Assembly (NCBI GenBank): GCA_028753945.1
Contig: JAPNXP010000007.1
Span: 806,001-870,000 of the forward strand
Source of the DNA: Hexactinellida sp. DTS-2022
Taxonomy: Eukaryota > Porifera > Hexactinellida
Reading direction: 5' to 3'
Length of the DNA: 64,000 nt
The position numbers and the translations under genes are program-made. A model generated the notes under the pieces. The model ran no database searches. It worked only from the letters and a program-made list of their open reading frames with translations, and was not told the origin of the DNA. Of the stretch, positions 1 through 64,000 are shown piece by piece (positions within the stretch are counted from its first letter, which is position 1; every line of letters starts with the position of its first letter).

Positions 1-102
1 TTTCAATACAAATGACATTGGTTATTAGTAACTTATTACGAATTCCGTAATAAGGCGAACGCATTTTGACGGTTCGTACTAACGAGGCCGCGAGGTTCTA
101 CT
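1..102. mobile_element. PG-A MITE, right-end fragment
   Basis: Reverse-oriented core of PG-A ending in CTAACGAGG...GGTTCTACT; its left end is cut by the window edge. Confidence 0.7.
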
Positions 103-595
103 ATAACTGGAAATTAAATAATTCTCTTCAATAAATCCATTTACTAAAAGTTTTCCTAACTAATCTCAGTTACAAATAATGGAATCCAGGAATTTATTAC
201 TCCATAATTAGTAAATACCAACTATTTACCTTACTATAGTATTATAAATATCATATTTTATAAGCTTAGCTAAACAAATCTCTTATTCGGTTATTCCAGT
301 GAAAGTTTTACCAATAATAATTTCAGATGATAATCTTATAACTGCCAACCAACTATGATAGGTATTTTTACTACAATTTAAATTCTATTACTTTCAATGT
401 GTACGTTTATGCCATGTTGTAAATATTGATTCAATCTAGTTGCATAATAATTTCAATTGAAAGTAATTATTGCAATATGTACTAAATTTTATTTTCATAT
501 ATCCATCCGGTTTCCGGTTGACATATGGCAATACAGAATATTCCTCTCATGTAGATTTAATGAATAATATTTTTGAGAATTTTGATACTAAAAAG

Positions 596-923
596 TAGGA
601 CTGAAATGAATATTCGAAATGTAACGAACGAACCTTTTTGTAAACGAACGAATATTCAAATATTCGTTTGGATGACTAAGCATTAAATAAATTTCAGGAC
701 ACAAAATATTTGGAAAAGAGGTTTTGGTAGGTTTTGATTTTGGTATTGGAAAATAGGTTTTTTGGAATATAGGTTTTAATTATTTACGAGACCTCCAAGC
801 TAAACAAAAGTAATGTTGTTGTCCAAAAGTAGTCAACGAATATTCATTTGGAAACGACGAATATTCGTTCAATCATTTCGAACGAATATTCGAATATTCG
901 GTACTATATTCGTTTCAGCCCTA
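596..923. mobile_element. hAT (Ac-like) MITE, family P
   Basis: Ends TAGGACTGAAATGAAT and its complement CGTTTCAGCCCTA. Perfect 8-bp duplication CTAAAAAG at 588-595 and 924-931. The interior is built of GAATATTCG palindromes. The TAGGGCTGAAA-type end resembles the maize Ac terminus. Confidence 0.9.
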
Positions 924-1156
924 CTAAAAAGAGCTAATTATCTTGAAAACGATGAAATTCATTCTTTAATGAATTAATACAATTCGTTTCAAGCACCAAT
1001 TTGTGTAGTCATTTAGTAATACCCCACCTAATCTACTATTTCATGTTAGTATTTGTCCAAATAAAATTGAGTTCTTATGGTTTGACGTTTGACAAGGGTG
1101 GCACAAAGAGTGCAGCCAGTTACAAAGTTAAATCGGTATAAAGTAAATGAGTAGAG

Positions 1157-1222
1157 CCATGGCCTACTTAATACACGGCCGTGTATGTCACCGAGAAGGT
1201 TTAATAATTAAGTAGGCCATGG
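1157..1222. repeat. 16-bp perfect inverted repeat with nested palindrome
   Basis: CCATGGCCTACTTAAT at 1157-1172 pairs with 1207-1222; the spacer starts with the palindrome ACACGGCCGTGT. No gene is seen in 932-1308. Confidence 0.6.
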
Positions 1223-1308
1223 TAGGCTAACCAAGTTCGAGGGAGCTCGGTTGAGAAATGCCCTGAGGCCTTGATTATTATTTTATCTAAATAAAAATAT
1301 ATTTATTA

Positions 1309-1410
1309 CAGTCGACTCCGCTTAATAGAGCCACTGGTTAATAGATTTCTCCGCTTAATGGGGCCAAAGTAACCTTGTCCCGAGGTGACTCTATTAAGCG
1401 GAGTCAACTG
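1309..1410. mobile_element. PG-B MITE (short form)
   Basis: CAGTCGACTCCGCTTAATAG end and its complement AGCGGAGTCAACTG. Internally deleted, about 100 bases. It ends 29 bases before the first VPS53 exon in the window. Confidence 0.85.
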
Positions 1411-1439
1411 TATTTATTTTATATCCCGCTTTCTTATAG

Positions 1440-4400
1440 AGAAGAAATTGTTGCCAAATTCATTGAACTCCAATTATTCGAGTATAAAATGCTATACAAA
1501 GAGAACCTAGAGGTAAGTAATTAGCGAACTTATTAACCCAAGTAATTTGTATGTATTCGCATATGCTAGGGAGTTTAACTTTGTTCCCCTTAACCCGATA
1601 TTTCGCCTTATCCGTATTCGTATTAACGAGAGTCTTAGTACAGTAGAACCACTACAGTGGTGTTAGCCTAATAACAATTGCTCTATTAGCAAGTTATTTT
1701 CAGGCCCCAAGCGAGCATTTAATGTTAAATATGTTCGCCTATTAGCAAGTAAATTTCGTGCAAATGCGACTTGCTATTACGCGAACACCACTGTAGTTAA
1801 TATGTACACCAAGGGACGGTCAAAATTTTACTCCTTATCCGGACCGGAATTTGTATTAACCGGTGTCATTTGTATTGAAAAGGCTTTGAAGGGGACTGAA
1901 ATAGTGTACGTAATAACTCGGAAATTCATATTTATCGTGTATATGGTAATTGTTACCAGAAGAACTTAATTAATAACACAATTAATTCACTTGACACCTA
2001 AATGCACTTTATAATTGAGTAATATCGATATGGGAAAACCTCCAATTGTCCCTCAAATATAATATGTTTTCTTAAAAATTGTTTGATTTGTCCCACTTCT
2101 GATATACGGGATTTGTACGCGAACACTACAGTATTCACTTTTGATATTACGTTATAATTACACTGGCTAGTTATCTGTCATTAACTAGATACAGCGAAGG
2201 TATATAGTATATTATACGTTTAAAATGGTTTACAATTTATTGATAACTATACGACATGCCAGTGTGTATTTAATGATAGCAGTTTATAATTACATTTACA
2301 TTAAAAAGTGCTGATATTTATTTTCAATGAATAACTGTTATCTGAGGCAAGAAGAAATTTCAGATAATTTGCTAACAAAAAACGGACACTTTATTGATAT
2401 TGATATGACAATTCGTATTATGCGTTATATTACATATTTTAGTTATACATCTGTAACTATTTATTTGCTCACGTGTTCGTAATGTAGTTATATTAGAACC
2501 TCGTTAGTACGAACACCAGGGGATCGACAAAATGCCTTCGCCTTATCCGGAATTCGTAATAAGTTAATAATCAATATCATTTGATTGAAAAGCTTGGAAG
2601 GTGGATGAAATAGTGTATTAATTTCGTATAACCATGTTCGTACTAACGAGGTTCTACTGTGCGTGTAAAAGCTATTTGTTGGGAAGTATGATATGATATG
2701 ATGACATAATATGATGGAAATATAATATAATTAAGAATTACTGTATATCGGCCAAACCTTTTCAATCATTAGAAAAAGTGTTGGTCGATATATAAATAAT
2801 TAATTAATTGATTCATGAAAATCTTAATTATTTTGTTTCTTCAAAAAACTAATTTTGCTATAATTTCTATGTAAGGTCATTTAAAATAAATAACTTGTTT
2901 ATCATCCCCGTCCGTCCCAATTTTTACCCCCCGTCCGGATATATTTTATTAATATCTTATGGACAATGGTATTCGCACAGATGTTAGCTATAAACTTGTG
3001 TAAAGTACTCTTAATGTATCAATTTTTAATAAGTCTTGTATTTTAGAGCATTATTTGGGCATTGTCATGTGATTTTCTAATTATAATAAATATCAATATT
3101 CATTGTTTGGCATAGGACAATGTTAATTGCATATTAATGGAAAAAAAAATCCCGTTCGCCTTCCGTATTTTCTGAAAAATCCGCATGATAAACAATTAAT
3201 TTATTTTACCTGGCCTAATATACGTAGTGTTGTAACATAAATTTCACTGTGTGTCCAATAATATCTTAATTAATTAAGAACTCCCAATTTCAATAATCCG
3301 TTATTTTAAACAAGTAGATTTAGTGACTCATCTAATAAATGGATACAGTTTACTTTTCAATGTGATGAAAAGTTTGGTATAGTGATAATTATTTTAAAGG
3401 TTTAATTAACTTAAGTCATGCTACTGGAATTGATATAAGTACTTTCAGTTTAATGACTAATAGTTATACTTTCGTTATTACATGCTTAAATGATAAATGG
3501 ATATACGTAGGTTAGTATGCTAGAAATAATGTACCAACCAAATTACAGTGATTTCCAATTAAATTAAAGTGCTTGAATGTGGATAGAAGCGAGTTCATTG
3601 ATATTTACAATTCCCTACAATTTTGCTATTTCGATAACATCAAAAAATGGGAATGTTGCATAGTTACACTATCAAGTTACGTACTCTATTTCCAATGATT
3701 TTATAAATTGTTTTTAATATTTTAAGTCGAGATATCTTATATGTAGACTTTTAAGTCGTATATCAAAGATACAATCTGATATACTATATACGTAAATATA
3801 TATATACTATTAAGCTTCAATAGTGCATTCTAACAGACACTAACGTTTTCAGATAAGAGCATCCTTATATGTAGACCGTCTATAAATTATGTAGACCAAA
3901 AGCCCCTGCCGTCTATGGGTAATACTAATTTATATGTAAGAAAACCTGGCCTAGAAATAGATGGTCTACATATAAGTTATTTCTTCAGGATAAATATCTA
4001 GTATTTAAATGCAGATTATTACATCACAAATCTATGTCTGTGCTGAATCCGAGACGATTCTTAATTTTTTAGGAAATAAAAAGTCAATATCGATATTTTT
4101 TTAATAAAAGACATGCGTCAGCATTTCTGGACATTTTTCCCCGTTTGTCAGTTATACGATTGTATAATTATTTACAAATGTTCGTTTCGTGCTACGGGCG
4201 TTTTCACATTAGGCCATACCGCCCTCGCTTATACTTCAGCATTCTATATGTGATTAGGTAGATTGAATAATATTATAATTAATTGTAATGGTGTAATACA
4301 ATTCTCCTTAGAGTTCGTTCTAACGAGGAATAAGCAAACTTGTCTTACGTATAAATGTTAATTAAACCTATTTTTAGAATTCTTGGTTGGATAAAATAGA

Positions 4401-7400
4401 TCGGCGTTTCTCATGGATGAGGAGAGAGATTGTCGAGATGGAGAAAACACTTGCTCTTGTCTTCCCCAAGGAATGGAACGTTCTAGAAAGAATGTGTGGA
4501 GACTTTTGTATTATTACAAGGTAGAGAGTATTTGTCTATTAGTTCTATATTTACCAAACTACAGTCGACTCCGCTTAATAGAGCCACCGGTTAATAGATT
4601 TCTCCGCTTAATTGGGTCAAAATTTCACACGATTTATAGGACGGAATTACATTTAGGCTTAAAATATTTTATGTTAATAGATTTCTCCGCTTAATCGAGT
4701 CAAAGTAACCTGGTCCCGAGGTTACTTTATTAAGCGGAGTCGACTGTAATTCACAAAATATAGACTTTCGAATTAGTACTACAGTGTACTCTCGTTATAA
4801 CAAATTTCAAGGGCCCTTCGGTTATTAGTAGAGTAAAATCAATTACTTTTTCGTATTGGGAATAAATATACAGTGAACTCCCGTTATAACGAAGTGCTTG
4901 GGACCTGTAAATTCCTTCGTTTTACCGAATATTCGTTAATAGGATAAAATTAATGCATTTACTGCTCTTGGGGAAAATCTCCATTTCGTTATATTCAGTT
5001 ATTTCGTTATATCCGACATGTCTAACAAGGGAAATAATACGTTGTATACAGGAATACAGGCGTCGATGTTTTATGAATCACACAAAAATTTGGTTGGGGG
5101 TTGGCCAAAAAAAAGTTCCAAAAGTTTATAGAAGTAATTATTATTATAGAAGTTTTGAAAAAAGACCTATAAGTGATGAATAACAATGTGGCTTTAATAA
5201 TTTTAGGTATTAATCACCCATTGCACTTTGCACATTAATCTGTATAGTGAATATGTCTTCATCGTAAAGACAAAACAAATCCTTCAGCCTCTTGATAAAA
5301 ACTAGGGGAGCGAAAGGTAATCTGCCCCCCATCAACGACGCCTATGTACAGGGATACAAAATCAACCCATTGTTTGAAGAGATATCTTATATGTAGACCG
5401 TCTAGAAATAGACCAGGTTTTATTCCCTATGCATTAGTATTACCCATAAAAAGCAGGACAAGTGGTCTACAGAATTTATAGACGGTCTACAAATTTTTGG
5501 CTTATTTGTATGGGCTTTTATAGACCGTCTATTTCTAGACGGTCTACATATAAGGATGCTCTTGTTTGAATGGGTTGGTCGCCATCAAAAGAGTAATTTA
5601 AATTATTTAAATTATTTGTGTGTGACGTACCTCGAGGCTTCAATTCATATTTTCAGATAGTTTTTACAGTATTTACTATAAATTGTGTAAGGTTAAAGCT
5701 GAGGTTTTACTCTACATATTTATGATTACAGTATACTAACTTCTTTCCCTTCCACTCTTGGAATTTTCAGAAAATTAGGGATTCAAACCAACTATTTTAT
5801 TTTAATTAATTGTATACGTTAGACACAAGAAATACATAATTAGTTTTGGTTTACAAAAATTACTTTCCTATTAAAATGAGTAGACACAGTAATCTTATGT
5901 AATATAGTATTATTAGTATAGTATAGAATTACTATTGATTTTGTTGTATTTTCTGCTTAATAAGGATGAATGGCCTTAGTTATTCCAAATCCAAAATGAC
6001 AGTTGAATTATTGCTTTAGTTTCCAAAGGTATATATTTTGTTTACTTTTAACTAACAAGCATATTTTAGAACAGTATACCATCGCTAATCCGAAATTTCG
6101 TACGTACGTACCATTGCCATAAATTATTCGTCAGTAGTGGATACTCTACTACAGGGTTTCAACCAGGCGAGTTTGTAACGCGCCTGGAGCGCGTAAATTT
6201 GGATGAAAATTTTTCTAGACGCGCAAATATCGAGAGATGCTCCCATAGACTTAATACAAAATGAGTAATTTAGGCGCGTGTGAGCGATCTCAAACTAAAT
6301 CTAGGCGCGCGGGAAATTTGTTCTGGATGAAAGCCTGCTCTACTATAAGTATTTATGGATTAAGTAAGTATTATTGATTAAGAATCCACCTATACAATGT
6401 CAGTACAGTGGTGTTTGCCTAATAGCAAGTCACATTTTGCACAAAATATGCTTCCGAATAGCTAGGAAGCGAACTTGCTATTATAGGAACAAAATTAACA
6501 GTCAATTCCGCTTAATAGAGCAACCGGTTAATCGGTTTCTCCGCTTAATCGGGTCAAAGTTTCACAGGATTTAAAGGACAGAATTACAGTTTGGCTTACA
6601 ATATTTCCGGTTAATCGGTTTCTCCGCTTAATCGGGTCAAACAACCTGGTCCCGAGGTGGCTCTATTAAGCGGAGTCGAATGTACTCGCTTTGGGGACTG
6701 AAAATAGCAATATTATTGCTATTAGGCGAATACCACTGTATGTACTATGACACATTCAAAGTGTGATAACTGGCCGACCCACAGTTTCGTATTAGCGAAG
6801 GTATACTGTATTCAATTTAGAGTAGAATCTCGTTAATACGAACACCAGGTGACTGTCAAAACTCTTTGCCTTATCAGGGATTCGTATTAACCAGTGTCAT
6901 TTATATTAAAAGGCTTTGAAGGCGACTGAAATATTGTACGTATTGACCGGAATTTCGTATTAACCGTGTTCGTACTAACTAGGTTCTACTGTATTAATCG
7001 TGTTCGTACTAACGAGGTTATACTGTATTAACCGTGTTCATACTAACGAGGTTATACTGTATTAACCGTGTTCATACTAACGAGGTTCTACTGTATTAAC
7101 CGTGTTCATACTAACGAGGTTCTACTGTATTAACCGTGTTCGTACTAACGAGGTTCTACTGTATTAACCGTGTTCGTACTAACGAGGTTCTACTGTATTA
7201 ACCGTGTTCGTACTAACGAGGTTATACTGTTTGTTATTATATACTATAATAGGGAGGATTTGGTAGAACAACTTAACCTCAGATCTTCAGATATAGAAGT
7301 TAAACTGTTGTTATTCGCAATACAGAAGACAGCTGATTTCGAGAGATTATTAGCGCAGAGATTCAGCAATCCTGAAATTGTATGTTGGAATTATACAAGC

Positions 7401-10400
7401 TTAAAATATCACTTTCCTTAGTGGTACAGTAGAACTCTGTTAAAACGTATATATTCGGGATGGAAATAAGTTCGTATTATGATAAAATCCGAGTTACAAT
7501 ACGTGCTTTATTAATATGGTTATCAATTATTAAGTACTATGTAGAAGTGTGCCCTTACCAGGTATATCGAGTTATATTATATTTTATAAATACGTAGATA
7601 CAAAGTTATATAATACGTTAATTCTCCCTCACGTATAACTTGTAATATGTAATATATACGCGTATACAACTTAAAATTGCTACTTGTATCGTCTAATAAT
7701 TATAATACATGCGACTCCTCTTAATTGGGTAACTTTAGCCCAATGAGTTTGACCTGATTAAACAGAGAACCTATTTAACCAGGTGCTTCTATTAATTAAG
7801 CGAGGTATACTGTGTAATTGTATATGTATTTTATATAAAATCTGGGTTTGTGAACAAATATAATTGTTTAAAATTGGAATAATTAACATTTGTCATATTA
7901 TATATAATAAATTTTCCTTTTTCTTGCTTTAGGAATCTCAATCTGAAATATCTCCTTTTATGGGCATGATCTCGAAATGTTTCGAGAGACATTTAGATGT
8001 GTTTATAGGCGCACAGGATAAAAATCTGAGTGAACTATTAGAAGAGTTTGTTGAAGAAACTAAACGTAAAGATACTAAAAATAAAGTGAGTATTTGCTTA
8101 CTTTTCATTTCAATTTAAATAATTTAATGTCTGAGTTGCATACGTTTTGTATTGAGTTTCATATCAATTATTTTGTGTTGAACAGACATCTTTTTGTGCC
8201 ATAAGGGAAATTAGTAAAAAGCTTGTTTTTAAAAATACGTATCGAGTATGTGAATTAATTTTGTTACCTGTTAAAATAAATAGGGATTTATATAAGAAAT
8301 ATAATGTCGAATTAATATTCTGTAAGAATATAATATTTTGAAACCTCAAACTAAAAGGAATTAAAGCAAAACCTGGGTTTGTCATCATAAAAACTGTTCA
8401 ATAAGCAGGGAGTTTAAGCTGTGACAAAAATTTTAATGAAATTTTTTTAAGGATGAAATTGTCATACGTCATTACATTCGATCTTGTATAATCTGTTATA
8501 CAATAGTTTATTTAGTTAGTGACTACTCATTAGTGTAATAATACAGTCAGATTATTTTATTATAAACATTCAAGGGACCAAAAATTGTGTTCATCATAGA
8601 GAGACTTCATAATAAGCGAACTCAACTTAATACAAACCCTAAGTAAATTGTTAGAGCATCCTTATATGTAGACCGTCTAGAAATAGACGGTCTATAAAAG
8701 CCCATACAAATAAGCCAAAAGTTTGTAGACCGTCTATAAATTCTGTAGACCACTTGCCCTGCTTTTTATGGGTAATACTAATGCATAGGGAATAAAACCT
8801 GGTCTATTTCTAGACGGTCTACATATAAGATATCTCATTGTTAAATTGGGATCATAGGGCTTGTTCATAATAAAAAGTTCATACTAAGCAGACGGAATCT
8901 TGTTCACAATAATCAGACCTGACTGAATTGAGATTACTTGAGTCTTGACTTTTGTTATTTTTGGGACTAAATGGATTAATCTCTTATAAACTTTATCTCT
9001 TTTCATAACTCATTTTATAAACTAAAAAGATCATGCCAAAAGACCCAAGTTCATGAAAATATAATGAAATAACTTCAATTTAAACACATACACTAGATTC
9101 GAATATACGTACATGAGTGGGCGAATACAACAAAATAATTATTATACAGTAGAACCTCGTTACTCATTAGTACTAACACAAGGGGACCTTCAAAGTGCGT
9201 TCGCCTTATCTGGAATTCGTAATAACCAGTGTCATTTACATGGATAAGGCTTTGAAAGGGACTGAAATGGTGTTGATATTAACCGGAATTTCGTATTAAC
9301 CGTGTTCGTACAAACGAGGTTCTACTGTATTCCGCTTAATAGGGCCATCAGTTAATGGAGTCAAAACACACTCGATCCAAAGTCACCCAAAAATCAACTT
9401 TATGTTTTAGTTAGTTTGTGAGACATCAGATTCTAATAAATACTTTATAGCATAACTTGACAGTGTAGTATTATTAATAACATTATTTGTAACTATAGGG
9501 AACTGCTAGTGTAGTATTCAGCTCGTCAGGAGATCTGTTTGTGTTCTATAAGAAGTGTTTGGTCCAATGTATCACTCTTTCTACGAGCGCTCCTCTCCTA
9601 CATCTCTGTAACATATTCAAGAAATATCTCAGGGAATATGCACAGAGAATACTCATCAATCAAATACCAAAGTTTGTAACTATTCATATATACAACAGGG
9701 TTCATATGTAAACTACAGTAGAACCTCGTTAGTAGGACACGGTTAATACGAAAATCCGCTCAATACGAACTTTCTATTCCCTTATTTTCCATTATTTTCC
9801 ATTCCCGAGGGGTACGTTATAACCGAGTTCTATTGTATTTGAATACTACAAATTCATACAACAGATATTCAATGGATGTCGGTTATAAGAACATCGTCGG
9901 GAACTGCATATAATCTTCTTATAACCGACATAATTATAGGGTATATGGCAGAGTGGACCATGGGTCAACATTGGTGACCCATGACCCATTGACCCATTGA
10001 CTCATGACCCATCGCGTGACCCATTGACCCATCGAGTAACGCTTTGACCCATCGTGTTACCCATTGACCTATTTAAATATCTAAACATTATGTAACACAA
10101 TGCAACTTACAATATCTATATTATTAAATCTCGATTGTTGTGTGTGTGTGTGTGTGTTTGTGTGTTTGTTTGTCCGGATTGTATTAAAGTGATGGGGGAC
10201 TAGAAACCGCATTTATAATTGAGATAGAGACTAAGTTCCAAATGTTATTATAATAGGTAAACAAGTATGCTGAACACGAATTTCGCATTTACAAATTTGT
10301 AATACCGGTATGATTATTTATTGTTGTTGTTGACACAAATAAGAAACAAATTAATGAAAATTTCAAAATCAACCTAGAAGTTTGCTTTCAACGGATATTA

Positions 10401-13400
10401 TAGGTAAGCAAGTATGCTGAACACGAATTTCGCATTTATAAATTTATAATATGAATATTTGTTGTTGTTGTTTACACAAAATAGGTAAACAAATTAATTA
10501 AAATTCAAAATCAACCTAGAAGTTAGCTTCCAACGGGTATTATAGGTAAACAAGTATGCCGAACACGAATTTCGCGTTTATAAATTTCTCATATTAATAT
10601 TTGTTGTTGTTGTTTACACAAAATAGGTAAACAAATTAATTAAAATTCAAAATCAACCTAGAAGTTAGCTTCCAACGGGTATTATAGGCAGGGGCGTGCT
10701 GGGGTTGGGGGGCCCATGCGGGATTCCATTCAGAAAGTAATCGCAGTGGGGGCCTGCGGTCCCACAAGGGGGTCCCTAAGACGGCTCCCAAAGGGGGGCC
10801 CGAGCGGGAATCTCGCATCGATTGTATGGCCAGCACGCCCCTGATTATAGGTAAACAAGTATGCCGAACACGAATTTCGCGTTTATAAATTTCTCATATT
10901 AATATTTGTTGTTGTTGTTTACAAAAATAGGTAAACAAATTAATTAAAATTCAAAATCAACCTAGAAGTTAGCTTCCAACGGGTATTATAGGTAAACAAG
11001 TGTGCCGAACACGAATTTCGCGTTAATAAATTTCTCATATTAATATTTGTTGTTGTTGTTTACACAAAATTGGTAAACAAATTAATTAAAATTCAAAATC
11101 AACCTAGAAGTTAGCTTCCAACGGGTATTATAGGTAAACAAGTATGCCGAACACGAATTATGCGTTTATAAATTTCTCATATTAATATTTGTTGTTGTTG
11201 TTTACAAAAATAGGTAAACAAATTGATTAAAAATAAAAATCAACCTAGAAGTTAGCTTTCAACAGGTATAATAGGTAAACAAGTGTGCTTACCACGAAAT
11301 TCGCATTTATAAATTTATAATATGAAAAAAAAGTTAAAACTATGGAAATTTTCTAAATGGATGTATATAACTCCCTTTTCCATGGTAGAAAGGGTGAGGA
11401 GTAAGGCCGCATAGCGGCCGTTAACTTGAGGTGCGTAGCACCGATCCGTCGCAAAGCGACCGAGACCGAAGGGCTCGTATTTATTAAACTTGTAAATCAA
11501 TTACTTTTGGTAGACTTCTAAGTTCCATTACCAAAGAAATACCCTGTAATGTTTTTGGGTTAATTTGATTCGTACTATAACTGGACGAACATCGAAATTC
11601 CTAATGGGTCATGGATCACAGAGCCGTGACCCATGACCCATCTGACCCATCAATTTAAGTGACCCATCTGACCCATGACCCATCGACCCATGGTCCACTC
11701 TGGTATATGCAACCGTTTTCCAGTAGAATGTTCTTATAACCGACATAATTATATAGGGATATATGGCAACCGTTTTCCAGTAGAATGTTCTTATATCCGA
11801 CATAATTTTATAGGAATATATCATATATGGAAACCGTTTTCCAGTAGAATGTTCTTATAACCGACTTAATTATAAGGGGTAATATATGGCAACCGTTTTC
11901 CAGTAGAATGTTCTTATATCCGGTGTTCTTATAACCGACATCTACTGTATTTGTAGATTATCGGGGTCTTCTGCTGGCGGCATAAAGCTGTTGCTTAAAG
12001 AGACCGAGAGAGATAACTTTACGAAGGAAGAGAGTATGCTCGTGTGTGGTATCCTATGCACGGCAGATTATTGTTTGGAAACTGCTCAACAGGTATACGA
12101 GGGCACTGTGAAGTTCTTATAATTAATTAAAAGAGCATCCTTATATGCAGTGTATTATACAGCCATTTGTAAATACGCTCCCAATCCTGGTCTGATCCAA
12201 TTTTCATACGACAAATCACAATTTAATGTTACGGTATAGTAGAGATTCCAAATTTTCGCGCTCCTAAATTGAAATTTTCCCAAAATCATACTCTAAAAGG
12301 AGCGTCTCGCGCTCCTGGATAATTCCTTGCTTATATGTAGACGGTCTATTTCTAGACGGACTATAAAAGCCCATATAAATAAGCCAAAAATTTGTAGACC
12401 GTCTATAAATTATGTAGACCAAAAGCCCTGCCGTCTATGAGTAATACTAATTTGTAAGAAAACCTGGTCTAGAAATAGACGGTTTACATATAATTTATTT
12501 CTTAATTAAAATATAAAACTCCCAAGTGACTTGGGTCAAAGTTATAAATAGATTTGGCCCACTTTCAGTTTGAATTGAAACTGAATTAACTTTCAGTTTC
12601 ACTGAAACGTTCCTAGGCTTTAGTGTTCACTCGCGGTTCCTTAGGAAATGTGAAAGTGAAAGTAATTGAATTTCAATTGAAGTGAAATATGTATTTTTTC
12701 TATTTATATCTTGGACCCCATGTCATCCACGTCTTAATTAACCCTCGTCTGGCTAGGAATGTAAAATTGAAACTGAAAGTTAATTGAATTTCAATTGAAA
12801 GTGAAAGTGAAAGTGGGGTTTTTCTATTTATACCTTTTACCCCAAGCCAGCCGAGGGTTAAAAAATTAAATAAAAATTAATTAAGTTAATTAAAATAATT
12901 GTAATCGCTTTAAATACAAAATATTATAGCTACATAATATGTCAGTTGTGTTCCCGTAATAGCAAGTCGCATTTTGCACGAAATGTCTTGCTAATAGGCA
13001 AACTTGCTATTAGAGGAACAAAAAACTTGCTAATAGAGTAATATAATATTGCCATTAGAGCAATTGCTAATATATTATTAGTAATCTGTTACAGTTGATA
13101 CGGTTGTTTACATTTATAATGTAATATTTATTGGTAATTAATCAATTAATTCGTAAGGAAAATACAGAGTTGTTCAATAAGTAATATTTTGCTAAATGTC
13201 TAGTCTACTCATACTTAACAATACATACTTTGGAATTGTAAAAAATATAATTTCTTATCAATAAAATTTCAAATTGAAACAAATTAAGTTTATTGTCTAT
13301 CTCAATCCGTCGAATTAAGTAAATTAACCATTAATCAATCCAGTAATTGAAATGTTATTCAATTAATCTATTAGATACAAATCAGCAGTATTAATGTGGA

Positions 13401-16400
13401 TTTCGTAATGTCAATTTGCATTGGAAATACTGTATACTACCAGTATATAATGTATTATTTATTACAAATGAAAGATGACTATAGAGTTGAGTATACAACA
13501 ATATTTAAGATAAATTACCGATTGCTTTCCCAGCATATTATTTATATTTATATTCTATATATTAGCGTTTGATAATCCTGGAATTGAGTTGAGTTGAGTT
13601 GTTTTACATTGACAGAAAAGAAATTACTTTAATAATTTACCGAATACACTGGTGTAAACTAAAGTAAAGTAATATTTGATATTTCACACCTGGAGGAGTT
13701 TTATTGACTCACAAATTTTGCTAAATATAGTAAATTTCTGAAAAGGATTTATCCAGGTACGCGAGACGCTCCTTTGGAGTATGATTTTTTTGAAAATTTT
13801 AATTAGGAGCGCAAAATTTTGGAATCTTCTCCTATACGCAACATCAATTTGTGATGAAAATTGCATCAGACCAGGATTAGGAGCGTATTTACAAATATCT
13901 GTATAATACACTGATTTCTGACACCAAATTAGAGCAGAGATTCCCACCCTTTTCAACTGTGGATCCCATATAGTAAATATTATACATTCTGTGGACCCCC
14001 TCCCATTGAGCATAATACAAATTTTGAGATATTGTGGACCCCAGGTTGGGAACCACTGTATTAGAGGTTCCAACTGATGGATTTTCTTAAAATGTATACA
14101 AAACAACAAATCTTATATAATACAATATTTTCTACATAAACGCAGGTGATAAGCTACCTAATATGTGCCTAATTTGTTTAATTTAATATGATGATATCCA
14201 AAGATGGATAACAAATGTATATTGTAATCGTTGTTAAATTGGGCGTGGTTTTCTGAACTTTTGTGGACCTCATTTCCTAGAAAATTGTTTTATTTATGTG
14301 GCATCAATAAATATATCCATTTTGACAATGTAAAGATTTATGAAAGTTTGGTAAAATTCTCAATTATATTAAGTTTATCGGCTAAAAATATACAACTTTC
14401 CATCATTATTATATTGTGGTCATTAATTTCAAATTTCAGCTATTTTCTGGTAAATATTTTAATGGATTTAGCTTGAAGATAAACTGAAAGAGAAAATACA
14501 AAATGATTTGGCGAGTCAGGTTAAGTTTGCTGATGAGTATGAAGTATTTAACAAGTGAGTTGGGAATTACAATTTCAGCATTTTCCCTTTTAAATATTAA
14601 ATTAAACAATTACTTTGCTTGAATTTTAGATTTCCCCGTAATATGTTTTGTTGTGAAATTTTTCCTTGAAATTCGAATTTACTTTCTCTATAGCATAATT
14701 ACTAATTGCATACAGCTCTTAGTACAGGATGCAGACAATGCATGCTCTAATGCATTTCAACATATGATCAAAGTAAGTTTATTTATTTAATCTATATTAT
14801 ATAGTGTGTACCTGTGATATTTACAACACTTTTACTGTACTGTACCATGGATAATATTATAGAGATTTAATTAACTAGTGTTGTGTTGTGACCACGGATT
14901 CATCCAGTAACTCGTTATTTACTCGTAAATTTAGTTACAGCACCAAATTCCCCTATGCAAATATGTTTTGGTAATTAATTAATACTACTTAGGTATTATA
15001 ACACAATTAATACATACGTTTGTGTGTATATTAGTTTATATGCCCAGAATAATTGAATACGTTGGACGACCCACATAATAATTTTTGGTATACAGCAGTA
15101 TTTTAGGCTTTTGAAAGAATATTGCTCATTTTCTCACCAATGAAAAGATAAATCATGAAAATTTAATATAGCATGTAAATGAATGATACAATATAAACTC
15201 AACAGCAATCAAAGCACTTTTTAGCAATTCCATGCGTTTTGTCTCGGAATTGCTGTTTAGTAATAATCAAATGGCTAAATATAGAGTTATATCACACCCA
15301 TACAACCGCAGAATTTAATACTAGTATTAATAATTTATAATAATACTTGTCATCAAATATCATTTTATTATATACTGAGCATTTATTTGACAACCTTAAG
15401 CTTCATAACCATATTTATCTTTCATATAAATACAAATAAATTAAATTTATTATAAGGAGGCTCAGTATTTCGTTACTTTTATATACTAAAAAAAAAAAAA
15501 AACAATTACTTATTCACAATCCTTTATTCAATGTACGAAATACGCTATCCTCCTTTTTGCGCTATGATGTACGTAGTTATAATTAAAGCTTAGTAATCAC
15601 CAAAAAATTCGCAATATTGATCCGATCCTTGATCTCATAACAGCATTTGTGAATATAATTTATAAATTATAACGAGTGCTTTAGGTTCGCGAGTGACATC
15701 TACGATTTTATTTTTATCAGGGATCGGATTTTTTTCATTCAAAATGCGATTCACACCTTATTAAGCTCTCATAAATTCATAATGTTCTCATTATTTGTTT
15801 ACTTGATAATTAAAATGTGTACCAGGATGGGATTGGGTTTCTGCATGGTTAATTAACCGCCAATGTTACTTAGCACATAATTTATATATATTTCTATAAA
15901 ATATTAGTTTATCTTGCTGAATAATTCATTTTCACCAAGTAATCTACCGTTAATTTACATGCAAATTTTCCAGGTAATTTAGAAACTATGTTGTCACTAA
16001 AGGAAGGTCAGTAACTATGATAAATTGGGTCAATAAAATATGTAAGGGATCATTCAAATGTTGAGTAACGCTCCCTATATTTTGGCCATTTTGTAATACA
16101 AAAGGATGGTCTGTCACACATTGGTTAACCCTCATGGCTCCACCCCCTTTGAAGCGTACGAAGTGTTTGAACGGACGACCCCTTAGAGTGGTCAACCGAA
16201 TCCAGCTTTGTGTTTACAGTTTTAAAGCCCTACAGAAGACAATAAAGTTTCAGACAAATAAATAAAGAAACATAATCTATTTATACACAACCCTAATGTT
16301 TAAAGCTAATTTTCTTTCTTCTATAAAAGCAAATAGATTGTAAATAGTTTAGGAGGCTTAGTATTTTGTTACTTCTACTTTTCCAAAAAATAAAAAGAAT

Positions 16401-19400
16401 TTTCGTGGTGATCATTATTGTGCAACAAAATACGCTATCCTCCTTTTTGCTTCGTGGAGTGAGCAAATTAGTACTTTTCATTGACGGTTTAATTCCCGAG
16501 TATTATACAGCCCCCCTCCTTATGTACGCTTCTTGGACCATCTTATGATACCAAAAGGATGATCTGTCACACGTTGGCTAATCTCCCTTTGGAGGTGTTA
16601 CTTAGCGTTTGACTGCCCAATCTATTATTTCCCCCATCAACATTCTACCAATGTTTTACTCAAACATTGGTAGAATGTTGATGGGGGAAAATAATAGATT
16701 ACAAGTTGAATCAAGACTAGATCGGTTAGCCGGTTTAATGCTTCTAGAATAACTAGTTAGTGCAACCTCGATTATCCGAATCGTTAGTATAGGACGAGTC
16801 AAACATGTTCAGATAATTATTTTTAAAAATCGAATTTGCACTGTAATATACAGAAGAACAAACACCAACGGACGGTTAAAATTTGTTCGCTTCTCCGAAG
16901 TTCGTATTAACCGGAGTAATACCCATTTAAAGCCATTGAAGGGACGATATTTTGGGGAACTGTTTGTTCACTTATCCGAAGTTCATATTAATATTAACCG
17001 TGTTCGTACTAACGAGGTTCTACTGCAATTAACTTGTTTCTTATTAATTAATTAACTAGAGCAGAGGTGCAGTGTACCGATCATATTATAGTAATCATAC
17101 ATTTGTAGCCTGTGAGTAACTTCGGTTAGGAAAACTCGTTAGTATGTCACTGGGGGCAGGGCCTTCGAATTGGTATCAGTGTAGAACGATAAATATTTGT
17201 ATTGTATTTACTGTCAAAATAACTTGTTACTGATATTGGTCCTGACAAGGAATCCGAACGTGTGACAGGTCATACTTTTTGTATCATAGGAAGGGGGGAG
17301 GGGGCTGTATAATATTCGGGAATTAATTAAATGTCATGGTAAGTAAACCGTCAAAGGACAGTATTAACAATTTGCCTCACTCCACGAAGCAAAAAGGAGG
17401 ATAGCGCATTTTGTTGTCAGTAGAATCACCCATGAAAATGCTTAATATTTTTTGGAAAAGTAGAAGTAACAAAATACTAAGCCTCCTAAACTATTTACAA
17501 TCTATTTGCTTTTATAGAAGAAAGAAAGTTAGCTTTAAACATTAGGGTTGTGTATAAATAGATTATGTTTCTTTATTTATTTGTCTGAAATTTTATTGTC
17601 TTCTGAGTAGGGCTTTTTAATTAATTAATTAAATATTGTAAACACAAAGCTGGATTCGGTTGACCACTCTAAGGGGTCGTCCGTTCAAACATTTAGTACG
17701 CTTCAAAGGGGGTGGAGCCATGAGGGTTAACCAATGTGTGACAGACCATCCTTTTTGTATTACAAAATGGCCCAAATATAGGGAGCGTTACTCAACATTT
17801 GAATGATCCCTTACATATTTTATTGACCCAATTTATCATAGTTACTGACCTTCCTTTAGTGACAACATAGTTTCTAAATTACCTGGAAAAATATGCATGT
17901 AAATTAACGGTAGATTACTTTGTGAAAATGAATTAATATTTTATAGAAAATTTTAAAACTTATGTGCTAAGTAACATTGGCGGTTAATTAACCATGGCAG
18001 AAACCAACCCCACCCTGGTACACATTTAATTATCAAGTAAACAAATAATGAGAACATTATGAGAGCTTAATAAGGTGTGAATCGCATTTTGAATGAAAAA
18101 ATCTGATCCCTGAAAAAATAAAATCGTCGATGTCACTCCCGATCCTAAGCACTCGCATAGCATTCTGCTATGACACTGGTTATATATTAGATTCACAAAT
18201 GATGTTGTGAGATCAAGGAAATTTTTTGGTGATCACTAAAAAGCTTGAATTATAACTGCATCACGGAGCAAAAAGGAGATAGCGTATTTCGTACATTGAA
18301 TAATTGATTGTGTAGATTTGAAGAATTTTTTTTTTTTTTAGTATATAGAGTATATACTATTTAATGTATTAATGACAGTTTGGCCCAGTCTGCAGGGCTG
18401 TATCAACTCATTTTGAGTTGGCAAAATCAACTCATTTTTCTGAATGAGTTGAATGAGTTGGTAGTGGTCTAAATGAATGAGTTGAATGAGTTGATAGCTC
18501 ACTTGAATGAGTTGAAATGAGTTCAACTCATTTTAGAAATGAGTTTGTTTGAACCAACTCATTTCTAAAATTGGTTAAAATATATATCATAGTCAATAAT
18601 TGTCCTGCCATGTGGCATAAGTAGTATTTGCGTCAACCCATAGTGAGATGCAGATCCCATCTCAATACTCGAAAAATACTCGAAATCATGAAAATAGTGC
18701 TGAAGCAAGTTTTTTAGCAACAGTGGCTTGCATCGCATATGTATACAATTTTTTTAATGAGTTAATTGCATGGAGTTACATGCATTTGAATGTGTAATTA
18801 AATGAGTCGAGTTGAACGAGTTTTAAAATGAGTTGAAATGAGTTGAATGAGTTGAAATGAGTTGAATGAGTTGAAATGAGTTGGTTGCATAAAACTGGAT
18901 AAATTGAATGAGTTGAATGAGTTGGTTACATCCAAATGAATGAGTTGAATGAGTTGGTACAATATAAATGAATGAGTTGGTTCCGAGGAAATGAGTTATT
19001 TTACCAACTCAAAATGAGTTGATACAGCCCTGCAGGCCCACTATGTAGTACGTAGTAGTCGGTACAGTAAAATAGTGATGAGTTTCGTTGATTATTAGTT
19101 CATTTTATATTAATACCGTATTTCCCATAATAAGCGCTTTACTCTCAATTTTTTTTGAAAAGTCCTGGAAATAATATTTGGGTTATAATGGTTCTCAGCG
19201 ACAGTAAACATAAAACAATTCAGTTAAGGGTATATATTTTAAACATAAAAATGCAAGTTTTATTGACCCGGTGCTTATCCGCTTATTCGGGGAATTACTG
19301 TAGTTTGAATGTGTATTTACACGGCAACACATTTGGCTAGGTCAGGTAGTTTTTATTTGTCAGCCAATTAAATGCAAATAACCTAGGAAGTTGCGTTTCA

Positions 19401-22400
19401 TGAAAGATTCTGCACATTCTAATGCAATAGTTACTGGTTCGGCAATTTGGGTCATAAAAATATTAAATTATGAGGCACCAAAATATTATTAATAAATTGA
19501 TGAAGAAAAGATACTTAGTTGAGACACATTATATAAAATACATTCCTATTAGCTTATTTGTAACTATGGAATAAATTTAATTCATCCACTTTAATTAATA
19601 CTATTCATTATTAAACTATAGAACTCGGTCAATTATATACAGAAGGTATCTCGTTTCAATTGAATATCTGGATAACAATTTAAACAGTTCGTTGTAGAGA
19701 TTAGCTACGCATTTGAATGCCACCACAGACAATACAGTGAAACCACTATTTTAACTTTATAAACAGACAGCCATTGTTGAGCATAGTTCTGAAAGCATAT
19801 AAGAGTTCTATTATCCACTAATCCATCTTAGTCAAAGTATGAAGACAAATTTGTATATTTTCTGTCTGTTATTGTTGTATATTCACGGCAGTTTTTATGC
19901 AACTGGGCTTAAATTGAAAATTGTGACAGTCGCAACTGAAGAAACTGATGGATTGAAACGGCTTTTACGTTCTGCAAGGGTATACGGTCTCGACGTGACC
20001 GTCACAGGTCTGGGACTCGAGTGGAAGGGAGGCGACGTAGCTAAGTTTAGCGGCGGTGGCCATAAAATAAACATTATGAAAGAAAAACTTTCCGAATGGA
20101 AAGACGAACCCGATACAATTGTCATGTTCACGGATGCCTATGACGTCATTTTGACTACGACTGCTGATAAGATTTTGGAGAAATTTCTTGAATTTGAATG
20201 CAAAATTGTATTTGCGGCTGAACCATTTCTGTGGCCAGACCTAAGTTTAGAACGTTATTACCCCCAAACTCGACTCGGATACAAATACTTGAATTCAGGC
20301 GGGTTTATAGGCTATGCAAGAGATGTGTGGGAAATAGTGAACGATAAACCAATTGCAAATGATGAAGACGATCAACTATTTTATTCAGTAATTTACGTTG
20401 ATAAACGGGAGAAATACGGTGTGCGGTTAGATCACAGGAGTCACATTTTCCAGAATCTAAACGGAGCCACTGATGACGTTGAACTCGAATACAAAGAAAA
20501 CGATACCGTTCTTCTAAACAAACTTTATGAAACATACCCAGCAATGGTACATGGTAACGGTGCAGCTAAAATCCACTTGAATAACTTCGGGAGTTATCTC
20601 GCCAAGTCTTGGGTTAAAGACAAAGGTTGTTTAGCTTGTAAGGAAGATACCATAGATAATATCGAACTCACAACTGAAAAAGCGCCTATCATCATGCTAG
20701 CATTATTCATTGAACGTCCTACCGCATTCATTTTATCCTTTTTTGAGAAAATCCGTAATCTCAATTACCCCAAGAAATCAATCCATTTGTATCTCCATAA
20801 TAGTAACGATTACCATTCGGTTAGTGTCAATAGTTGGATAAAGGAAAACCACAAACTGTATAAATCTTATACAATTAAAAGTCCACATGCACAGTTAGAA
20901 GAAGGCGCTGCAAAAAACGCATCAGTTGAAGAATGTTTGGGAAAACAATGTGAGTATTTATTCATGGTCAACTCCGATGTAATTCTGACGAATAGGGACA
21001 CAATACAATTGTTAATGCAGAGGAATAGGTCCATAATAGCTCCATTAATTCTAATTCCGGGAAAATATTGGTCGAATTTTTGGGGCCAAGTTGCACCTGA
21101 TGGATTCTACTTGCGTTCATTTGACTATTTCGATATTATCCATAGTGATAAAAGGGGTATTTGGAATGCAGCGTATATCGCAGAAGCAATTCTATTTGAA
21201 AGCGAGGCTTTGGAGAAAGGAATTAACTTTGAAAGCCCAGAATTCGCCAGCGATATGGCTGGCCCTGAATACCTTAGAAAAAACGGTAGATTTATGTATT
21301 CAGACAATCTAGTTGAGTACGGAAGACTAACAGACGCTACCAACTTTGATGTTAACAAAAAACACCCAGACATGTACATGCTATTCGATAACAAACTCGA
21401 ATGGGAAGAAATATACATACACGATAATTATTCAGATAACTTCGTACCAAACGTTAACTACAGCATGCCATGTCCTGACGTGTACAATGTTCCGTTAGTA
21501 TCTCCCCTCTACTGCCTACAGCTAATCGAAGAGATGGAGCATTTCGGGAAATGGTCTACTGGTGGGCATAAAGATGCAAGACTCGACGGGGGCTACGAAA
21601 ACGTTCCAACGGTTGATATTCACATGAAACAGATTGACCATGAAGAACATTGGCTACAAATTATAAAGGATTACGTACTTCCTATTCAAGAGAAAATATA
21701 CGTTGGGTATTCATCTGATGGAAAATCTTTTATGAATTTTGTCGTTAAATATCATCCTGAAGGACAAAAGTACCTTCGCCCTCATCACGATTCATCTACA
21801 TTCACTATTAATGTTGCGTTGAATAGGATTGGAATTGATTTCACTGGGGGCGGTTCTAACTTCATTCGTTACAATTGTTCAGTGCCTCAGAACCCTATTG
21901 GTTGGTTAATAATGCATCCTGGGAGACTGACACATTATCATGAGGGCCTTGAGATCAAGAGTGGAGTTAGGTACATCATGATATCATTCATTGACCCTTA
22001 GTAGTGTGTATGTGTGGTAGTTTGTTGTTGGTACAGACAACAACAACAACAACAACAACAAGTGTGTGTACATTTTGACTTTGTAAATATTGTAAATGTT
22101 TGTATTTGTATTTACATAATAGTTTGTAATATGTTTTAGTAAACATTCATTTTTCATACTACGTAATCCGTTTCTAAAATAGTATAGGAGAAATACACCC
22201 TCATTCCAAATGCCAGAAACGTAGTCTTGTAGTTAACTTGTTTACACATCAGTTCCATTACCTAGCTATTAACATATTGCGTATCTGGTACATTTAATGT
22301 ACAGTAGAACTCAGTTATAACGTACACCCCTTCGGGGATGGAAAATAAGTACCTATTATCCGAGTTTACGATTGCATTGTATTAACCGAGTTTAACCTAC

Positions 22401-25311
22401 ATATAAATACATACTGCTTTATAAACTTGGTTAAACTAACCCAGATACGTTATAACTGAGTCCAGGGTTTTATCCAGGAGCGCGCCATACGCCTAAAGGC
22501 GTATAAATTTGGAATTGTTTGCGTTTATGAGCGCAAAACTGCCGAAAGTCCCCATAGAGGAATACAAAACTACCTTTTAGGCGTCAAAAAATCATACTCT
22601 AGTGACCTTAGGACAGTTAGGAGTGTTCAATTCTACTCCTGTATAATACCTGCTGAGTTCTACATATACTATACGTATTATATTATGAAATTACTTATAT
22701 AGAGCTCAGCTCTAGTAGAGTTCAGTTTTTCAGTATGTGTATTCAGGCACTGAGAAAGGTCAGTTTTTCTCCAGAGTTTTAAATTGACCTTTAGAAAGTA
22801 AGCCTGGGCTTTTAGTATGGGAAAAAATCTGAACTCTACAAAGCTCAGCTCTATATAAGGATTCTCTAATATTATCTATAGACCAATTGGAGTGCCCTAG
22901 AGAGCGTTGGAGACCAGTCTACCTACGTAGTAGAAATACAAACTTATTTGCATAGAACTATTCCAGCTGTGAGAGATGCGCTCTCTTGTAGTAAAAAGTT
23001 CTTCAACCATTTCTGTCATAAATTCGCTGCTGAATTTATTCCCAGTCTAATCAGTAATACGCAGAAGTGTAAGCCTATATCTGCTATAGCAGTGGAACAG
23101 GTGAGATTACTATTTGTACAGTATTTAATGGATATATGTAGTGATAATGGTGGGGACATGGGATTTTTGGCCAAATTATCACTAAATCCAATATATCATC
23201 GCCATAGTTAACGTTATTTGACTCATTTTAATTAATTAATACTAGCGAATCATTGTTGAAAAGAACAAATTAATAAGCGTTACGTAAGTCGCTTGAACGG
23301 CTTTGAATTTATTTGTGAAACACTAATGATTATACAGTGGTGTTCGCGGAATAGTAAGTGGTTGTTAATAAGCGAACTTGCTATTAGAGGAACAGAATTA
23401 ACATTAAATGCTCGCTTGGGGATTGAAAATAACTTGCTAATAAAGCAATATATACGTATATTGCTATTACATCACTATACACTATTCCTCTGAAACTTGA
23501 ATGGATAAATTATTGCAATTCGTGAGATTTTTGTGATTAACTTATTAATTAAGACTATTTTATAATTTCAGATTTTTCGTAAGAACTTTTGATCTTTCAA
23601 TAAACAACTATGTACCAATTTATATATATTTATGTACTATATTTTTAGTATTTTACCAATTTGAACTCCAAATTAGTTAATGATAGATGCTCTGACACTC
23701 AAAACAACTTTGTTAGAAATGCCATCGTTTGGATTGCAAGTGAAGAAAGCACCAGCTAGGTATGTTACGCATAATCATAAGTTTGTAAATTTGAGATTAT
23801 TATTGGGCTTTTTTACTTACTTATTTATCGGCCAACATCTTTTCTAACGTAATTTTCAGGACTGGCAAGGTCATATTTTAACAGCAAAATTTACATTAGC
23901 AAAGCCGGGTTTTTCCATTGAAAAAGTTTCGGCCGAATTATATATAAGTAAGCCCTTGAAAATAAACAAAAAACATTGAGTTACAAAGCTCTTTTAAATC
24001 AATTACAGTCGACTCCGCTTACAGAGCCACCTCGGGACCAGGTTGTTTTGACCCGATTAAGCGGAGAAACCGATTAACCGAAAATGTTGTAAGCCAAAAC
24101 TTAATTCTGTCCAATAAATCCTGTGAAATTTTGACCCGATTAAGCGGAGAAACCGATTAACCGGTGGCTCTATTAAGCGGAGTTGACTGTACACTAAATG
24201 CCGGATATAAGAACATTCTACTGGAAAACGGTTGTCATATACCCTATATAATTTATGTCGGTTACAAGAACATTATATTCAGTTCCCGACGATGTTCTTA
24301 TAACCGGCATCCCCTTGACTACTCTATTATACTCCAGCTATCAGTTATTACTCTATTATACTTCAGCTATCAGTTATTACTCTATTATACTTCAGCTATC
24401 AATCTATCATAACGAAAGGGTTTACACGAATAGACCGCATTCTGAAGGTAACTATGACGCCACACGAGAATAGCGAGTTGTTCATAGAAGAATATTTGAA
24501 GCTAGTGGAGGAGAGGGAACAGGCAGAGTTCCAGAAAATTCTAGAAATGAAGGTAGGATTCTGTTCCATATAAATACAGGTTTTGCAAAGTATTTTATAT
24601 AATCTGGACACTTGTGTATCGAGTGATGCGTACGTAGGGCATTAAGTCTTTAACATACTTAACAATAAGATAAAAGTATTTTAGTTGTCACCTACTCACT
24701 TAAACCAAATACTAACTGAGTTCTGCTGATAGTTTTCTAGACTAGAGTATACGTACTAACCGAATTAAAAGAAATACATTTTATTTAGTTGGGAATAGAA
24801 ATTGGTACGTCTTATCCGAGTACATACTTATTAACCGAATCATTTATAATGGATCAGATAGGAGGAAAAATCGGTTATGAGAGAACAGTACGTATTATCC
24901 GAGAGTCCGTACTAAATATATTGCTCTAATAGCAAGTTATTTTCAGTCCCCAGCGAGCATTTAATGATAATTCTGTAGTCCAAGTTCGCCTATTAGCAAC
25001 CAAATTTCGTGCAAAATGCTACTTGCTACTACGCCACTGTAATCGCAGGGTTGATAAAAATCATGATTCAAATTTTTTTAGTTTTTTATTTAAATCATGG
25101 TTTTTATTAATAAAATTCATTGATTTAAATAAATCAACCCTGACTGTAAGTCACTGTATTGTAGGGACTGAAGAGAGCCGAGCAGAACGCACTAATGGAG
25201 CTGTACAAGGTTCGCATGAGTGTACAGGTAAATGTGAGGGGAGATTCTTCTCCGCAGACACAGGAGAGCAAACTGAAGAAATTAGAGAAAATGGTAAAGC
25301 GACCTTTCTAA
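1440..25311 (+). CDS. VPS53: VPS53, subunit of GARP/EARP tethering complexes (5' part outside window)
   Basis: Exons found by translation with matching phases: 1440-1512, 4378-4520, 7253-7379, 7933-8085, 9499-9671, 11957-12092, 14472-14554, 14694-14772, 22882-23100, 23677-23759, 24396-24552, 25165-25311 (TAA at 25309-25311). All junctions have AG acceptors and GT donors. The product follows animal VPS53 in order: [121 protein letters not shown], and the C-terminal [11 protein letters not shown]. About 520 residues are present, so roughly the first third is missing. VPS53 tethers endosome-derived vesicles at the trans-Golgi network. Introns 1-11 are full of MITEs; intron 8 (14773-22881) holds the PLOD gene on the same strand. 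The upstream exon was searched for in 1-1439 and not found. Confidence 0.93.
1520..1641. mobile_element. PG-A' MITE (right part)
   Basis: Ends CGTATTAACGAGAGTCTTAG, the CTCTCGTTAATACG variant of the PG-A terminus. It starts a few bases after the VPS53 donor at 1513. Confidence 0.6.
1655..1794. mobile_element. PG-C MITE
   Basis: CAGTGGTGTTAGCCTAATA left end and CGCGAACACCACTG right end. No gene is seen in 1795-4377; the DNA there is AT-rich with the two elements listed next. Confidence 0.85.
2493..2658. mobile_element. PG-A MITE
   Basis: AGAACCTCGTTAGTACGAAC left and GTTCGTACTAACGAGGTTCT right ends, with both internal echoes of the terminal motif. Confidence 0.85.
3857..3983. mobile_element. 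MU-E MITE (deleted copy)
   Basis: Starts GAGCATCCTTATATGTAGAC and ends with its complement, flanked by TTCAGATAA and TTCAGGATA, a near-match 9-bp duplication. Confidence 0.75.
4562..4746. mobile_element. PG-B MITE (full length)
   Basis: Both CAGTCGACTCCGCTTAATAG termini plus two internal TTTCTCCGCTTAAT echoes. Confidence 0.9.
4871..5035. mobile_element. PG-J MITE
   Basis: CAGTGAACTCCCGTTATAAC start, with TTCGTTATATCCGACATG echo near the end; a decayed fragment of the same family precedes it at 4785-4870. The 5036-5378 stretch shows nothing recognisable. Confidence 0.6.
5379..5561. mobile_element. MU-E MITE (full length)
   Basis: GAGATATCTTATATGTAGAC and GAGCATCCTTATATGTAGAC termini. Perfect 9-bp duplication TTGTTTGAA at 5370-5378 and 5562-5570, the length expected for Mutator-type elements. 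5571-6151 is AT-rich without features. Confidence 0.9.
6152..6337. mobile_element. hAT MITE, family H
   Basis: CAGGGTTTCAACCAGGCGAG and its complement ending GGATGAAAGCCTG. Perfect 8-bp duplication CTCTACTA at 6144-6151 and 6338-6345. Interior rich in GGCGCG. Confidence 0.9.
6405..6739. mobile_element. PG-C MITE split by a PG-B MITE
   Basis: CAGTGGTGTTTGCCTAATAG at the left and GGCGAATACCACTG at the right; the halves join cleanly when the PG-B at 6499-6683 is removed. Confidence 0.85.
6499..6683. mobile_element. PG-B MITE nested in PG-C
   Basis: CAGTCAATTCCGCTTAATAG and GCGGAGTCGAATG ends inside the PG-C copy. Confidence 0.85.
6831..7229. mobile_element. PG-A MITE with amplified right terminus
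   Basis: Normal PG-A left end and core up to 6957, then eight direct copies of its own right end up to 7229. VPS53 exon 7253 starts 24 bases later. Confidence 0.85.
6958..7229 (+). repeat. Tandem array, eight 34-bp units
   Basis: The unit is TATTAACCGTGTTCGTACTA followed by ACGAGGTTCTACTG; 8 x 34 = 272 bases exactly. Copies differ only by single substitutions. Each holds a TACTAAC box. Confidence 0.95.
7711..7812. mobile_element. Diverged PG-B-like MITE
   Basis: GACTCCTCTTAATTGGGTAA at the left and AATTAAGCGAGGTATACTG at the right are altered PG-B termini. Confidence 0.55.
8544..8925. mobile_element. PG-K MITE split by MU-E
   Basis: CAGTCAGATTATTTTATTAT left, CAGACCTGACTG right. The unbroken copy at 36271-36462 serves as empty site for the MU-E insertion. 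Confidence 0.85.
8654..8836. mobile_element. MU-E MITE nested in PG-K
   Basis: GAGCATCCTTATATGTAGAC to AAGATATCTC, flanked by ATTGTTA on both sides (8647-8653 and 8837-8843). Confidence 0.85.
9147..9327. mobile_element. PG-A MITE (full length)
   Basis: CAGTAGAACCTCGTTACTC start, CAAACGAGGTTCTACTG end. A PG-B remnant (TTCCGCTTAATAGGGCCATC) follows directly. Confidence 0.9.
9716..9836. mobile_element. PG-type MITE, CAGTAGAACC / GAGTTCTATTG variant
   Basis: Starts like PG-A but ends in CGTTATAACCGAGTTCTATTG-type sequence, shared with copies near 7427 and 22302. Confidence 0.6.
10256..11300 (+). repeat. Minisatellite of 141-146 bp units inside the Helentron-like element
   Basis: GGTAAACAAGTATGC recurs at 10256, 10402 (GGTAAGCAAGTATGC), 10544, 10850, 10991, 11132 and 11273. 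Each unit also carries a TTGTTGTTGTTTACA stretch and CAACCTAGAAGTTAGCTT. Confidence 0.9.
10689..10843. mobile_element. hAT MITE inserted in the minisatellite
   Basis: Perfect 14-bp ends CAGGGGCGTGCTGG / CCAGCACGCCCCTG with perfect 8-bp duplication ATTATAGG (10681-10688, 10844-10851). GC-rich, unlike its surroundings. Confidence 0.95.
11403..11478 (+). repeat. String of four short hairpins at the element's 3' end
   Basis: GGCCGC-ATA-GCGGCC (11405-11419), GGTGC-GTA-GCACC (11430-11442), GTCGC-AAA-GCGAC (11448-11460), and GAGACC-GAA-GGGCTC (11462-11476, one mismatch). Every loop is three bases. The same string recurs near 44.2, 44.5, 45.7, 46.4, 47.1 and 55.6 kb. Confidence 0.9.
11703..11949 (+). 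repeat. Internal tandem repeat of PG-D right half
   Basis: About four units of 56-64 bases, each with CAACCGTTTTCCAGTAGAAT and GTTCTTATAACCGAC. Confidence 0.85.
12133..12505. mobile_element. MU-E MITE split by a family-F hAT MITE
   Basis: GAGCATCCTTATATG on the left resumes as CTTATATGTAGACGGTC after the insert. The end near 12500 is decayed. Confidence 0.8.
12148..12329. mobile_element. hAT MITE, family F
   Basis: CAGTGTATTATACAGCC / complement GGATAATTCCTTG, with perfect 8-bp duplication CTTATATG (12140-12147, 12330-12337). Confidence 0.93.
12541..12860. repeat. GTGAAAGT/CAATTGAAA-rich repeat, family T
   Basis: Two direct copies (about 12650-12740 and 12766-12850) of AATTGAATTTCAATTGAA followed by GGGTTTTTCTATTTATACC-like text; a third copy lies at 31655-31785. 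Confidence 0.6.
12943..13080. mobile_element. PG-C MITE (decayed right end)
   Basis: CAGTTGTGTTCCCGTAATAG start and AATAGCAAG echoes. 13081-13741 holds no recognisable feature. Confidence 0.65.
13742..13913. mobile_element. hAT MITE, family F
   Basis: AAAGGATTTATCCAGG left, GTATAATACACTG right; perfect 8-bp duplication ATTTCTGA (13734-13741, 13914-13921). A block from about 13960 to 14060 (GTGGACCCC...TTTTGAGAT) recurs near 32850-32930. 14061-14471 shows nothing else. Confidence 0.93.
16619..16700. repeat. Near-perfect 38-bp-stem hairpin
   Basis: CCCCCATCAACATTCTACCA pairs with its complement; the stem runs 16619-16656 against 16662-16700 with one extra base and a 5-base loop. Confidence 0.9.
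16851..17025. mobile_element. PG-A-related MITE in the spacer of the long inverted repeat
   Basis: CAGAAGAACAAACACCAACG left, TACTAACGAGGTTCTACTG right; same subtype as 50582-50738 and 55154-55335 (AGTAATACCCATT inside). Confidence 0.8.
18391..19034. mobile_element. Palindromic element made of AATGAGTTG repeats
   Basis: TGCAGGGCTGTATCAACTCA at the left equals the complement of the right end. The interior is dozens of GAATGAGTTG units on the + strand with a few CAACTCATT units, so it can fold on itself. 19035-19751 shows no other feature. Confidence 0.75.
19752..19838 (+). promoter_or_regulatory. Candidate PLOD promoter / 5' leader
   Basis: Two TATA-like boxes precede the PLOD start: CTTTATAAAC at 19755-19764 and GCATATAAG at 19795-19803. 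A gene nested in an intron needs its own promoter unless its message comes from the host transcript. TATA-like strings are common in AT-rich DNA, so this is weak. Confidence 0.25.
19839..22001 (+). CDS. PLOD: Procollagen-lysine 5-hydroxylase (single exon, nested in a VPS53 intron)
   Basis: 720 residues, close to the 727-738 of vertebrate PLOD1-3. A hydrophobic signal peptide (residues about 4-20) starts the protein, so this ATG is sound. The N-terminal glycosyltransferase-like region has FTDAYD at 97-102 and a GGFIGYA box near 154. The C-terminal 2-oxoglutarate/Fe(II) dioxygenase domain has H649 and D651 in RPHHD, the distal H701 in THYHEG, R711 for 2-oxoglutarate, and the family-typical C-terminus SFIDP. 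These are all the expected iron and cosubstrate ligands, so the enzyme should hydroxylate collagen lysines in the ER. Vertebrate PLOD genes have about 19 exons; this one has none and lies within VPS53 intron 8 on the same strand, suggesting a retrogene. Which PLOD paralogue it matches cannot be told. Confidence 0.95.
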   Translation: MKTNLYIFCLLLLYIHGSFYATGLKLKIVTVATEETDGLKRLLRSARVYGLDVTVTGLGLEWKGGDVAKFSGGGHKINIMKEKLSEWKDEPDTIVMFTDAYDVILTTTADKILEKFLEFECKIVFAAEPFLWPDLSLERYYPQTRLGYKYLNSGGFIGYARDVWEIVNDKPIANDEDDQLFYSVIYVDKREKYGVRLDHRSHIFQNLNGATDDVELEYKENDTVLLNKLYETYPAMVHGNGAAKIHLNNFGSYLAKSWVKDKGCLACKEDTIDNIELTTEKAPIIMLALFIERPTAFILSFFEKIRNLNYPKKSIHLYLHNSNDYHSVSVNSWIKENHKLYKSYTIKSPHAQLEEGAAKNASVEECLGKQCEYLFMVNSDVILTNRDTIQLLMQRNRSIIAPLILIPGKYWSNFWGQVAPDGFYLRSFDYFDIIHSDKRGIWNAAYIAEAILFESEALEKGINFESPEFASDMAGPEYLRKNGRFMYSDNLVEYGRLTDATNFDVNKKHPDMYMLFDNKLEWEEIYIHDNYSDNFVPNVNYSMPCPDVYNVPLVSPLYCLQLIEEMEHFGKWSTGGHKDARLDGGYENVPTVDIHMKQIDHEEHWLQIIKDYVLPIQEKIYVGYSSDGKSFMNFVVKYHPEGQKYLRPHHDSSTFTINVALNRIGIDFTGGGSNFIRYNCSVPQNPIGWLIMHPGRLTHYHEGLEIKSGVRYIMISFIDP
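22037..22061 (+). repeat. (CAA)n microsatellite in PLOD 3' UTR
   Basis: About eight CAA units lie 36 bases after the PLOD stop. Confidence 0.8.
22302..22664. mobile_element. PG-type MITE split by a family-G hAT MITE
   Basis: CAGTAGAACTCAGTTATAAC start and complementary end GTTATAACTGAGT / TTCTAC on the far side of the insert. Confidence 0.7.
22463..22652. mobile_element. hAT MITE, family G
   Basis: CAGGGTTTTATCCAGGAGCG to TATAATACCTG; flanks CTGAGTC and CTGAGTT agree at six of seven bases. Sister copy at 63202-63395. Confidence 0.8.
22687..22866. mobile_element. MU-S MITE next to a VPS53 splice acceptor
   Basis: ACTTATATAGAGCTCAGCTC and complement AGCTCTATATAAGGATTCTC, flanked by TTATATTAT and TAATATTAT (8/9). 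The VPS53 exon begins 16 bases after its end. Confidence 0.85.
23335..23480. mobile_element. PG-C MITE
   Basis: CAGTGGTGTTCGCGGAATAG start; right end partly decayed. Confidence 0.75.
24006..24189. mobile_element. PG-B MITE (full length, reverse)
   Basis: CAGTCGACTCCGCTTAC start and TTAAGCGGAGTTGACTG end. Confidence 0.9.
24198..24313. mobile_element. PG-D MITE
   Basis: GCCGGATATAAGAACATTCT to GATGTTCTTATAACCGGC. Confidence 0.8.
24332..24395 (+). repeat. 29-bp direct repeats duplicating a VPS53 3' splice site
   Basis: CTCCAG or CTTCAG followed by CTATCA occurs at 24332, 24361 and 24390, spaced 29 bases. Only the last keeps the reading frame of the exon at 24396. Confidence 0.85.
24918..25042. 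mobile_element. PG-C MITE (reverse, left end decayed)
   Basis: TAATAGCAAGTTATTTTCAG inside and CTACGCCACTG right end. Confidence 0.7.
25046..25142. mobile_element. CAGGGTTGATAAA...TCAACCCTG MITE
   Basis: Terminal CAGGGTTGAT and complement ATCAACCCTG around TTTAAATCATG palindromes; ends 22 bases before the last VPS53 exon. Confidence 0.75.
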
Positions 25312-25619
25312 TGCAATCAATCAATATGTCAAGGAATATATTATTTATATAATTATTGGTGTAATTAGTTGATATTATAAGAATCTATTAATGTTGAAGG
25401 TTAGAATTATTCAATTATTCAATTCTAAAATACCAAAACTTTTGAACTCCAGTGAACTTTTGGTAGATTATTACAACTAAAATTAAAATTATTGGCTAAT
25501 ATTTCTAATAACCATGTCATGGTTTATAATTATAATACTTCAATTAATCTACAAGTTGATAAAATGATAATACAAATGAGAAGTTTTAATAGATTACAAG
25601 AAAAGCTAAATAGAATATA

Positions 25620-25649
25620 AATAAATTCGAATAAAATATAGAAAATAAA
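25620..25649 (+). terminator. Cluster of three AATAAA poly(A) signals after VPS53
   Basis: AATAAA occurs at 25620, 25630 and 25644, about 310 bases after the VPS53 stop and just before the 3' end of the convergent NHL gene (stop side at 25687). This fits the end of the VPS53 transcript; AT-rich context lowers certainty. Confidence 0.45.
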
Positions 25650-25686
25650 TAGAGTCTAGCTAAATGAAAATTCATATATTATAAAT

Positions 25687-27279
25687 TCATAAGAAATTAT
25701 CTATTATGATCCCATCTTTGCTTGTGCCACGATATATAACCCGCTTATCCATGGTTACAGCCAGTCTCTGTACAACGCCCTGTCTCCACACTCGCAGCAT
25801 AGAAATACCATCTACATTATACACACCAATAAACCCTACATTTCCAACGAATATATCACCATTCTTTGAAACGGACAAACTTTGCGGTCGATCGAGTTCT
25901 TTAACTGGTGTTCCAATACAACCGAATTTGAACCTCAGTTCCCCTAGAGGTGTGTACACGTGGATACAAGGGTACCCTTCATGTAGAACCACAATATCAA
26001 ATGTGGGAGTAACCGCAACTTCTCTTGGGTGTAGAAATTGCCCCTCAACTTGGTCAGTTGATTTTATCTGTAATATAACTTTGTTAAGATCAGGTGAACA
26101 AACTAGAACACGGTTGTTGTTCGTGTCAGCTAAAACTATTCGATCTTTATCTGTCAATGACAAACCGTGTGGTCGCGAAAACACGTACCATTCAATCGCG
26201 GTTATTTCGGTACTACTCTTCAAGTCGATTGATACAAATCGCAATGCGTTCTTATTTGGAAATGAGATATAGTAGCCTGTACTAGCCGCTACAACACTGT
26301 GTACAGATTTCCTCGTCAAAGTTCGGCCGAGAGAACATTTGTGTGCATTTTGTGGTTGTGTAAGATCCATCAGATAAAGTGTGTTTGTTTCCCAATCCAA
26401 TACGTTAAGTTTGTTATCAGATCCCACATTAAGACCGTATGGAGACTGTATTCCCATATTAATCTTCAATGGCTCTTCATTTGGTGGTGTGTTAACCTCT
26501 ATAATTACACGGCCAAGTTGTTTCAATTGAAACTCGATATCTTTGTCAATATTAAATTTAACATCTGGGATAGCAATAACTCCGTTAGTAGAAGTTTCAT
26601 CTAAGAGAGTTGAAAAGTTTTCTCGCATTTGTTCGAGTTTTAAAGTGAGTGGGTCACCTTCTACATCGAGTAGCTCATAAGAACTAACTTCTACTTGAAT
26701 TTCTATTTTTCTCTGTTGCGTGGCTTCGTGTATCGCTTCTTCCAAACGAATTGCTTGCTTTCTGAGTGTAGTTTGCTGTCCCGCGATATCAATTAGAACC
26801 TGTGAATATATGCTCTTAACCTTCCGTAACGCTAACTCCTTTCTATCCTGTATAAGCTGAATGTATTTATCATATTGAGTCGCAATTTGCTGACAGATAA
26901 TATTATCTGCATTCCTACATCTAGCTTCTTGTTGCTCGAGTCTAGACAATTGCTGCGTTACAGCTGTAACGCGTGTCTGGCTGTCTCTGATTAGATTCCT
27001 CAGCGAAACGTTCGTAGGCGGAATTGTTATATTAAAACTACTGTCCGGACAGAAACTAGAGTCGTCCCTAATCTCCGGGAATATCCCAGTTGTCGACGCC
27101 ATGGGAGTGCTACATCGGCTCCGCCCCTCTCCAGTTTCCTCCTGAGAGGAGCCACTGTGGGTTCGGTGGGGCATACGGGCCCTGTGGGGAGAGGGACTGG
27201 AGTCACGGGACCGCTGGGGGTTCATAAAGTTACGGAAGAAACGGGGACGGTTTGAATGGGAGTTCTCATTAGGTTGCAT
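25687..27279 (-). CDS. NHL-repeat protein with coiled coil (TRIM-NHL-like, no RING or B-box)
   Basis: 530 residues, one exon. Residues 1-90 are polar and Ser/Arg/Pro-rich with no zinc ligand pattern. Residues about 91-225 are a heptad-like coiled coil rich in Q, E, R and L, as in the BBC region of TRIM proteins. Residues about 265-530 form repeated NHL-type blades; the clearest has RPHGLSLTDKDRIVLADT at 369 onward, followed by NNNRVLV. The fold is that of TRIM2/3/71-like proteins, but RING and B-boxes are absent, so ubiquitin-ligase activity is not expected. NHL propellers bind RNA or protein. Two in-frame ATGs lie near the start and the first is taken. A MITE ends 32 bases upstream of the ATG. 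Convergent with VPS53. Confidence 0.85.
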   Translation of the reverse strand: MQPNENSHSNRPRFFRNFMNPQRSRDSSPSPHRARMPHRTHSGSSQEETGEGRSRCSTPMASTTGIFPEIRDDSSFCPDSSFNITIPPTNVSLRNLIRDSQTRVTAVTQQLSRLEQQEARCRNADNIICQQIATQYDKYIQLIQDRKELALRKVKSIYSQVLIDIAGQQTTLRKQAIRLEEAIHEATQQRKIEIQVEVSSYELLDVEGDPLTLKLEQMRENFSTLLDETSTNGVIAIPDVKFNIDKDIEFQLKQLGRVIIEVNTPPNEEPLKINMGIQSPYGLNVGSDNKLNVLDWETNTLYLMDLTQPQNAHKCSLGRTLTRKSVHSVVAASTGYYISFPNKNALRFVSIDLKSSTEITAIEWYVFSRPHGLSLTDKDRIVLADTNNNRVLVCSPDLNKVILQIKSTDQVEGQFLHPREVAVTPTFDIVVLHEGYPCIHVYTPLGELRFKFGCIGTPVKELDRPQSLSVSKNGDIFVGNVGFIGVYNVDGISMLRVWRQGVVQRLAVTMDKRVIYRGTSKDGIIIDNFL

Positions 27280-27310
27280 TGAGTGCTAAGGTGTGTAATC
27301 AGAAAATTAA

Positions 27311-27490
27311 CAAATAACTTATATAGAGCTCAGCTCTAGTAGTGTTCAGTTTTTCAGTATGTGTATTCAGGCACTGAGAAAGGTCAGTTTTTCCCAGGGT
27401 TTGAAATTGACCTTTAGAATGTAAGCCTGGGGTTTTAGTATGGGAAAATATCTGAGCTCTACTAGAGCTCAGCTCTATATAAGGATTCTC
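27311..27490. mobile_element. MU-S MITE upstream of the NHL gene
   Basis: Perfect 9-bp duplication GAAAATTAA (27302-27310, 27491-27499). The element starts 32 bases upstream of the NHL gene's ATG. Confidence 0.9.
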
Positions 27491-27534
27491 GAAAATTAAA
27501 CCGCAAAGGTGGATTATGGATGTTAGAAATTACT

Positions 27535-27804
27535 CAGGGTTTATCTAGGTGTCAGCCAGGCATCGGTTGAGGTGCAAAAGTGTTTGTAGTGCGCTCCATT
27601 TAGGTGCTGGGTGTCTGGGCAAATTTTCTGACCCAGAAATTCCTGGATAAATCCTGTTTGGGTTCCGTACAAATTTGACTTTATTCAAATAATGCCGCAT
27701 CATTGAATTATACCGATTATGTATTAAGGCTATTACTTTTAGGGTGCCGGAAAATTTACCTCAATTATAAAGTGCCGGCCATGAAAATCCTAGATAAACC
27801 CCTG
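27535..27804. mobile_element. CAGGGTTTATCTAGG-type MITE (possibly composite)
   Basis: CAGGGTTTATCTAGG left and CCTAGATAAACCCCTG right; an internal CCTGGATAAATCCTG near 27650 suggests a second element inside. Confidence 0.6.
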
Positions 27805-30287
27805 AAATGACATTACTAGTGCATGAAAAATACATTAGAAAGCGTGTTATATATGTAGTTGCTTAATAATTAGAGATTCTTATAGTGAACTCTCAGGGTA
27901 ATATTGTTTTAATAACAATCATTGCTCGACAAATTAGGTGTTTTAGTGGCGTTAACCACCAAAAATATTTCTTAAGGGTAATCTGTATTGATATTCGGGC
28001 GTTCACGGTGATTCTCAGAATTGCATAATTTACTACTAGGAATACTCTAGATGAGATAGAGATTGACTTCTATGATTTTTTTTTTCTTAATTTTCAATCA
28101 AGATGGTGTTTTTTAATAAAATAAGACGTCGACTTCCTTATATGGGCATGACATTTTTTCAAAATTGTTGAATCTTTTTGAATTTTTGAACATATTATTA
28201 TGAGACTATTTCCTCTCAGTAATAATTTTTATTTTATTTATTTTTGCAGAAGAAACGATGCTAAAGGCCATTTTTTCAAAATAATCATAATACGCAGTCG
28301 TGCACTAAACTATAGTTATAAAATGTTATAAGAAAAAATTTTCAAATCTAGTTCAAGGGTCTGAGGATGTATCATGTGTTACCCCAGAGAAATTTTTTGA
28401 CTTTCTGATTATTATTTTTGGTTTTATAAGCATTCTAAGGCTGCGGCCCACGAATTTTTCCGAATTTCAAAATCAAAAGAGGTGATAAAATTCTACACTG
28501 CCATATATTGTTCCCAAAATTAAAAATTTCGGAATCTACAGGTCAAAATATACAGGTTCACGTCAAAAAGTTCAGGAATATGTCAAAAATTAGGAAATTA
28601 GGGGCATAAAAGAATATGAAGGGTATGCAAGTACCCGGTGATCATATATTACTGTGGGAAATTGGACAGCAGAATAATTCTGTTATTCTTCATAAAAATG
28701 CGCCAGCTTCTTATCTATGCGTAGCATTTGTTTTCAACACTTTTACAATAATATATCATGAGTTATGACCAATTTATGACTATGGTTTTGTCTGTTTTGT
28801 CATATTTTCACACCTCAAGGCCCTCAAATATACAATAATGTATTATATAAAACACCAATTTGTTAATACAAATATGGAAATAGCATTTGCGCACAAAATG
28901 AGACGTTACACAACACGATCCAATCATTATTCGATAAGTTATGGACTTTTGGGCCACAGAAGGGGGCAAAAAATCTGACATTTCACACCTGTTGATATTT
29001 CAGAAACGCTTTGAGATAAAATGATCATAGGCATTAGAAAATACTGTAAATACCTGACTTGCTATACGTTTATAATACATTTTAGGACTCTAAGTGTCAC
29101 ACTTTTTAACATGACCATATATGGTAATTTGATGTGCCCAATTTTGATGACGAAGCAAATATTGTAACTCTTGATCTCTCGACAGCAGAGACTAGCTCTA
29201 AAATTCTAGTCACATCATGATTCTATTTCTTACTCATTGGATAAACTTTTGGGATTATATTATAATTCGAATGATGTGTTCTGATTTCAAATGCCCAAAT
29301 ATGGTGGTGTCAAAGTGGCAATATGTTAAAAAGCTGACAAAAATCCAACTTCTGATCCAAATGAGATAGAGCTTAGCTCTAAATTGCTAAAAATAGTCTA
29401 ATTCAATTTCAAATGACATTATCTATTTTATGCAGTTTAGGAACTCCTTTCCTCGCACTTTCATATTCTGGACTCAGCCACTTCGACACAAATTAATTAA
29501 ATGCTAATTATGAAGGTGTAAAAAAAGACCATTTGGGCATATGGATGTAAAAAAGAGAATTTTTATTCTAGAAAGTCAAACTTTTTTTTAAAATGCTCAG
29601 TATATGTAGGCGCATGTTTTAAAAGCGGGCAGTTTTGGCAATATAATACAAAAAAATTGAATTAGTATACTTTTAATGAAAAATAGTGGGTTTTTTTTGA
29701 CCAATTTCACAAAAATGACAATAACATAGAGTAGATTAAAGAAAAAGCATATTTCGGTTCGATTTAAAACATTGAGTATTGACTCAGGTATATTTTATAA
29801 TTGACATGTTTCGCGCTAAAAACTAACATAAATTTTTTTTTTAAATATTTGGCTAGTATGGATTAGGCCTATATTGACATTGTCTAGTTCATAACTAAGG
29901 ATATATACATAGTAGAACTCCAATATTTTCAGGGATATCTTAGATATATTAGTACTATCCAAAAACGCAATAAAAACATTAGGTCGTCGGGTGTCAAAAT
30001 ATCAGTACAGAGCACCCTTAATTAAGTAATTAAACCACCAAATTTTGCCTTTGGTGGCTTAACTAATCCACTATAAATTGTGGATTATTGACTTTGTGAA
30101 GATATTTTTCGTTGTATTATTTGTTATTAATTAATATTGTTTTACACCATCAGAAGAAGTTCGTTAATTAAGCCATCAGTGGTTTGTTAAAGTAGCTTAA
30201 TTACTAATTAGCCACCATCAAAATTTCATTTTGTCATGAAATGATAACAATATATATAATGGGTAATTAATATTGTTTATTATAAGG
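27805..30287. other. No gene seen
   Basis: 2.5 kb without a convincing reading frame, splice chain or intact repeat. Two TTAGCTCTAAA-like stretches (about 29190 and 29360) hint at old duplication. Probably decayed mobile DNA. Confidence 0.5.
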
Positions 30288-30651
30288 AACACCCTCGCTA
30301 ATCCGAACAGAGGTGTGCGATTCAAAAAATCTGTTCCGATTAGTGAAGTACAGTAGATGTCGGATATAAGAACACTATGTTGGAAAGCGGTTACCATATA
30401 CCCTATATAATTTATGTCGGTTATAAGCACATCAAGTGCAGTTCCCGACGATGTGCTTATAACCGGCATGCACTGTAATACATTTTCTATAGGCCTCTAC
30501 AAAATGAGACCCGATAATCCGAACGAAACTTGTCTAAATTTATTTTTTAATAATTCCATTGTAATATACTGTAGTACAAATATTCAAGATTTTTCCCCAA
30601 ATTTATACGTAAAATAGTTTGGGATCTCCTGTTCGGACTAGCGGGGGTACT
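30288..30651. mobile_element. PG-M MITE split by PG-D
   Basis: ACACCCTCGCTAATCCGAAC left end, GGACTAGCGGGGGTACTG right end. The sister at 34099-34373 is unbroken. Confidence 0.85.
30351..30475. mobile_element. PG-D MITE nested in PG-M with TA duplication
   Basis: GTA-CAGTAGATGTCGG... ...GGCATGCACTG-TAA, where the empty copy reads GTAATGCATT; this directly shows a duplicated TA. Confidence 0.9.
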
Positions 30652-31284
30652 GTAACAATATAATGTATTCTGAAATCAAGAGACACAACTCAAATATGGA
30701 GTGTCCTCTGCTTCAGACTAGTATAACACTCCTATTATAACAGAACTGCCAGTTAACAGGTCTGTAGATCCATTAAGAGTGTCGTATCATTAAATTAATA
30801 TTAGTTATAAGAGTTGTAACGAAGTAAAGGAGAGTTAAGGGTGTGTGATATGTAGAAAACGGTTTTATTAAATATTAATTTATCGAAATGTATTCCAAAA
30901 AGAACTTCCTTTATTTGTATTTTGTAGACCATATATGGGAATACTATTTAGGTCAAGAAATCCTGTTCTAGAAATAGACGGTTATTTCTTTGAAAATGTA
31001 TTAAATGAGCCAATAATTCGTGTATCTTTCCCAATTTAACACAAAAATACAAATGCAAAAAATCTTACATAAATGCGGATTATTTTCATTGGGTCAACTG
31101 TACAAATCTTAAAATGGACAGAAGACAGACAGTATTTAATGAAAGTGTAACCCGTTCCAATAAATTGGAAATAAAATCAATAAATATATATTTCGAGATT
31201 GATTGCATTAAACAATTCGATTTTGTTAATTTATATAAAAAGGTTGATTGAACTAACTACAAAAGATTCTTTATATAACAGGTG

Positions 31285-34200
31285 TTAAGTTGTTTTGTCA
31301 CTTGTCACATCTTGCTTGCAGATTGTAGACAATGTGTGCATTGAGTAGCGACGGTCTCCAGTTATCTCACACACCACAGAAAGGAAATTTGGTAAATCTA
31401 ACAGCCCTTTATTCGTAGTGTAAGTTTCTAAGATGATCATACCTTTTCCTCTATAAGAAAGGAATGGAATTAAATATGGGATCAAACGTTACGTAACGCT
31501 TCCAAGGGGGAGGTGGTAATCAACGTGTGACAAACCATAATTTTTGTATTAAAAATGGTTTAAAAAAGTGTGACATAGAGAAGGTGTAGCGAATTTTCAG
31601 AATTTTGCGTAATTAACGTTTGAAAGACCCCAGAAGATAGAAATAATTTAAAATAATTTAAGTTAAACTCTTAGTTGCAATTGAAAGTGAATGTCAAAGT
31701 GAAATTGAATTGAATTGTAAGTGAAAGTGAAAGGGTTTTTTCTATATATACCTTGGACCCCAGGGCATCTATGACTTTTAAGTTAATTAAAGAGATATTC
31801 TAGTAAACTTATCTAACGAAGGTATAAACGAATTAGTTAGATTGTAATTCCGTAATTTGTATCACACGTTCTTACTAATCGCTCAAATAGCTATCTATTA
31901 AAATTTTAAAAAAATGTTTTTAGTAGCCGGTACGAATACAACCGTTAAACAAAATTAGTTCCATTAGAATAGATCATTCCATTTGTATAATTTGTTATCT
32001 ATGGTATGACTAACGCAGGTGTACAAGGCTCTCTATACACATCCAATTGGTAGTACTGGTTAGCCCAGATAAAGCATCTTCTCATCTTGTATATGGGAGC
32101 GTTGTCTACAGCCCTCTGACCGACTAATACCTATCAAACGCAAATAATAATATCTCCAATCTATGTATACACAGTAGACTCTCTTAATACTAATACCAGG
32201 GGACCGGCGAAACTTGTTTGTATTAACCTGAGTAATTTGTATGCATTTGTATAGGCTAGGGAAATTATACTTTGTATTGCTTAAAAACCATATTTCGCCT
32301 TATCCGTGTTCGTATTAATGAGAGTCTACTGTATGTATATTAGACTCGTAAATATGAACATGGATAAATATCTGTTAAGACGAACAAGGTTTAATTCCCC
32401 TATCCTATACAAATGCATGTAAGTGACTCCGGTTAATACGAATCCCGGATAATACGAAAAATTTTTGACGGTCCCCTGGTGTTCGTATTAACGAGAGCTA
32501 CTGTACTGTATATAGAATAAATATAATAATGATTACGTCATATTCTTTAGCTGTGATCTGTCTCCTAGTTTCAGCTGTTTCTCCTTTAACAATTTTTCTC
32601 ACAGTACAAGTGTATGTGTATTTACCTACAAACAACCATTAATATATCCTTATAGTAAATACAGTCAACTCCGCTTAATAGAGTCACCTCGGGACCAGGT
32701 TGCTTTGACCCGATTAAGCGGAGAAATCTATTAACCGAAAATATTTTAAGCCAAAATGTAATTCCGTCCTATAAATCCTGCGAAATTTTGACCCGATTAA
32801 GCAGTGAAATTTATTAACCGGTGCTCTATTAAGCGGAGTCCACTGTATCATACATTATGTGGACCCCCTCCCATTGACCGTAATACAAATTTTGAGATTT
32901 GTGGACCCCCAAAGGGATCCATTTGTAAGCACTCCATATTTATACTCAGTTTAAATGTACAGAATTAATGAGTGCTCATTGAATACGCTCTGCTGTAATA
33001 GGATTCATAATAAGTCAACCGGACTACACAATTCCTATGGATACATATGCTTACACAAATATTCATTTAGATACTAGTACAGTGGTGTTTGCGTATAGCA
33101 AGTCACATTTTGCACGAATTTGTTTGCTAGTATGATATTAGAGGAACTGAATTAAATTAACTTAATTGTTTGCTTGGGGACTGAAAATAAATTGCTAATA
33201 GAGCAATATTGCTATTAGACAATTGCTATTAGGCGAACACCACTGTATTATACAGTAAAACCTCCAAGAAACGAACAACTCGAAAATATGAACACTTTTT
33301 CTCGGTACCAAATTTTCCCATTGCTTTAGACACACATTATGATAAATCATGAAAAGTGAACACCTCTCAAAAGTGAACGTTTTGGCTGGTCCCCAGGGTG
33401 TTCACTTTCTAAAGGTTTTACTGTACTTATTTAGGATACAAGTATCTACCTTTCTGTCCTCGCTTTCTAATCCTGATTTGAGATTCTATGTCTGGAGAAT
33501 CCAAATAGTCATGTCTCACATCGAAATCTTGAAATGTTGGGAATTCCTAACAAGAATAACTATTGGTATAATTATCTAAATAATTAAAATTTTTATCAGA
33601 AAACAGTGACTTGTACGTATATAAACTGCAAAATATATAGAAAAGTTATATTTTTCTTTAATTGTAATATTATTTCTTTTCTAACAAAATTCGAGTTTAA
33701 TCGAAATTAGTCAACTCTCTTTATAGCGAAGTCCAAGGGACCCTTCGGTTACTTCGTTTTAAGCAAAATAAACGATCACTTTATCCATCTAGGTAATAAG
33801 CAAATATTTTCATTATATCTGACTTTGTTATAAACGGGAGTTCACTGGATTTTAAAAAATAATGAAAAATCCCAAAAATCTTAAATTTCTGAAAAAATCC
33901 CAATCAAAATTGAAGATTTAGAGACACTCACTCGAGGAAATTCGGAACTTTTATTTTCGTTAGTTTAACATACCTCATCTGTAACGAGAGATTTGATTAG
34001 AAACTTTCTCTTCTTGCTTTCTATGTGCAATCTATCTCCAACGTCAATGCCGATATGAGCACAAATAGCCTAATAGAACGAATGTTTTAAAACCAATTAC
34101 ACCCTCGCTAATCCGAACAGAGGTGTTCCGATTCAAAAATATTCTGTTCCGATTAGTGAAGTAATGCATTTTCTATGGGCATCTATAAATGAGAATCTCG

Positions 34201-37200
34201 ATAATCCGAACCAAACTTGTACAAACTTTGTTAATCCGCACTAAACATCTAGTGTACTCCTTAAAATACTTGCCTGAGCCTTATTTTTATACTTCCATTG
34301 CAATTTACGATATTTTTCCCACATTTATTAGAAGAATATTTTGGTTTCTCCTATTCGGATTAGCGAGGGTGTACTGTAATACCACAGTTTCAGGATTTTA
34401 TACAACTAAAGTTAGGAAATAAATAATGATAGAAACATGAAGCTCACCATTTAACAGTTTCAATAAGATTTATATTAAAATAATTAAACGCATTATTTAT
34501 CCAGTTAATCACAGCGTTAAATATTAAATGATTCCTCACCTCTTTGACTCTACGGATTTTCCCATCAAAATCAGTTGAATTATCGATAACTTCAACATAA
34601 GGATGTCCTAGCCAAGCCTATACATACAATTAAGTTATAAAAACAGTTTAATTCGAAAGGACAAAATATATTAAATGTACTAAGCCAGTCTTGCCCCAAA
34701 ACCTGCATATTATTTTTATCATTGTATATGCTAGGGGAATTAAACCTTGTACTCCTTAACCGATATTTCTCCTTATTCGTATTCCTATTGACGAGAGTAT
34801 GCATGTATCAATAATTGGAGATTTCGAGAAACCTGGTTAAGTTGGGAAAGCTTGCACTAACTAACCATACATTAATTTAACAGGGAATGAAACGTTCACG
34901 AACGGACTGAATAAACCCAATTCAATTCATCTCAAATTGACGCGCGTTTTAGTTGGTAGTTCGTTCGTTAGTTCGTTCAGTTCGTTCAGTTCATTTATTC
35001 ATTCAGTTCGTTCAGTTCGTTCGTTCATTTATTCAGTTCATTTATTCATTCAGTTCGTTCAGTTCGTTCCTGAAACTTCATTCCCTGAACTGAATGAATA
35101 CAAGCTACACACTTTACTAATTTTATCATCTAAGCATACAGCCTCCTCTACTGTCTCGTCTCTAACTGGATTGTTCTCTTTCTCTTTGTGGTAGAAATGT
35201 ACAGCGCCGTCTGCAGCCGTAACCTCAGTAGAGCAGAACATAATATAACACCAGTAGAACATAATATAACACCAGTAGAATATAATATAACACCAGTATC
35301 ATAGTAACTGGGGTCCGAAAATATTATGAGTCAAACTGTCATTCCGTCCTACAATCCTGTGAAATATTGACCCCATTAAACGGAGAAATATATTAACCGG
35401 TGGCTCTATTAAGCGGAGTATACTGTATATGGTAGAGATGCACCGGATCCACTTTGATCCACATTTAGAGCAATGAATGCATGCATTACAAACAGACTTG
35501 TGCGCCTATATTGAGTTTGGCTAGCTCACACGCGGCTAAAGTACTCAATTTGTATTACGTCTATGGAGCTTAGACAAGTTTCCTTTCAAAATTACGCGTC
35601 TAATGGAAGTCTGGTTGGGGCTGTTCAAACGATACGTAACGCAAAATTCCAGAAAATTATACACCCCCTCCATATATCAGTGGCGGATCCAGACATGTTG
35701 AAAAGGGGGGGCCCAAGAAATAATGCGAGCGTAGCGAGCAGGCCTTCATCTGGGTGCGTGATTTTATGGAAAATGATGTAAGGGTGCGTGAAATTGGAAT
35801 TAATTTAGGTCCGCACTGCGCACCCAGAGTATTTTTAATACTAATTTTGGTCTTTTTTTTGTAAATAGACTATTTTTGGTAAATTTGGGTGCGCGATTGT
35901 AAAATCAACATCACCTAGGGTGCGCGGATCTCTTAGGGCCAGATGAAGGCCTGGTAGCGAGCAACTTATAAGGGGTCTGGGGTGTAACCCCATATTTTTT
36001 TTAGTTATATACACTCAGGAATAATTTTAAACGATAATTTCTTTATAAGGAGCCATAATTCAAACTTGAGGCGGAGTGTCTTAATAATTTTGTCAATTTC
36101 AGCCTAAATTTCAATCGATTTCAGTTTCGAAGGGGGGGCCCAGGGCCCCCCCTGGATCCGCCTCTGTATATCACGCTTTTGAACAGTTTTTGTAATACAA
36201 AAGGATCTATCACACATTGGTTAACCCCTATAGTATAGTATATGATATGATAATGATATTATATGAGATACAGTCAGGTTCTTTATTATGAACATTCAAG
36301 GGAGCAAAAATTGTGTTCATAATAGAGAGATTTCATAATAACCGAATTCAACTTAATAAAAATCCTATTAAAGTTGTTAAATTGGGATCATAGGGCTTTT
36401 TCACAACGAAAAACATTCATATTAATTAACGAAAAATTGCTATCAATGAGCAGACCTGACTGTACCTATATAAATACTGTATTTTTAGATATTTTCAGAA
36501 GAAATAGCCAACCAAATAATTAACTAAACTTGCCACTAATCACATCGTTTGAGTAGATAATAAATATATCTATTGCACTATGGATATGAATATTAAGCGC
36601 TCATAACATAACTATGTATAACTTTGTTAGTTAGGGTTGTTGTAACGTTTATAACGCAAAATGCCCGAAAATTAGACTTCAGGTTTTTTTCACCTTTTGT
36701 AATACAAAGTCTGGTATTAATTAAGTTACCCTTGAAGCGTTACGTAAGTTTGAACCTCCCTTATAACAGTTCGTATAATATCCACGTGTAATGAGGTACC
36801 AAGTGAATGACTAGATTGTAGCGAGCATCTCTCATCGTAACACTATCTGTATTCAGTTCCTCCATCATAAGATCCCAACTACCAACATCTGAATCTGCAA
36901 TGTACAATACAATAACAATGTAATATCTATATTATTTAAACTCGATTGTTGTTTGTTGTTTTTTTGGTCCGGATTAGAAAAAGGTTGGAAATCGGTATCA
37001 CAAACAAATAAGATTTGATTGCTTTGTGAGAATTTATAGTGTAAAAATAAAAAACTAATTCCCTGTTGTAAACTGTATATATACTCTGAGTAAGTCACAG
37101 GTGTTCACATAAGTGGAACTATAGACTATACAGAGAATAACACCTGCTACTGCTATACTATAGTATACACCAACACCTGCATACAAACATCTGCTATTCT

Positions 37201-39075
37201 GTCTGTGATACAGATAGCAACACCTGCAACAGTAGCACGAGAAGTATAAATACAGTCAAGTTGTGAGACATTATAATAACGACATTATATTGTAGAACCT
37301 CGTTAGAACTAACAACAGGGGACCGTCAAATCGTGTTCGCCTTATCCGGAATTCGTATTAACTAATATCATATGTATTGAAATTGTTTTGAAAAGGACTG
37401 AAATTGTGTTCATATTAACCGGAAATATATATTAATTCATACTAACGAGATTCTACTGCATAAGTAATCCCTCACAAAAGATAAAATTAAATCTCACATG
37501 CAATGGAGTCCATAACTCCTCTATCGCAGATAATAATACAATTCTGTTTGGAAAACTGAGCGAGATCTTCAAACGTCTTCTCAAGTTGTAGAGCTGTTTT
37601 AATTGCATTGAATTGGAAACAGTAGCATTCTTCCTTACTGAACTCTCTTGGCTTAGGACCTCCTCTATACAAGATTGTTAAACCAATTTAAGATTGTAAA
37701 ACCAAGATTGTAAAACCAATTTAACAACTTTCTAAGTTGTTAAATTGGGACCATAGGGCTTGTTTATAATAAAAGACCTCGTATTAAGCAGACGAAAAAC
37801 TGTATAACCTCCGTTTAAATATCCATGATTATTTTGAGTTTTAGCTAACAATTGATATAACCATAAGGAGGGGGTGTCTAATATTTGGGATTTGTGAGAC
37901 TTACGTTTGAACTAAGTTGGAACAAAAGCTTAGTTTACTTACGATAATAGGATTGTAGCTGTCTCAGGCACCTGGTACACCTACACAAAATAAATGTATA
38001 ATATAAATAAAGGAGAATTGTTAATAACTGACACCAGTGTATTATATACTATCCATTTGTAAATACGCTCCTAATCGTGGTCTGATCCAAATTTCATACG
38101 CCTAAATCACAATTTAATGTTACGGTATAGGAGAGGATTGCAAATTTTCGCGCTCCTAAATTCAAATTTCCAAAAATCATGCTCCAAAAGGAGCGTCTCG
38201 CGCTCCTGGATAATTCCTTGACTGACACCCCAGGGACTGGTCGAAATGGCCGTTTTTTACACCTGACAACAATACATAGGTTGATTATAATATGGGAAGT
38301 CTGTGGGGACCTAGTGGCCGTTATACAGGTTCTACTGTACTCTACAGTACTGCTTGCTAACTGAAGTATCGAAAAAATAATGATTCTGCTCAGAGCGAGT
38401 CATCGCCAGATCACGATCTTATTTTTAGTAAAAATATACCTTCACACCACTTCAATTATTAACTACAATTTATCTCCTTTTCACTATTTTCAAGTAGATT
38501 TTTCATAATGCGAACTAAATACTAGTACAGCGATGAATTCGGGATAATTATTTCTGAATTAATTCAATTTAGCATACATAGTAAATAGCCATAAAATAGT
38601 CGAATTTGGCAATTTGAAATTCTCTATTCTCTATGCCAATAACAGATTTGAGAACCGTTTCTTCAATCAACTCGGAACATACAAACAAATATACACACAA
38701 ATATATATATTTACACGCCTTGTGTTTTTGTGTTCGTGTTTACCTTCCATCCGATATTCTCAAAGAAGGAACGGAGCTCAGTAGAAGTTGTAGTCTTCCC
38801 GGCTACTGGACCTATTTAGCAATAATTAATTAATTAATTGATTAATTGATTACAGGCTAACATCAGTTCAGTAATGCTGAGTTAGGTCTCCAAGCACCAT
38901 TGTATTGTCCCCTGTTGGTTCAATTGAGAACACAAACAATACCGTTCTATAATAGTAGCTACTACTCACCTCCTGTAAGCACTACTTTGTATATGACCCT
39001 CTTATCAGCATCCAGCTGTCCTATACCAGTTCCTATCGCTTCTCTACTCGCACTAGCCCCTGCTAGTTCAGACAT
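31285..39075 (-). CDS. Ttd14-like AAA_28 ATPase/GTP-binding protein (12 exons, complete)
   Basis: Exons in transcript order: 39075-38970, 38811-38744, 37980-37943, 37664-37498, 36894-36800, 35223-35113, 34617-34540, 34069-33974, 33546-33450, 32625-32537, 32130-32015, 31450-31285. Phases agree at every junction and all splice sites are GT-AG; the total is 1227 bases, 408 residues plus stop. Landmarks in order: VVLTGGPVAGKTTTSTE (Walker A, split by intron 1), VPETATILLSGGPKPREF, CIIICDRGVMDS (Walker B region), DARYNLVIHLVTAADGA, AWLGHPYVEVIDN, GIDVGDRL, FPTFQDFDV, IRIRKRGQKGKYTYT, MRRCFIWANQYYQLDVYREP, IILETYTT, and LPNFLSVVCEITGDRRYSM. This is the domain order of Drosophila Ttd14 (TRPL translocation defect 14), which binds GTP and is needed for TRPL traffic from the rhabdomere. 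Function here is inferred from the family. Confidence 0.9.
31488..31636. repeat. Family-R palindromic repeat (CGTTACGTAACGC)
   Basis: AAACGTTACGTAACGCTTCC, GTGTGACAAACCATAATTTT, then AATTAACGTTTGAAAGACCC. Overlaps only the 5' flank of the last Ttd14 exon (inside its intron). A family-T repeat follows at 31655-31785. Confidence 0.7.
32172..32331. mobile_element. PG-A' MITE
   Basis: CAGTAGACTCTCTTAATAC start, TTAATGAGAGTCTACTG end. Confidence 0.85.
32341..32504. mobile_element. PG-A' MITE, opposite orientation
   Basis: Ends GTATTAACGAGAGCTACTG; ten bases from the previous copy, so the two form a loose inverted pair. Confidence 0.8.
32662..32845. mobile_element. PG-B MITE (reverse)
   Basis: CAGTCAACTCCGCTTAATAG to GCGGAGTCCACTG, in a Ttd14 intron. 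Confidence 0.9.
33080..33246. mobile_element. PG-C MITE
   Basis: CAGTGGTGTTTGCG left and GGCGAACACCACTG right. Confidence 0.85.
33253..33423. mobile_element. PG-L MITE
   Basis: CAGTAAAACCTCCAAGAAAC to CTAAAGGTTTTACTG; sister at 51190-51342 in the other orientation. Confidence 0.88.
33705..33850. mobile_element. PG-J MITE
   Basis: AGTCAACTCTCTTTATAGCG to TTATAAACGGGAGTTCACTG. Confidence 0.75.
34099..34373. mobile_element. PG-M MITE, intact
   Basis: ACACCCTCGCTAATCCGAAC and complement GGATTAGCGAGGGTGT, between Ttd14 exons. A PG-A' fragment (TTGACGAGAGTATGCATG) lies at 34725-34805. Confidence 0.88.
34940..35080 (+). repeat. TTCAGTTCGTTC / TTCATTTA low-complexity repeat
   Basis: Overlapping 8-13 base units of GTTCGTTCAGTTC and ATTTATTCATTCA in a Ttd14 intron just past a splice donor. 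Confidence 0.8.
35234..35297 (-). repeat. 21-bp tandem repeat beside a Ttd14 splice acceptor
   Basis: Three copies of AGAACATAATATAACACCAGT, read on the - strand as TTCTACTGG-type units immediately upstream of the exon starting at 35223. Confidence 0.8.
35310..35426. mobile_element. PG-B MITE, right two thirds
   Basis: Begins inside the core and ends TATTAAGCGGAGTATACTG. Confidence 0.75.
35678..36165. mobile_element. hAT-like element with 5-bp duplication
   Basis: CAGTGGCGGATCCAG / CTGGATCCGCCTCTG ends, duplication TATAT (35673-35677, 36166-36170). Poly-G/C stretches sit just inside both ends. Confidence 0.88.
35739..35953. mobile_element. hAT MITE nested in the previous element
   Basis: CAGGCCTTCATCTGG and its complement; perfect 8-bp duplication GTAGCGAG (35731-35738, 35954-35961). 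Confidence 0.95.
36271..36462. mobile_element. PG-K MITE, intact
   Basis: CAGTCAGGTTCTTTATTATG to GAGCAGACCTGACTG. Confidence 0.88.
36637..36765. repeat. Family-R repeat
   Basis: AACGTTTATAACGCAAAATG to GAAGCGTTACGTAAGTTTG. Confidence 0.7.
36926..37010 (+). mobile_element. Helentron-like 5' end fragment
   Basis: TCTATATTATTTAAACTCGA followed by TTGTTTGTTGTTTTTTTGGTC and CGGATT, the same start as the element at 10115, without minisatellite or 3' hairpins. Confidence 0.65.
37291..37459. mobile_element. PG-A MITE
   Basis: GTAGAACCTCGTTAGAAC to ACTAACGAGATTCTACTG in a Ttd14 intron. Confidence 0.85.
38035..38220. mobile_element. hAT MITE, family F
   Basis: CAGTGTATTATATACTATCC to CTGGATAATTCCTTG; perfect 8-bp duplication ACTGACAC (38027-38034, 38221-38228). 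Confidence 0.94.
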
Positions 39076-39850
39076 TATAGAGCTTTGTTAACAAACACAG
39101 CAAATTAATTGGGTAACATCAGTGCAGTGCAGGGTAAGTTATAGGAGACAATTAGAATATAGTCAGACAATAATAATAATAATAAGAGATAAAGGATAGA
39201 TTATACTTACACGTATACGGCCAACACCTTTCTAGTCTAATTTTCACTTATTATCAAAAATTCACTTTTGCGAAGCCTGCTTTTTAAACAAATAAGTTTA
39301 AATAAATTCGTATTTGACAGTTCAACTTGGTCCAATTTATTCAAATACAAGACACTATTTTCTTTTCTGAGACATGCACTCAAAAATAATCCTTGAAATA
39401 GCAAATATAATTGAACTGTAAAAACAGAGATACTATACTCTACCTGGAGATGTTTATCAATTAATTAGTTTATATTTCTCTAATGAGTGGCCAGCGTACA
39501 GTAGCGCCCAATTATTTAACAAAAACTATTTATAAGAAGCAATAAATAAGCCCAGCGTACAGTAGCGCTTAATCGAAAATTTGCAAACTATGAACAATAA
39601 TAAAACATCAATAATAATTAAAACAATGCAAATTCAAAAGATCATTTTAAAACACCTTCGATTGAAAACGGACATTAATACGAGTGAGTTAATTACATTA
39701 CAAGGTAACAAATTGATTACAAACAGTGAATTAGTTAAGATAAGTTGCCAGAGTAACAACGGTGTGCCTAATACACAGCTGGACCCTTGAGCAAATACAT
39801 AGAGTCATAGAGAGCTATTGTATGGAAGATAGCTCTATTCTTATACAAAC
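39076..39850. other. Ttd14 upstream region / NLR 3' flank
   Basis: No gene. CCAGCGTACAGTAGCGC occurs twice (about 39491 and 39553). The Ttd14 promoter should lie here; no clear core element is seen. Confidence 0.4.
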
Positions 39851-42800
39851 TTATGTAAAGCTTCCTCTGATAGAGTACTCCTTCGCGACTAGTCTCAGTA
39901 CTTCTATAGGTACTGGATCTGGGCGTGAGAGCCTATCTACTACCAGTATCTCCAGCTGTCTGAGAGTAGGGATCAGGTTAGTGAGTGCTTCACACGACTG
40001 AGAGCTCTGGCCACAGAATTTTATATATAATGCCTTAATGGTTCGATGTTTGGCTAGTCCCTGGCACACAGCCAACACTCCAGCATCAGACAGGGTTACC
40101 TGCTGTAAGTTTAGATAAAGCAATGAAAGAAGACATTTCAGTGTGGGTGCCCATTGAGAACTATCATCAGATGAGATGGAAGTAAAGCACAGTCCTAGCT
40201 TGACTAGATTAGCACAGCTTTGCAGAGCAGCTAGGAATTCTGTCCATCTCTGGAATCCTATCTCTTCTAAGCTCCATAGCTCGAGTACACTTAGTGTGTT
40301 GCAATTCGTATTCAGTACTTGCAGTAGATTGTCAGATAATGATTTGTTAATTCCAGACTTTATCTCTAGATAGGTGAGCCCAGTCAGATGTGCCAAGTGA
40401 GGTATGAGGGAGTAGTCGTCATAATTAATTTCTGTTAACTGTGTGAGTTTAGGCACTAGTTCCCCCATCAGTCGTTCACTGTATCTAGATAGAGAGTAAG
40501 TATCGATGTATAGTCCCTTTATCTGTGTGGCTTGAGTTAGTGCAGGTAAGATGATGTCTGCGTATTCTGATTCATCAATAGACAGGTATTGAAAGTGTTG
40601 GGAAGATACAACATTGTTAGTTAGTTGGTGGAGTAATTCATTGGAGCATTTACTATCGTAGAGTCTCACGCCATTAATATATTGATTGGTAGGAGGAGAG
40701 AACAAAGCGATATCCGTAAGCTCCTCTATTTCACAATAGGAAAGCTCTATAGAAATACGAGTACGAACATTCAGATCAGTTCCGTTGATTAACTCAGTGT
40801 ACGCTAGGCTTTTCGCGCGTATTTGTTCAATTGTTTGTCGAAATAGGATCACTAACTGGTCGAGTTGGCAAGTTTTAATATCTTTCATCAGTGATTCGAA
40901 CTGTTCTATACTGATATGCCTTGTGTCGACATAAATCAGTTTAATGTGTTGTACCAGTTGTAATGACTGAATGAAACACAGCCACTCATTGGGGGACACT
41001 GGGAGTACCCAATTATTCAGGTATAGAGAGACAGATGAGGGAAGGAATAGTTTCAGGGCATTACGAATGTGGGAACAGTTGGACTCGATAACAATGGGGA
41101 TTAGATCGAAATATTTCTTAGTATGTTCGTACCAGCCTGTCAATGATAATAGATTTGTAATGTCATATCCCATTTGGTGGTAAAAAGGTAGATTATCAAT
41201 CGTTTCAGGCATTAATTTTCGGAAAAGAATAGTATGGAGAACAGCTGATCTCTCAATAAGTAGTCCACATAAAAACCTGACAACCATTTTGTAAACGGAG
41301 AAGTGCTCATTGCTATCAGCTATATAGCGCACACTCAAGCACTGTTTGGTCCAGGAAGTCGACTTCAGGAATATAGCAGAAGAGAACTCCTGCATGGTTA
41401 AATGCGCAAACGCCCACACCTTCTTCACAATGCCTACCGCTTCTTTGGTGTAGAATTCGTGCGCTAATCCCAAACAATGGCATTCCATCTCCACACGGTT
41501 AATGGTCATGGTGACAGTTTCCGTGGAAGTCAGTTCCCGACTGGCTACACCCAGCAATGCGATTCGTCCAATCTTGTAGAGACAATCCAACACGCATTTA
41601 TCAAACAATTCCAACTTTATTACTTTGGCTAATTCCTTCAGAGCCATCCTGGTGAGCTGTCGGCGTATCAAGTAGCAGGTCAGTTCTCTGTACAGTTGTG
41701 TTAGCGTCTCGATAGTCACCGACTCGTCCTTCAGGAGTGCCGCGAAGAGGGACGCATTCACGGGTATCAGAGACAGCTGGTTAATCTCGTCATAGCGAGA
41801 CAATAGATTCAACCACACTCCCAACTTTCTAAGATCCACAATTTGCTTCTCGAAGTAGAGGTCTCGATTCTCTGGGGAAAAGCCTAGCACCTGATAAAAC
41901 CTGTCAATGAGTAGTGTGTGCTGAGATGAAATATCTGTCCAAGCCCCCGGTCGAGTTGTCAGTATTATTGTGGCTCTATGCAGTGTCTGTCTGGTTAGCA
42001 TCATGTAGAGTAGTGACTTTTCAAATGGAATCTTTTTAGTGAACTCATCGAGTCCATCAAGTATCAACAGGAGCCCCTCTCCATCTGACTTTGCTAGATG
42101 CTTCGCTAGTTCTTTCGCCCAGTCCGAGGTCACAGGTAGTCCCAAGCACAACCATTCCTGGACATGTTCAGAGGTCACTACTTTATCTTCCTCTACGCGG
42201 GTGGATTCCATCGAATGCCAATCGGTGTTGCGACATGGGATAGCAATCGTGTACGAAATTTGTGAGAATTCTCGATGGCTAAATCTTAATGCTATCCTCT
42301 TAGAAAGGAAGGTTTTCCCACATCCGGGATTCCCGATGATGCACCAAATCTCAGGTTCCTCTGTATGATATGATTTCAATTCATTTGTGAAGTCTATCGG
42401 GGTTATTTCAACTTCTTTTCGAGCAATTTTCCTCAAATAGGCAATCTCATTATAGGTTGTTTCGTCTTCTAATCTCACTGGACGTGGCTTTTCTTTGAGA
42501 ATAGTTAGCTCCACATAGACACTTGTTAGGCTCACTGCATCATCATCTCCTAGGAGTTGGGTCACCATTTTATTCTGAATGTTGATGAATTGTTTCAATT
42601 TGTACTCCCATTGTTTAATTTCAGCACTTTGAAGCGTTAATTCTTTTTTCATTCGACCAACGAACTCATCTTCCGACATATCAACGAAAAGCGATTCGTA
42701 TTCTCTTAATTTCTTCGAAACATCCAAGCGACCTATTGACTCTAGCATTTCTTGCATTTTCTTTAGATCGCTGGTGATCAATTCATTTTCTAGGCATACT

Positions 42801-43216
42801 CTTATGATGTTATCAAAGTCCGTTTTACCATGAAATCCATCATCCAATGCAAATTCTAATACTAGCCATTCCCTCTGTGATATCTCGTTTCTCAACAGTT
42901 GTAATAGTGTTTTCATTGATAACTCGTCAGCGAATGATTCGGTTTGTCGTTTAGGTTCTGACACACATAGCTTTGGTATATTGAGAGCAATAGTTACTAA
43001 GTATGGACGGTTCAAGCTTGTCAATGCCTGGTGGAATGAATAGGGATCGAAGCCTTCCCATTTAGTAATGGCAGACAGGAATGTTATTACATCGCAATCT
43101 ATGTCACATATGTTAATCGGGACATTCATAAGAATTCTTAACTCGGAAATGTCTTCAATTTCTAATTCGTTTGATAATTCATTGACATATTTAACAACAG
43201 ATGTCTTTTGCGCCAT
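39851..43216 (-). CDS. NLR-type receptor: tandem DED-like, NACHT, LRR (single exon)
   Basis: 1121 residues. Residues 1-80 and about 93-175 are helical death-effector-like domains; the second ends with the DED-like RLDVSKKL and contains the acidic FALDDGFHG turn. Residues about 285-560 are a NACHT ATPase: Walker A GNPGCGKT at 295-302, Walker B LLLILDGLDEF at 382-392, and TTRPGAW sensor-like motif. A winged-helix/HD2-like helical stretch follows. From about 840 to the end there are leucine-rich repeats (LTYLEIKSG, LVKLGLCFTS, LLYLNLQQV). This is the receptor plan of intracellular pattern sensors; DEDs would recruit caspases or adaptors. Which ligand it senses is unknown. No intron or frameshift. 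It lies 775 bases from the Ttd14 start on the same strand. Confidence 0.88.
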   Translation of the reverse strand: MAQKTSVVKYVNELSNELEIEDISELRILMNVPINICDIDCDVITFLSAITKWEGFDPYSFHQALTSLNRPYLVTIALNIPKLCVSEPKRQTESFADELSMKTLLQLLRNEISQREWLVLEFALDDGFHGKTDFDNIIRVCLENELITSDLKKMQEMLESIGRLDVSKKLREYESLFVDMSEDEFVGRMKKELTLQSAEIKQWEYKLKQFINIQNKMVTQLLGDDDAVSLTSVYVELTILKEKPRPVRLEDETTYNEIAYLRKIARKEVEITPIDFTNELKSYHTEEPEIWCIIGNPGCGKTFLSKRIALRFSHREFSQISYTIAIPCRNTDWHSMESTRVEEDKVVTSEHVQEWLCLGLPVTSDWAKELAKHLAKSDGEGLLLILDGLDEFTKKIPFEKSLLYMMLTRQTLHRATIILTTRPGAWTDISSQHTLLIDRFYQVLGFSPENRDLYFEKQIVDLRKLGVWLNLLSRYDEINQLSLIPVNASLFAALLKDESVTIETLTQLYRELTCYLIRRQLTRMALKELAKVIKLELFDKCVLDCLYKIGRIALLGVASRELTSTETVTMTINRVEMECHCLGLAHEFYTKEAVGIVKKVWAFAHLTMQEFSSAIFLKSTSWTKQCLSVRYIADSNEHFSVYKMVVRFLCGLLIERSAVLHTILFRKLMPETIDNLPFYHQMGYDITNLLSLTGWYEHTKKYFDLIPIVIESNCSHIRNALKLFLPSSVSLYLNNWVLPVSPNEWLCFIQSLQLVQHIKLIYVDTRHISIEQFESLMKDIKTCQLDQLVILFRQTIEQIRAKSLAYTELINGTDLNVRTRISIELSYCEIEELTDIALFSPPTNQYINGVRLYDSKCSNELLHQLTNNVVSSQHFQYLSIDESEYADIILPALTQATQIKGLYIDTYSLSRYSERLMGELVPKLTQLTEINYDDYSLIPHLAHLTGLTYLEIKSGINKSLSDNLLQVLNTNCNTLSVLELWSLEEIGFQRWTEFLAALQSCANLVKLGLCFTSISSDDSSQWAPTLKCLLSLLYLNLQQVTLSDAGVLAVCQGLAKHRTIKALYIKFCGQSSQSCEALTNLIPTLRQLEILVVDRLSRPDPVPIEVLRLVAKEYSIRGSFT

Positions 43217-43415
43217 TCCTTCAGTCCTATAAGAAATAATACTACTATAAGGGGCAAGCTGCCAAGCATTTATTGAATGTTGATGTTGTCATAAGTTCAA
43301 ATCGGTTTTAAGAGTTACTGTCGTTTATTCGAATCGATTAATCGATTTAGAATTTAGAGTACTGTCATTAGTTTGGATGCACAGGAAAGTTCCGTTATAC
43401 CAAGTCGGAAAAACG

Positions 43416-43528
43416 AAATACAGTACAACTTGCGTAATCTTTATAAACCCCTATAATCTGGAATTCTCCTTAATCCGACAAATTTTTCCTGCTCCAACGA
43501 GTGTCGGATTAGGCAGGTTCTACTGTAA
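43416..43528. mobile_element. PG-N MITE
   Basis: CAGTACAACTTGCGTAATC to TCGGATTAGGCAGGTTCTACTG-type end; an 18-base C run follows at about 43552, inside a PG-J-like fragment. Confidence 0.7.
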
Positions 43529-43949
43529 CTGTTTATAACGAAATGGAGATTCCCCCCCCCCCCCCCCCCAGAGCACTATATGCGTTAAATATTATACGCT
43601 TCTAACGAATATCCGGATATAATGACAGGTGTCTTAAAATCGATTCAAACTAATGACAGTTCATTAAATTCAAAATAATGGCATCATTAGAATTCGAACT
43701 ATTGCATTCAACTCGATATTTATTACTAACACTTCTTAGATTTGTTAATTAGGTAAGTAATTTATTAACTTAGACAATGTAATTGATAATATAATTTTGG
43801 CATTACCCTTCTCAAATGACCTACATTAAATAGAAGTCCGCATATTAATTAGCATCGTTTTATGACATTGCACTAATAACAGTCCATTTTTTTATTACTG
43901 TCAATTAAAAAAAATATACGGTCTAAAATATAGCAATGTTATAATATGT

Positions 43950-44206
43950 AAACAGGTAGTATACTGATTTCGAAATCGCTTTTACAAATTCTTTTTTGAA
44001 TATTTATTGTTGTCTCCAAAAAGAGATAACAAATCTATTAAAATCCAAATGAACTTAGAGACTAACTTTCAAATGTTAAATATGGTAAACAAGTATGCTG
44101 ATTACGAATTCAATTTGTTCAAATTTTTAATGTAAATATTTATTGTCCATTCAAAAAAGCGAGACCGCGTAGCGGTTGATTTGTCCGTCGCGAAGCGAAA
44201 TTGGCT
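43950..44206 (+). mobile_element. Helentron-like element, decayed copy
   Basis: TATGTAAACAGGTAGTATACTG, a degenerate unit with GGTAAACAAGTATGCTGAT, then the hairpins ACCGC-GTA-GCGGT and GTCGC-GAA-GCGA. Confidence 0.6.
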
Positions 44207-44537
44207 TTACTGTCATTATAGTAAGTAGTTAAGCTGTAGTATTTGCTGGGGTTGCAAAATTATTGTTAATTTATTGATTTTTGTAGGCTACTTTTCATAC
44301 TTTGCAGGACATTAAACTAGAAAGCTATATCTTTATCGCCTAGTTTTGGTAACTTCAACTGCTAGATCTAACACCAATATAATGTTTGCCCCCCCTAGCA
44401 ATTTCTATGCCCCCCCCCCCCTAGGTGAAAAATCCTGGAAACGTCCCTGATTGACCCATTGACCCATCTGACCCACCGTGTTACCCATTGACCTTTTTTA
44501 ATATCTAAACATTATGTAACACAATGGGACTTACAAT

Positions 44538-44653
44538 ATACGAGCCCTTCGGTCTCGGTCGCTTTGCGACAGATCGGTGCTACGCACCTCAAGTTAACTT
44601 ACTCCTCACACGTTATGATTTTGAATTTTCATTAATTTGTTTACCTATTTGTG

Positions 44654-44702
<49 letters not shown>

Positions 44703-45563
44703 ATACTCATATTAGAATTTTATAAATGCGAAATTCGTGTTCAGCACACTTGTTTACTTATAATACCCGTTGAAAGCTAACTTCTAGGTTGATTTTGAAT
44801 TTTCATTAATTTGTTTACCTATTTTGTGTAAACAACAACAACAAATATTCATATTATAAATTTATAAATGCGAAATTCGTGTTCAGCATAATTGTTTACC
44901 TATAATACCCGTTGAGAGCAAACTTCTAGGTTAATTTTGAATTTTCATTAATTTGTTTACTTATTTGTGTCAACAACAACAATTATTCATATTAGAAATT
45001 TATAAACGCGAAATTCGTGTTCAGCATACTTGTTTACCTATAATACCCGTTGAAAACTAACTTCTAGGTTGATTCTGAATTTTCATTAATTTGTTTACCT
45101 ATTTTGTGTAAACAACAACAACAAATATTCATATTAGAAAATTTTAACCGCGAAAATCGTGTTCAGCATACTTGTTTACCTATAATACCCGTTGAAAGCT
45201 AACTTCTAGGTTGATTTTGAATTTTCATTAATTTGTTCACCTATTTTGCGTAAACAACAACAACAAATATTCATATTAGAAAATTATAACCGCGAAAATC
45301 GTGTTCAGCATACTTGTTTACCTATAATACTCGTTGAAAGCTAACTTCTAGGTTGATTTTGAATTTTCATTAATTTGTTTACCTATTTTGTGTAAACAAC
45401 AACAACAAATATTCATATTACAAATTTATAAACGCGAAATTCGTGTTCAGCATACTTGTTTACTTATTATAACATTTGTTTGCCAATTATAACATTTGAA
45501 AGTTAGTTTATATATATTACTGCGGTTTCTATTCCCCCATCACTTTAATACAATCCGGACAAA

Positions 45564-45612
<49 letters not shown>

Positions 45613-45632
45613 CAATCGAGATTTAATAATAT
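44538..45632 (-). mobile_element. Helentron-like element, reversed copy with minisatellite
   Basis: Begins (on +) CGAGCCCTTCGGTCTCGGTC, the complement of the hairpin 3' end, then about six 140-bp units with (CAA)n tracts, the CA microsatellite (about 45565-45610) and ends AACAATCGAGATTTAATAAT. Confidence 0.7.
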
Positions 45633-46175
45633 AGATGTACGAGCCCTTCGGTCTCGGTCGCTTTGCGACAGATCGGTGCTACGCACCTCAAGTTAACGGC
45701 CGCTGTGCGGCCTTACTCCTCACATTTTCTACCATGGAAATGGTAGATAGGGACGTTATGATTTTGATTTTCATTAATTTGTTTACCTATTTGTGTAAAC
45801 AACAACAACAACAAATACTCATATTAGAAAATTTAAACGCGAAATTCGTGTTCAGCATACTTGTTTACTTATAATACCCGTTGGAAGCTAACTTCTAGGT
45901 TGATTTTGAATTTTAATTAATTTGTTTACCATTTTTGTGTAAACAACAACAACAAATATTCATATTATAAATTTATAAACGCGAAATTCGTGTTCAGCAT
46001 ACTTGTTTACCTTTTATAACATTTGTTTACCTATTATAACATTTGAAAGTTAGTTTATATCCCAATATTAATTGCGGTTTCTATTCCCCCATCACTTTAA
46101 TACAATCCGGACAAACACACACACACACACACAAACAAACAAACAACAATCGAGATTTAATAATATAGATGTATG
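45633..46175 (-). mobile_element. Helentron-like element, second reversed copy in tandem
   Basis: Joined head to tail with the previous copy: ATATAGATGTA is followed at once by CGAGCCCTTCGG. Carries all four hairpins (GGCCGC-TGT-GCGGCC here) but fewer minisatellite units. Confidence 0.7.
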
Positions 46176-46347
46176 AAACTTGTCAATCAATTAATTTTGG
46201 CAGACTTCTAATACCAAAAAAATACCCTGTAATGTTTCTGAGTTAATTTGATTCGTACTATAACTGGACGAACATCGAAATTCCAAATGGGTCATGGGTC
46301 ACAGAGGCGTGACCCATGACCCATCGTCCACTCTGGTGAGAAGTAGG

Positions 46348-47103
46348 CCGCATAGCGGTTGTTGACTTGAGGTGCGTAGCACCGATCCGTTGCAAAGCGA
46401 CCGAGACCGAAGGGCTCGTATATTATTAAACACAATTCTTGTGTGCGTGTTTGTCTGTTAGCCCGAATTATATTAAAGAGAAAAGAAACCGCATTTATAT
46501 TCGAGATAGACTAAATAGAAAACAAGTATGCTGATTTCGGATTCCTCAATGAAAAATTTCCAATATTGTTTATTAAATAACTTATATGTAGATCGTCTAT
46601 TTCTAGACCAGGTTTTCTTTAATATAAAATAGCATTACCCATAGATGGCAGGGGATTTGGTCTACAAATTTTACCTTAGTTTATATGAGCTTTTCTAGTA
46701 ATAGACCTTCTACATATATGGATGCTCATGTTTATTGTTGTTGTTTACACAAATAGGTAAACAAATTAATGAAAATTCAAAATGAACCCAAAAGCCAGCT
46801 TCCAACGGGTATAACAGGTAGAGAAGCATGCAGATTTTGAATTTCGCATTCAGAAACGTCTAATAATAATATTTATTGTTGTTATTACAAAAAAAGGTAA
46901 TAAATTAATGAAAATTTAAAAAGGACCTAGAAACAAAATTCCAAATTTTAGAAAAGGTAAACAAGTACATATGGGATTATGAATTATAATTCTATTTTAT
47001 CAAATTTTTATTGTAAATATTAATATTTATTGTCATTGAAAAGAGCAAGACCGCGTAGCGGGTGATTTATCCGTCGCGGAGCGACCGAGACCAAAGGGCT
47101 CGT
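46348..47103 (+). mobile_element. Helentron-like 3' end plus a decayed forward copy
   Basis: Hairpin string 46348-46424 ends GGGCTCGTA, and TATTATTAAACACAATTCTT starts another copy directly after it; that copy ends at 47103 with GACCAAAGGGCTCG. A MU-E MITE (46578-46730) interrupts it. 47104-47817 holds nothing recognisable. Confidence 0.6.
46578..46730. mobile_element. MU-E MITE nested in the Helentron-like copy
   Basis: ACTTATATGTAGATCGTCTA to ATATATGGATGCTC. Confidence 0.75.
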
Positions 47104-47817
47104 ATCAAATAAATTTGATTTCGGCATGGTGAGTCTCAATAATCGGTTTGCCAGGATTAATATTTGTAGCAGGAATATGCGGCCACTTTGGGAATGTCGA
47201 CTAAGAAACAATTTGTATAACAAGCTAATGACCAAACTTTTATTCAATATATTAAATTAGATAAGACACACGTGAAGTAGAATATATATTACCGTATTTG
47301 CCACTTGTTCAGAAATTATAGATCGGTACGAATAATTTGGGAGATTAGTGTATAATACACGGATACTAGAGTTCACTATATTAATTAAAATAAACTCACT
47401 TGGAAGTTTAGGTGAAAAGACTCGTAGAAATGGTAATGATTCTCAAATTGATAAATAGATAATAATTGTTAGATTAAAGTTTGTAAAATTATGCCTACAG
47501 CTAAATCAATTCTATTTATATGGGTAGATTAAACCCAGTATCTAAATTGAGCAAAAAGTGACTCTCAGGCAAATTCTTCTGTAACCCAAGTAACCATTAA
47601 TAATTAATGAACTAAATACAAACCATACATGATAGTTAATCTGTATCTCATTTCTGTTAATAATAAGGGAGTAATAAATTGACGTTTTTAATTAACTCAA
47701 AGCATATTATCGATTGATATTATAAGTTGTAGCAGACTCTTGGGACATTACAAATAAAGATATTTGACCTGAAAGCACATTTCATAGATTATAAACATTC
47801 TCTGAAAAGATATTTGG

Positions 47818-48107
47818 GTTTCATCCAGGCTCGGAATTTTTAAAGGAAACTTGTCTAGACGCGCAAAAGTTGAGAGATGCTCCCATAGACGTACAGTACA
47901 ACCTGTATAATACTACCCTCTATAATCCGGAATTCAGCAGAACCGAGGTTTTCGCGTCAACCTATGCATTAGAGCCTGCATTATCCGACAACTTCTTTCC
48001 TCCCAACGGCGTCGGATTATGCAGGTTCTACTGTAATACAAATTCAGTACTTTAGCTAGCTCAGACTTAATCTAGGCGCGCGGAAGATTTGCCCGGATGA
48101 AAGCCTA
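47818..48107. mobile_element. hAT MITE family H split by PG-N
   Basis: GGGTTTCATCCAGGCTCGG left, GGATGAAAGCCTAG right; see nested PG-N. 48108-48543 shows no further feature. Confidence 0.75.
47894..48033. mobile_element. PG-N MITE with TA duplication
   Basis: GACGTA-CAGTACAACC... ...GTTCTACTG-TAATAC; the family-H copy at 61879 reads GACGTAATACAAAT at this point, proving the empty site. Confidence 0.9.
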
Positions 48108-48543
48108 GTTGGGACGGATCTTCTTCGTAGAAGAATCAGGATTAATTATAGGAGAACTCCCTCAGAGAATTTGAAGCGTAGTATCAAGTTATTTGCCTTA
48201 CAAAGCCCACTGTTGTGTATTTAGTTTGTTAGCTCTGTTTTGTAGACTATAAAATTAAATATGTTTACAATTAATTTTGGATATTATTTGTAGTTGATAG
48301 CATAACTAAAATTACTGCAATTAACCTCAGAATTATTTAACTATTATTAGCAATAATTTATCACAATATATCCGTGTTTGCTTATAGCACTAGCACCAAA
48401 TGAACCACTCTGAGCGATCAGTATTTATACAAAAAAATTAAATATTTTGGGTATTATTTTTAATAATTTGAATGCAAACTACACTACCAATTAATAAGAT
48501 ATTATATAATTAATGAATTACTAATTCCTTGCAAAAGGCAGCT

Positions 48544-49305
48544 TCAACTCTTCTCCATTACAACTCCAACTAAACTCGGTCTCAGCAGTCTACCATTCAG
48601 AAGATACCCGATGGTACGTACCTCCCCTACTGTCCCTGGATACTCGCCTGGCATTAGGAATGCAGATTCATGGAAGTCAGGATTGAATTTCTCACCGAGA
48701 GGAGAAATACGCTCCAACCCATGATTAGAGAATACCTTCTGTAAATTCAGTTCTGTCATTTTGACACCTTCGAATAGATCAATAAAACATTTACTCGCAT
48801 CCTTCAAATCATCTGGTTTAACACTATTAACAGCTGATTCAAGCGTATCAGCTATACTAAGAAGGTCCCGAGATAAATTTTGTATCGCGAAAAGTCGGGA
48901 ATCTTTGATTTTTTGTTCAGAACTTTTTCTTGTATTTTCAATCTCAGCTAAAGAATAGAGATATTTTTTGCTCATTTCTTTCAGTTCATTTTTATTTTTC
49001 TCTAGTGAGTCTTGTAATTCCTGAATTTTCAAATCTTCTTCGTTTTGAGGTTCTTCTTCAGGCAATTTTGATTCCTCTTTTTTTTCAGTTTCTTCGCCTT
49101 TTGGTTTATTTGTCGAATCTTTGTTTATTCCAAATATATTTCTTATATATTTACGTGTATTAAACTGTGAATTTACATCTGATGGTTGAATTGGTTGTTG
49201 TATATTAGTGTGTGATATTCTCCTCTTCAGTGTGGAAGTGTAATTTCTTGTAAAGAAAGGTGTTATATTTCGCGTGAGAATTGGTACAAATGTTTTGAGT
49301 GACAT
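48544..49305 (-). CDS. GRPEL1: Mitochondrial GrpE, nucleotide exchange factor for mtHsp70
   Basis: 253 residues, single exon. The first 30 residues are basic, hydroxylated and nearly free of acidic residues (RNITPFFTRNYTSTLKRRIS), a matrix-targeting presequence. Residues about 70-135 are a charged long coiled coil, the dimer helix of GrpE. The C-terminal beta domain carries the family signature: FNPDFHESAF at 207-216, then GTVGEVRTIGYLLNGRLLRP up to 243 and SLVGVV. It releases ADP from mitochondrial Hsp70 during import and folding. Whether it corresponds to GRPEL1 or GRPEL2 is not decidable here. The RPS16 gene lies 482 bases upstream on the same strand. Confidence 0.93.
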   Translation of the reverse strand: MSLKTFVPILTRNITPFFTRNYTSTLKRRISHTNIQQPIQPSDVNSQFNTRKYIRNIFGINKDSTNKPKGEETEKKEESKLPEEEPQNEEDLKIQELQDSLEKNKNELKEMSKKYLYSLAEIENTRKSSEQKIKDSRLFAIQNLSRDLLSIADTLESAVNSVKPDDLKDASKCFIDLFEGVKMTELNLQKVFSNHGLERISPLGEKFNPDFHESAFLMPGEYPGTVGEVRTIGYLLNGRLLRPSLVGVVMEKS

Positions 49306-49787
49306 TATAGAATACTAAATGGAAATAATATTATTCTTTCAACTATCGTTTGACAACAGGCTTCAATCTCCAGGATCTTACCAATTATATACGATACAAT
49401 TAATTATAGTTACTTAGTAATTTAGTATATACCAGTTAATACGTACTCATTTCGGTCCATTCAATGTATTATTAATAAGAATTTGGATAACAATTACAAA
49501 TTTCAATGTTCCTACTAACGTGAGTCGACTAGATAAATACGGTTTAATACGGTTCGGCCATTCATATCGGCGATCTAAAAGATAAAATTTATAATAATAC
49601 ATCTAAATATTATTCATCTTGATCCCAAATTAATTAACTTCGTTAACTTTCATTTTTTACCCTCTAAATTATGATTTAATAACATAAATAATCACAATTA
49701 ATTGACACAACTACAATTACCCTATAGTATAGAATAAGCTATAAATTCCTATTACCACTAGCAGTATCCAAGGTACACGTATACAAT

Positions 49788-50246
49788 CTAACGATAAGAC
49801 TTCTGGTATCTAGCCCTGGCCCCTGGGCCACCAAACTTCTTGGGCTCACATCTCCTGGGATCTGCAACCAACAAACTTCTATCATATCTGATCAATAAAT
49901 CTCTAATTTCCTTCTTACTAGCTTCATCTACATACTTTTGATAATAAGCTACAATTGATTTAGCGATTGACTGACGGATTGCGTAAATCTGTGAGGTGTG
50001 ACCACCTCCTTTCACGCGAATTTTTATGTCGAGGTTTTTGATTCGTTGTTCGCCCAGAAGTCTGGCAGGCTCCTGGAGCTTGTCTTGTAACGCGAGCGGT
50101 TCAAAGTACTTTAGGGGTGTGCCGTTAACGCGAATGTTCCCCTTTCCCTCGCGACATACGGCCACGGCTGTCGCTGTCTTCTTTCGACCGAAAACCTGAA
50201 CTAATCTCTTCGCGGGTTTCTGAGCGGATTTCGTTGTAGCAGCCAT
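49788..50246 (-). CDS. RPS16: 40S ribosomal protein S16 (uS9)
   Basis: 152 residues against 146 in human; the six extra residues are an N-terminal AATTKSAQ-like extension. [14 protein letters not shown], the uS9 signature [20 protein letters not shown] (78-97) and the C-terminal [17 protein letters not shown] are near-identical to animal RPS16. The C-terminal tail reaches the P-site tRNA in the 40S decoding centre. Vertebrate RPS16 has introns from just after the start codon; this copy has none in the coding region. With no frame damage and a conserved product it looks functional, though a recent processed copy cannot be excluded. Confidence 0.95.
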
Positions 50247-50581
50247 TATAAATACAAACTAATTATTTTAATAATAATAATAGCTAGTGACTCTAATAGA
50301 ACTGTTCAAATCATTCAATTCACTCAATAAAATTATTCGTTTTATAACTTCCCAATCTCAGAGATTTTAAGTCTCAACAATTTACGAATTTAGAATGCAG
50401 CTCATAAACAAAGTTAAATTTGTTTGATATTAAATAGCTATCATTCTAAGGCTACTGTTCATAGTAAACTCGTTTCAGCTCCACAACCCGAATCATATAA
50501 TATTTTCCTATCGCACTAGATTGTCAATTTTGTTATTATTAACACTCTTAAATAGCCATAATTACCCTATAATTACCTAAT

Positions 50582-50738
50582 ACGTACGAACACCAACGGA
50601 TGGTAAAATTTCGTTCGTATTAACCCGAGTAATACCCATTTAATAGCCATTGTAAGTACCAAATTTGTGGAACTGTTTGTTCGTCTTATCCGGAAATTCG
50701 TATTAACCGTGTTCGTACTAACGAGGTTCTATTTACTG
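50582..50738. mobile_element. PG-A-related MITE upstream of RPS16
   Basis: CGTACGAACACCAACGGATG to ACTAACGAGGTTCTA. The rest of 50247-51189 is AT-rich with no gene. Confidence 0.75.
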
Positions 50739-51189
50739 TATATTGTATCACAAAGTACTCACACATTATAATATTTGCAAGCGAATTAACGTTAAACTTA
50801 GATATGACGTTATCAATTAATGAGACACGTAATTATTATTAGTTGCCTACATATGAACTAGAAAAAGAATACCATTAAATTAATACAGTCCTAATTTCCA
50901 ATAGAATATCATCCGATCTCTTAAAAGAAAGAAGTGCAACAGTTTAATGTTGGTAGAAACACAATGCAGATTAGAATCAATTGAAACAAACTATTTATTA
51001 TTTGTACAAAGAATAAAACGAATAAGGATTTATCAATTGAGCTGATAGCAATAAGTTACGTACAATTAATCAGGTGTATTTATGGACAGGTGTTAAAAGC
51101 TGATCACGTGTGGTGACGGCATTGTTAGAGTGAAAAGTTGTTTGTTATTTTGCTTGTGATGTCTTATCTTTCTCCTATATATATATACA

Positions 51190-51342
51190 CAGTAAAACCT
51201 TTAGAATGTGAACACCCTGGGGACCAGCCAAAACGTTCACATTTCATGATTTATCATAATGTGTGTCTAAAGCAATGGGAAAATTTGGGAGCGAGAAAAA
51301 GTGTTCATATTTTGGAGTTGTTCACTTTTGGAGGTTTTACTG
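51190..51342. mobile_element. PG-L MITE
   Basis: CAGTAAAACCTTTAGAATG to TTTGGAGGTTTTACTG. Confidence 0.88.
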
Positions 51343-51389
51343 TAGTTATGTTATTATGTGTATGGTAGGTCCTATTAAATAGTTCTATA

Positions 51390-51544
51390 CAGTAGAACCT
51401 CGTTAGTATGAACACCAGGGGACCGTCAAAATGTGTTCGCCTTATCGGAATTCATATTAACCAATATCATTTGCATTGAAAAGACTTTGAAGGGGGCTGA
51501 AATAGTGTTCGTATTACCATGTTCGTACTAACGAGGTTCTACTG
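51390..51544. mobile_element. PG-A MITE
   Basis: CAGTAGAACCTCGTTAGTAT to ACTAACGAGGTTCTACTG; lies 51 bases from the MULE. Confidence 0.9.
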
Positions 51545-52124
51545 AGATTGTATTAACAAATGATGGATTTGTATAATTAATATACCATTTAATCGGGGGC
51601 GCTTCATTTGTTAGAATTTTGGAGCTTTCACTTGTTAGAATTTTCTGAGCTTTCACTTGTTAGAATAATTTTAGATACCACCTTCACTTGTTAGAATAAT
51701 TTTAGATACTACCTTCACTTGTTAGAATAATTTTAGATACTACCTTCACTTGTTAGAATAATTTTAGATACCACCTTCACTTGTTAGAATAATTTTAGAT
51801 AATACCTTGAAGTTACCTTCACTTGTTAGAATGGTTTTTGTTTACTACCTTCACTTCTTAGAATCCATAATTTCAACTTGCATTTCAAGACGGATGTTTG
51901 GTTATTATTGTTTTTCAAAAGTAGTTGTCTACTATTTACTAAGTTCAGGCTTCATCAATTACTCAGTTATTTTGATTTTCATCAACATTTTCTTTTTTGA
52001 ATGGTGTCTACAAACAATGCTATTTATGGCGTTTCTTATTGTGGTTTTACAAATGATTATATTGAACAATGCGTTATATAAATAGTTGTAATAATGACAT
52101 AATTTATTACGAATAAGGATAGAA

Positions 52125-53066
52125 ATGGAATTTACAACATCTGACGGGAATAAATATATTAAATCGAAGCTTAAGGGAAATTATATCTACCTCAAATGCG
52201 TGTTATTTAGGAATACTTGTAAAGGAACGAGCAAATTAAATCGCGATACAAATTTGATAACACCTCTGAAGGGACACAATCATGATGTCGATGAATATAA
52301 GGGAGAAGTATATAGTCTAAAGACAAAGTGTAAAACGCTTGCTAAAAATTCACAAACCACTCTCAGAAAAGTATTCGATGATGCTACAAGAGACAGCCCA
52401 TTCGCATGTGAAATATCGTTTCCTCAATGTGAATTAACAACGTACCGTGCAAGAAAGACGGTGGAACCCAAAATACCATTGAACGCATCTGAGTTTGTTG
52501 ATATGATACATACCACCATTTTTGGTAAATATTTCAAATTTAATGTAACGAGTGGCGATCAAACTGGCGTTGTATTCTTTTCAGAACAAATGGCTGGATT
52601 TCTCTCAGAGATCACAAATATACAATTTGACGGTACATTTTTTACAGTACCCATACAGTTTGCTCAATTATGGACCGTATTTGTATCGGTTGGAAGGCAT
52701 AGTCTACCAGCTATACATTGTTTAATGACCGGAAAAAGTCAAGATTTGTATCAAGCTGTGATAGACAAGATCTTTAGCTGCATTCCCCACTTTCGACCAT
52801 TGGCATCAATGTCAGATTGGGAGCCAGCAGCCCGGAATGCAATGAAAAAAACACTTCCTCAGTTGGAAATTTATGGGTGTTGGTTCCATTTCACACAAAG
52901 AATTTGGGCCAAAACACAAGAGGTCGGACTCGCTCAAGCTTTCAGAAATAGTCAAGAAATCGAAAGTTACATAAAACAACTGATGGTTATTCCGTTTTTA
53001 CCCGCATCTCTGATAAATCCCACTTATGCTTATCTTCAGATACCAAGTTTGGGTATTCTGATATGA
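52125..53066 (+). CDS. MULE transposase, N-terminal part (FLYWCH finger and first catalytic residues)
   Basis: 313 residues. Residues about 20-54 form a FLYWCH-like zinc finger with C25, C32, H51 and H53. The MULE catalytic core follows: QFDGTF with D169, a MSDWEPAARNAM box with D231, and CWFHF with the C252-x2-H255 pair typical of MULE transposases. The reading frame then runs into a stop at 53064-53066 before the last catalytic residue, which is in the next frame. An older hydrophobic frame upstream (51807-52085) shows no transposase features. Confidence 0.85.
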   Translation: MEFTTSDGNKYIKSKLKGNYIYLKCVLFRNTCKGTSKLNRDTNLITPLKGHNHDVDEYKGEVYSLKTKCKTLAKNSQTTLRKVFDDATRDSPFACEISFPQCELTTYRARKTVEPKIPLNASEFVDMIHTTIFGKYFKFNVTSGDQTGVVFFSEQMAGFLSEITNIQFDGTFFTVPIQFAQLWTVFVSVGRHSLPAIHCLMTGKSQDLYQAVIDKIFSCIPHFRPLASMSDWEPAARNAMKKTLPQLEIYGCWFHFTQRIWAKTQEVGLAQAFRNSQEIESYIKQLMVIPFLPASLINPTYAYLQIPSLGILI

Positions 53067-53680
53067 TTAGACTACAAAAACTTAATAAATATTTCAAAAA
53101 AAGATGGTTGAGTCAAATCGAACCTGGGGAACTCTCAGTCTACAACCTCAATATTTCAACCAATAACGCAGCTGAGAGTTATCACTCTAAACTAAAGTCA
53201 CTAATTCGTACCTGTCACCCGAGGATATGGACGTTTATGGCTACACTCAATCAAGTTATACAAGACACGGACAACGACATTGGTCGGTTACAACTAGGCT
53301 TGGAGATTAGTAGACCAAGAAAAAAGAAAAATGTCCAGAATTTTGAACGTCGAAGGATAATAAGACAAAAACTAAGCGACGGAGAATATAATCCTTGGGA
53401 GTATCTTAAAGCCATCAGCCATACAATTGGCAGGATAAACACGAATGCCAATGTTCTCTCAAACGATTCGGAAGATTCTGACGACGAGGATACTAACAGA
53501 CCTGGAGAAGAAAATAAGTGTGTTGTATGCCTTGAATCCCGTAATGCTACCTGGATCTTTTTGCCCTGCAGGCATGCTAATTGTTGTCCAGGATGCAGTC
53601 AAAGAATTCAGGATCTAGGACAATCATGCCCTACATGTCGATCAGAAATTCAGGACATGTTTCAAATATTTACCAATTAA
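53063..53680 (+). CDS. MULE transposase, C-terminal part with RING finger
   Basis: 205 residues in another frame, overlapping the first part by ATGA. It continues the MULE fold: LNKYFKKRWL, then NNAAESYH where E38 is the likely third catalytic acid. After an acidic linker (SNDSEDSDDEDT, near 133-144) comes a C-terminal RING: C153-x2-C156, C169-x-H171-x3-C175-x2-C178, C189-x2-C192. The frame upstream of its ATG stays open and reads naturally into it, so the break is most simply a one-base frameshift near 53010-53060. Programmed frameshifting or a short intron are alternatives. Confidence 0.8.
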   Translation: MIRLQKLNKYFKKRWLSQIEPGELSVYNLNISTNNAAESYHSKLKSLIRTCHPRIWTFMATLNQVIQDTDNDIGRLQLGLEISRPRKKKNVQNFERRRIIRQKLSDGEYNPWEYLKAISHTIGRINTNANVLSNDSEDSDDEDTNRPGEENKCVVCLESRNATWIFLPCRHANCCPGCSQRIQDLGQSCPTCRSEIQDMFQIFTN

Positions 53681-54194
53681 CTTACTTACATTCTTCCTTT
53701 CTATACTCTTTCCATTACATTAGCAATAAATATGCAAACGTACCTATATTTCTATTCAAATAGAGTATCAATTCAGTGTATTATAGTAGTATCTAAAATT
53801 ATTCTAACAAGTGAAGGTGGTATCTAAAATTATTCTAACAAGTGAAGGTGGTATCTAAAATTATTCTAACAAGTGAAAGCTCAGAAAATTCTAACAAATG
53901 AAAGCTCCAAAATTCTAACAAATGAAGGCACCTCATTTAATCAAGTAATATACAGTACATGGTCCAATAATACTGTAACTTATTTCAGCTACCTACAATT
54001 AGTATTATCGGTTAATAGCATGTAATGCAGGCTGAATTAATGAATAATAAATTGTTGAAGGAAAATAGAAATCTCAAAAATAAATTAAATTAAAATAGTT
54101 GAGGGTTATTTATAAACTTTTCATGTGCTATTTTAATGTATGTGTATATAGAAAATAACTTGATTTTAATCCATTGTTCTACAAAAGTTAGTTA

Positions 54195-54345
54195 ATACTT
54201 AATAGAGCCATCGGTTAATAGGATTCTCAACACAATTGGGTCAACATTTCATATGATTTAAGGAACAGAGTTTAAAACTTGGCTCTGGGTTAATTGGGTT
54301 AACATAAACACCTCGAACTATTGTGACCCAATTAAGTCTACTGTA
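54195..54345. mobile_element. Decayed PG-B MITE
   Basis: AATAGAGCCATCGGTTAATA and AACACCTCG remnants, ending ACCCAATTAAGTCTACTG. Confidence 0.55.
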
Positions 54346-54451
54346 TATTAGAACTAAGTTAATCCTTAGTACAATTAGAAGACAGTATAATGTTAATGGT
54401 GGAACTGTGTTAAATTTAATTGTAGCAAATTAGACAATCAGTTTCAAGCTG

Positions 54452-57400
54452 TTAACAAACCTCTTCTAACTTGATCGGTAATGTTTTGTTGATGATAGAA
54501 TTCGGACTTTGATTCTCAGAGATAGGAACCGGTCTCTCCTCGGCCGAATCGATATTATCCCGGTCAATATCCTTCTGCAGATAATATGTAAAACCTATGT
54601 GATTAGCTTGAATAGGGAATTGTCTGTCAGTTAAATTTGGGTCAAATAATAAATTCGGTGCTTCGATTTTAATTTGAGATGATTGTGAATGTAAAATAGT
54701 TTTGTGGCTCATTTTAGGCGGGCAATAGTTGATTTGAGCGGGTGAATTAATTCCATTCGATTCCGTATTGTTTAATATCCATGGTGATTGTGTATTGTTA
54801 TCCTGGATCGAATGCTTTTTGTGTGACTTCCTAATTCTGTCCCTGACTTTATTCATATTCTCAATTGCGCCTGGCGGGAGCTGTATATCCAGGAGAGAAA
54901 TATTAACTCTGAGAGTTTTAGGTTTTCTGCCTCTTCTCTCTACGTAATCCTCGTCTCTGCTGGACTTCCTGTCGTTAGGACTGCAGGCACAACTTAATAG
55001 GAATTGGAATTACAGTAAACTCCCGTTATATAACCTTAGTTCAAAGTTAGTTGAATAATTCATTGGTTATATAAATGGTTGATAAACTTGTATAGTTAGA
55101 ATTTATTTTCCAATTGTGATCTTGATAGATAATGGCAGATATTCTATAACATACAGTAGAAACTCGTTATTACGAACACCAACAGAGGAAAAAAATGTTC
55201 GCTTTATCCGGAGTTCGTATTAACCAGAGTAATACCCATTGAATAGCTATTGTAGAGACCTTATTTTGTGGAACTGTTTGTTTGTCTTATCCGGAAATTC
55301 GTATTAACCGTGTTCGTACTAATGAGGTTCTACTGTAATTGAATATACGTAACGTACATATTATACAAGTAAATTTACTTGAAGATTCACTGATTAACAA
55401 ATTAGCAATAATCCTGAATTATTCATTTATTGTCTATTGTTCAATGAATTAGTCAACTTAGGTTATAACGAAGTCGGATATAATAAATACCCGCTTATAA
55501 CAAAGTTATAGTACCTATTAATGTCTGTCAAAACAAAATTCATTATTTTCAAACATAATATGAATATTTATTTTCTAATTTACAAATGAATCACGGAGAT
55601 TCCGTAGCGGTTGAGTTTTCTGTCGCAAAGCGACCGATACCGAAGGTCTCGTACACTATAAAGTAGGGCTGAAACGAATATACCGAATATTCGAATATTC
55701 GTTAGAAATGATTGAACGAATATTCGTTTGGACGAATATTAGATTGAAACGGATATTCGTTGACTAATTTTGGACAACAAAAATACTTTTGTATAGCTTA
55801 ACAGTGCCGTAGCCACCAATTAAAAGTGGTCAGGTTAGACCGGGCTGGATACAGTACCAACAGGGCCAAGGGTTCAGGTTAACCTGTCCAACCAACTAAA
55901 AGTGGTCAGGTTGAAACCTGACCAACCTGACCAGTGGCTACGGCCCTGCTTAAAGATATCGTAAATATAAATTCCCACTTAAACTAGCTGATTATTAGCT
56001 AACTTGTGTATAATACACTTTGTAACTATTATTATACCATTGTAACATTATCAAAACCTATTTTCCAATATTTTGACTCTAGAAATTGATTTAATGGTTA
56101 GTCATCCAAACGAACGAATATTCGAATATTCGTTCGTTTAGAAAATGGTTCGTTCGTTACATTTCGAATATTCGTTTCAGCCTTACTATAAATGTTATAG
56201 GAATTTAATCCCGCAATGAGAGATCACAAGATACAATTAGTATGATCCCATAATGATTTTGTACTCAAAAGGTTAGTCACGAGTTGTTACGTAATGTACT
56301 CTGCTGTAAGGTGAGTACAGTAATGATATCATATAGCAATAGCAGAACCTATGTAATTGATATTAACCCATAGATTGTAGTATGAAATATCCAAACGTCA
56401 CTCACTAGTTGCTTTATTGAAACTTAATGCAATCTATAGGAACTGTGAATTCATATCATGGTCAAAGGTTTGATATTTTCCACATTTTTAGGATTGACCC
56501 AATTTTATGCTTTCTCTCCACCAAAAATACAGCCATTCAAAAGCCATAAGAACACCAAAACATTTCAAATTAATCCCGGATTATAAATAGATAGGATTAT
56601 GCAGAGTTTATTGTCAAAAAGTTGTTTATACACACAGGTATAGCATCTTCTAAACACGTTATTAATATGATTTTTATAATTTCCAAAATATGTCATAAAA
56701 TTTATTTCAGCATTCATATATCCCAAATAAATCATTTGCAAATCCAGTAATATTTAATACCAAATCAGTATTGAATAAAACATACCTCATTCCATCAATC
56801 ATATATTGTGAAACCTAAAGAATATTAAAATAAATTAATAATATAATCATCTTGTGACATAAATATTGCAATCATGATATTCTACCTAGCAAGAAGTTTA
56901 TAGTCGAAACCGGTTTTTCTAACCAATCCTTTGCATAGAAATAAAGTAAGAAAAATCTGATAGTTAGAATAACCCGATTGAAAATAAAACAAAATTGGAA
57001 TTTCTTACACATTTAGAATAAGAAAAACCCGGTGTTAGAAAAAACAGTTTCGACTGTATCAACAATATTAATAGTCAGCCTCATTTATTAATACACAATT
57101 ACATTAATTCAATATGCCAATGGATTGAGGGTTTTTCATTGTATTTTGCGAACCACATTTTTATGGTTTATTTCCCTAAAAACCATATTCCCCATAGAAG
57201 CATTTGAATATCAAATATTTGATTACCGTATCTCCTGTAGTTTCAATTACACTAATAAACACCTGTTAAGCTTAATGGATTATAAGGTCACATTACGTAC
57301 ATTATACTTACTGTATGTACAATACACTGTTCGTTATCCATGGTTGAAAAAACTAGGTAATACTTTGGGGAATACTGACTTAACCCGCTGATAACCACTT

Positions 57401-58409
57401 GTGACCCACATGCCCATATATGGGCATAAAGTGGTTTAGTTCCATTTCCGTGACCCATCGGTGGTAAACGTCGTGTTAATATAGTACAGTAGAACCTCGT
57501 TACAAACACGGTTAATACGAACACTAAATCAGTCCTTCAACTAAATCAGGCTTTTCAATACAAATGATATTGGTTAATATGCATGAATTCAGGATAAGGC
57601 GAATACAATTTGACGGTTAATATGCATGAATTCAGGATACAATTTGACGGTCCCCTGGTGTTGGTACTAACGAGGTTCTACTTTAATTTAATTAATCAAT
57701 CTTTTGTCTGCCAATGTGTTAACAAAGGCAAAAATTAGGCTGAAACGAATATTCGAATATTCGTTCGTTTGGATGACAAAGCATTAAATCATTTCTAGAG
57801 ACAAAATACATTGGAAAATAGGTTTTTGATAATGTTACAATGGTATAATAATAGTTACAAAGTGTATTATACACAAGTTAACTAATAATCAGCTAGTTTA
57901 AGTGGGAATTCATATTTACGATATCTCTAAGCTATACAAAAGTCTTGTTGTTGTCCAAAATTAGTTAACGAATATGCGTTTCAATCTAATATTCGTCCAA
58001 ACGAATATTCGTTTCGTAACGAATATTCGTTTGCAAACGAACGAATATTCGTTCAATCATTTCGAACGAATATTCGAATATTCGGTATATTCGTTTCAGC
58101 CCTAGCAAAAATACCCTTTTACCTGATTTTACGATATATGGGCATAAAGTCCGTATATGTGGCAGTCAAAGGATTTAATTTATTAACAAAACTAATGTAA
58201 GTATCATACTATAATGGAGTTTGTAAGATTAATTAATCTACAGACTAAATACTACATACCTCATCGTTGTTAGGCAACGGGAAGGAATGCGTAGCAGAAT
58301 CACGCTCTATAGAAATATAATATTATTAAATATTAAATATGGAATTGATTAGAAATGAGTGACAATTAATAGAAAACTAACCTTCATGTGTATAAGCAGG
58401 TTGTGTCAT
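54452..58409 (-). CDS. Unidentified AT-hook-like nuclear protein (4 exons)
   Basis: Exons in transcript order: 58409-58382, 58306-58260, 56814-56786, 54980-54452. Phases 1, 0 and 2 agree across the three GT-AG introns, giving 210 residues. The start is MTQPAYTHEERDSATHS. The last exon has an AT-hook-like RRGRKPK, then RVNISLLDIQLPPGAIENM, a basic RDRIRKSHKKH patch, and an N/S/P-rich low-complexity tail ending IKLEEVC. I do not recognise the family. AT-hook plus basic residues suggest DNA binding in the nucleus. A start further upstream is possible because an acceptor-like AG lies at about 58437. Intron 3 (54981-56785) contains several transposons. Confidence 0.6.
55154..55335. mobile_element. 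PG-A-related MITE
   Basis: CAGTAGAAACTCGTTATTAC to ACTAATGAGGTTCTACTG. A PG-J fragment sits at 55012-55090. Confidence 0.88.
55590..55653 (+). mobile_element. Helentron-like 3' hairpin fragment
   Basis: CCGTAGCGGTTGAG, GTCGC-AAA-GCGAC and CGATACCGAAGGTCTCG, directly before a family-P hAT. Confidence 0.65.
55664..56185. mobile_element. hAT (Ac-like) MITE, family P, with insert
   Basis: TAGGGCTGAAACGAATATAC to CGTTTCAGCCTTA; flanks CTATAAAG and CTATAAAT (7/8). Confidence 0.9.
55802..55948. mobile_element. hAT-like MITE nested in family P, 5-bp duplication
   Basis: CAGTGCCGTAGCCACC / AGTGGCTACGGCCCTG, duplication CTTAA on both sides. The family-P copy at 57736 gives the empty site. Confidence 0.85.
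57487..57682. mobile_element. PG-A MITE with internal duplication
   Basis: CAGTAGAACCTCGTTACAAA to TACTAACGAGGTTCTACT; TTAATATGCATGAATTCAGG occurs twice inside. Confidence 0.85.
57736..58104. mobile_element. hAT (Ac-like) MITE, family P
   Basis: TAGGCTGAAACG to CGTTTCAGCCCTA, perfect 8-bp duplication GCAAAAAT (57728-57735, 58105-58112). Confidence 0.93.
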
Positions 58410-58697
58410 AGATTGAATCAATAATCTAAAAATAATTTTGATTAATCTGCAATTTTAATTAATGTCGAAATTGTTGATTGCAGGCAACTCTTATGGAAAC
58501 CAGTTGTGACAATAAAAGTCAATTGTGACAATTACTCAGATTGATTTAGTGAACCTTGTTTCTATGGACAAATAGTCTGGTATCAAATATTAAATATTTG
58601 ACACCTTGGGGGTTAAAATATGACTATGCAAATAATATGAAGTGAGTGAAATTTCGAAAAAATATTTTATTCACAATGACGATAACCGCAAATCTAA

Positions 58698-60707
58698 TTA
58701 TGGTCTAATATCCATAAACAGAACTAAAATAATCAACAATAACATGTGAACAAACATTTTTTCATCTTTCGATTGTGTAATTGTTTTGCTGAGGTTTTGA
58801 ATCTCTAAATTGAAGACTTCTTTCTCCTAAAAAGGAAATTCGAAGAAAGTGAATTAAATAAACTCACACGCAACAAAATCAGATCGTGTAAAGGACAGTA
58901 ATTAGCTTTCAGTTCAATAACATAATGACACTATTGATACGAAATAACTATGAACCCATTTGGTATCTAGGTTAGTGTTAATGGCAATATTGGTTCCGCA
59001 TTTAATTATTATCATTATTTCATTATTTGATGACGGCATAATTTAATTTTCGCTTTGCAATTACAGTCGACTCCGCTTAATAGTCACCTCGGGACCAGGT
59101 TAATTTGACCCGATTAAGCGGAGAAATCTATTAAACGAAAATATTTTAAGCCAAAATGTAATTCCGTCCTATAAATCCTGTGAAATTTTGACCCAATTAA
59201 GCGGAGAAATCTATTAACCGGTGGCTCTATTAAGCGGAGTCGACTGTATTATAATTGTGAGTGCTTTTTGATAAAATATGCAATCGTTGGGTTATAAGTA
59301 GCTTGTCATAATTTCTGATTTTGTTACTGGCTAATTATGGCTATTTAAGTGTGTTAATAGTTAATCTTAAAATTGGCAATAATTACAGAAATATATGATG
59401 CGGGCACTGGAGCTGAAACAAGTTTACCATTTAACACATTATCTATTTGGCCTTAGCTAATGTACGTATAAACTGTTGGGGAGAGTGTAATTGAATTAGA
59501 ATTCGTATTTCTGAATTCTGTTTTGACAAAGATGCCCTCAAATTTGAGAAAATGATAATAAAGTTTATTAAAAATTTGTATAAATCACTAAATAAGACCA
59601 ATTCTCGTTGGGAATCGATAGGTTTGCACTCAAATTAGAGCTATATTGTAGACTCTCGTTAATAATACTACGAACACCAGGGGACATCAAAATTTGTTAG
59701 AATTATCCGAAAATCGTATTATCTAGATTCTTGAGTTCGCCTTACCCGTGTTCGTATTAACGAGAGTCTACTGTATAACGTTACTACAGTAGTGTGACAT
59801 AGGTATGTGGTACAGTAGATGGGAATTAAGAAAGCGACGGAGCGAGGGCCTATAAGGTTTTGTAAAGCGCTCGATTGAGCGATTTGACACACGTTTACAA
59901 TGTCGAGAAGAGAATTATATAATAAATACAGTAGAATCTCGTTATTACGAACACTAGGGGACGGCAAAATGTGTTCGCCTAATCCGGAATTCGTATTACC
60001 AATACGTATCATTTGTATCGAAAAGGCTTTGAAGGGCACTGGAATAGTGTTTATATTACCCTGAAATTCGTAAAATTAACCGTGTTCGTACTAACGAGGT
60101 TCTACTGTATAAACTTTAAAAATAATTTGATGGGTATCACTTTTTACTGTGGCTTGTTGTACAGACATTTTGGTATCTAAGAAATCCTTGGAATTCAAAT
60201 CCAATTTTACAACCATGTTCATAACATAACCGCTTGTAAAACAGGGATTTTAACTCGTTTAATGTAAATATACGTCGTTCCAAGGAACTTACGTTCGTAA
60301 AATTCCGGAAAATTATACACCCCCTTATTTCACACTTTTTGACCATTTCGTGATACAAAAGAACGGTTTGTCCTCCTCGTAAGCGTAACGTAACGTTTGA
60401 AAGTCCCTAAGAAGGACAAAGGAGATAATTCCTTTCATGACATTGCTATAAATATATAATCTGTTATAAGGTGACAAACTGAATCGAGCACAGATTCGAT
60501 TTGTTTCCCTCCAATTTTATATTATTCAGAAATATACATTGAGACATTTCAAAATAAATATGAATAATACAGAAATGAACATTTACGCAGGAATACCTCA
60601 ATGAGTGCTGAGAGCTGAGAAGTCAGTTTGCCTTTCAGAGCAGTGAGTTCAGTTCTCTTCGAAATAAACGGATCTTCTGTGGGACAATAATATTCTTCGG
60701 TGGCCAT
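58698..60707 (-). CDS. Small predicted tail-anchored coiled-coil protein (2 exons)
   Basis: Exons 60707-60597 (37 codons, MATEEYYCPTEDPFISKRTE...) and 58826-58698 (42 codons plus TAA). Phase 0 at both sides with GT donor (gtattc) and ttttag acceptor. The 79-residue product has a polar N-terminus, a short heptad-like helix around the junction (LTALKGKLTSQLSALIEEKE, then VFNLEIQNL) and a C-terminal hydrophobic run MLLLIILVLFM followed by only DIRP. That is the plan of a tail-anchored membrane protein of the ER, Golgi or mitochondrion. Family not recognised. It is supported by splice logic and composition, not by homology. Confidence 0.5.
59064..59246. mobile_element. PG-B MITE (reverse)
   Basis: CAGTCGACTCCGCTTAATAG to AGCGGAGTCGACTG, perfect ends. 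Confidence 0.92.
59648..59773. mobile_element. PG-A' MITE
   Basis: GTAGACTCTCGTTAATAATAC to TTAACGAGAGTCTACTG. Confidence 0.8.
59929..60107. mobile_element. PG-A MITE
   Basis: CAGTAGAATCTCGTTATTAC to ACTAACGAGGTTCTACTG. Confidence 0.9.
60285..60412. repeat. Family-R repeat
   Basis: GGAACTTACGTTCGTAAAAT to GTAACGTAACGTTTGAAAG. Confidence 0.65.
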
Positions 60708-61470
60708 ACGTGCGAAAAATAGACATTCACATGCAATTGAAAATATATAAAAAGCGCGAAAACAAGACGAGTGTATAAATAAGTTGAGAATAGTAAGTAT
60801 AAATCACTATGCTATGCGATTCAACTGGAAGCTCCAATCCATCTTAGAGAAGACAACTTTATTCTTATGGCAAAGACTAGCAGAGAATTCAGTAGGCATA
60901 AATCTAGGCCAAGCAGACTAGTAAATTGATAGGAGAATAGAAATGATAATTCAACTCAGTAGTAGTGTTGTCATGGTTAGATTAGTAGTTATGAGTTGAG
61001 AAATAACAAATTCGTTTTAGTATTCACAAAATAAATGAAAAGAAGCTCAATAATTGGAATGTTTTGTGAGAACAATTGAAACAATTGAGGCTTTGTCTAC
61101 CAACCAATTGTACTATTTGGAATTTTGGGTTTATTCGATAAAATGTTATTTGACGCGAGTATATCGTACAATATAACTAACTGCGAGGGAAAAATATGAA
61201 CACAAACAATGAACTTTGTGTTTGAATACTTAGAAGTTCCATATTCGTATTCTAGGCAGTGATTTGCCTCTTTGGAATTTGAAATTATACACGCAGTACA
61301 CAATTTAGAATATTTTTCAGAATTCCATTTATTTTGCATAAGTTCAAAATTATTCAGCCTCTATTCACGGATTAATTATTTTGTTCTTCCTTCCTTGGAA
61401 GCGTTACGTAACCTTTGAACGGCGTAAAACTTCATTATATTTTGTCATAACATTTTGAAAATATTCAATA
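60708..61470. other. No gene seen; upstream of the small - strand gene
   Basis: AT-rich. A family-R half (GGAAGCGTTACGTAACCTTTG) at about 61397. The promoter of the gene starting at 60707 should lie at its left edge. Confidence 0.4.
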
Positions 61471-61630
61471 CAGTGGATGCCGGTTATAAGCACATCGTCG
61501 GGAACTGCATTTAATTAATGTGCTTATAACCGGCATGTTCTTATAACCGACATAAATATCTAGGGTATATGGCAACCGTTTTCCAACATAGTGTTCTTAT
61601 AACCGGTGTGCTTATATCCGACATCTACTG
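61471..61630. mobile_element. PG-D MITE, intact
   Basis: CAGTGGATGCCGGTTATAAG to TATCCGACATCTACTG. Confidence 0.88.
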
Positions 61631-61698
61631 TACCTTGATCAGCCAATATTGTACGAGTGGATCAATAAAAATCAACAATTCCATGTCCCGTTTATTAA

Positions 61699-61870
61699 CA
61701 GGGGCGTAGACTCGGGATGGGGATTGGTAGGGCCATTGGGCCTAGACTCAGGATTGGTAGGGCCATTTATGCTAACTTTCATAATACTTAATAGAAGATG
61801 ATGGCTCTTGACAAATTATTGGTAGGGCCAGCCCATGGCCTCACCAACCCTACCGGAGCCTACGCCTATG
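61699..61870. mobile_element. CAGGGGCGTAGAC...GCCTACGCCTATG MITE
   Basis: Imperfect CAGGGGCGTAG / CTACGCCTATG ends and internal ATTGGTAGGGCCA repeats. No convincing target duplication. Confidence 0.6.
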
Positions 61871-61878
61871 CGTTATAC

Positions 61879-62011
61879 CAGGGTTTCACCCAGGCGCGTG
61901 AAAATTGAGAGATGCTCCCATAGACGTAATACAAATGAGTATTTTATGTGCGTGTGAGCGAGCTCAAAGTGAATCTAGGCGCGGACAAAATTTGGCCTGG
62001 ATAAAAGCCTG
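61879..62011. mobile_element. hAT MITE, family H (short)
   Basis: CAGGGTTTCACCCAGGCGCG to CTGGATAAAAGCCTG. Confidence 0.75.
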
Positions 62012-62340
62012 GTGTGACAAGCCATCCTTTTTGAATTACTGTGATGATGGTCCCGGTAGGAGTATCCTAGTGGAGCCTAGCGGCAGGACGGTGGTACCCT
62101 CCTGATGAGTCTCTGGAATGGGACATACCACCTCCATTAAAAGTCGACTCATGGGTCGGAGAGCGTAGGCGTCTCTGACTCATTACATTACAAACGGGTC
62201 GAAAAGTGACATAGGGATGGGGGCAGGGCTTTATCAGGGGAGCTAGCGAGAGCTGACCCCCCCCCCTGGGCCCCTGGAGAATTTTGGAATACTATGAATT
62301 CGTACTGTCCAATTTTCCTGGAATTTTTCGTTATGTAACG
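62012..62340. repeat. Family-R remnant with a GC-rich insert
   Basis: GTGTGACAAGCCATCCTTTT and CGTTATGTAACGGCCCC are the two ends of R. Between about 62041 and 62215 lies GC-rich unrelated DNA with a hammerhead-like core (62102-62145). A family-F end (GGAGCGTCTCGCGCTCCTGG) follows at 62415. Confidence 0.55.
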
Positions 62341-62784
62341 GCCCCTTATGGTATAGGGGATTATCGAGCACCTAAATATTTATATATTCAACCCATACCA
62401 TGCCATATTCAAAAGGAGCGTCTCGCGCTCCTGGATAATTACCTGAAATTTAATTACTACCTCTAACTAGACAGCCTATTGAATAGGGCTAGTCAAAAGT
62501 GATTGTAGACTGATTAGGCAAGCTATAAATTCAATATTTCAAGCGGCAAGTGTGGAATTCTTGCCTATCTCATTACTTTATAATAATTACAGATTTCAAT
62601 TATATAAATAACACCTGAGTATCAAAGACGCCATTTAAATTATTTTTCACAATTATATTTCAATTATTTAGCCACCATCAAGAACTCGCTCATACTACAA
62701 AGTTTATCATCCAAGTTTGTAGGCGATAACTTATCATAATTATAATACTTTACGTAACTTGTAGAGTATAAAGTTACATCGACA

Positions 62785-63714
62785 CAAGGACGGTGAAAGT
62801 AGGGGGGGCTATAGCCCCCCTACTTTCCCCCTCATATACATTATACTAATTTAAATACTAGTAAAGGACATTTCAGTAACTATATGTGTTAGTGAGTGTC
62901 ACCAGCCAGTCGTGAAAGTAATCGAAATATGACTTGAAAATTGATTTGGTTAGTGACTTGATATCCAATTTTGTATTATTTGTTGATGTTGTTTTCTCAA
63001 TACGTACTTTATTTATTTGGAAAATGACTTAGATATTTGGAAATGACTTGAAAATTGATTCAAATTATTTTATGTTGTTTTTTGAATTTATTTGAATGAT
63101 CTGAGAAATTAATTGTATATTGGAATTTTGTAATATCACTTCGTTCACCATGAAATTATAACATGACAAAGAAATGTCAGTGCTCGTAATGATCTTGGAA
63201 TGAGGGGTTTATCCAGGAGCGCGCCATACGCCTAGAAGCGTATAAATTGGGATATGTTTGCGTTTAGGAGCGCGAAAACTGCCGAAAGTTCCCGTAGAGT
63301 AATACAAAACTAACCTTTTAGGCGTACAAAATTCATACTCTAGTTGACCTTAGGACAGTTAGGAGTGTTCAATTCTACTCCTGTATAATACCCTGCTTGG
63401 AATATTTATTATTTAAACAATTGGTAAGAGTGTCTATTGTATATTGAGTAGGTGTAATTGCCCAAATTATTAATTATTCCTAGTTGTGAACTAAGAGTGG
63501 GAGAAATATCACTAACCCCGTAAAGTACCGTAGTAATATTTAGTTCGAATATTAATTGGGAATTTGTGGCCAATCGTAAGATTTGCAATACTATAGAGTC
63601 ATAGTCATAGACATAGAGTATATATGTCGCCCAATTATTTCGTTCTCTTATTTGAAGGTGGACATAGTTACACAGGTTAGCCCCCCTAGTTTTTATTAGC
63701 TTCCGCCGCCACTG
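62785..63714. mobile_element. hAT element of 930 bp without transposase
   Basis: CAAGGACGGTGAAAG left and CTTCCGCCGCCACTG right are related ends; flanks CATCGACA and TATCGACA agree at 7/8. Just inside the left end is a GTAGGGGGGGCTATAGCC-type palindrome. Confidence 0.7.
63202..63395. mobile_element. hAT MITE, family G, nested
   Basis: GAGGGGTTTATCCAGGAGCG to TATAATACCCTG; perfect 8-bp duplication CTTGGAAT (63194-63201, 63396-63403). 63723-64000 is featureless AT-rich DNA. Confidence 0.92.
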
Positions 63715-64000
63715 TATCGACATAATGTTTATTGGTGGTTAGAATAACCAAAGAATGTTCAATTAATTAATACACATATTAAAAGTTTGTTCATTTTGTA
63801 CAATAGCTAAAATTACTTATGCAAAATATGTAATAAATAATTAATGTTAGTCATTACTTTCATCTGTTAATTAATTAAGCAGCAAAAAACAAGGTTTATA
63901 TAATAGTATAATTATAATATTATTTCTTTTTTATCACAATTATTTGTGTACCTTTTTACGTAGAGAATTATCTCAAATACTTTGTCAAATAATAAAAAAT

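Follow-up and report, generated by a model that had tools for sequence, protein, structure and literature searches.

The string of four small DNA hairpins at positions 11405-11477 of the window (the whole stretch of 64,000 nucleotides that was analyzed) forms the last 73 bases of a Helitron-type element. Its identity as a Helitron-type 3′ end is nearly certain. The whole explanation, i.e., that the string serves an abundant rolling-circle family of Helitron type as 3′ terminal signal and acts as a single-stranded-DNA terminator or address for the Rep nuclease, is put at a probability of about three in four.

The hairpin array and its recurrence

All four hairpins lie on the forward strand. Hairpin 1 (H1, 11405..11419, GGCCGC-ATA-GCGGCC), hairpin 2 (H2, 11430..11442, GGTGC-GTA-GCACC), and hairpin 3 (H3, 11448..11460, GTCGC-AAA-GCGAC) have perfect stems, and hairpin 4 (H4, 11461..11477, CGAG-A-CC-GAA-GG-G-CTCG) has an imperfect stem with an A.G mismatch inside. 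The four nearly adjacent hairpins with three-base loops that had been described in the first-pass annotation are present, H4 with its mismatch. The final base of H4 is the 3′ terminus of the element and is paired in the predicted fold. Folding of the single-stranded DNA formed all four hairpins (-21.1 kcal/mol, z -3.6, 1 of 200 shuffles as good), and the predicted energy was nearly equal on the two strands (-21.1 vs. -20.1).

The number of hairpins alone is weak evidence, as the densest 75 nt hold three perfect 5-bp triloop stems, a number that dinucleotide shuffling of the window attains in 17 of 100 cases. Triloop stems are not enriched in the window (149, vs. 151, 148, and 176 for loops of 4-6 bases). 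Among the triloop stems in the window with at least four G/C in five, 12 of 14 are located inside copies of the block. The 22-mer of H4, GCGACCGAGACCRAAGGGCTCG, has 953 + 922 = 1,875 exact matches in the 112.4-Mb genome, and the reversed 22-mer, used as control, has none genome-wide. A chance origin of the hairpins is ruled out by this genome-wide recurrence and not by their number. The H4 22-mer was absent from the viral contigs searched.

Ends of the element and the insertion site

The non-autonomous element extends over 10115..11477 (+), begins with TCTATATTATTAAATCTCGATTG, ends with CTCG, and lies between a host A (10114) and a host T (11478). Its 5′ terminal sequence (10115..10137, +), taken with the preceding A, has 692 exact matches genome-wide and is also found upstream of Rep genes. 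When elements were compared with 38 further loci, the conserved sequence ended after GGGCTCG, with T as the next base in the elements listed. The earlier statement that the hairpins end a mobile element is supported: they form the precise 3′ terminus of an element of Helitron type that has a Rep-helicase gene of its own. The 692 exact 5′ 24-mers stand against the 1,875 3′ 22-mers, and many of the 3′ ends are therefore paired with a 5′ end that has diverged or is of another kind.

The ends were counted in 29 of the 39 elements above 300 bp, eight being excluded as they lacked TC before the 5′ motif and two as they stood in tandem with the next element; two of those counted border another element on one side (L028 and window 44541-45635). 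All 29 start as A|TC and are followed directly by T. Thus, flank position -1 was A and position +1 was T in 29/29, and position -3 was A in 25/29. No target duplication was seen at the 29 elements or at three or more paralogous empty sites. The joined flanks of L011 (in L015), L014 (in L028), and L023 (in L014 and others) correspond to paralogous uninterrupted sequence with an exact join, and the element of L043 is inserted in an (AAT)n repeat whose phase is kept across the element.

Past the insertion point, the consensus reads T A T A T A T T A, in register with the 5′ end of the element, TCTATATTA. Targets matched the 5′ end of the element at a mean of 5.34 of 9 positions, vs. 3.90 with each flank shuffled (0 of 20,000 shuffles); register offsets of -2, -4, and -6 gave 4.7-4.9 matches, so that plain TA alternation is part of the signal. 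This resemblance fits one nuclease treating the donor 5′ end, the circle junction, and the target alike. Perfect head-to-tail junctions, CTCG|TC, were found at seven places.

The autonomous form and its Rep-helicase gene

The Helitron Rep profile gave at least 151 matches in the genome, and family 1 was separated from the other Rep matches by score and frame length rather than by a tree. The exact 5′ 24-mer was located 1.8-3.4 kb upstream on the same strand in five of the seven best-scoring family-1 Reps on C1 among the matches listed; random places have such an upstream 24-mer in 2.2% of cases, and none of four Rep matches of other Helitron families has it. Weaker, broken Rep places on C1 (10806237, 10833173/10833403, and 11332542/11332829) were left out of the seven; inspected by eye, these three have no 5′ 24-mer within 5 kb upstream, and the count with them is five of 10. 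Downstream, the H4 22-mer was found within 15 kb on the same strand in 4/4 family-1 Reps among the matches listed, at 7.5, 7.8, 9.4, and 13.7 kb.

By their coordinates, both ends are accounted for in two elements, C1:2899280-2909993 and C1:5909405-5920003 (10.6-10.7 kb). In the first of these, the tail (L057) corresponds to the short elements read only over about its last 86-97 nt; that block is therefore the part common to autonomous and short elements. The autonomous 3′ flank outside the hairpins (at least 290 bits) occurs at 15 places. At eight of them, the Rep matches listed include one on the same strand, 6.5-7.5 kb upstream; at the other seven they include none in that orientation, and at one of these seven a Rep match lies on the opposite strand. 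The protein of L048 contains PF14214 and the start of PF05970 (PIF1-type helicase), of which the first ∼44 domain residues are seen. A motif search identified the HUH and two-tyrosine motifs in nine of 10 Rep loci, and Rep reading frames reach 1,930 residues. Together, the coordinates and the domain content of these sequences show an autonomous form of ∼10.6-10.7 kb with Rep (HUH, two tyrosines) and PIF1 helicase, whose ends are shared by many short non-autonomous derivatives.

A second Helitron family is represented by many frames of ∼1,700 residues, e.g., at C1:5540541 (+), C1:9199953 (+), and C1:7551999 (-). These three places and C1:6346940 lack the 5′ end of the hairpin-array family.

Copies in the window and subfamilies

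The block had been reported to recur at least seven times. This holds for the whole or partial block (11405, 44541-, 45640-, 46344, 44160, 47049, and 55598) and does not hold for the complete array, as all four hairpins are present in only three of the seven (11405, 45640-, and 46344). A second full element of 530 bp with all four hairpins is located at 45640..46169 (-), head-to-tail with a third full element at 44541..45635 (-) that lacks exactly H1. The four-hairpin 3′ end at 46344..46418 (+) is directly followed by a sequence resembling the 5′ end, and its H1 contains two G.T pairs, in agreement with the wobbles noticed earlier near 46.4 kb. Subfamily C, described below, is represented by a degraded 3′ end at 44160..44199 (+; GACCGC-GTA-GCGGTT and part of H3), a 3′ end at 47049..47102 (+; an H1-like hairpin, H3, and H4, no H2), and a diverged, related 3′ end at 55598..55651 (+). 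The paired change of G:C to A:T seen earlier near 44168 is real and is the majority state of subfamily C in the five copies aligned. The element at 10115-11477 contains internal tandem repeats (10250..11326, +) with a unit of ∼142 bp, broken near 10688-10843.

Other features were observed in the window. Another repeat has two copies 93% alike (11523-11642 and 46206-46325), close to which these elements stand in opposite orientation, and tandem repeats occur elsewhere at 6923-7296 (34-bp unit) and 51621-51839 (31-bp unit). At 39854-43288 (-), one uninterrupted frame encodes 1,145 residues that include a NACHT domain and match LRR weakly. Two frames overlap at 52098-53680 (+); a MULE transposase domain is found in the first, and the second ends, as judged by eye, in a RING-like cysteine pattern. 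The genes of the window (ribosomal protein S9/S16 family, PLOD, NACHT, and NHL) point to an animal genome.

In the sequences read, 78 blocks were identified, all by means of H4, so that any ends without H4 would have escaped. Subfamily A, with H1-H4, is the main form. Subfamily B has an 11-bp hairpin (ACAAAAGTCGC-GAA-GCGACTTTTGT), H3, and H4, and its equivalent of H2 has a broken stem. Subfamily C has H1 as ACCGC-GTA-GCGGT, no H2, and both H3 and H4, and subfamily E has H2 as GGCGT-GAA-GCGCC. Searches with one E and one C copy gave at least 40 matches each, of which eight E and five C copies were read. The CTCG 3′ end is the majority sequence of A, C, and E and is present in 10/10 B blocks. 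Compared with shuffles, the DNA folds of E (z -3.0), B (z -4.1), and the autonomous end (z -4.0) were stable, and one subfamily C end folded weakly (z -1.5, 18 of 200 shuffles as good). In E, the T.G closing pair of H2 leads to a wider predicted loop.

Exact sites without precisely H1 number 16 genome-wide, including window 44541-45635 (-). Together with the absence of H2 in subfamily C, they indicate that not every hairpin need be essential. The 16 may represent one mobile subfamily or deletions that happened repeatedly; such a precise deletion of H1 would fit a hairpin formed in single-stranded DNA. Single hairpins may conceivably have arisen as mobile palindromes, which are known from mitochondria. 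On the minus strand of L040 (3707), a tail keeps H1 and then diverges, with no H2-H4 in the 120 nt seen.

At L013:4134, L018:4558, L019:4392, and L024:2959, an A element begins directly after a subfamily B 3′ end, in each case at the same base (TATTATTAAATCTCG). This may reflect either a single composite element that was amplified or self-insertion that recurred at one position. At L019:1313-4392, six B-type 3′ ends are arranged head-to-tail, 556-826 nt apart, upstream of an A element.

Conservation of loops and stems between and within subfamilies

The loops of 14 hairpins from the four subfamilies were tabled: ATA/ACA, GTA, AAA, and GAA in A; GCA, GAA, AAA, and GAA in E; GTA, GAA, and GAA in C; and GAA three times in B. 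All 14 are purine-N-A on the top strand, with G as the purine in 11 and a C:G closing pair in 13; the table omits H1 of B (GAA, C:G-closed) and the broken H2 of B, and the majority loop GAA of H3 in C represents two of five copies. G-N-A loops are a known class of very stable DNA mini-hairpins. Single copies break the rule with the loops GTT, GTG, and AAC, so mutation alone does not keep the loops purine-N-A. In the phage N4 hairpins, extrusion and stability depend on C:G as the closing pair and on the G and A of the loop, and the single-strand-binding protein (SSB) melts the complementary hairpin and not this one (excerpt of PMC4496689). Three of the 14 loops begin with A, and the N4 rule does not cover these; for AAA loops, a title cited in PMC5430850 names a sheared A.A closure.

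The stems were compared in an alignment of 43 of the 78 blocks (A 29, E 9, C 5), outside which stood 21 A blocks identical to others or with indels (including L046), two C blocks, all 10 B blocks owing to their different architecture, and two unclassified blocks. The A copies were those that matched the window query best, and they are hence young and biased to it. The structure was paired in 95.4% of the cells of this alignment. Between the majority sequences of the subfamilies, four of 22 pairs differed, all four still paired, and two had changed on both sides: in H1 of C relative to A, pair 2 changed from G:C to A:T and pair 1 to G.T, and in H2 of E relative to A, pair 3 changed from T:A to C:G and the closing pair to T.G. 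In a simple simulation with three stem substitutions per lineage, all pairs were kept with a both-sided change in each lineage in 2.1e-4 of the runs.

The covariation check proposed in the first-pass annotation gave a divided outcome on the aligned copies. Cells changed on both sides (14 vs. 3.9) and the covariation score (0.105 vs. 0.082) exceeded all 500 shuffles, but both are inflated by relatedness, and neither the number of pairs with a both-sided change (3 vs. 2.4 expected; 204 of 500 shuffles) nor that of further pair types (15 vs. 15.2; 388 of 500 shuffles) was above the shuffles. Within subfamilies, 63 pair cells had changed, of which 40 were broken, and no both-sided restoration was seen among the 63. 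Such decay is what copies that no longer move should look like when derived from structure-selected masters. The earlier claim of selection on structure accordingly stands between subfamilies, where 4/4 changed pairs were kept (two of them both-sided), and not within them, where 40/63 were broken. As judged from the alignment, selection on structure is supported between lineages only, from few independent events, the compensation consisting of two both-sided changes. It had also been proposed that the lack of an excess of compensatory changes across many copies would refute the claim; applied to individual copies, this test would mislead because most transposon copies usually no longer move, if the same is true here.

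Proposed role of the array and alternative explanations

By analogy with Helraiser, the array is most likely a single-stranded-DNA terminator or recognition array for the Rep nuclease. The earlier suggestion of rolling-circle termination or protein binding is retained as the best reading. In Helraiser, the best-studied relative, the single 3′ hairpin is a leaky terminator; a change of loop and closing pair lowers the activity as far as deletion of the hairpin does, a swapped stem keeps ∼90% of it, and the element without the hairpin still moves at a reduced rate (excerpt of PMC4778049). In the sponge element, the top strand would be displaced as a single strand, on which the short stems would fold. 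The purine-N-A loops, nearly always C:G-closed, could mark one strand only, as in N4, and those of the C:G-closed G-N-A type could withstand the single-strand-binding protein as at N4 promoters. The hairpins would stall the helicase and/or bind the Rep domain, which would cut after ...GGGCTCG, in analogy with Helraiser. The 5′ end, the joined circle, and the target may be cut by Rep at similar sites, A|T followed by a TATATATTA-like sequence, of which the consensus is observed and the enzymatic step is presumed.

A more specific model is tentative, and we consider it possible but doubtful: the lineage may have replaced a single terminator hairpin by modular, C:G-closed purine-N-A mini-hairpins, most of them of the N4-promoter type. 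The loops would mark the transferred strand and survive the single-strand-binding protein, Rep would read a multi-hairpin address and not CTRR, and the subfamilies would gain, lose, and re-pair modules.

The alternative that survives best, though rather unlikely, is that only H3 and H4, or H4 alone, terminate, and that the others, further upstream, are passive remnants or former terminators that accumulated through read-through and the capture of new 3′ ends. All four subfamilies contain H3 and H4 (H4 partly by construction, as the blocks were found by it) while H1 and H2 vary or are lost, and Helraiser makes new 3′ ends by read-through (excerpt of PMC4778049). A neutral leftover should, however, decay, whereas H1 and H2 carry the paired changes between subfamilies and their loops stay purine-N-A. 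Exact H1-bearing sites also number 382 vs. 16 without H1, with patterns of differing length.

It is improbable that the palindromes are kept perfect by a mutational process, i.e., template switching or hairpin-templated repair, and not by selection. The B copy at L024:2959 has the loop of the 11-bp hairpin inverted (TTC for GAA) on an intact stem, the product expected of hairpin inversion or template switching, and the deletion of H1 precisely at its base at 16 sites points the same way. Such a process is at odds with the changes within families, which mostly break pairs (40/63) with no both-sided restoration seen, and it leaves the purine-N-A loops on one strand unexplained.

Still less probable is a role of the array as RNA, as the 3′ transcript end of the element or a processing signal. 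The strand folds as RNA too (z -3.1, 1 of 200 shuffles as good), but H4 is then predicted to shift to a four-base loop, the G-N-A loops are those of a known DNA mini-hairpin class, and the block is kept in short elements, e.g., window 10115-11477 and 45640-46169. A scan of the window with Rfam found no family at gathering score, which also speaks against this role; a tRNA scan of the window found none. Finally, chance GC-rich palindromes in a hitchhiking repeat can practically be dismissed, for although 17 of 100 shuffles reach three perfect triloops in 75 nt, the block is an exact element end, is common to autonomous elements, and has a 22-mer with 1,875 copies.

Comparison with known systems

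The array had earlier been contrasted with Helitrons as having four triloops where these have one 3′ hairpin. In fact, the array itself terminates an element of Helitron type that carries a Rep-helicase gene of its own. Of the features that define the Helitron superfamily, Rep (HUH, Y2) and a PIF1-type helicase lie between the ends, as linked by coordinates, and there is no target-site duplication. Of those of Helitron1, the 5′ TC and the insertion between A and T were found in 29/29 elements. The 3′ end is CTCG and not CTRR, and in place of one palindrome of 16-20 nt lying 10-12 nt before the 3′ end, H4 is at the terminus, H3 is 17 nt before it, and H1 and H2 lie further up. A comparison of the first and last 150 nt of the window element showed no exact (sub)terminal inverted repeats of at least 8 nt as in Helitron2/Helentron, and the insertion is at AT and not at TT as in Helentrons. 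By gene and insertion, the element is a member of the Helitron superfamily; it is not a canonical Helitron1 and, by the features tested, not a Helitron2/Helentron.

Canonical Helitrons (Helitron1; Helraiser/Helibat1 of bats) are alike in the Rep-helicase between the ends, the 5′ TC, the A^T insertion without target duplication, the 3′ palindrome, the head-to-tail copies, and the non-autonomous derivatives with the same ends. They differ in the 3′ end (CTRR, here CTCG), in having one hairpin instead of three or four, and in its position ∼11 nt inside, whereas the last hairpin here is at the terminus. The loop of Helraiser is ATT (excerpt of PMC4778049), unlike the purine-N-A loops of the array. 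In maize, nine of 35 Helitrons have a markedly strong 3′ hairpin (excerpt of PMC2575219). End-finders that demand CTRR and one hairpin would probably miss families of the present type. The strong multi-hairpin end, the 1,875 exact copies of the last hairpin motif, the natural variants with loss of a single hairpin, and the long Rep frames make the way in which Helitrons recognize their own 3′ end directly testable.

Helitron2/FoHeli of Fusarium shares the short C:G-closed GAA triloops, with AGCC-GAA-GGCT at a FoHeli 5′ end (excerpt of PMC5148889), and differs from the present element, which has no inverted repeat of at least 8 nt between its ends, AT insertion, and a hairpin series at the 3′ end. 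In Helentron/HINE/DINE-1 elements, too, non-autonomous derivatives carry tandem repeats in the center and a stem-loop at the 3′ end; these elements differ in their subTIRs, which were not found here, and in TT instead of AT insertion (excerpt of PMC4067079). The early-promoter hairpins of phage N4 are alike as C-(G-N-A)-G triloop DNA hairpins with strand asymmetry (excerpt of PMC4496689), a comparison of how they may work only: they are unrelated, belong to promoters of a phage RNA polymerase, and differ in the three of 14 loops that begin with A here. In the open-licence PubMed Central literature, no title or beginning of an abstract was found on a series of 3′ triloop hairpins in Helitrons. 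The multi-hairpin, loop-constrained 3′ end is a variant of the Helitron 3′ end.
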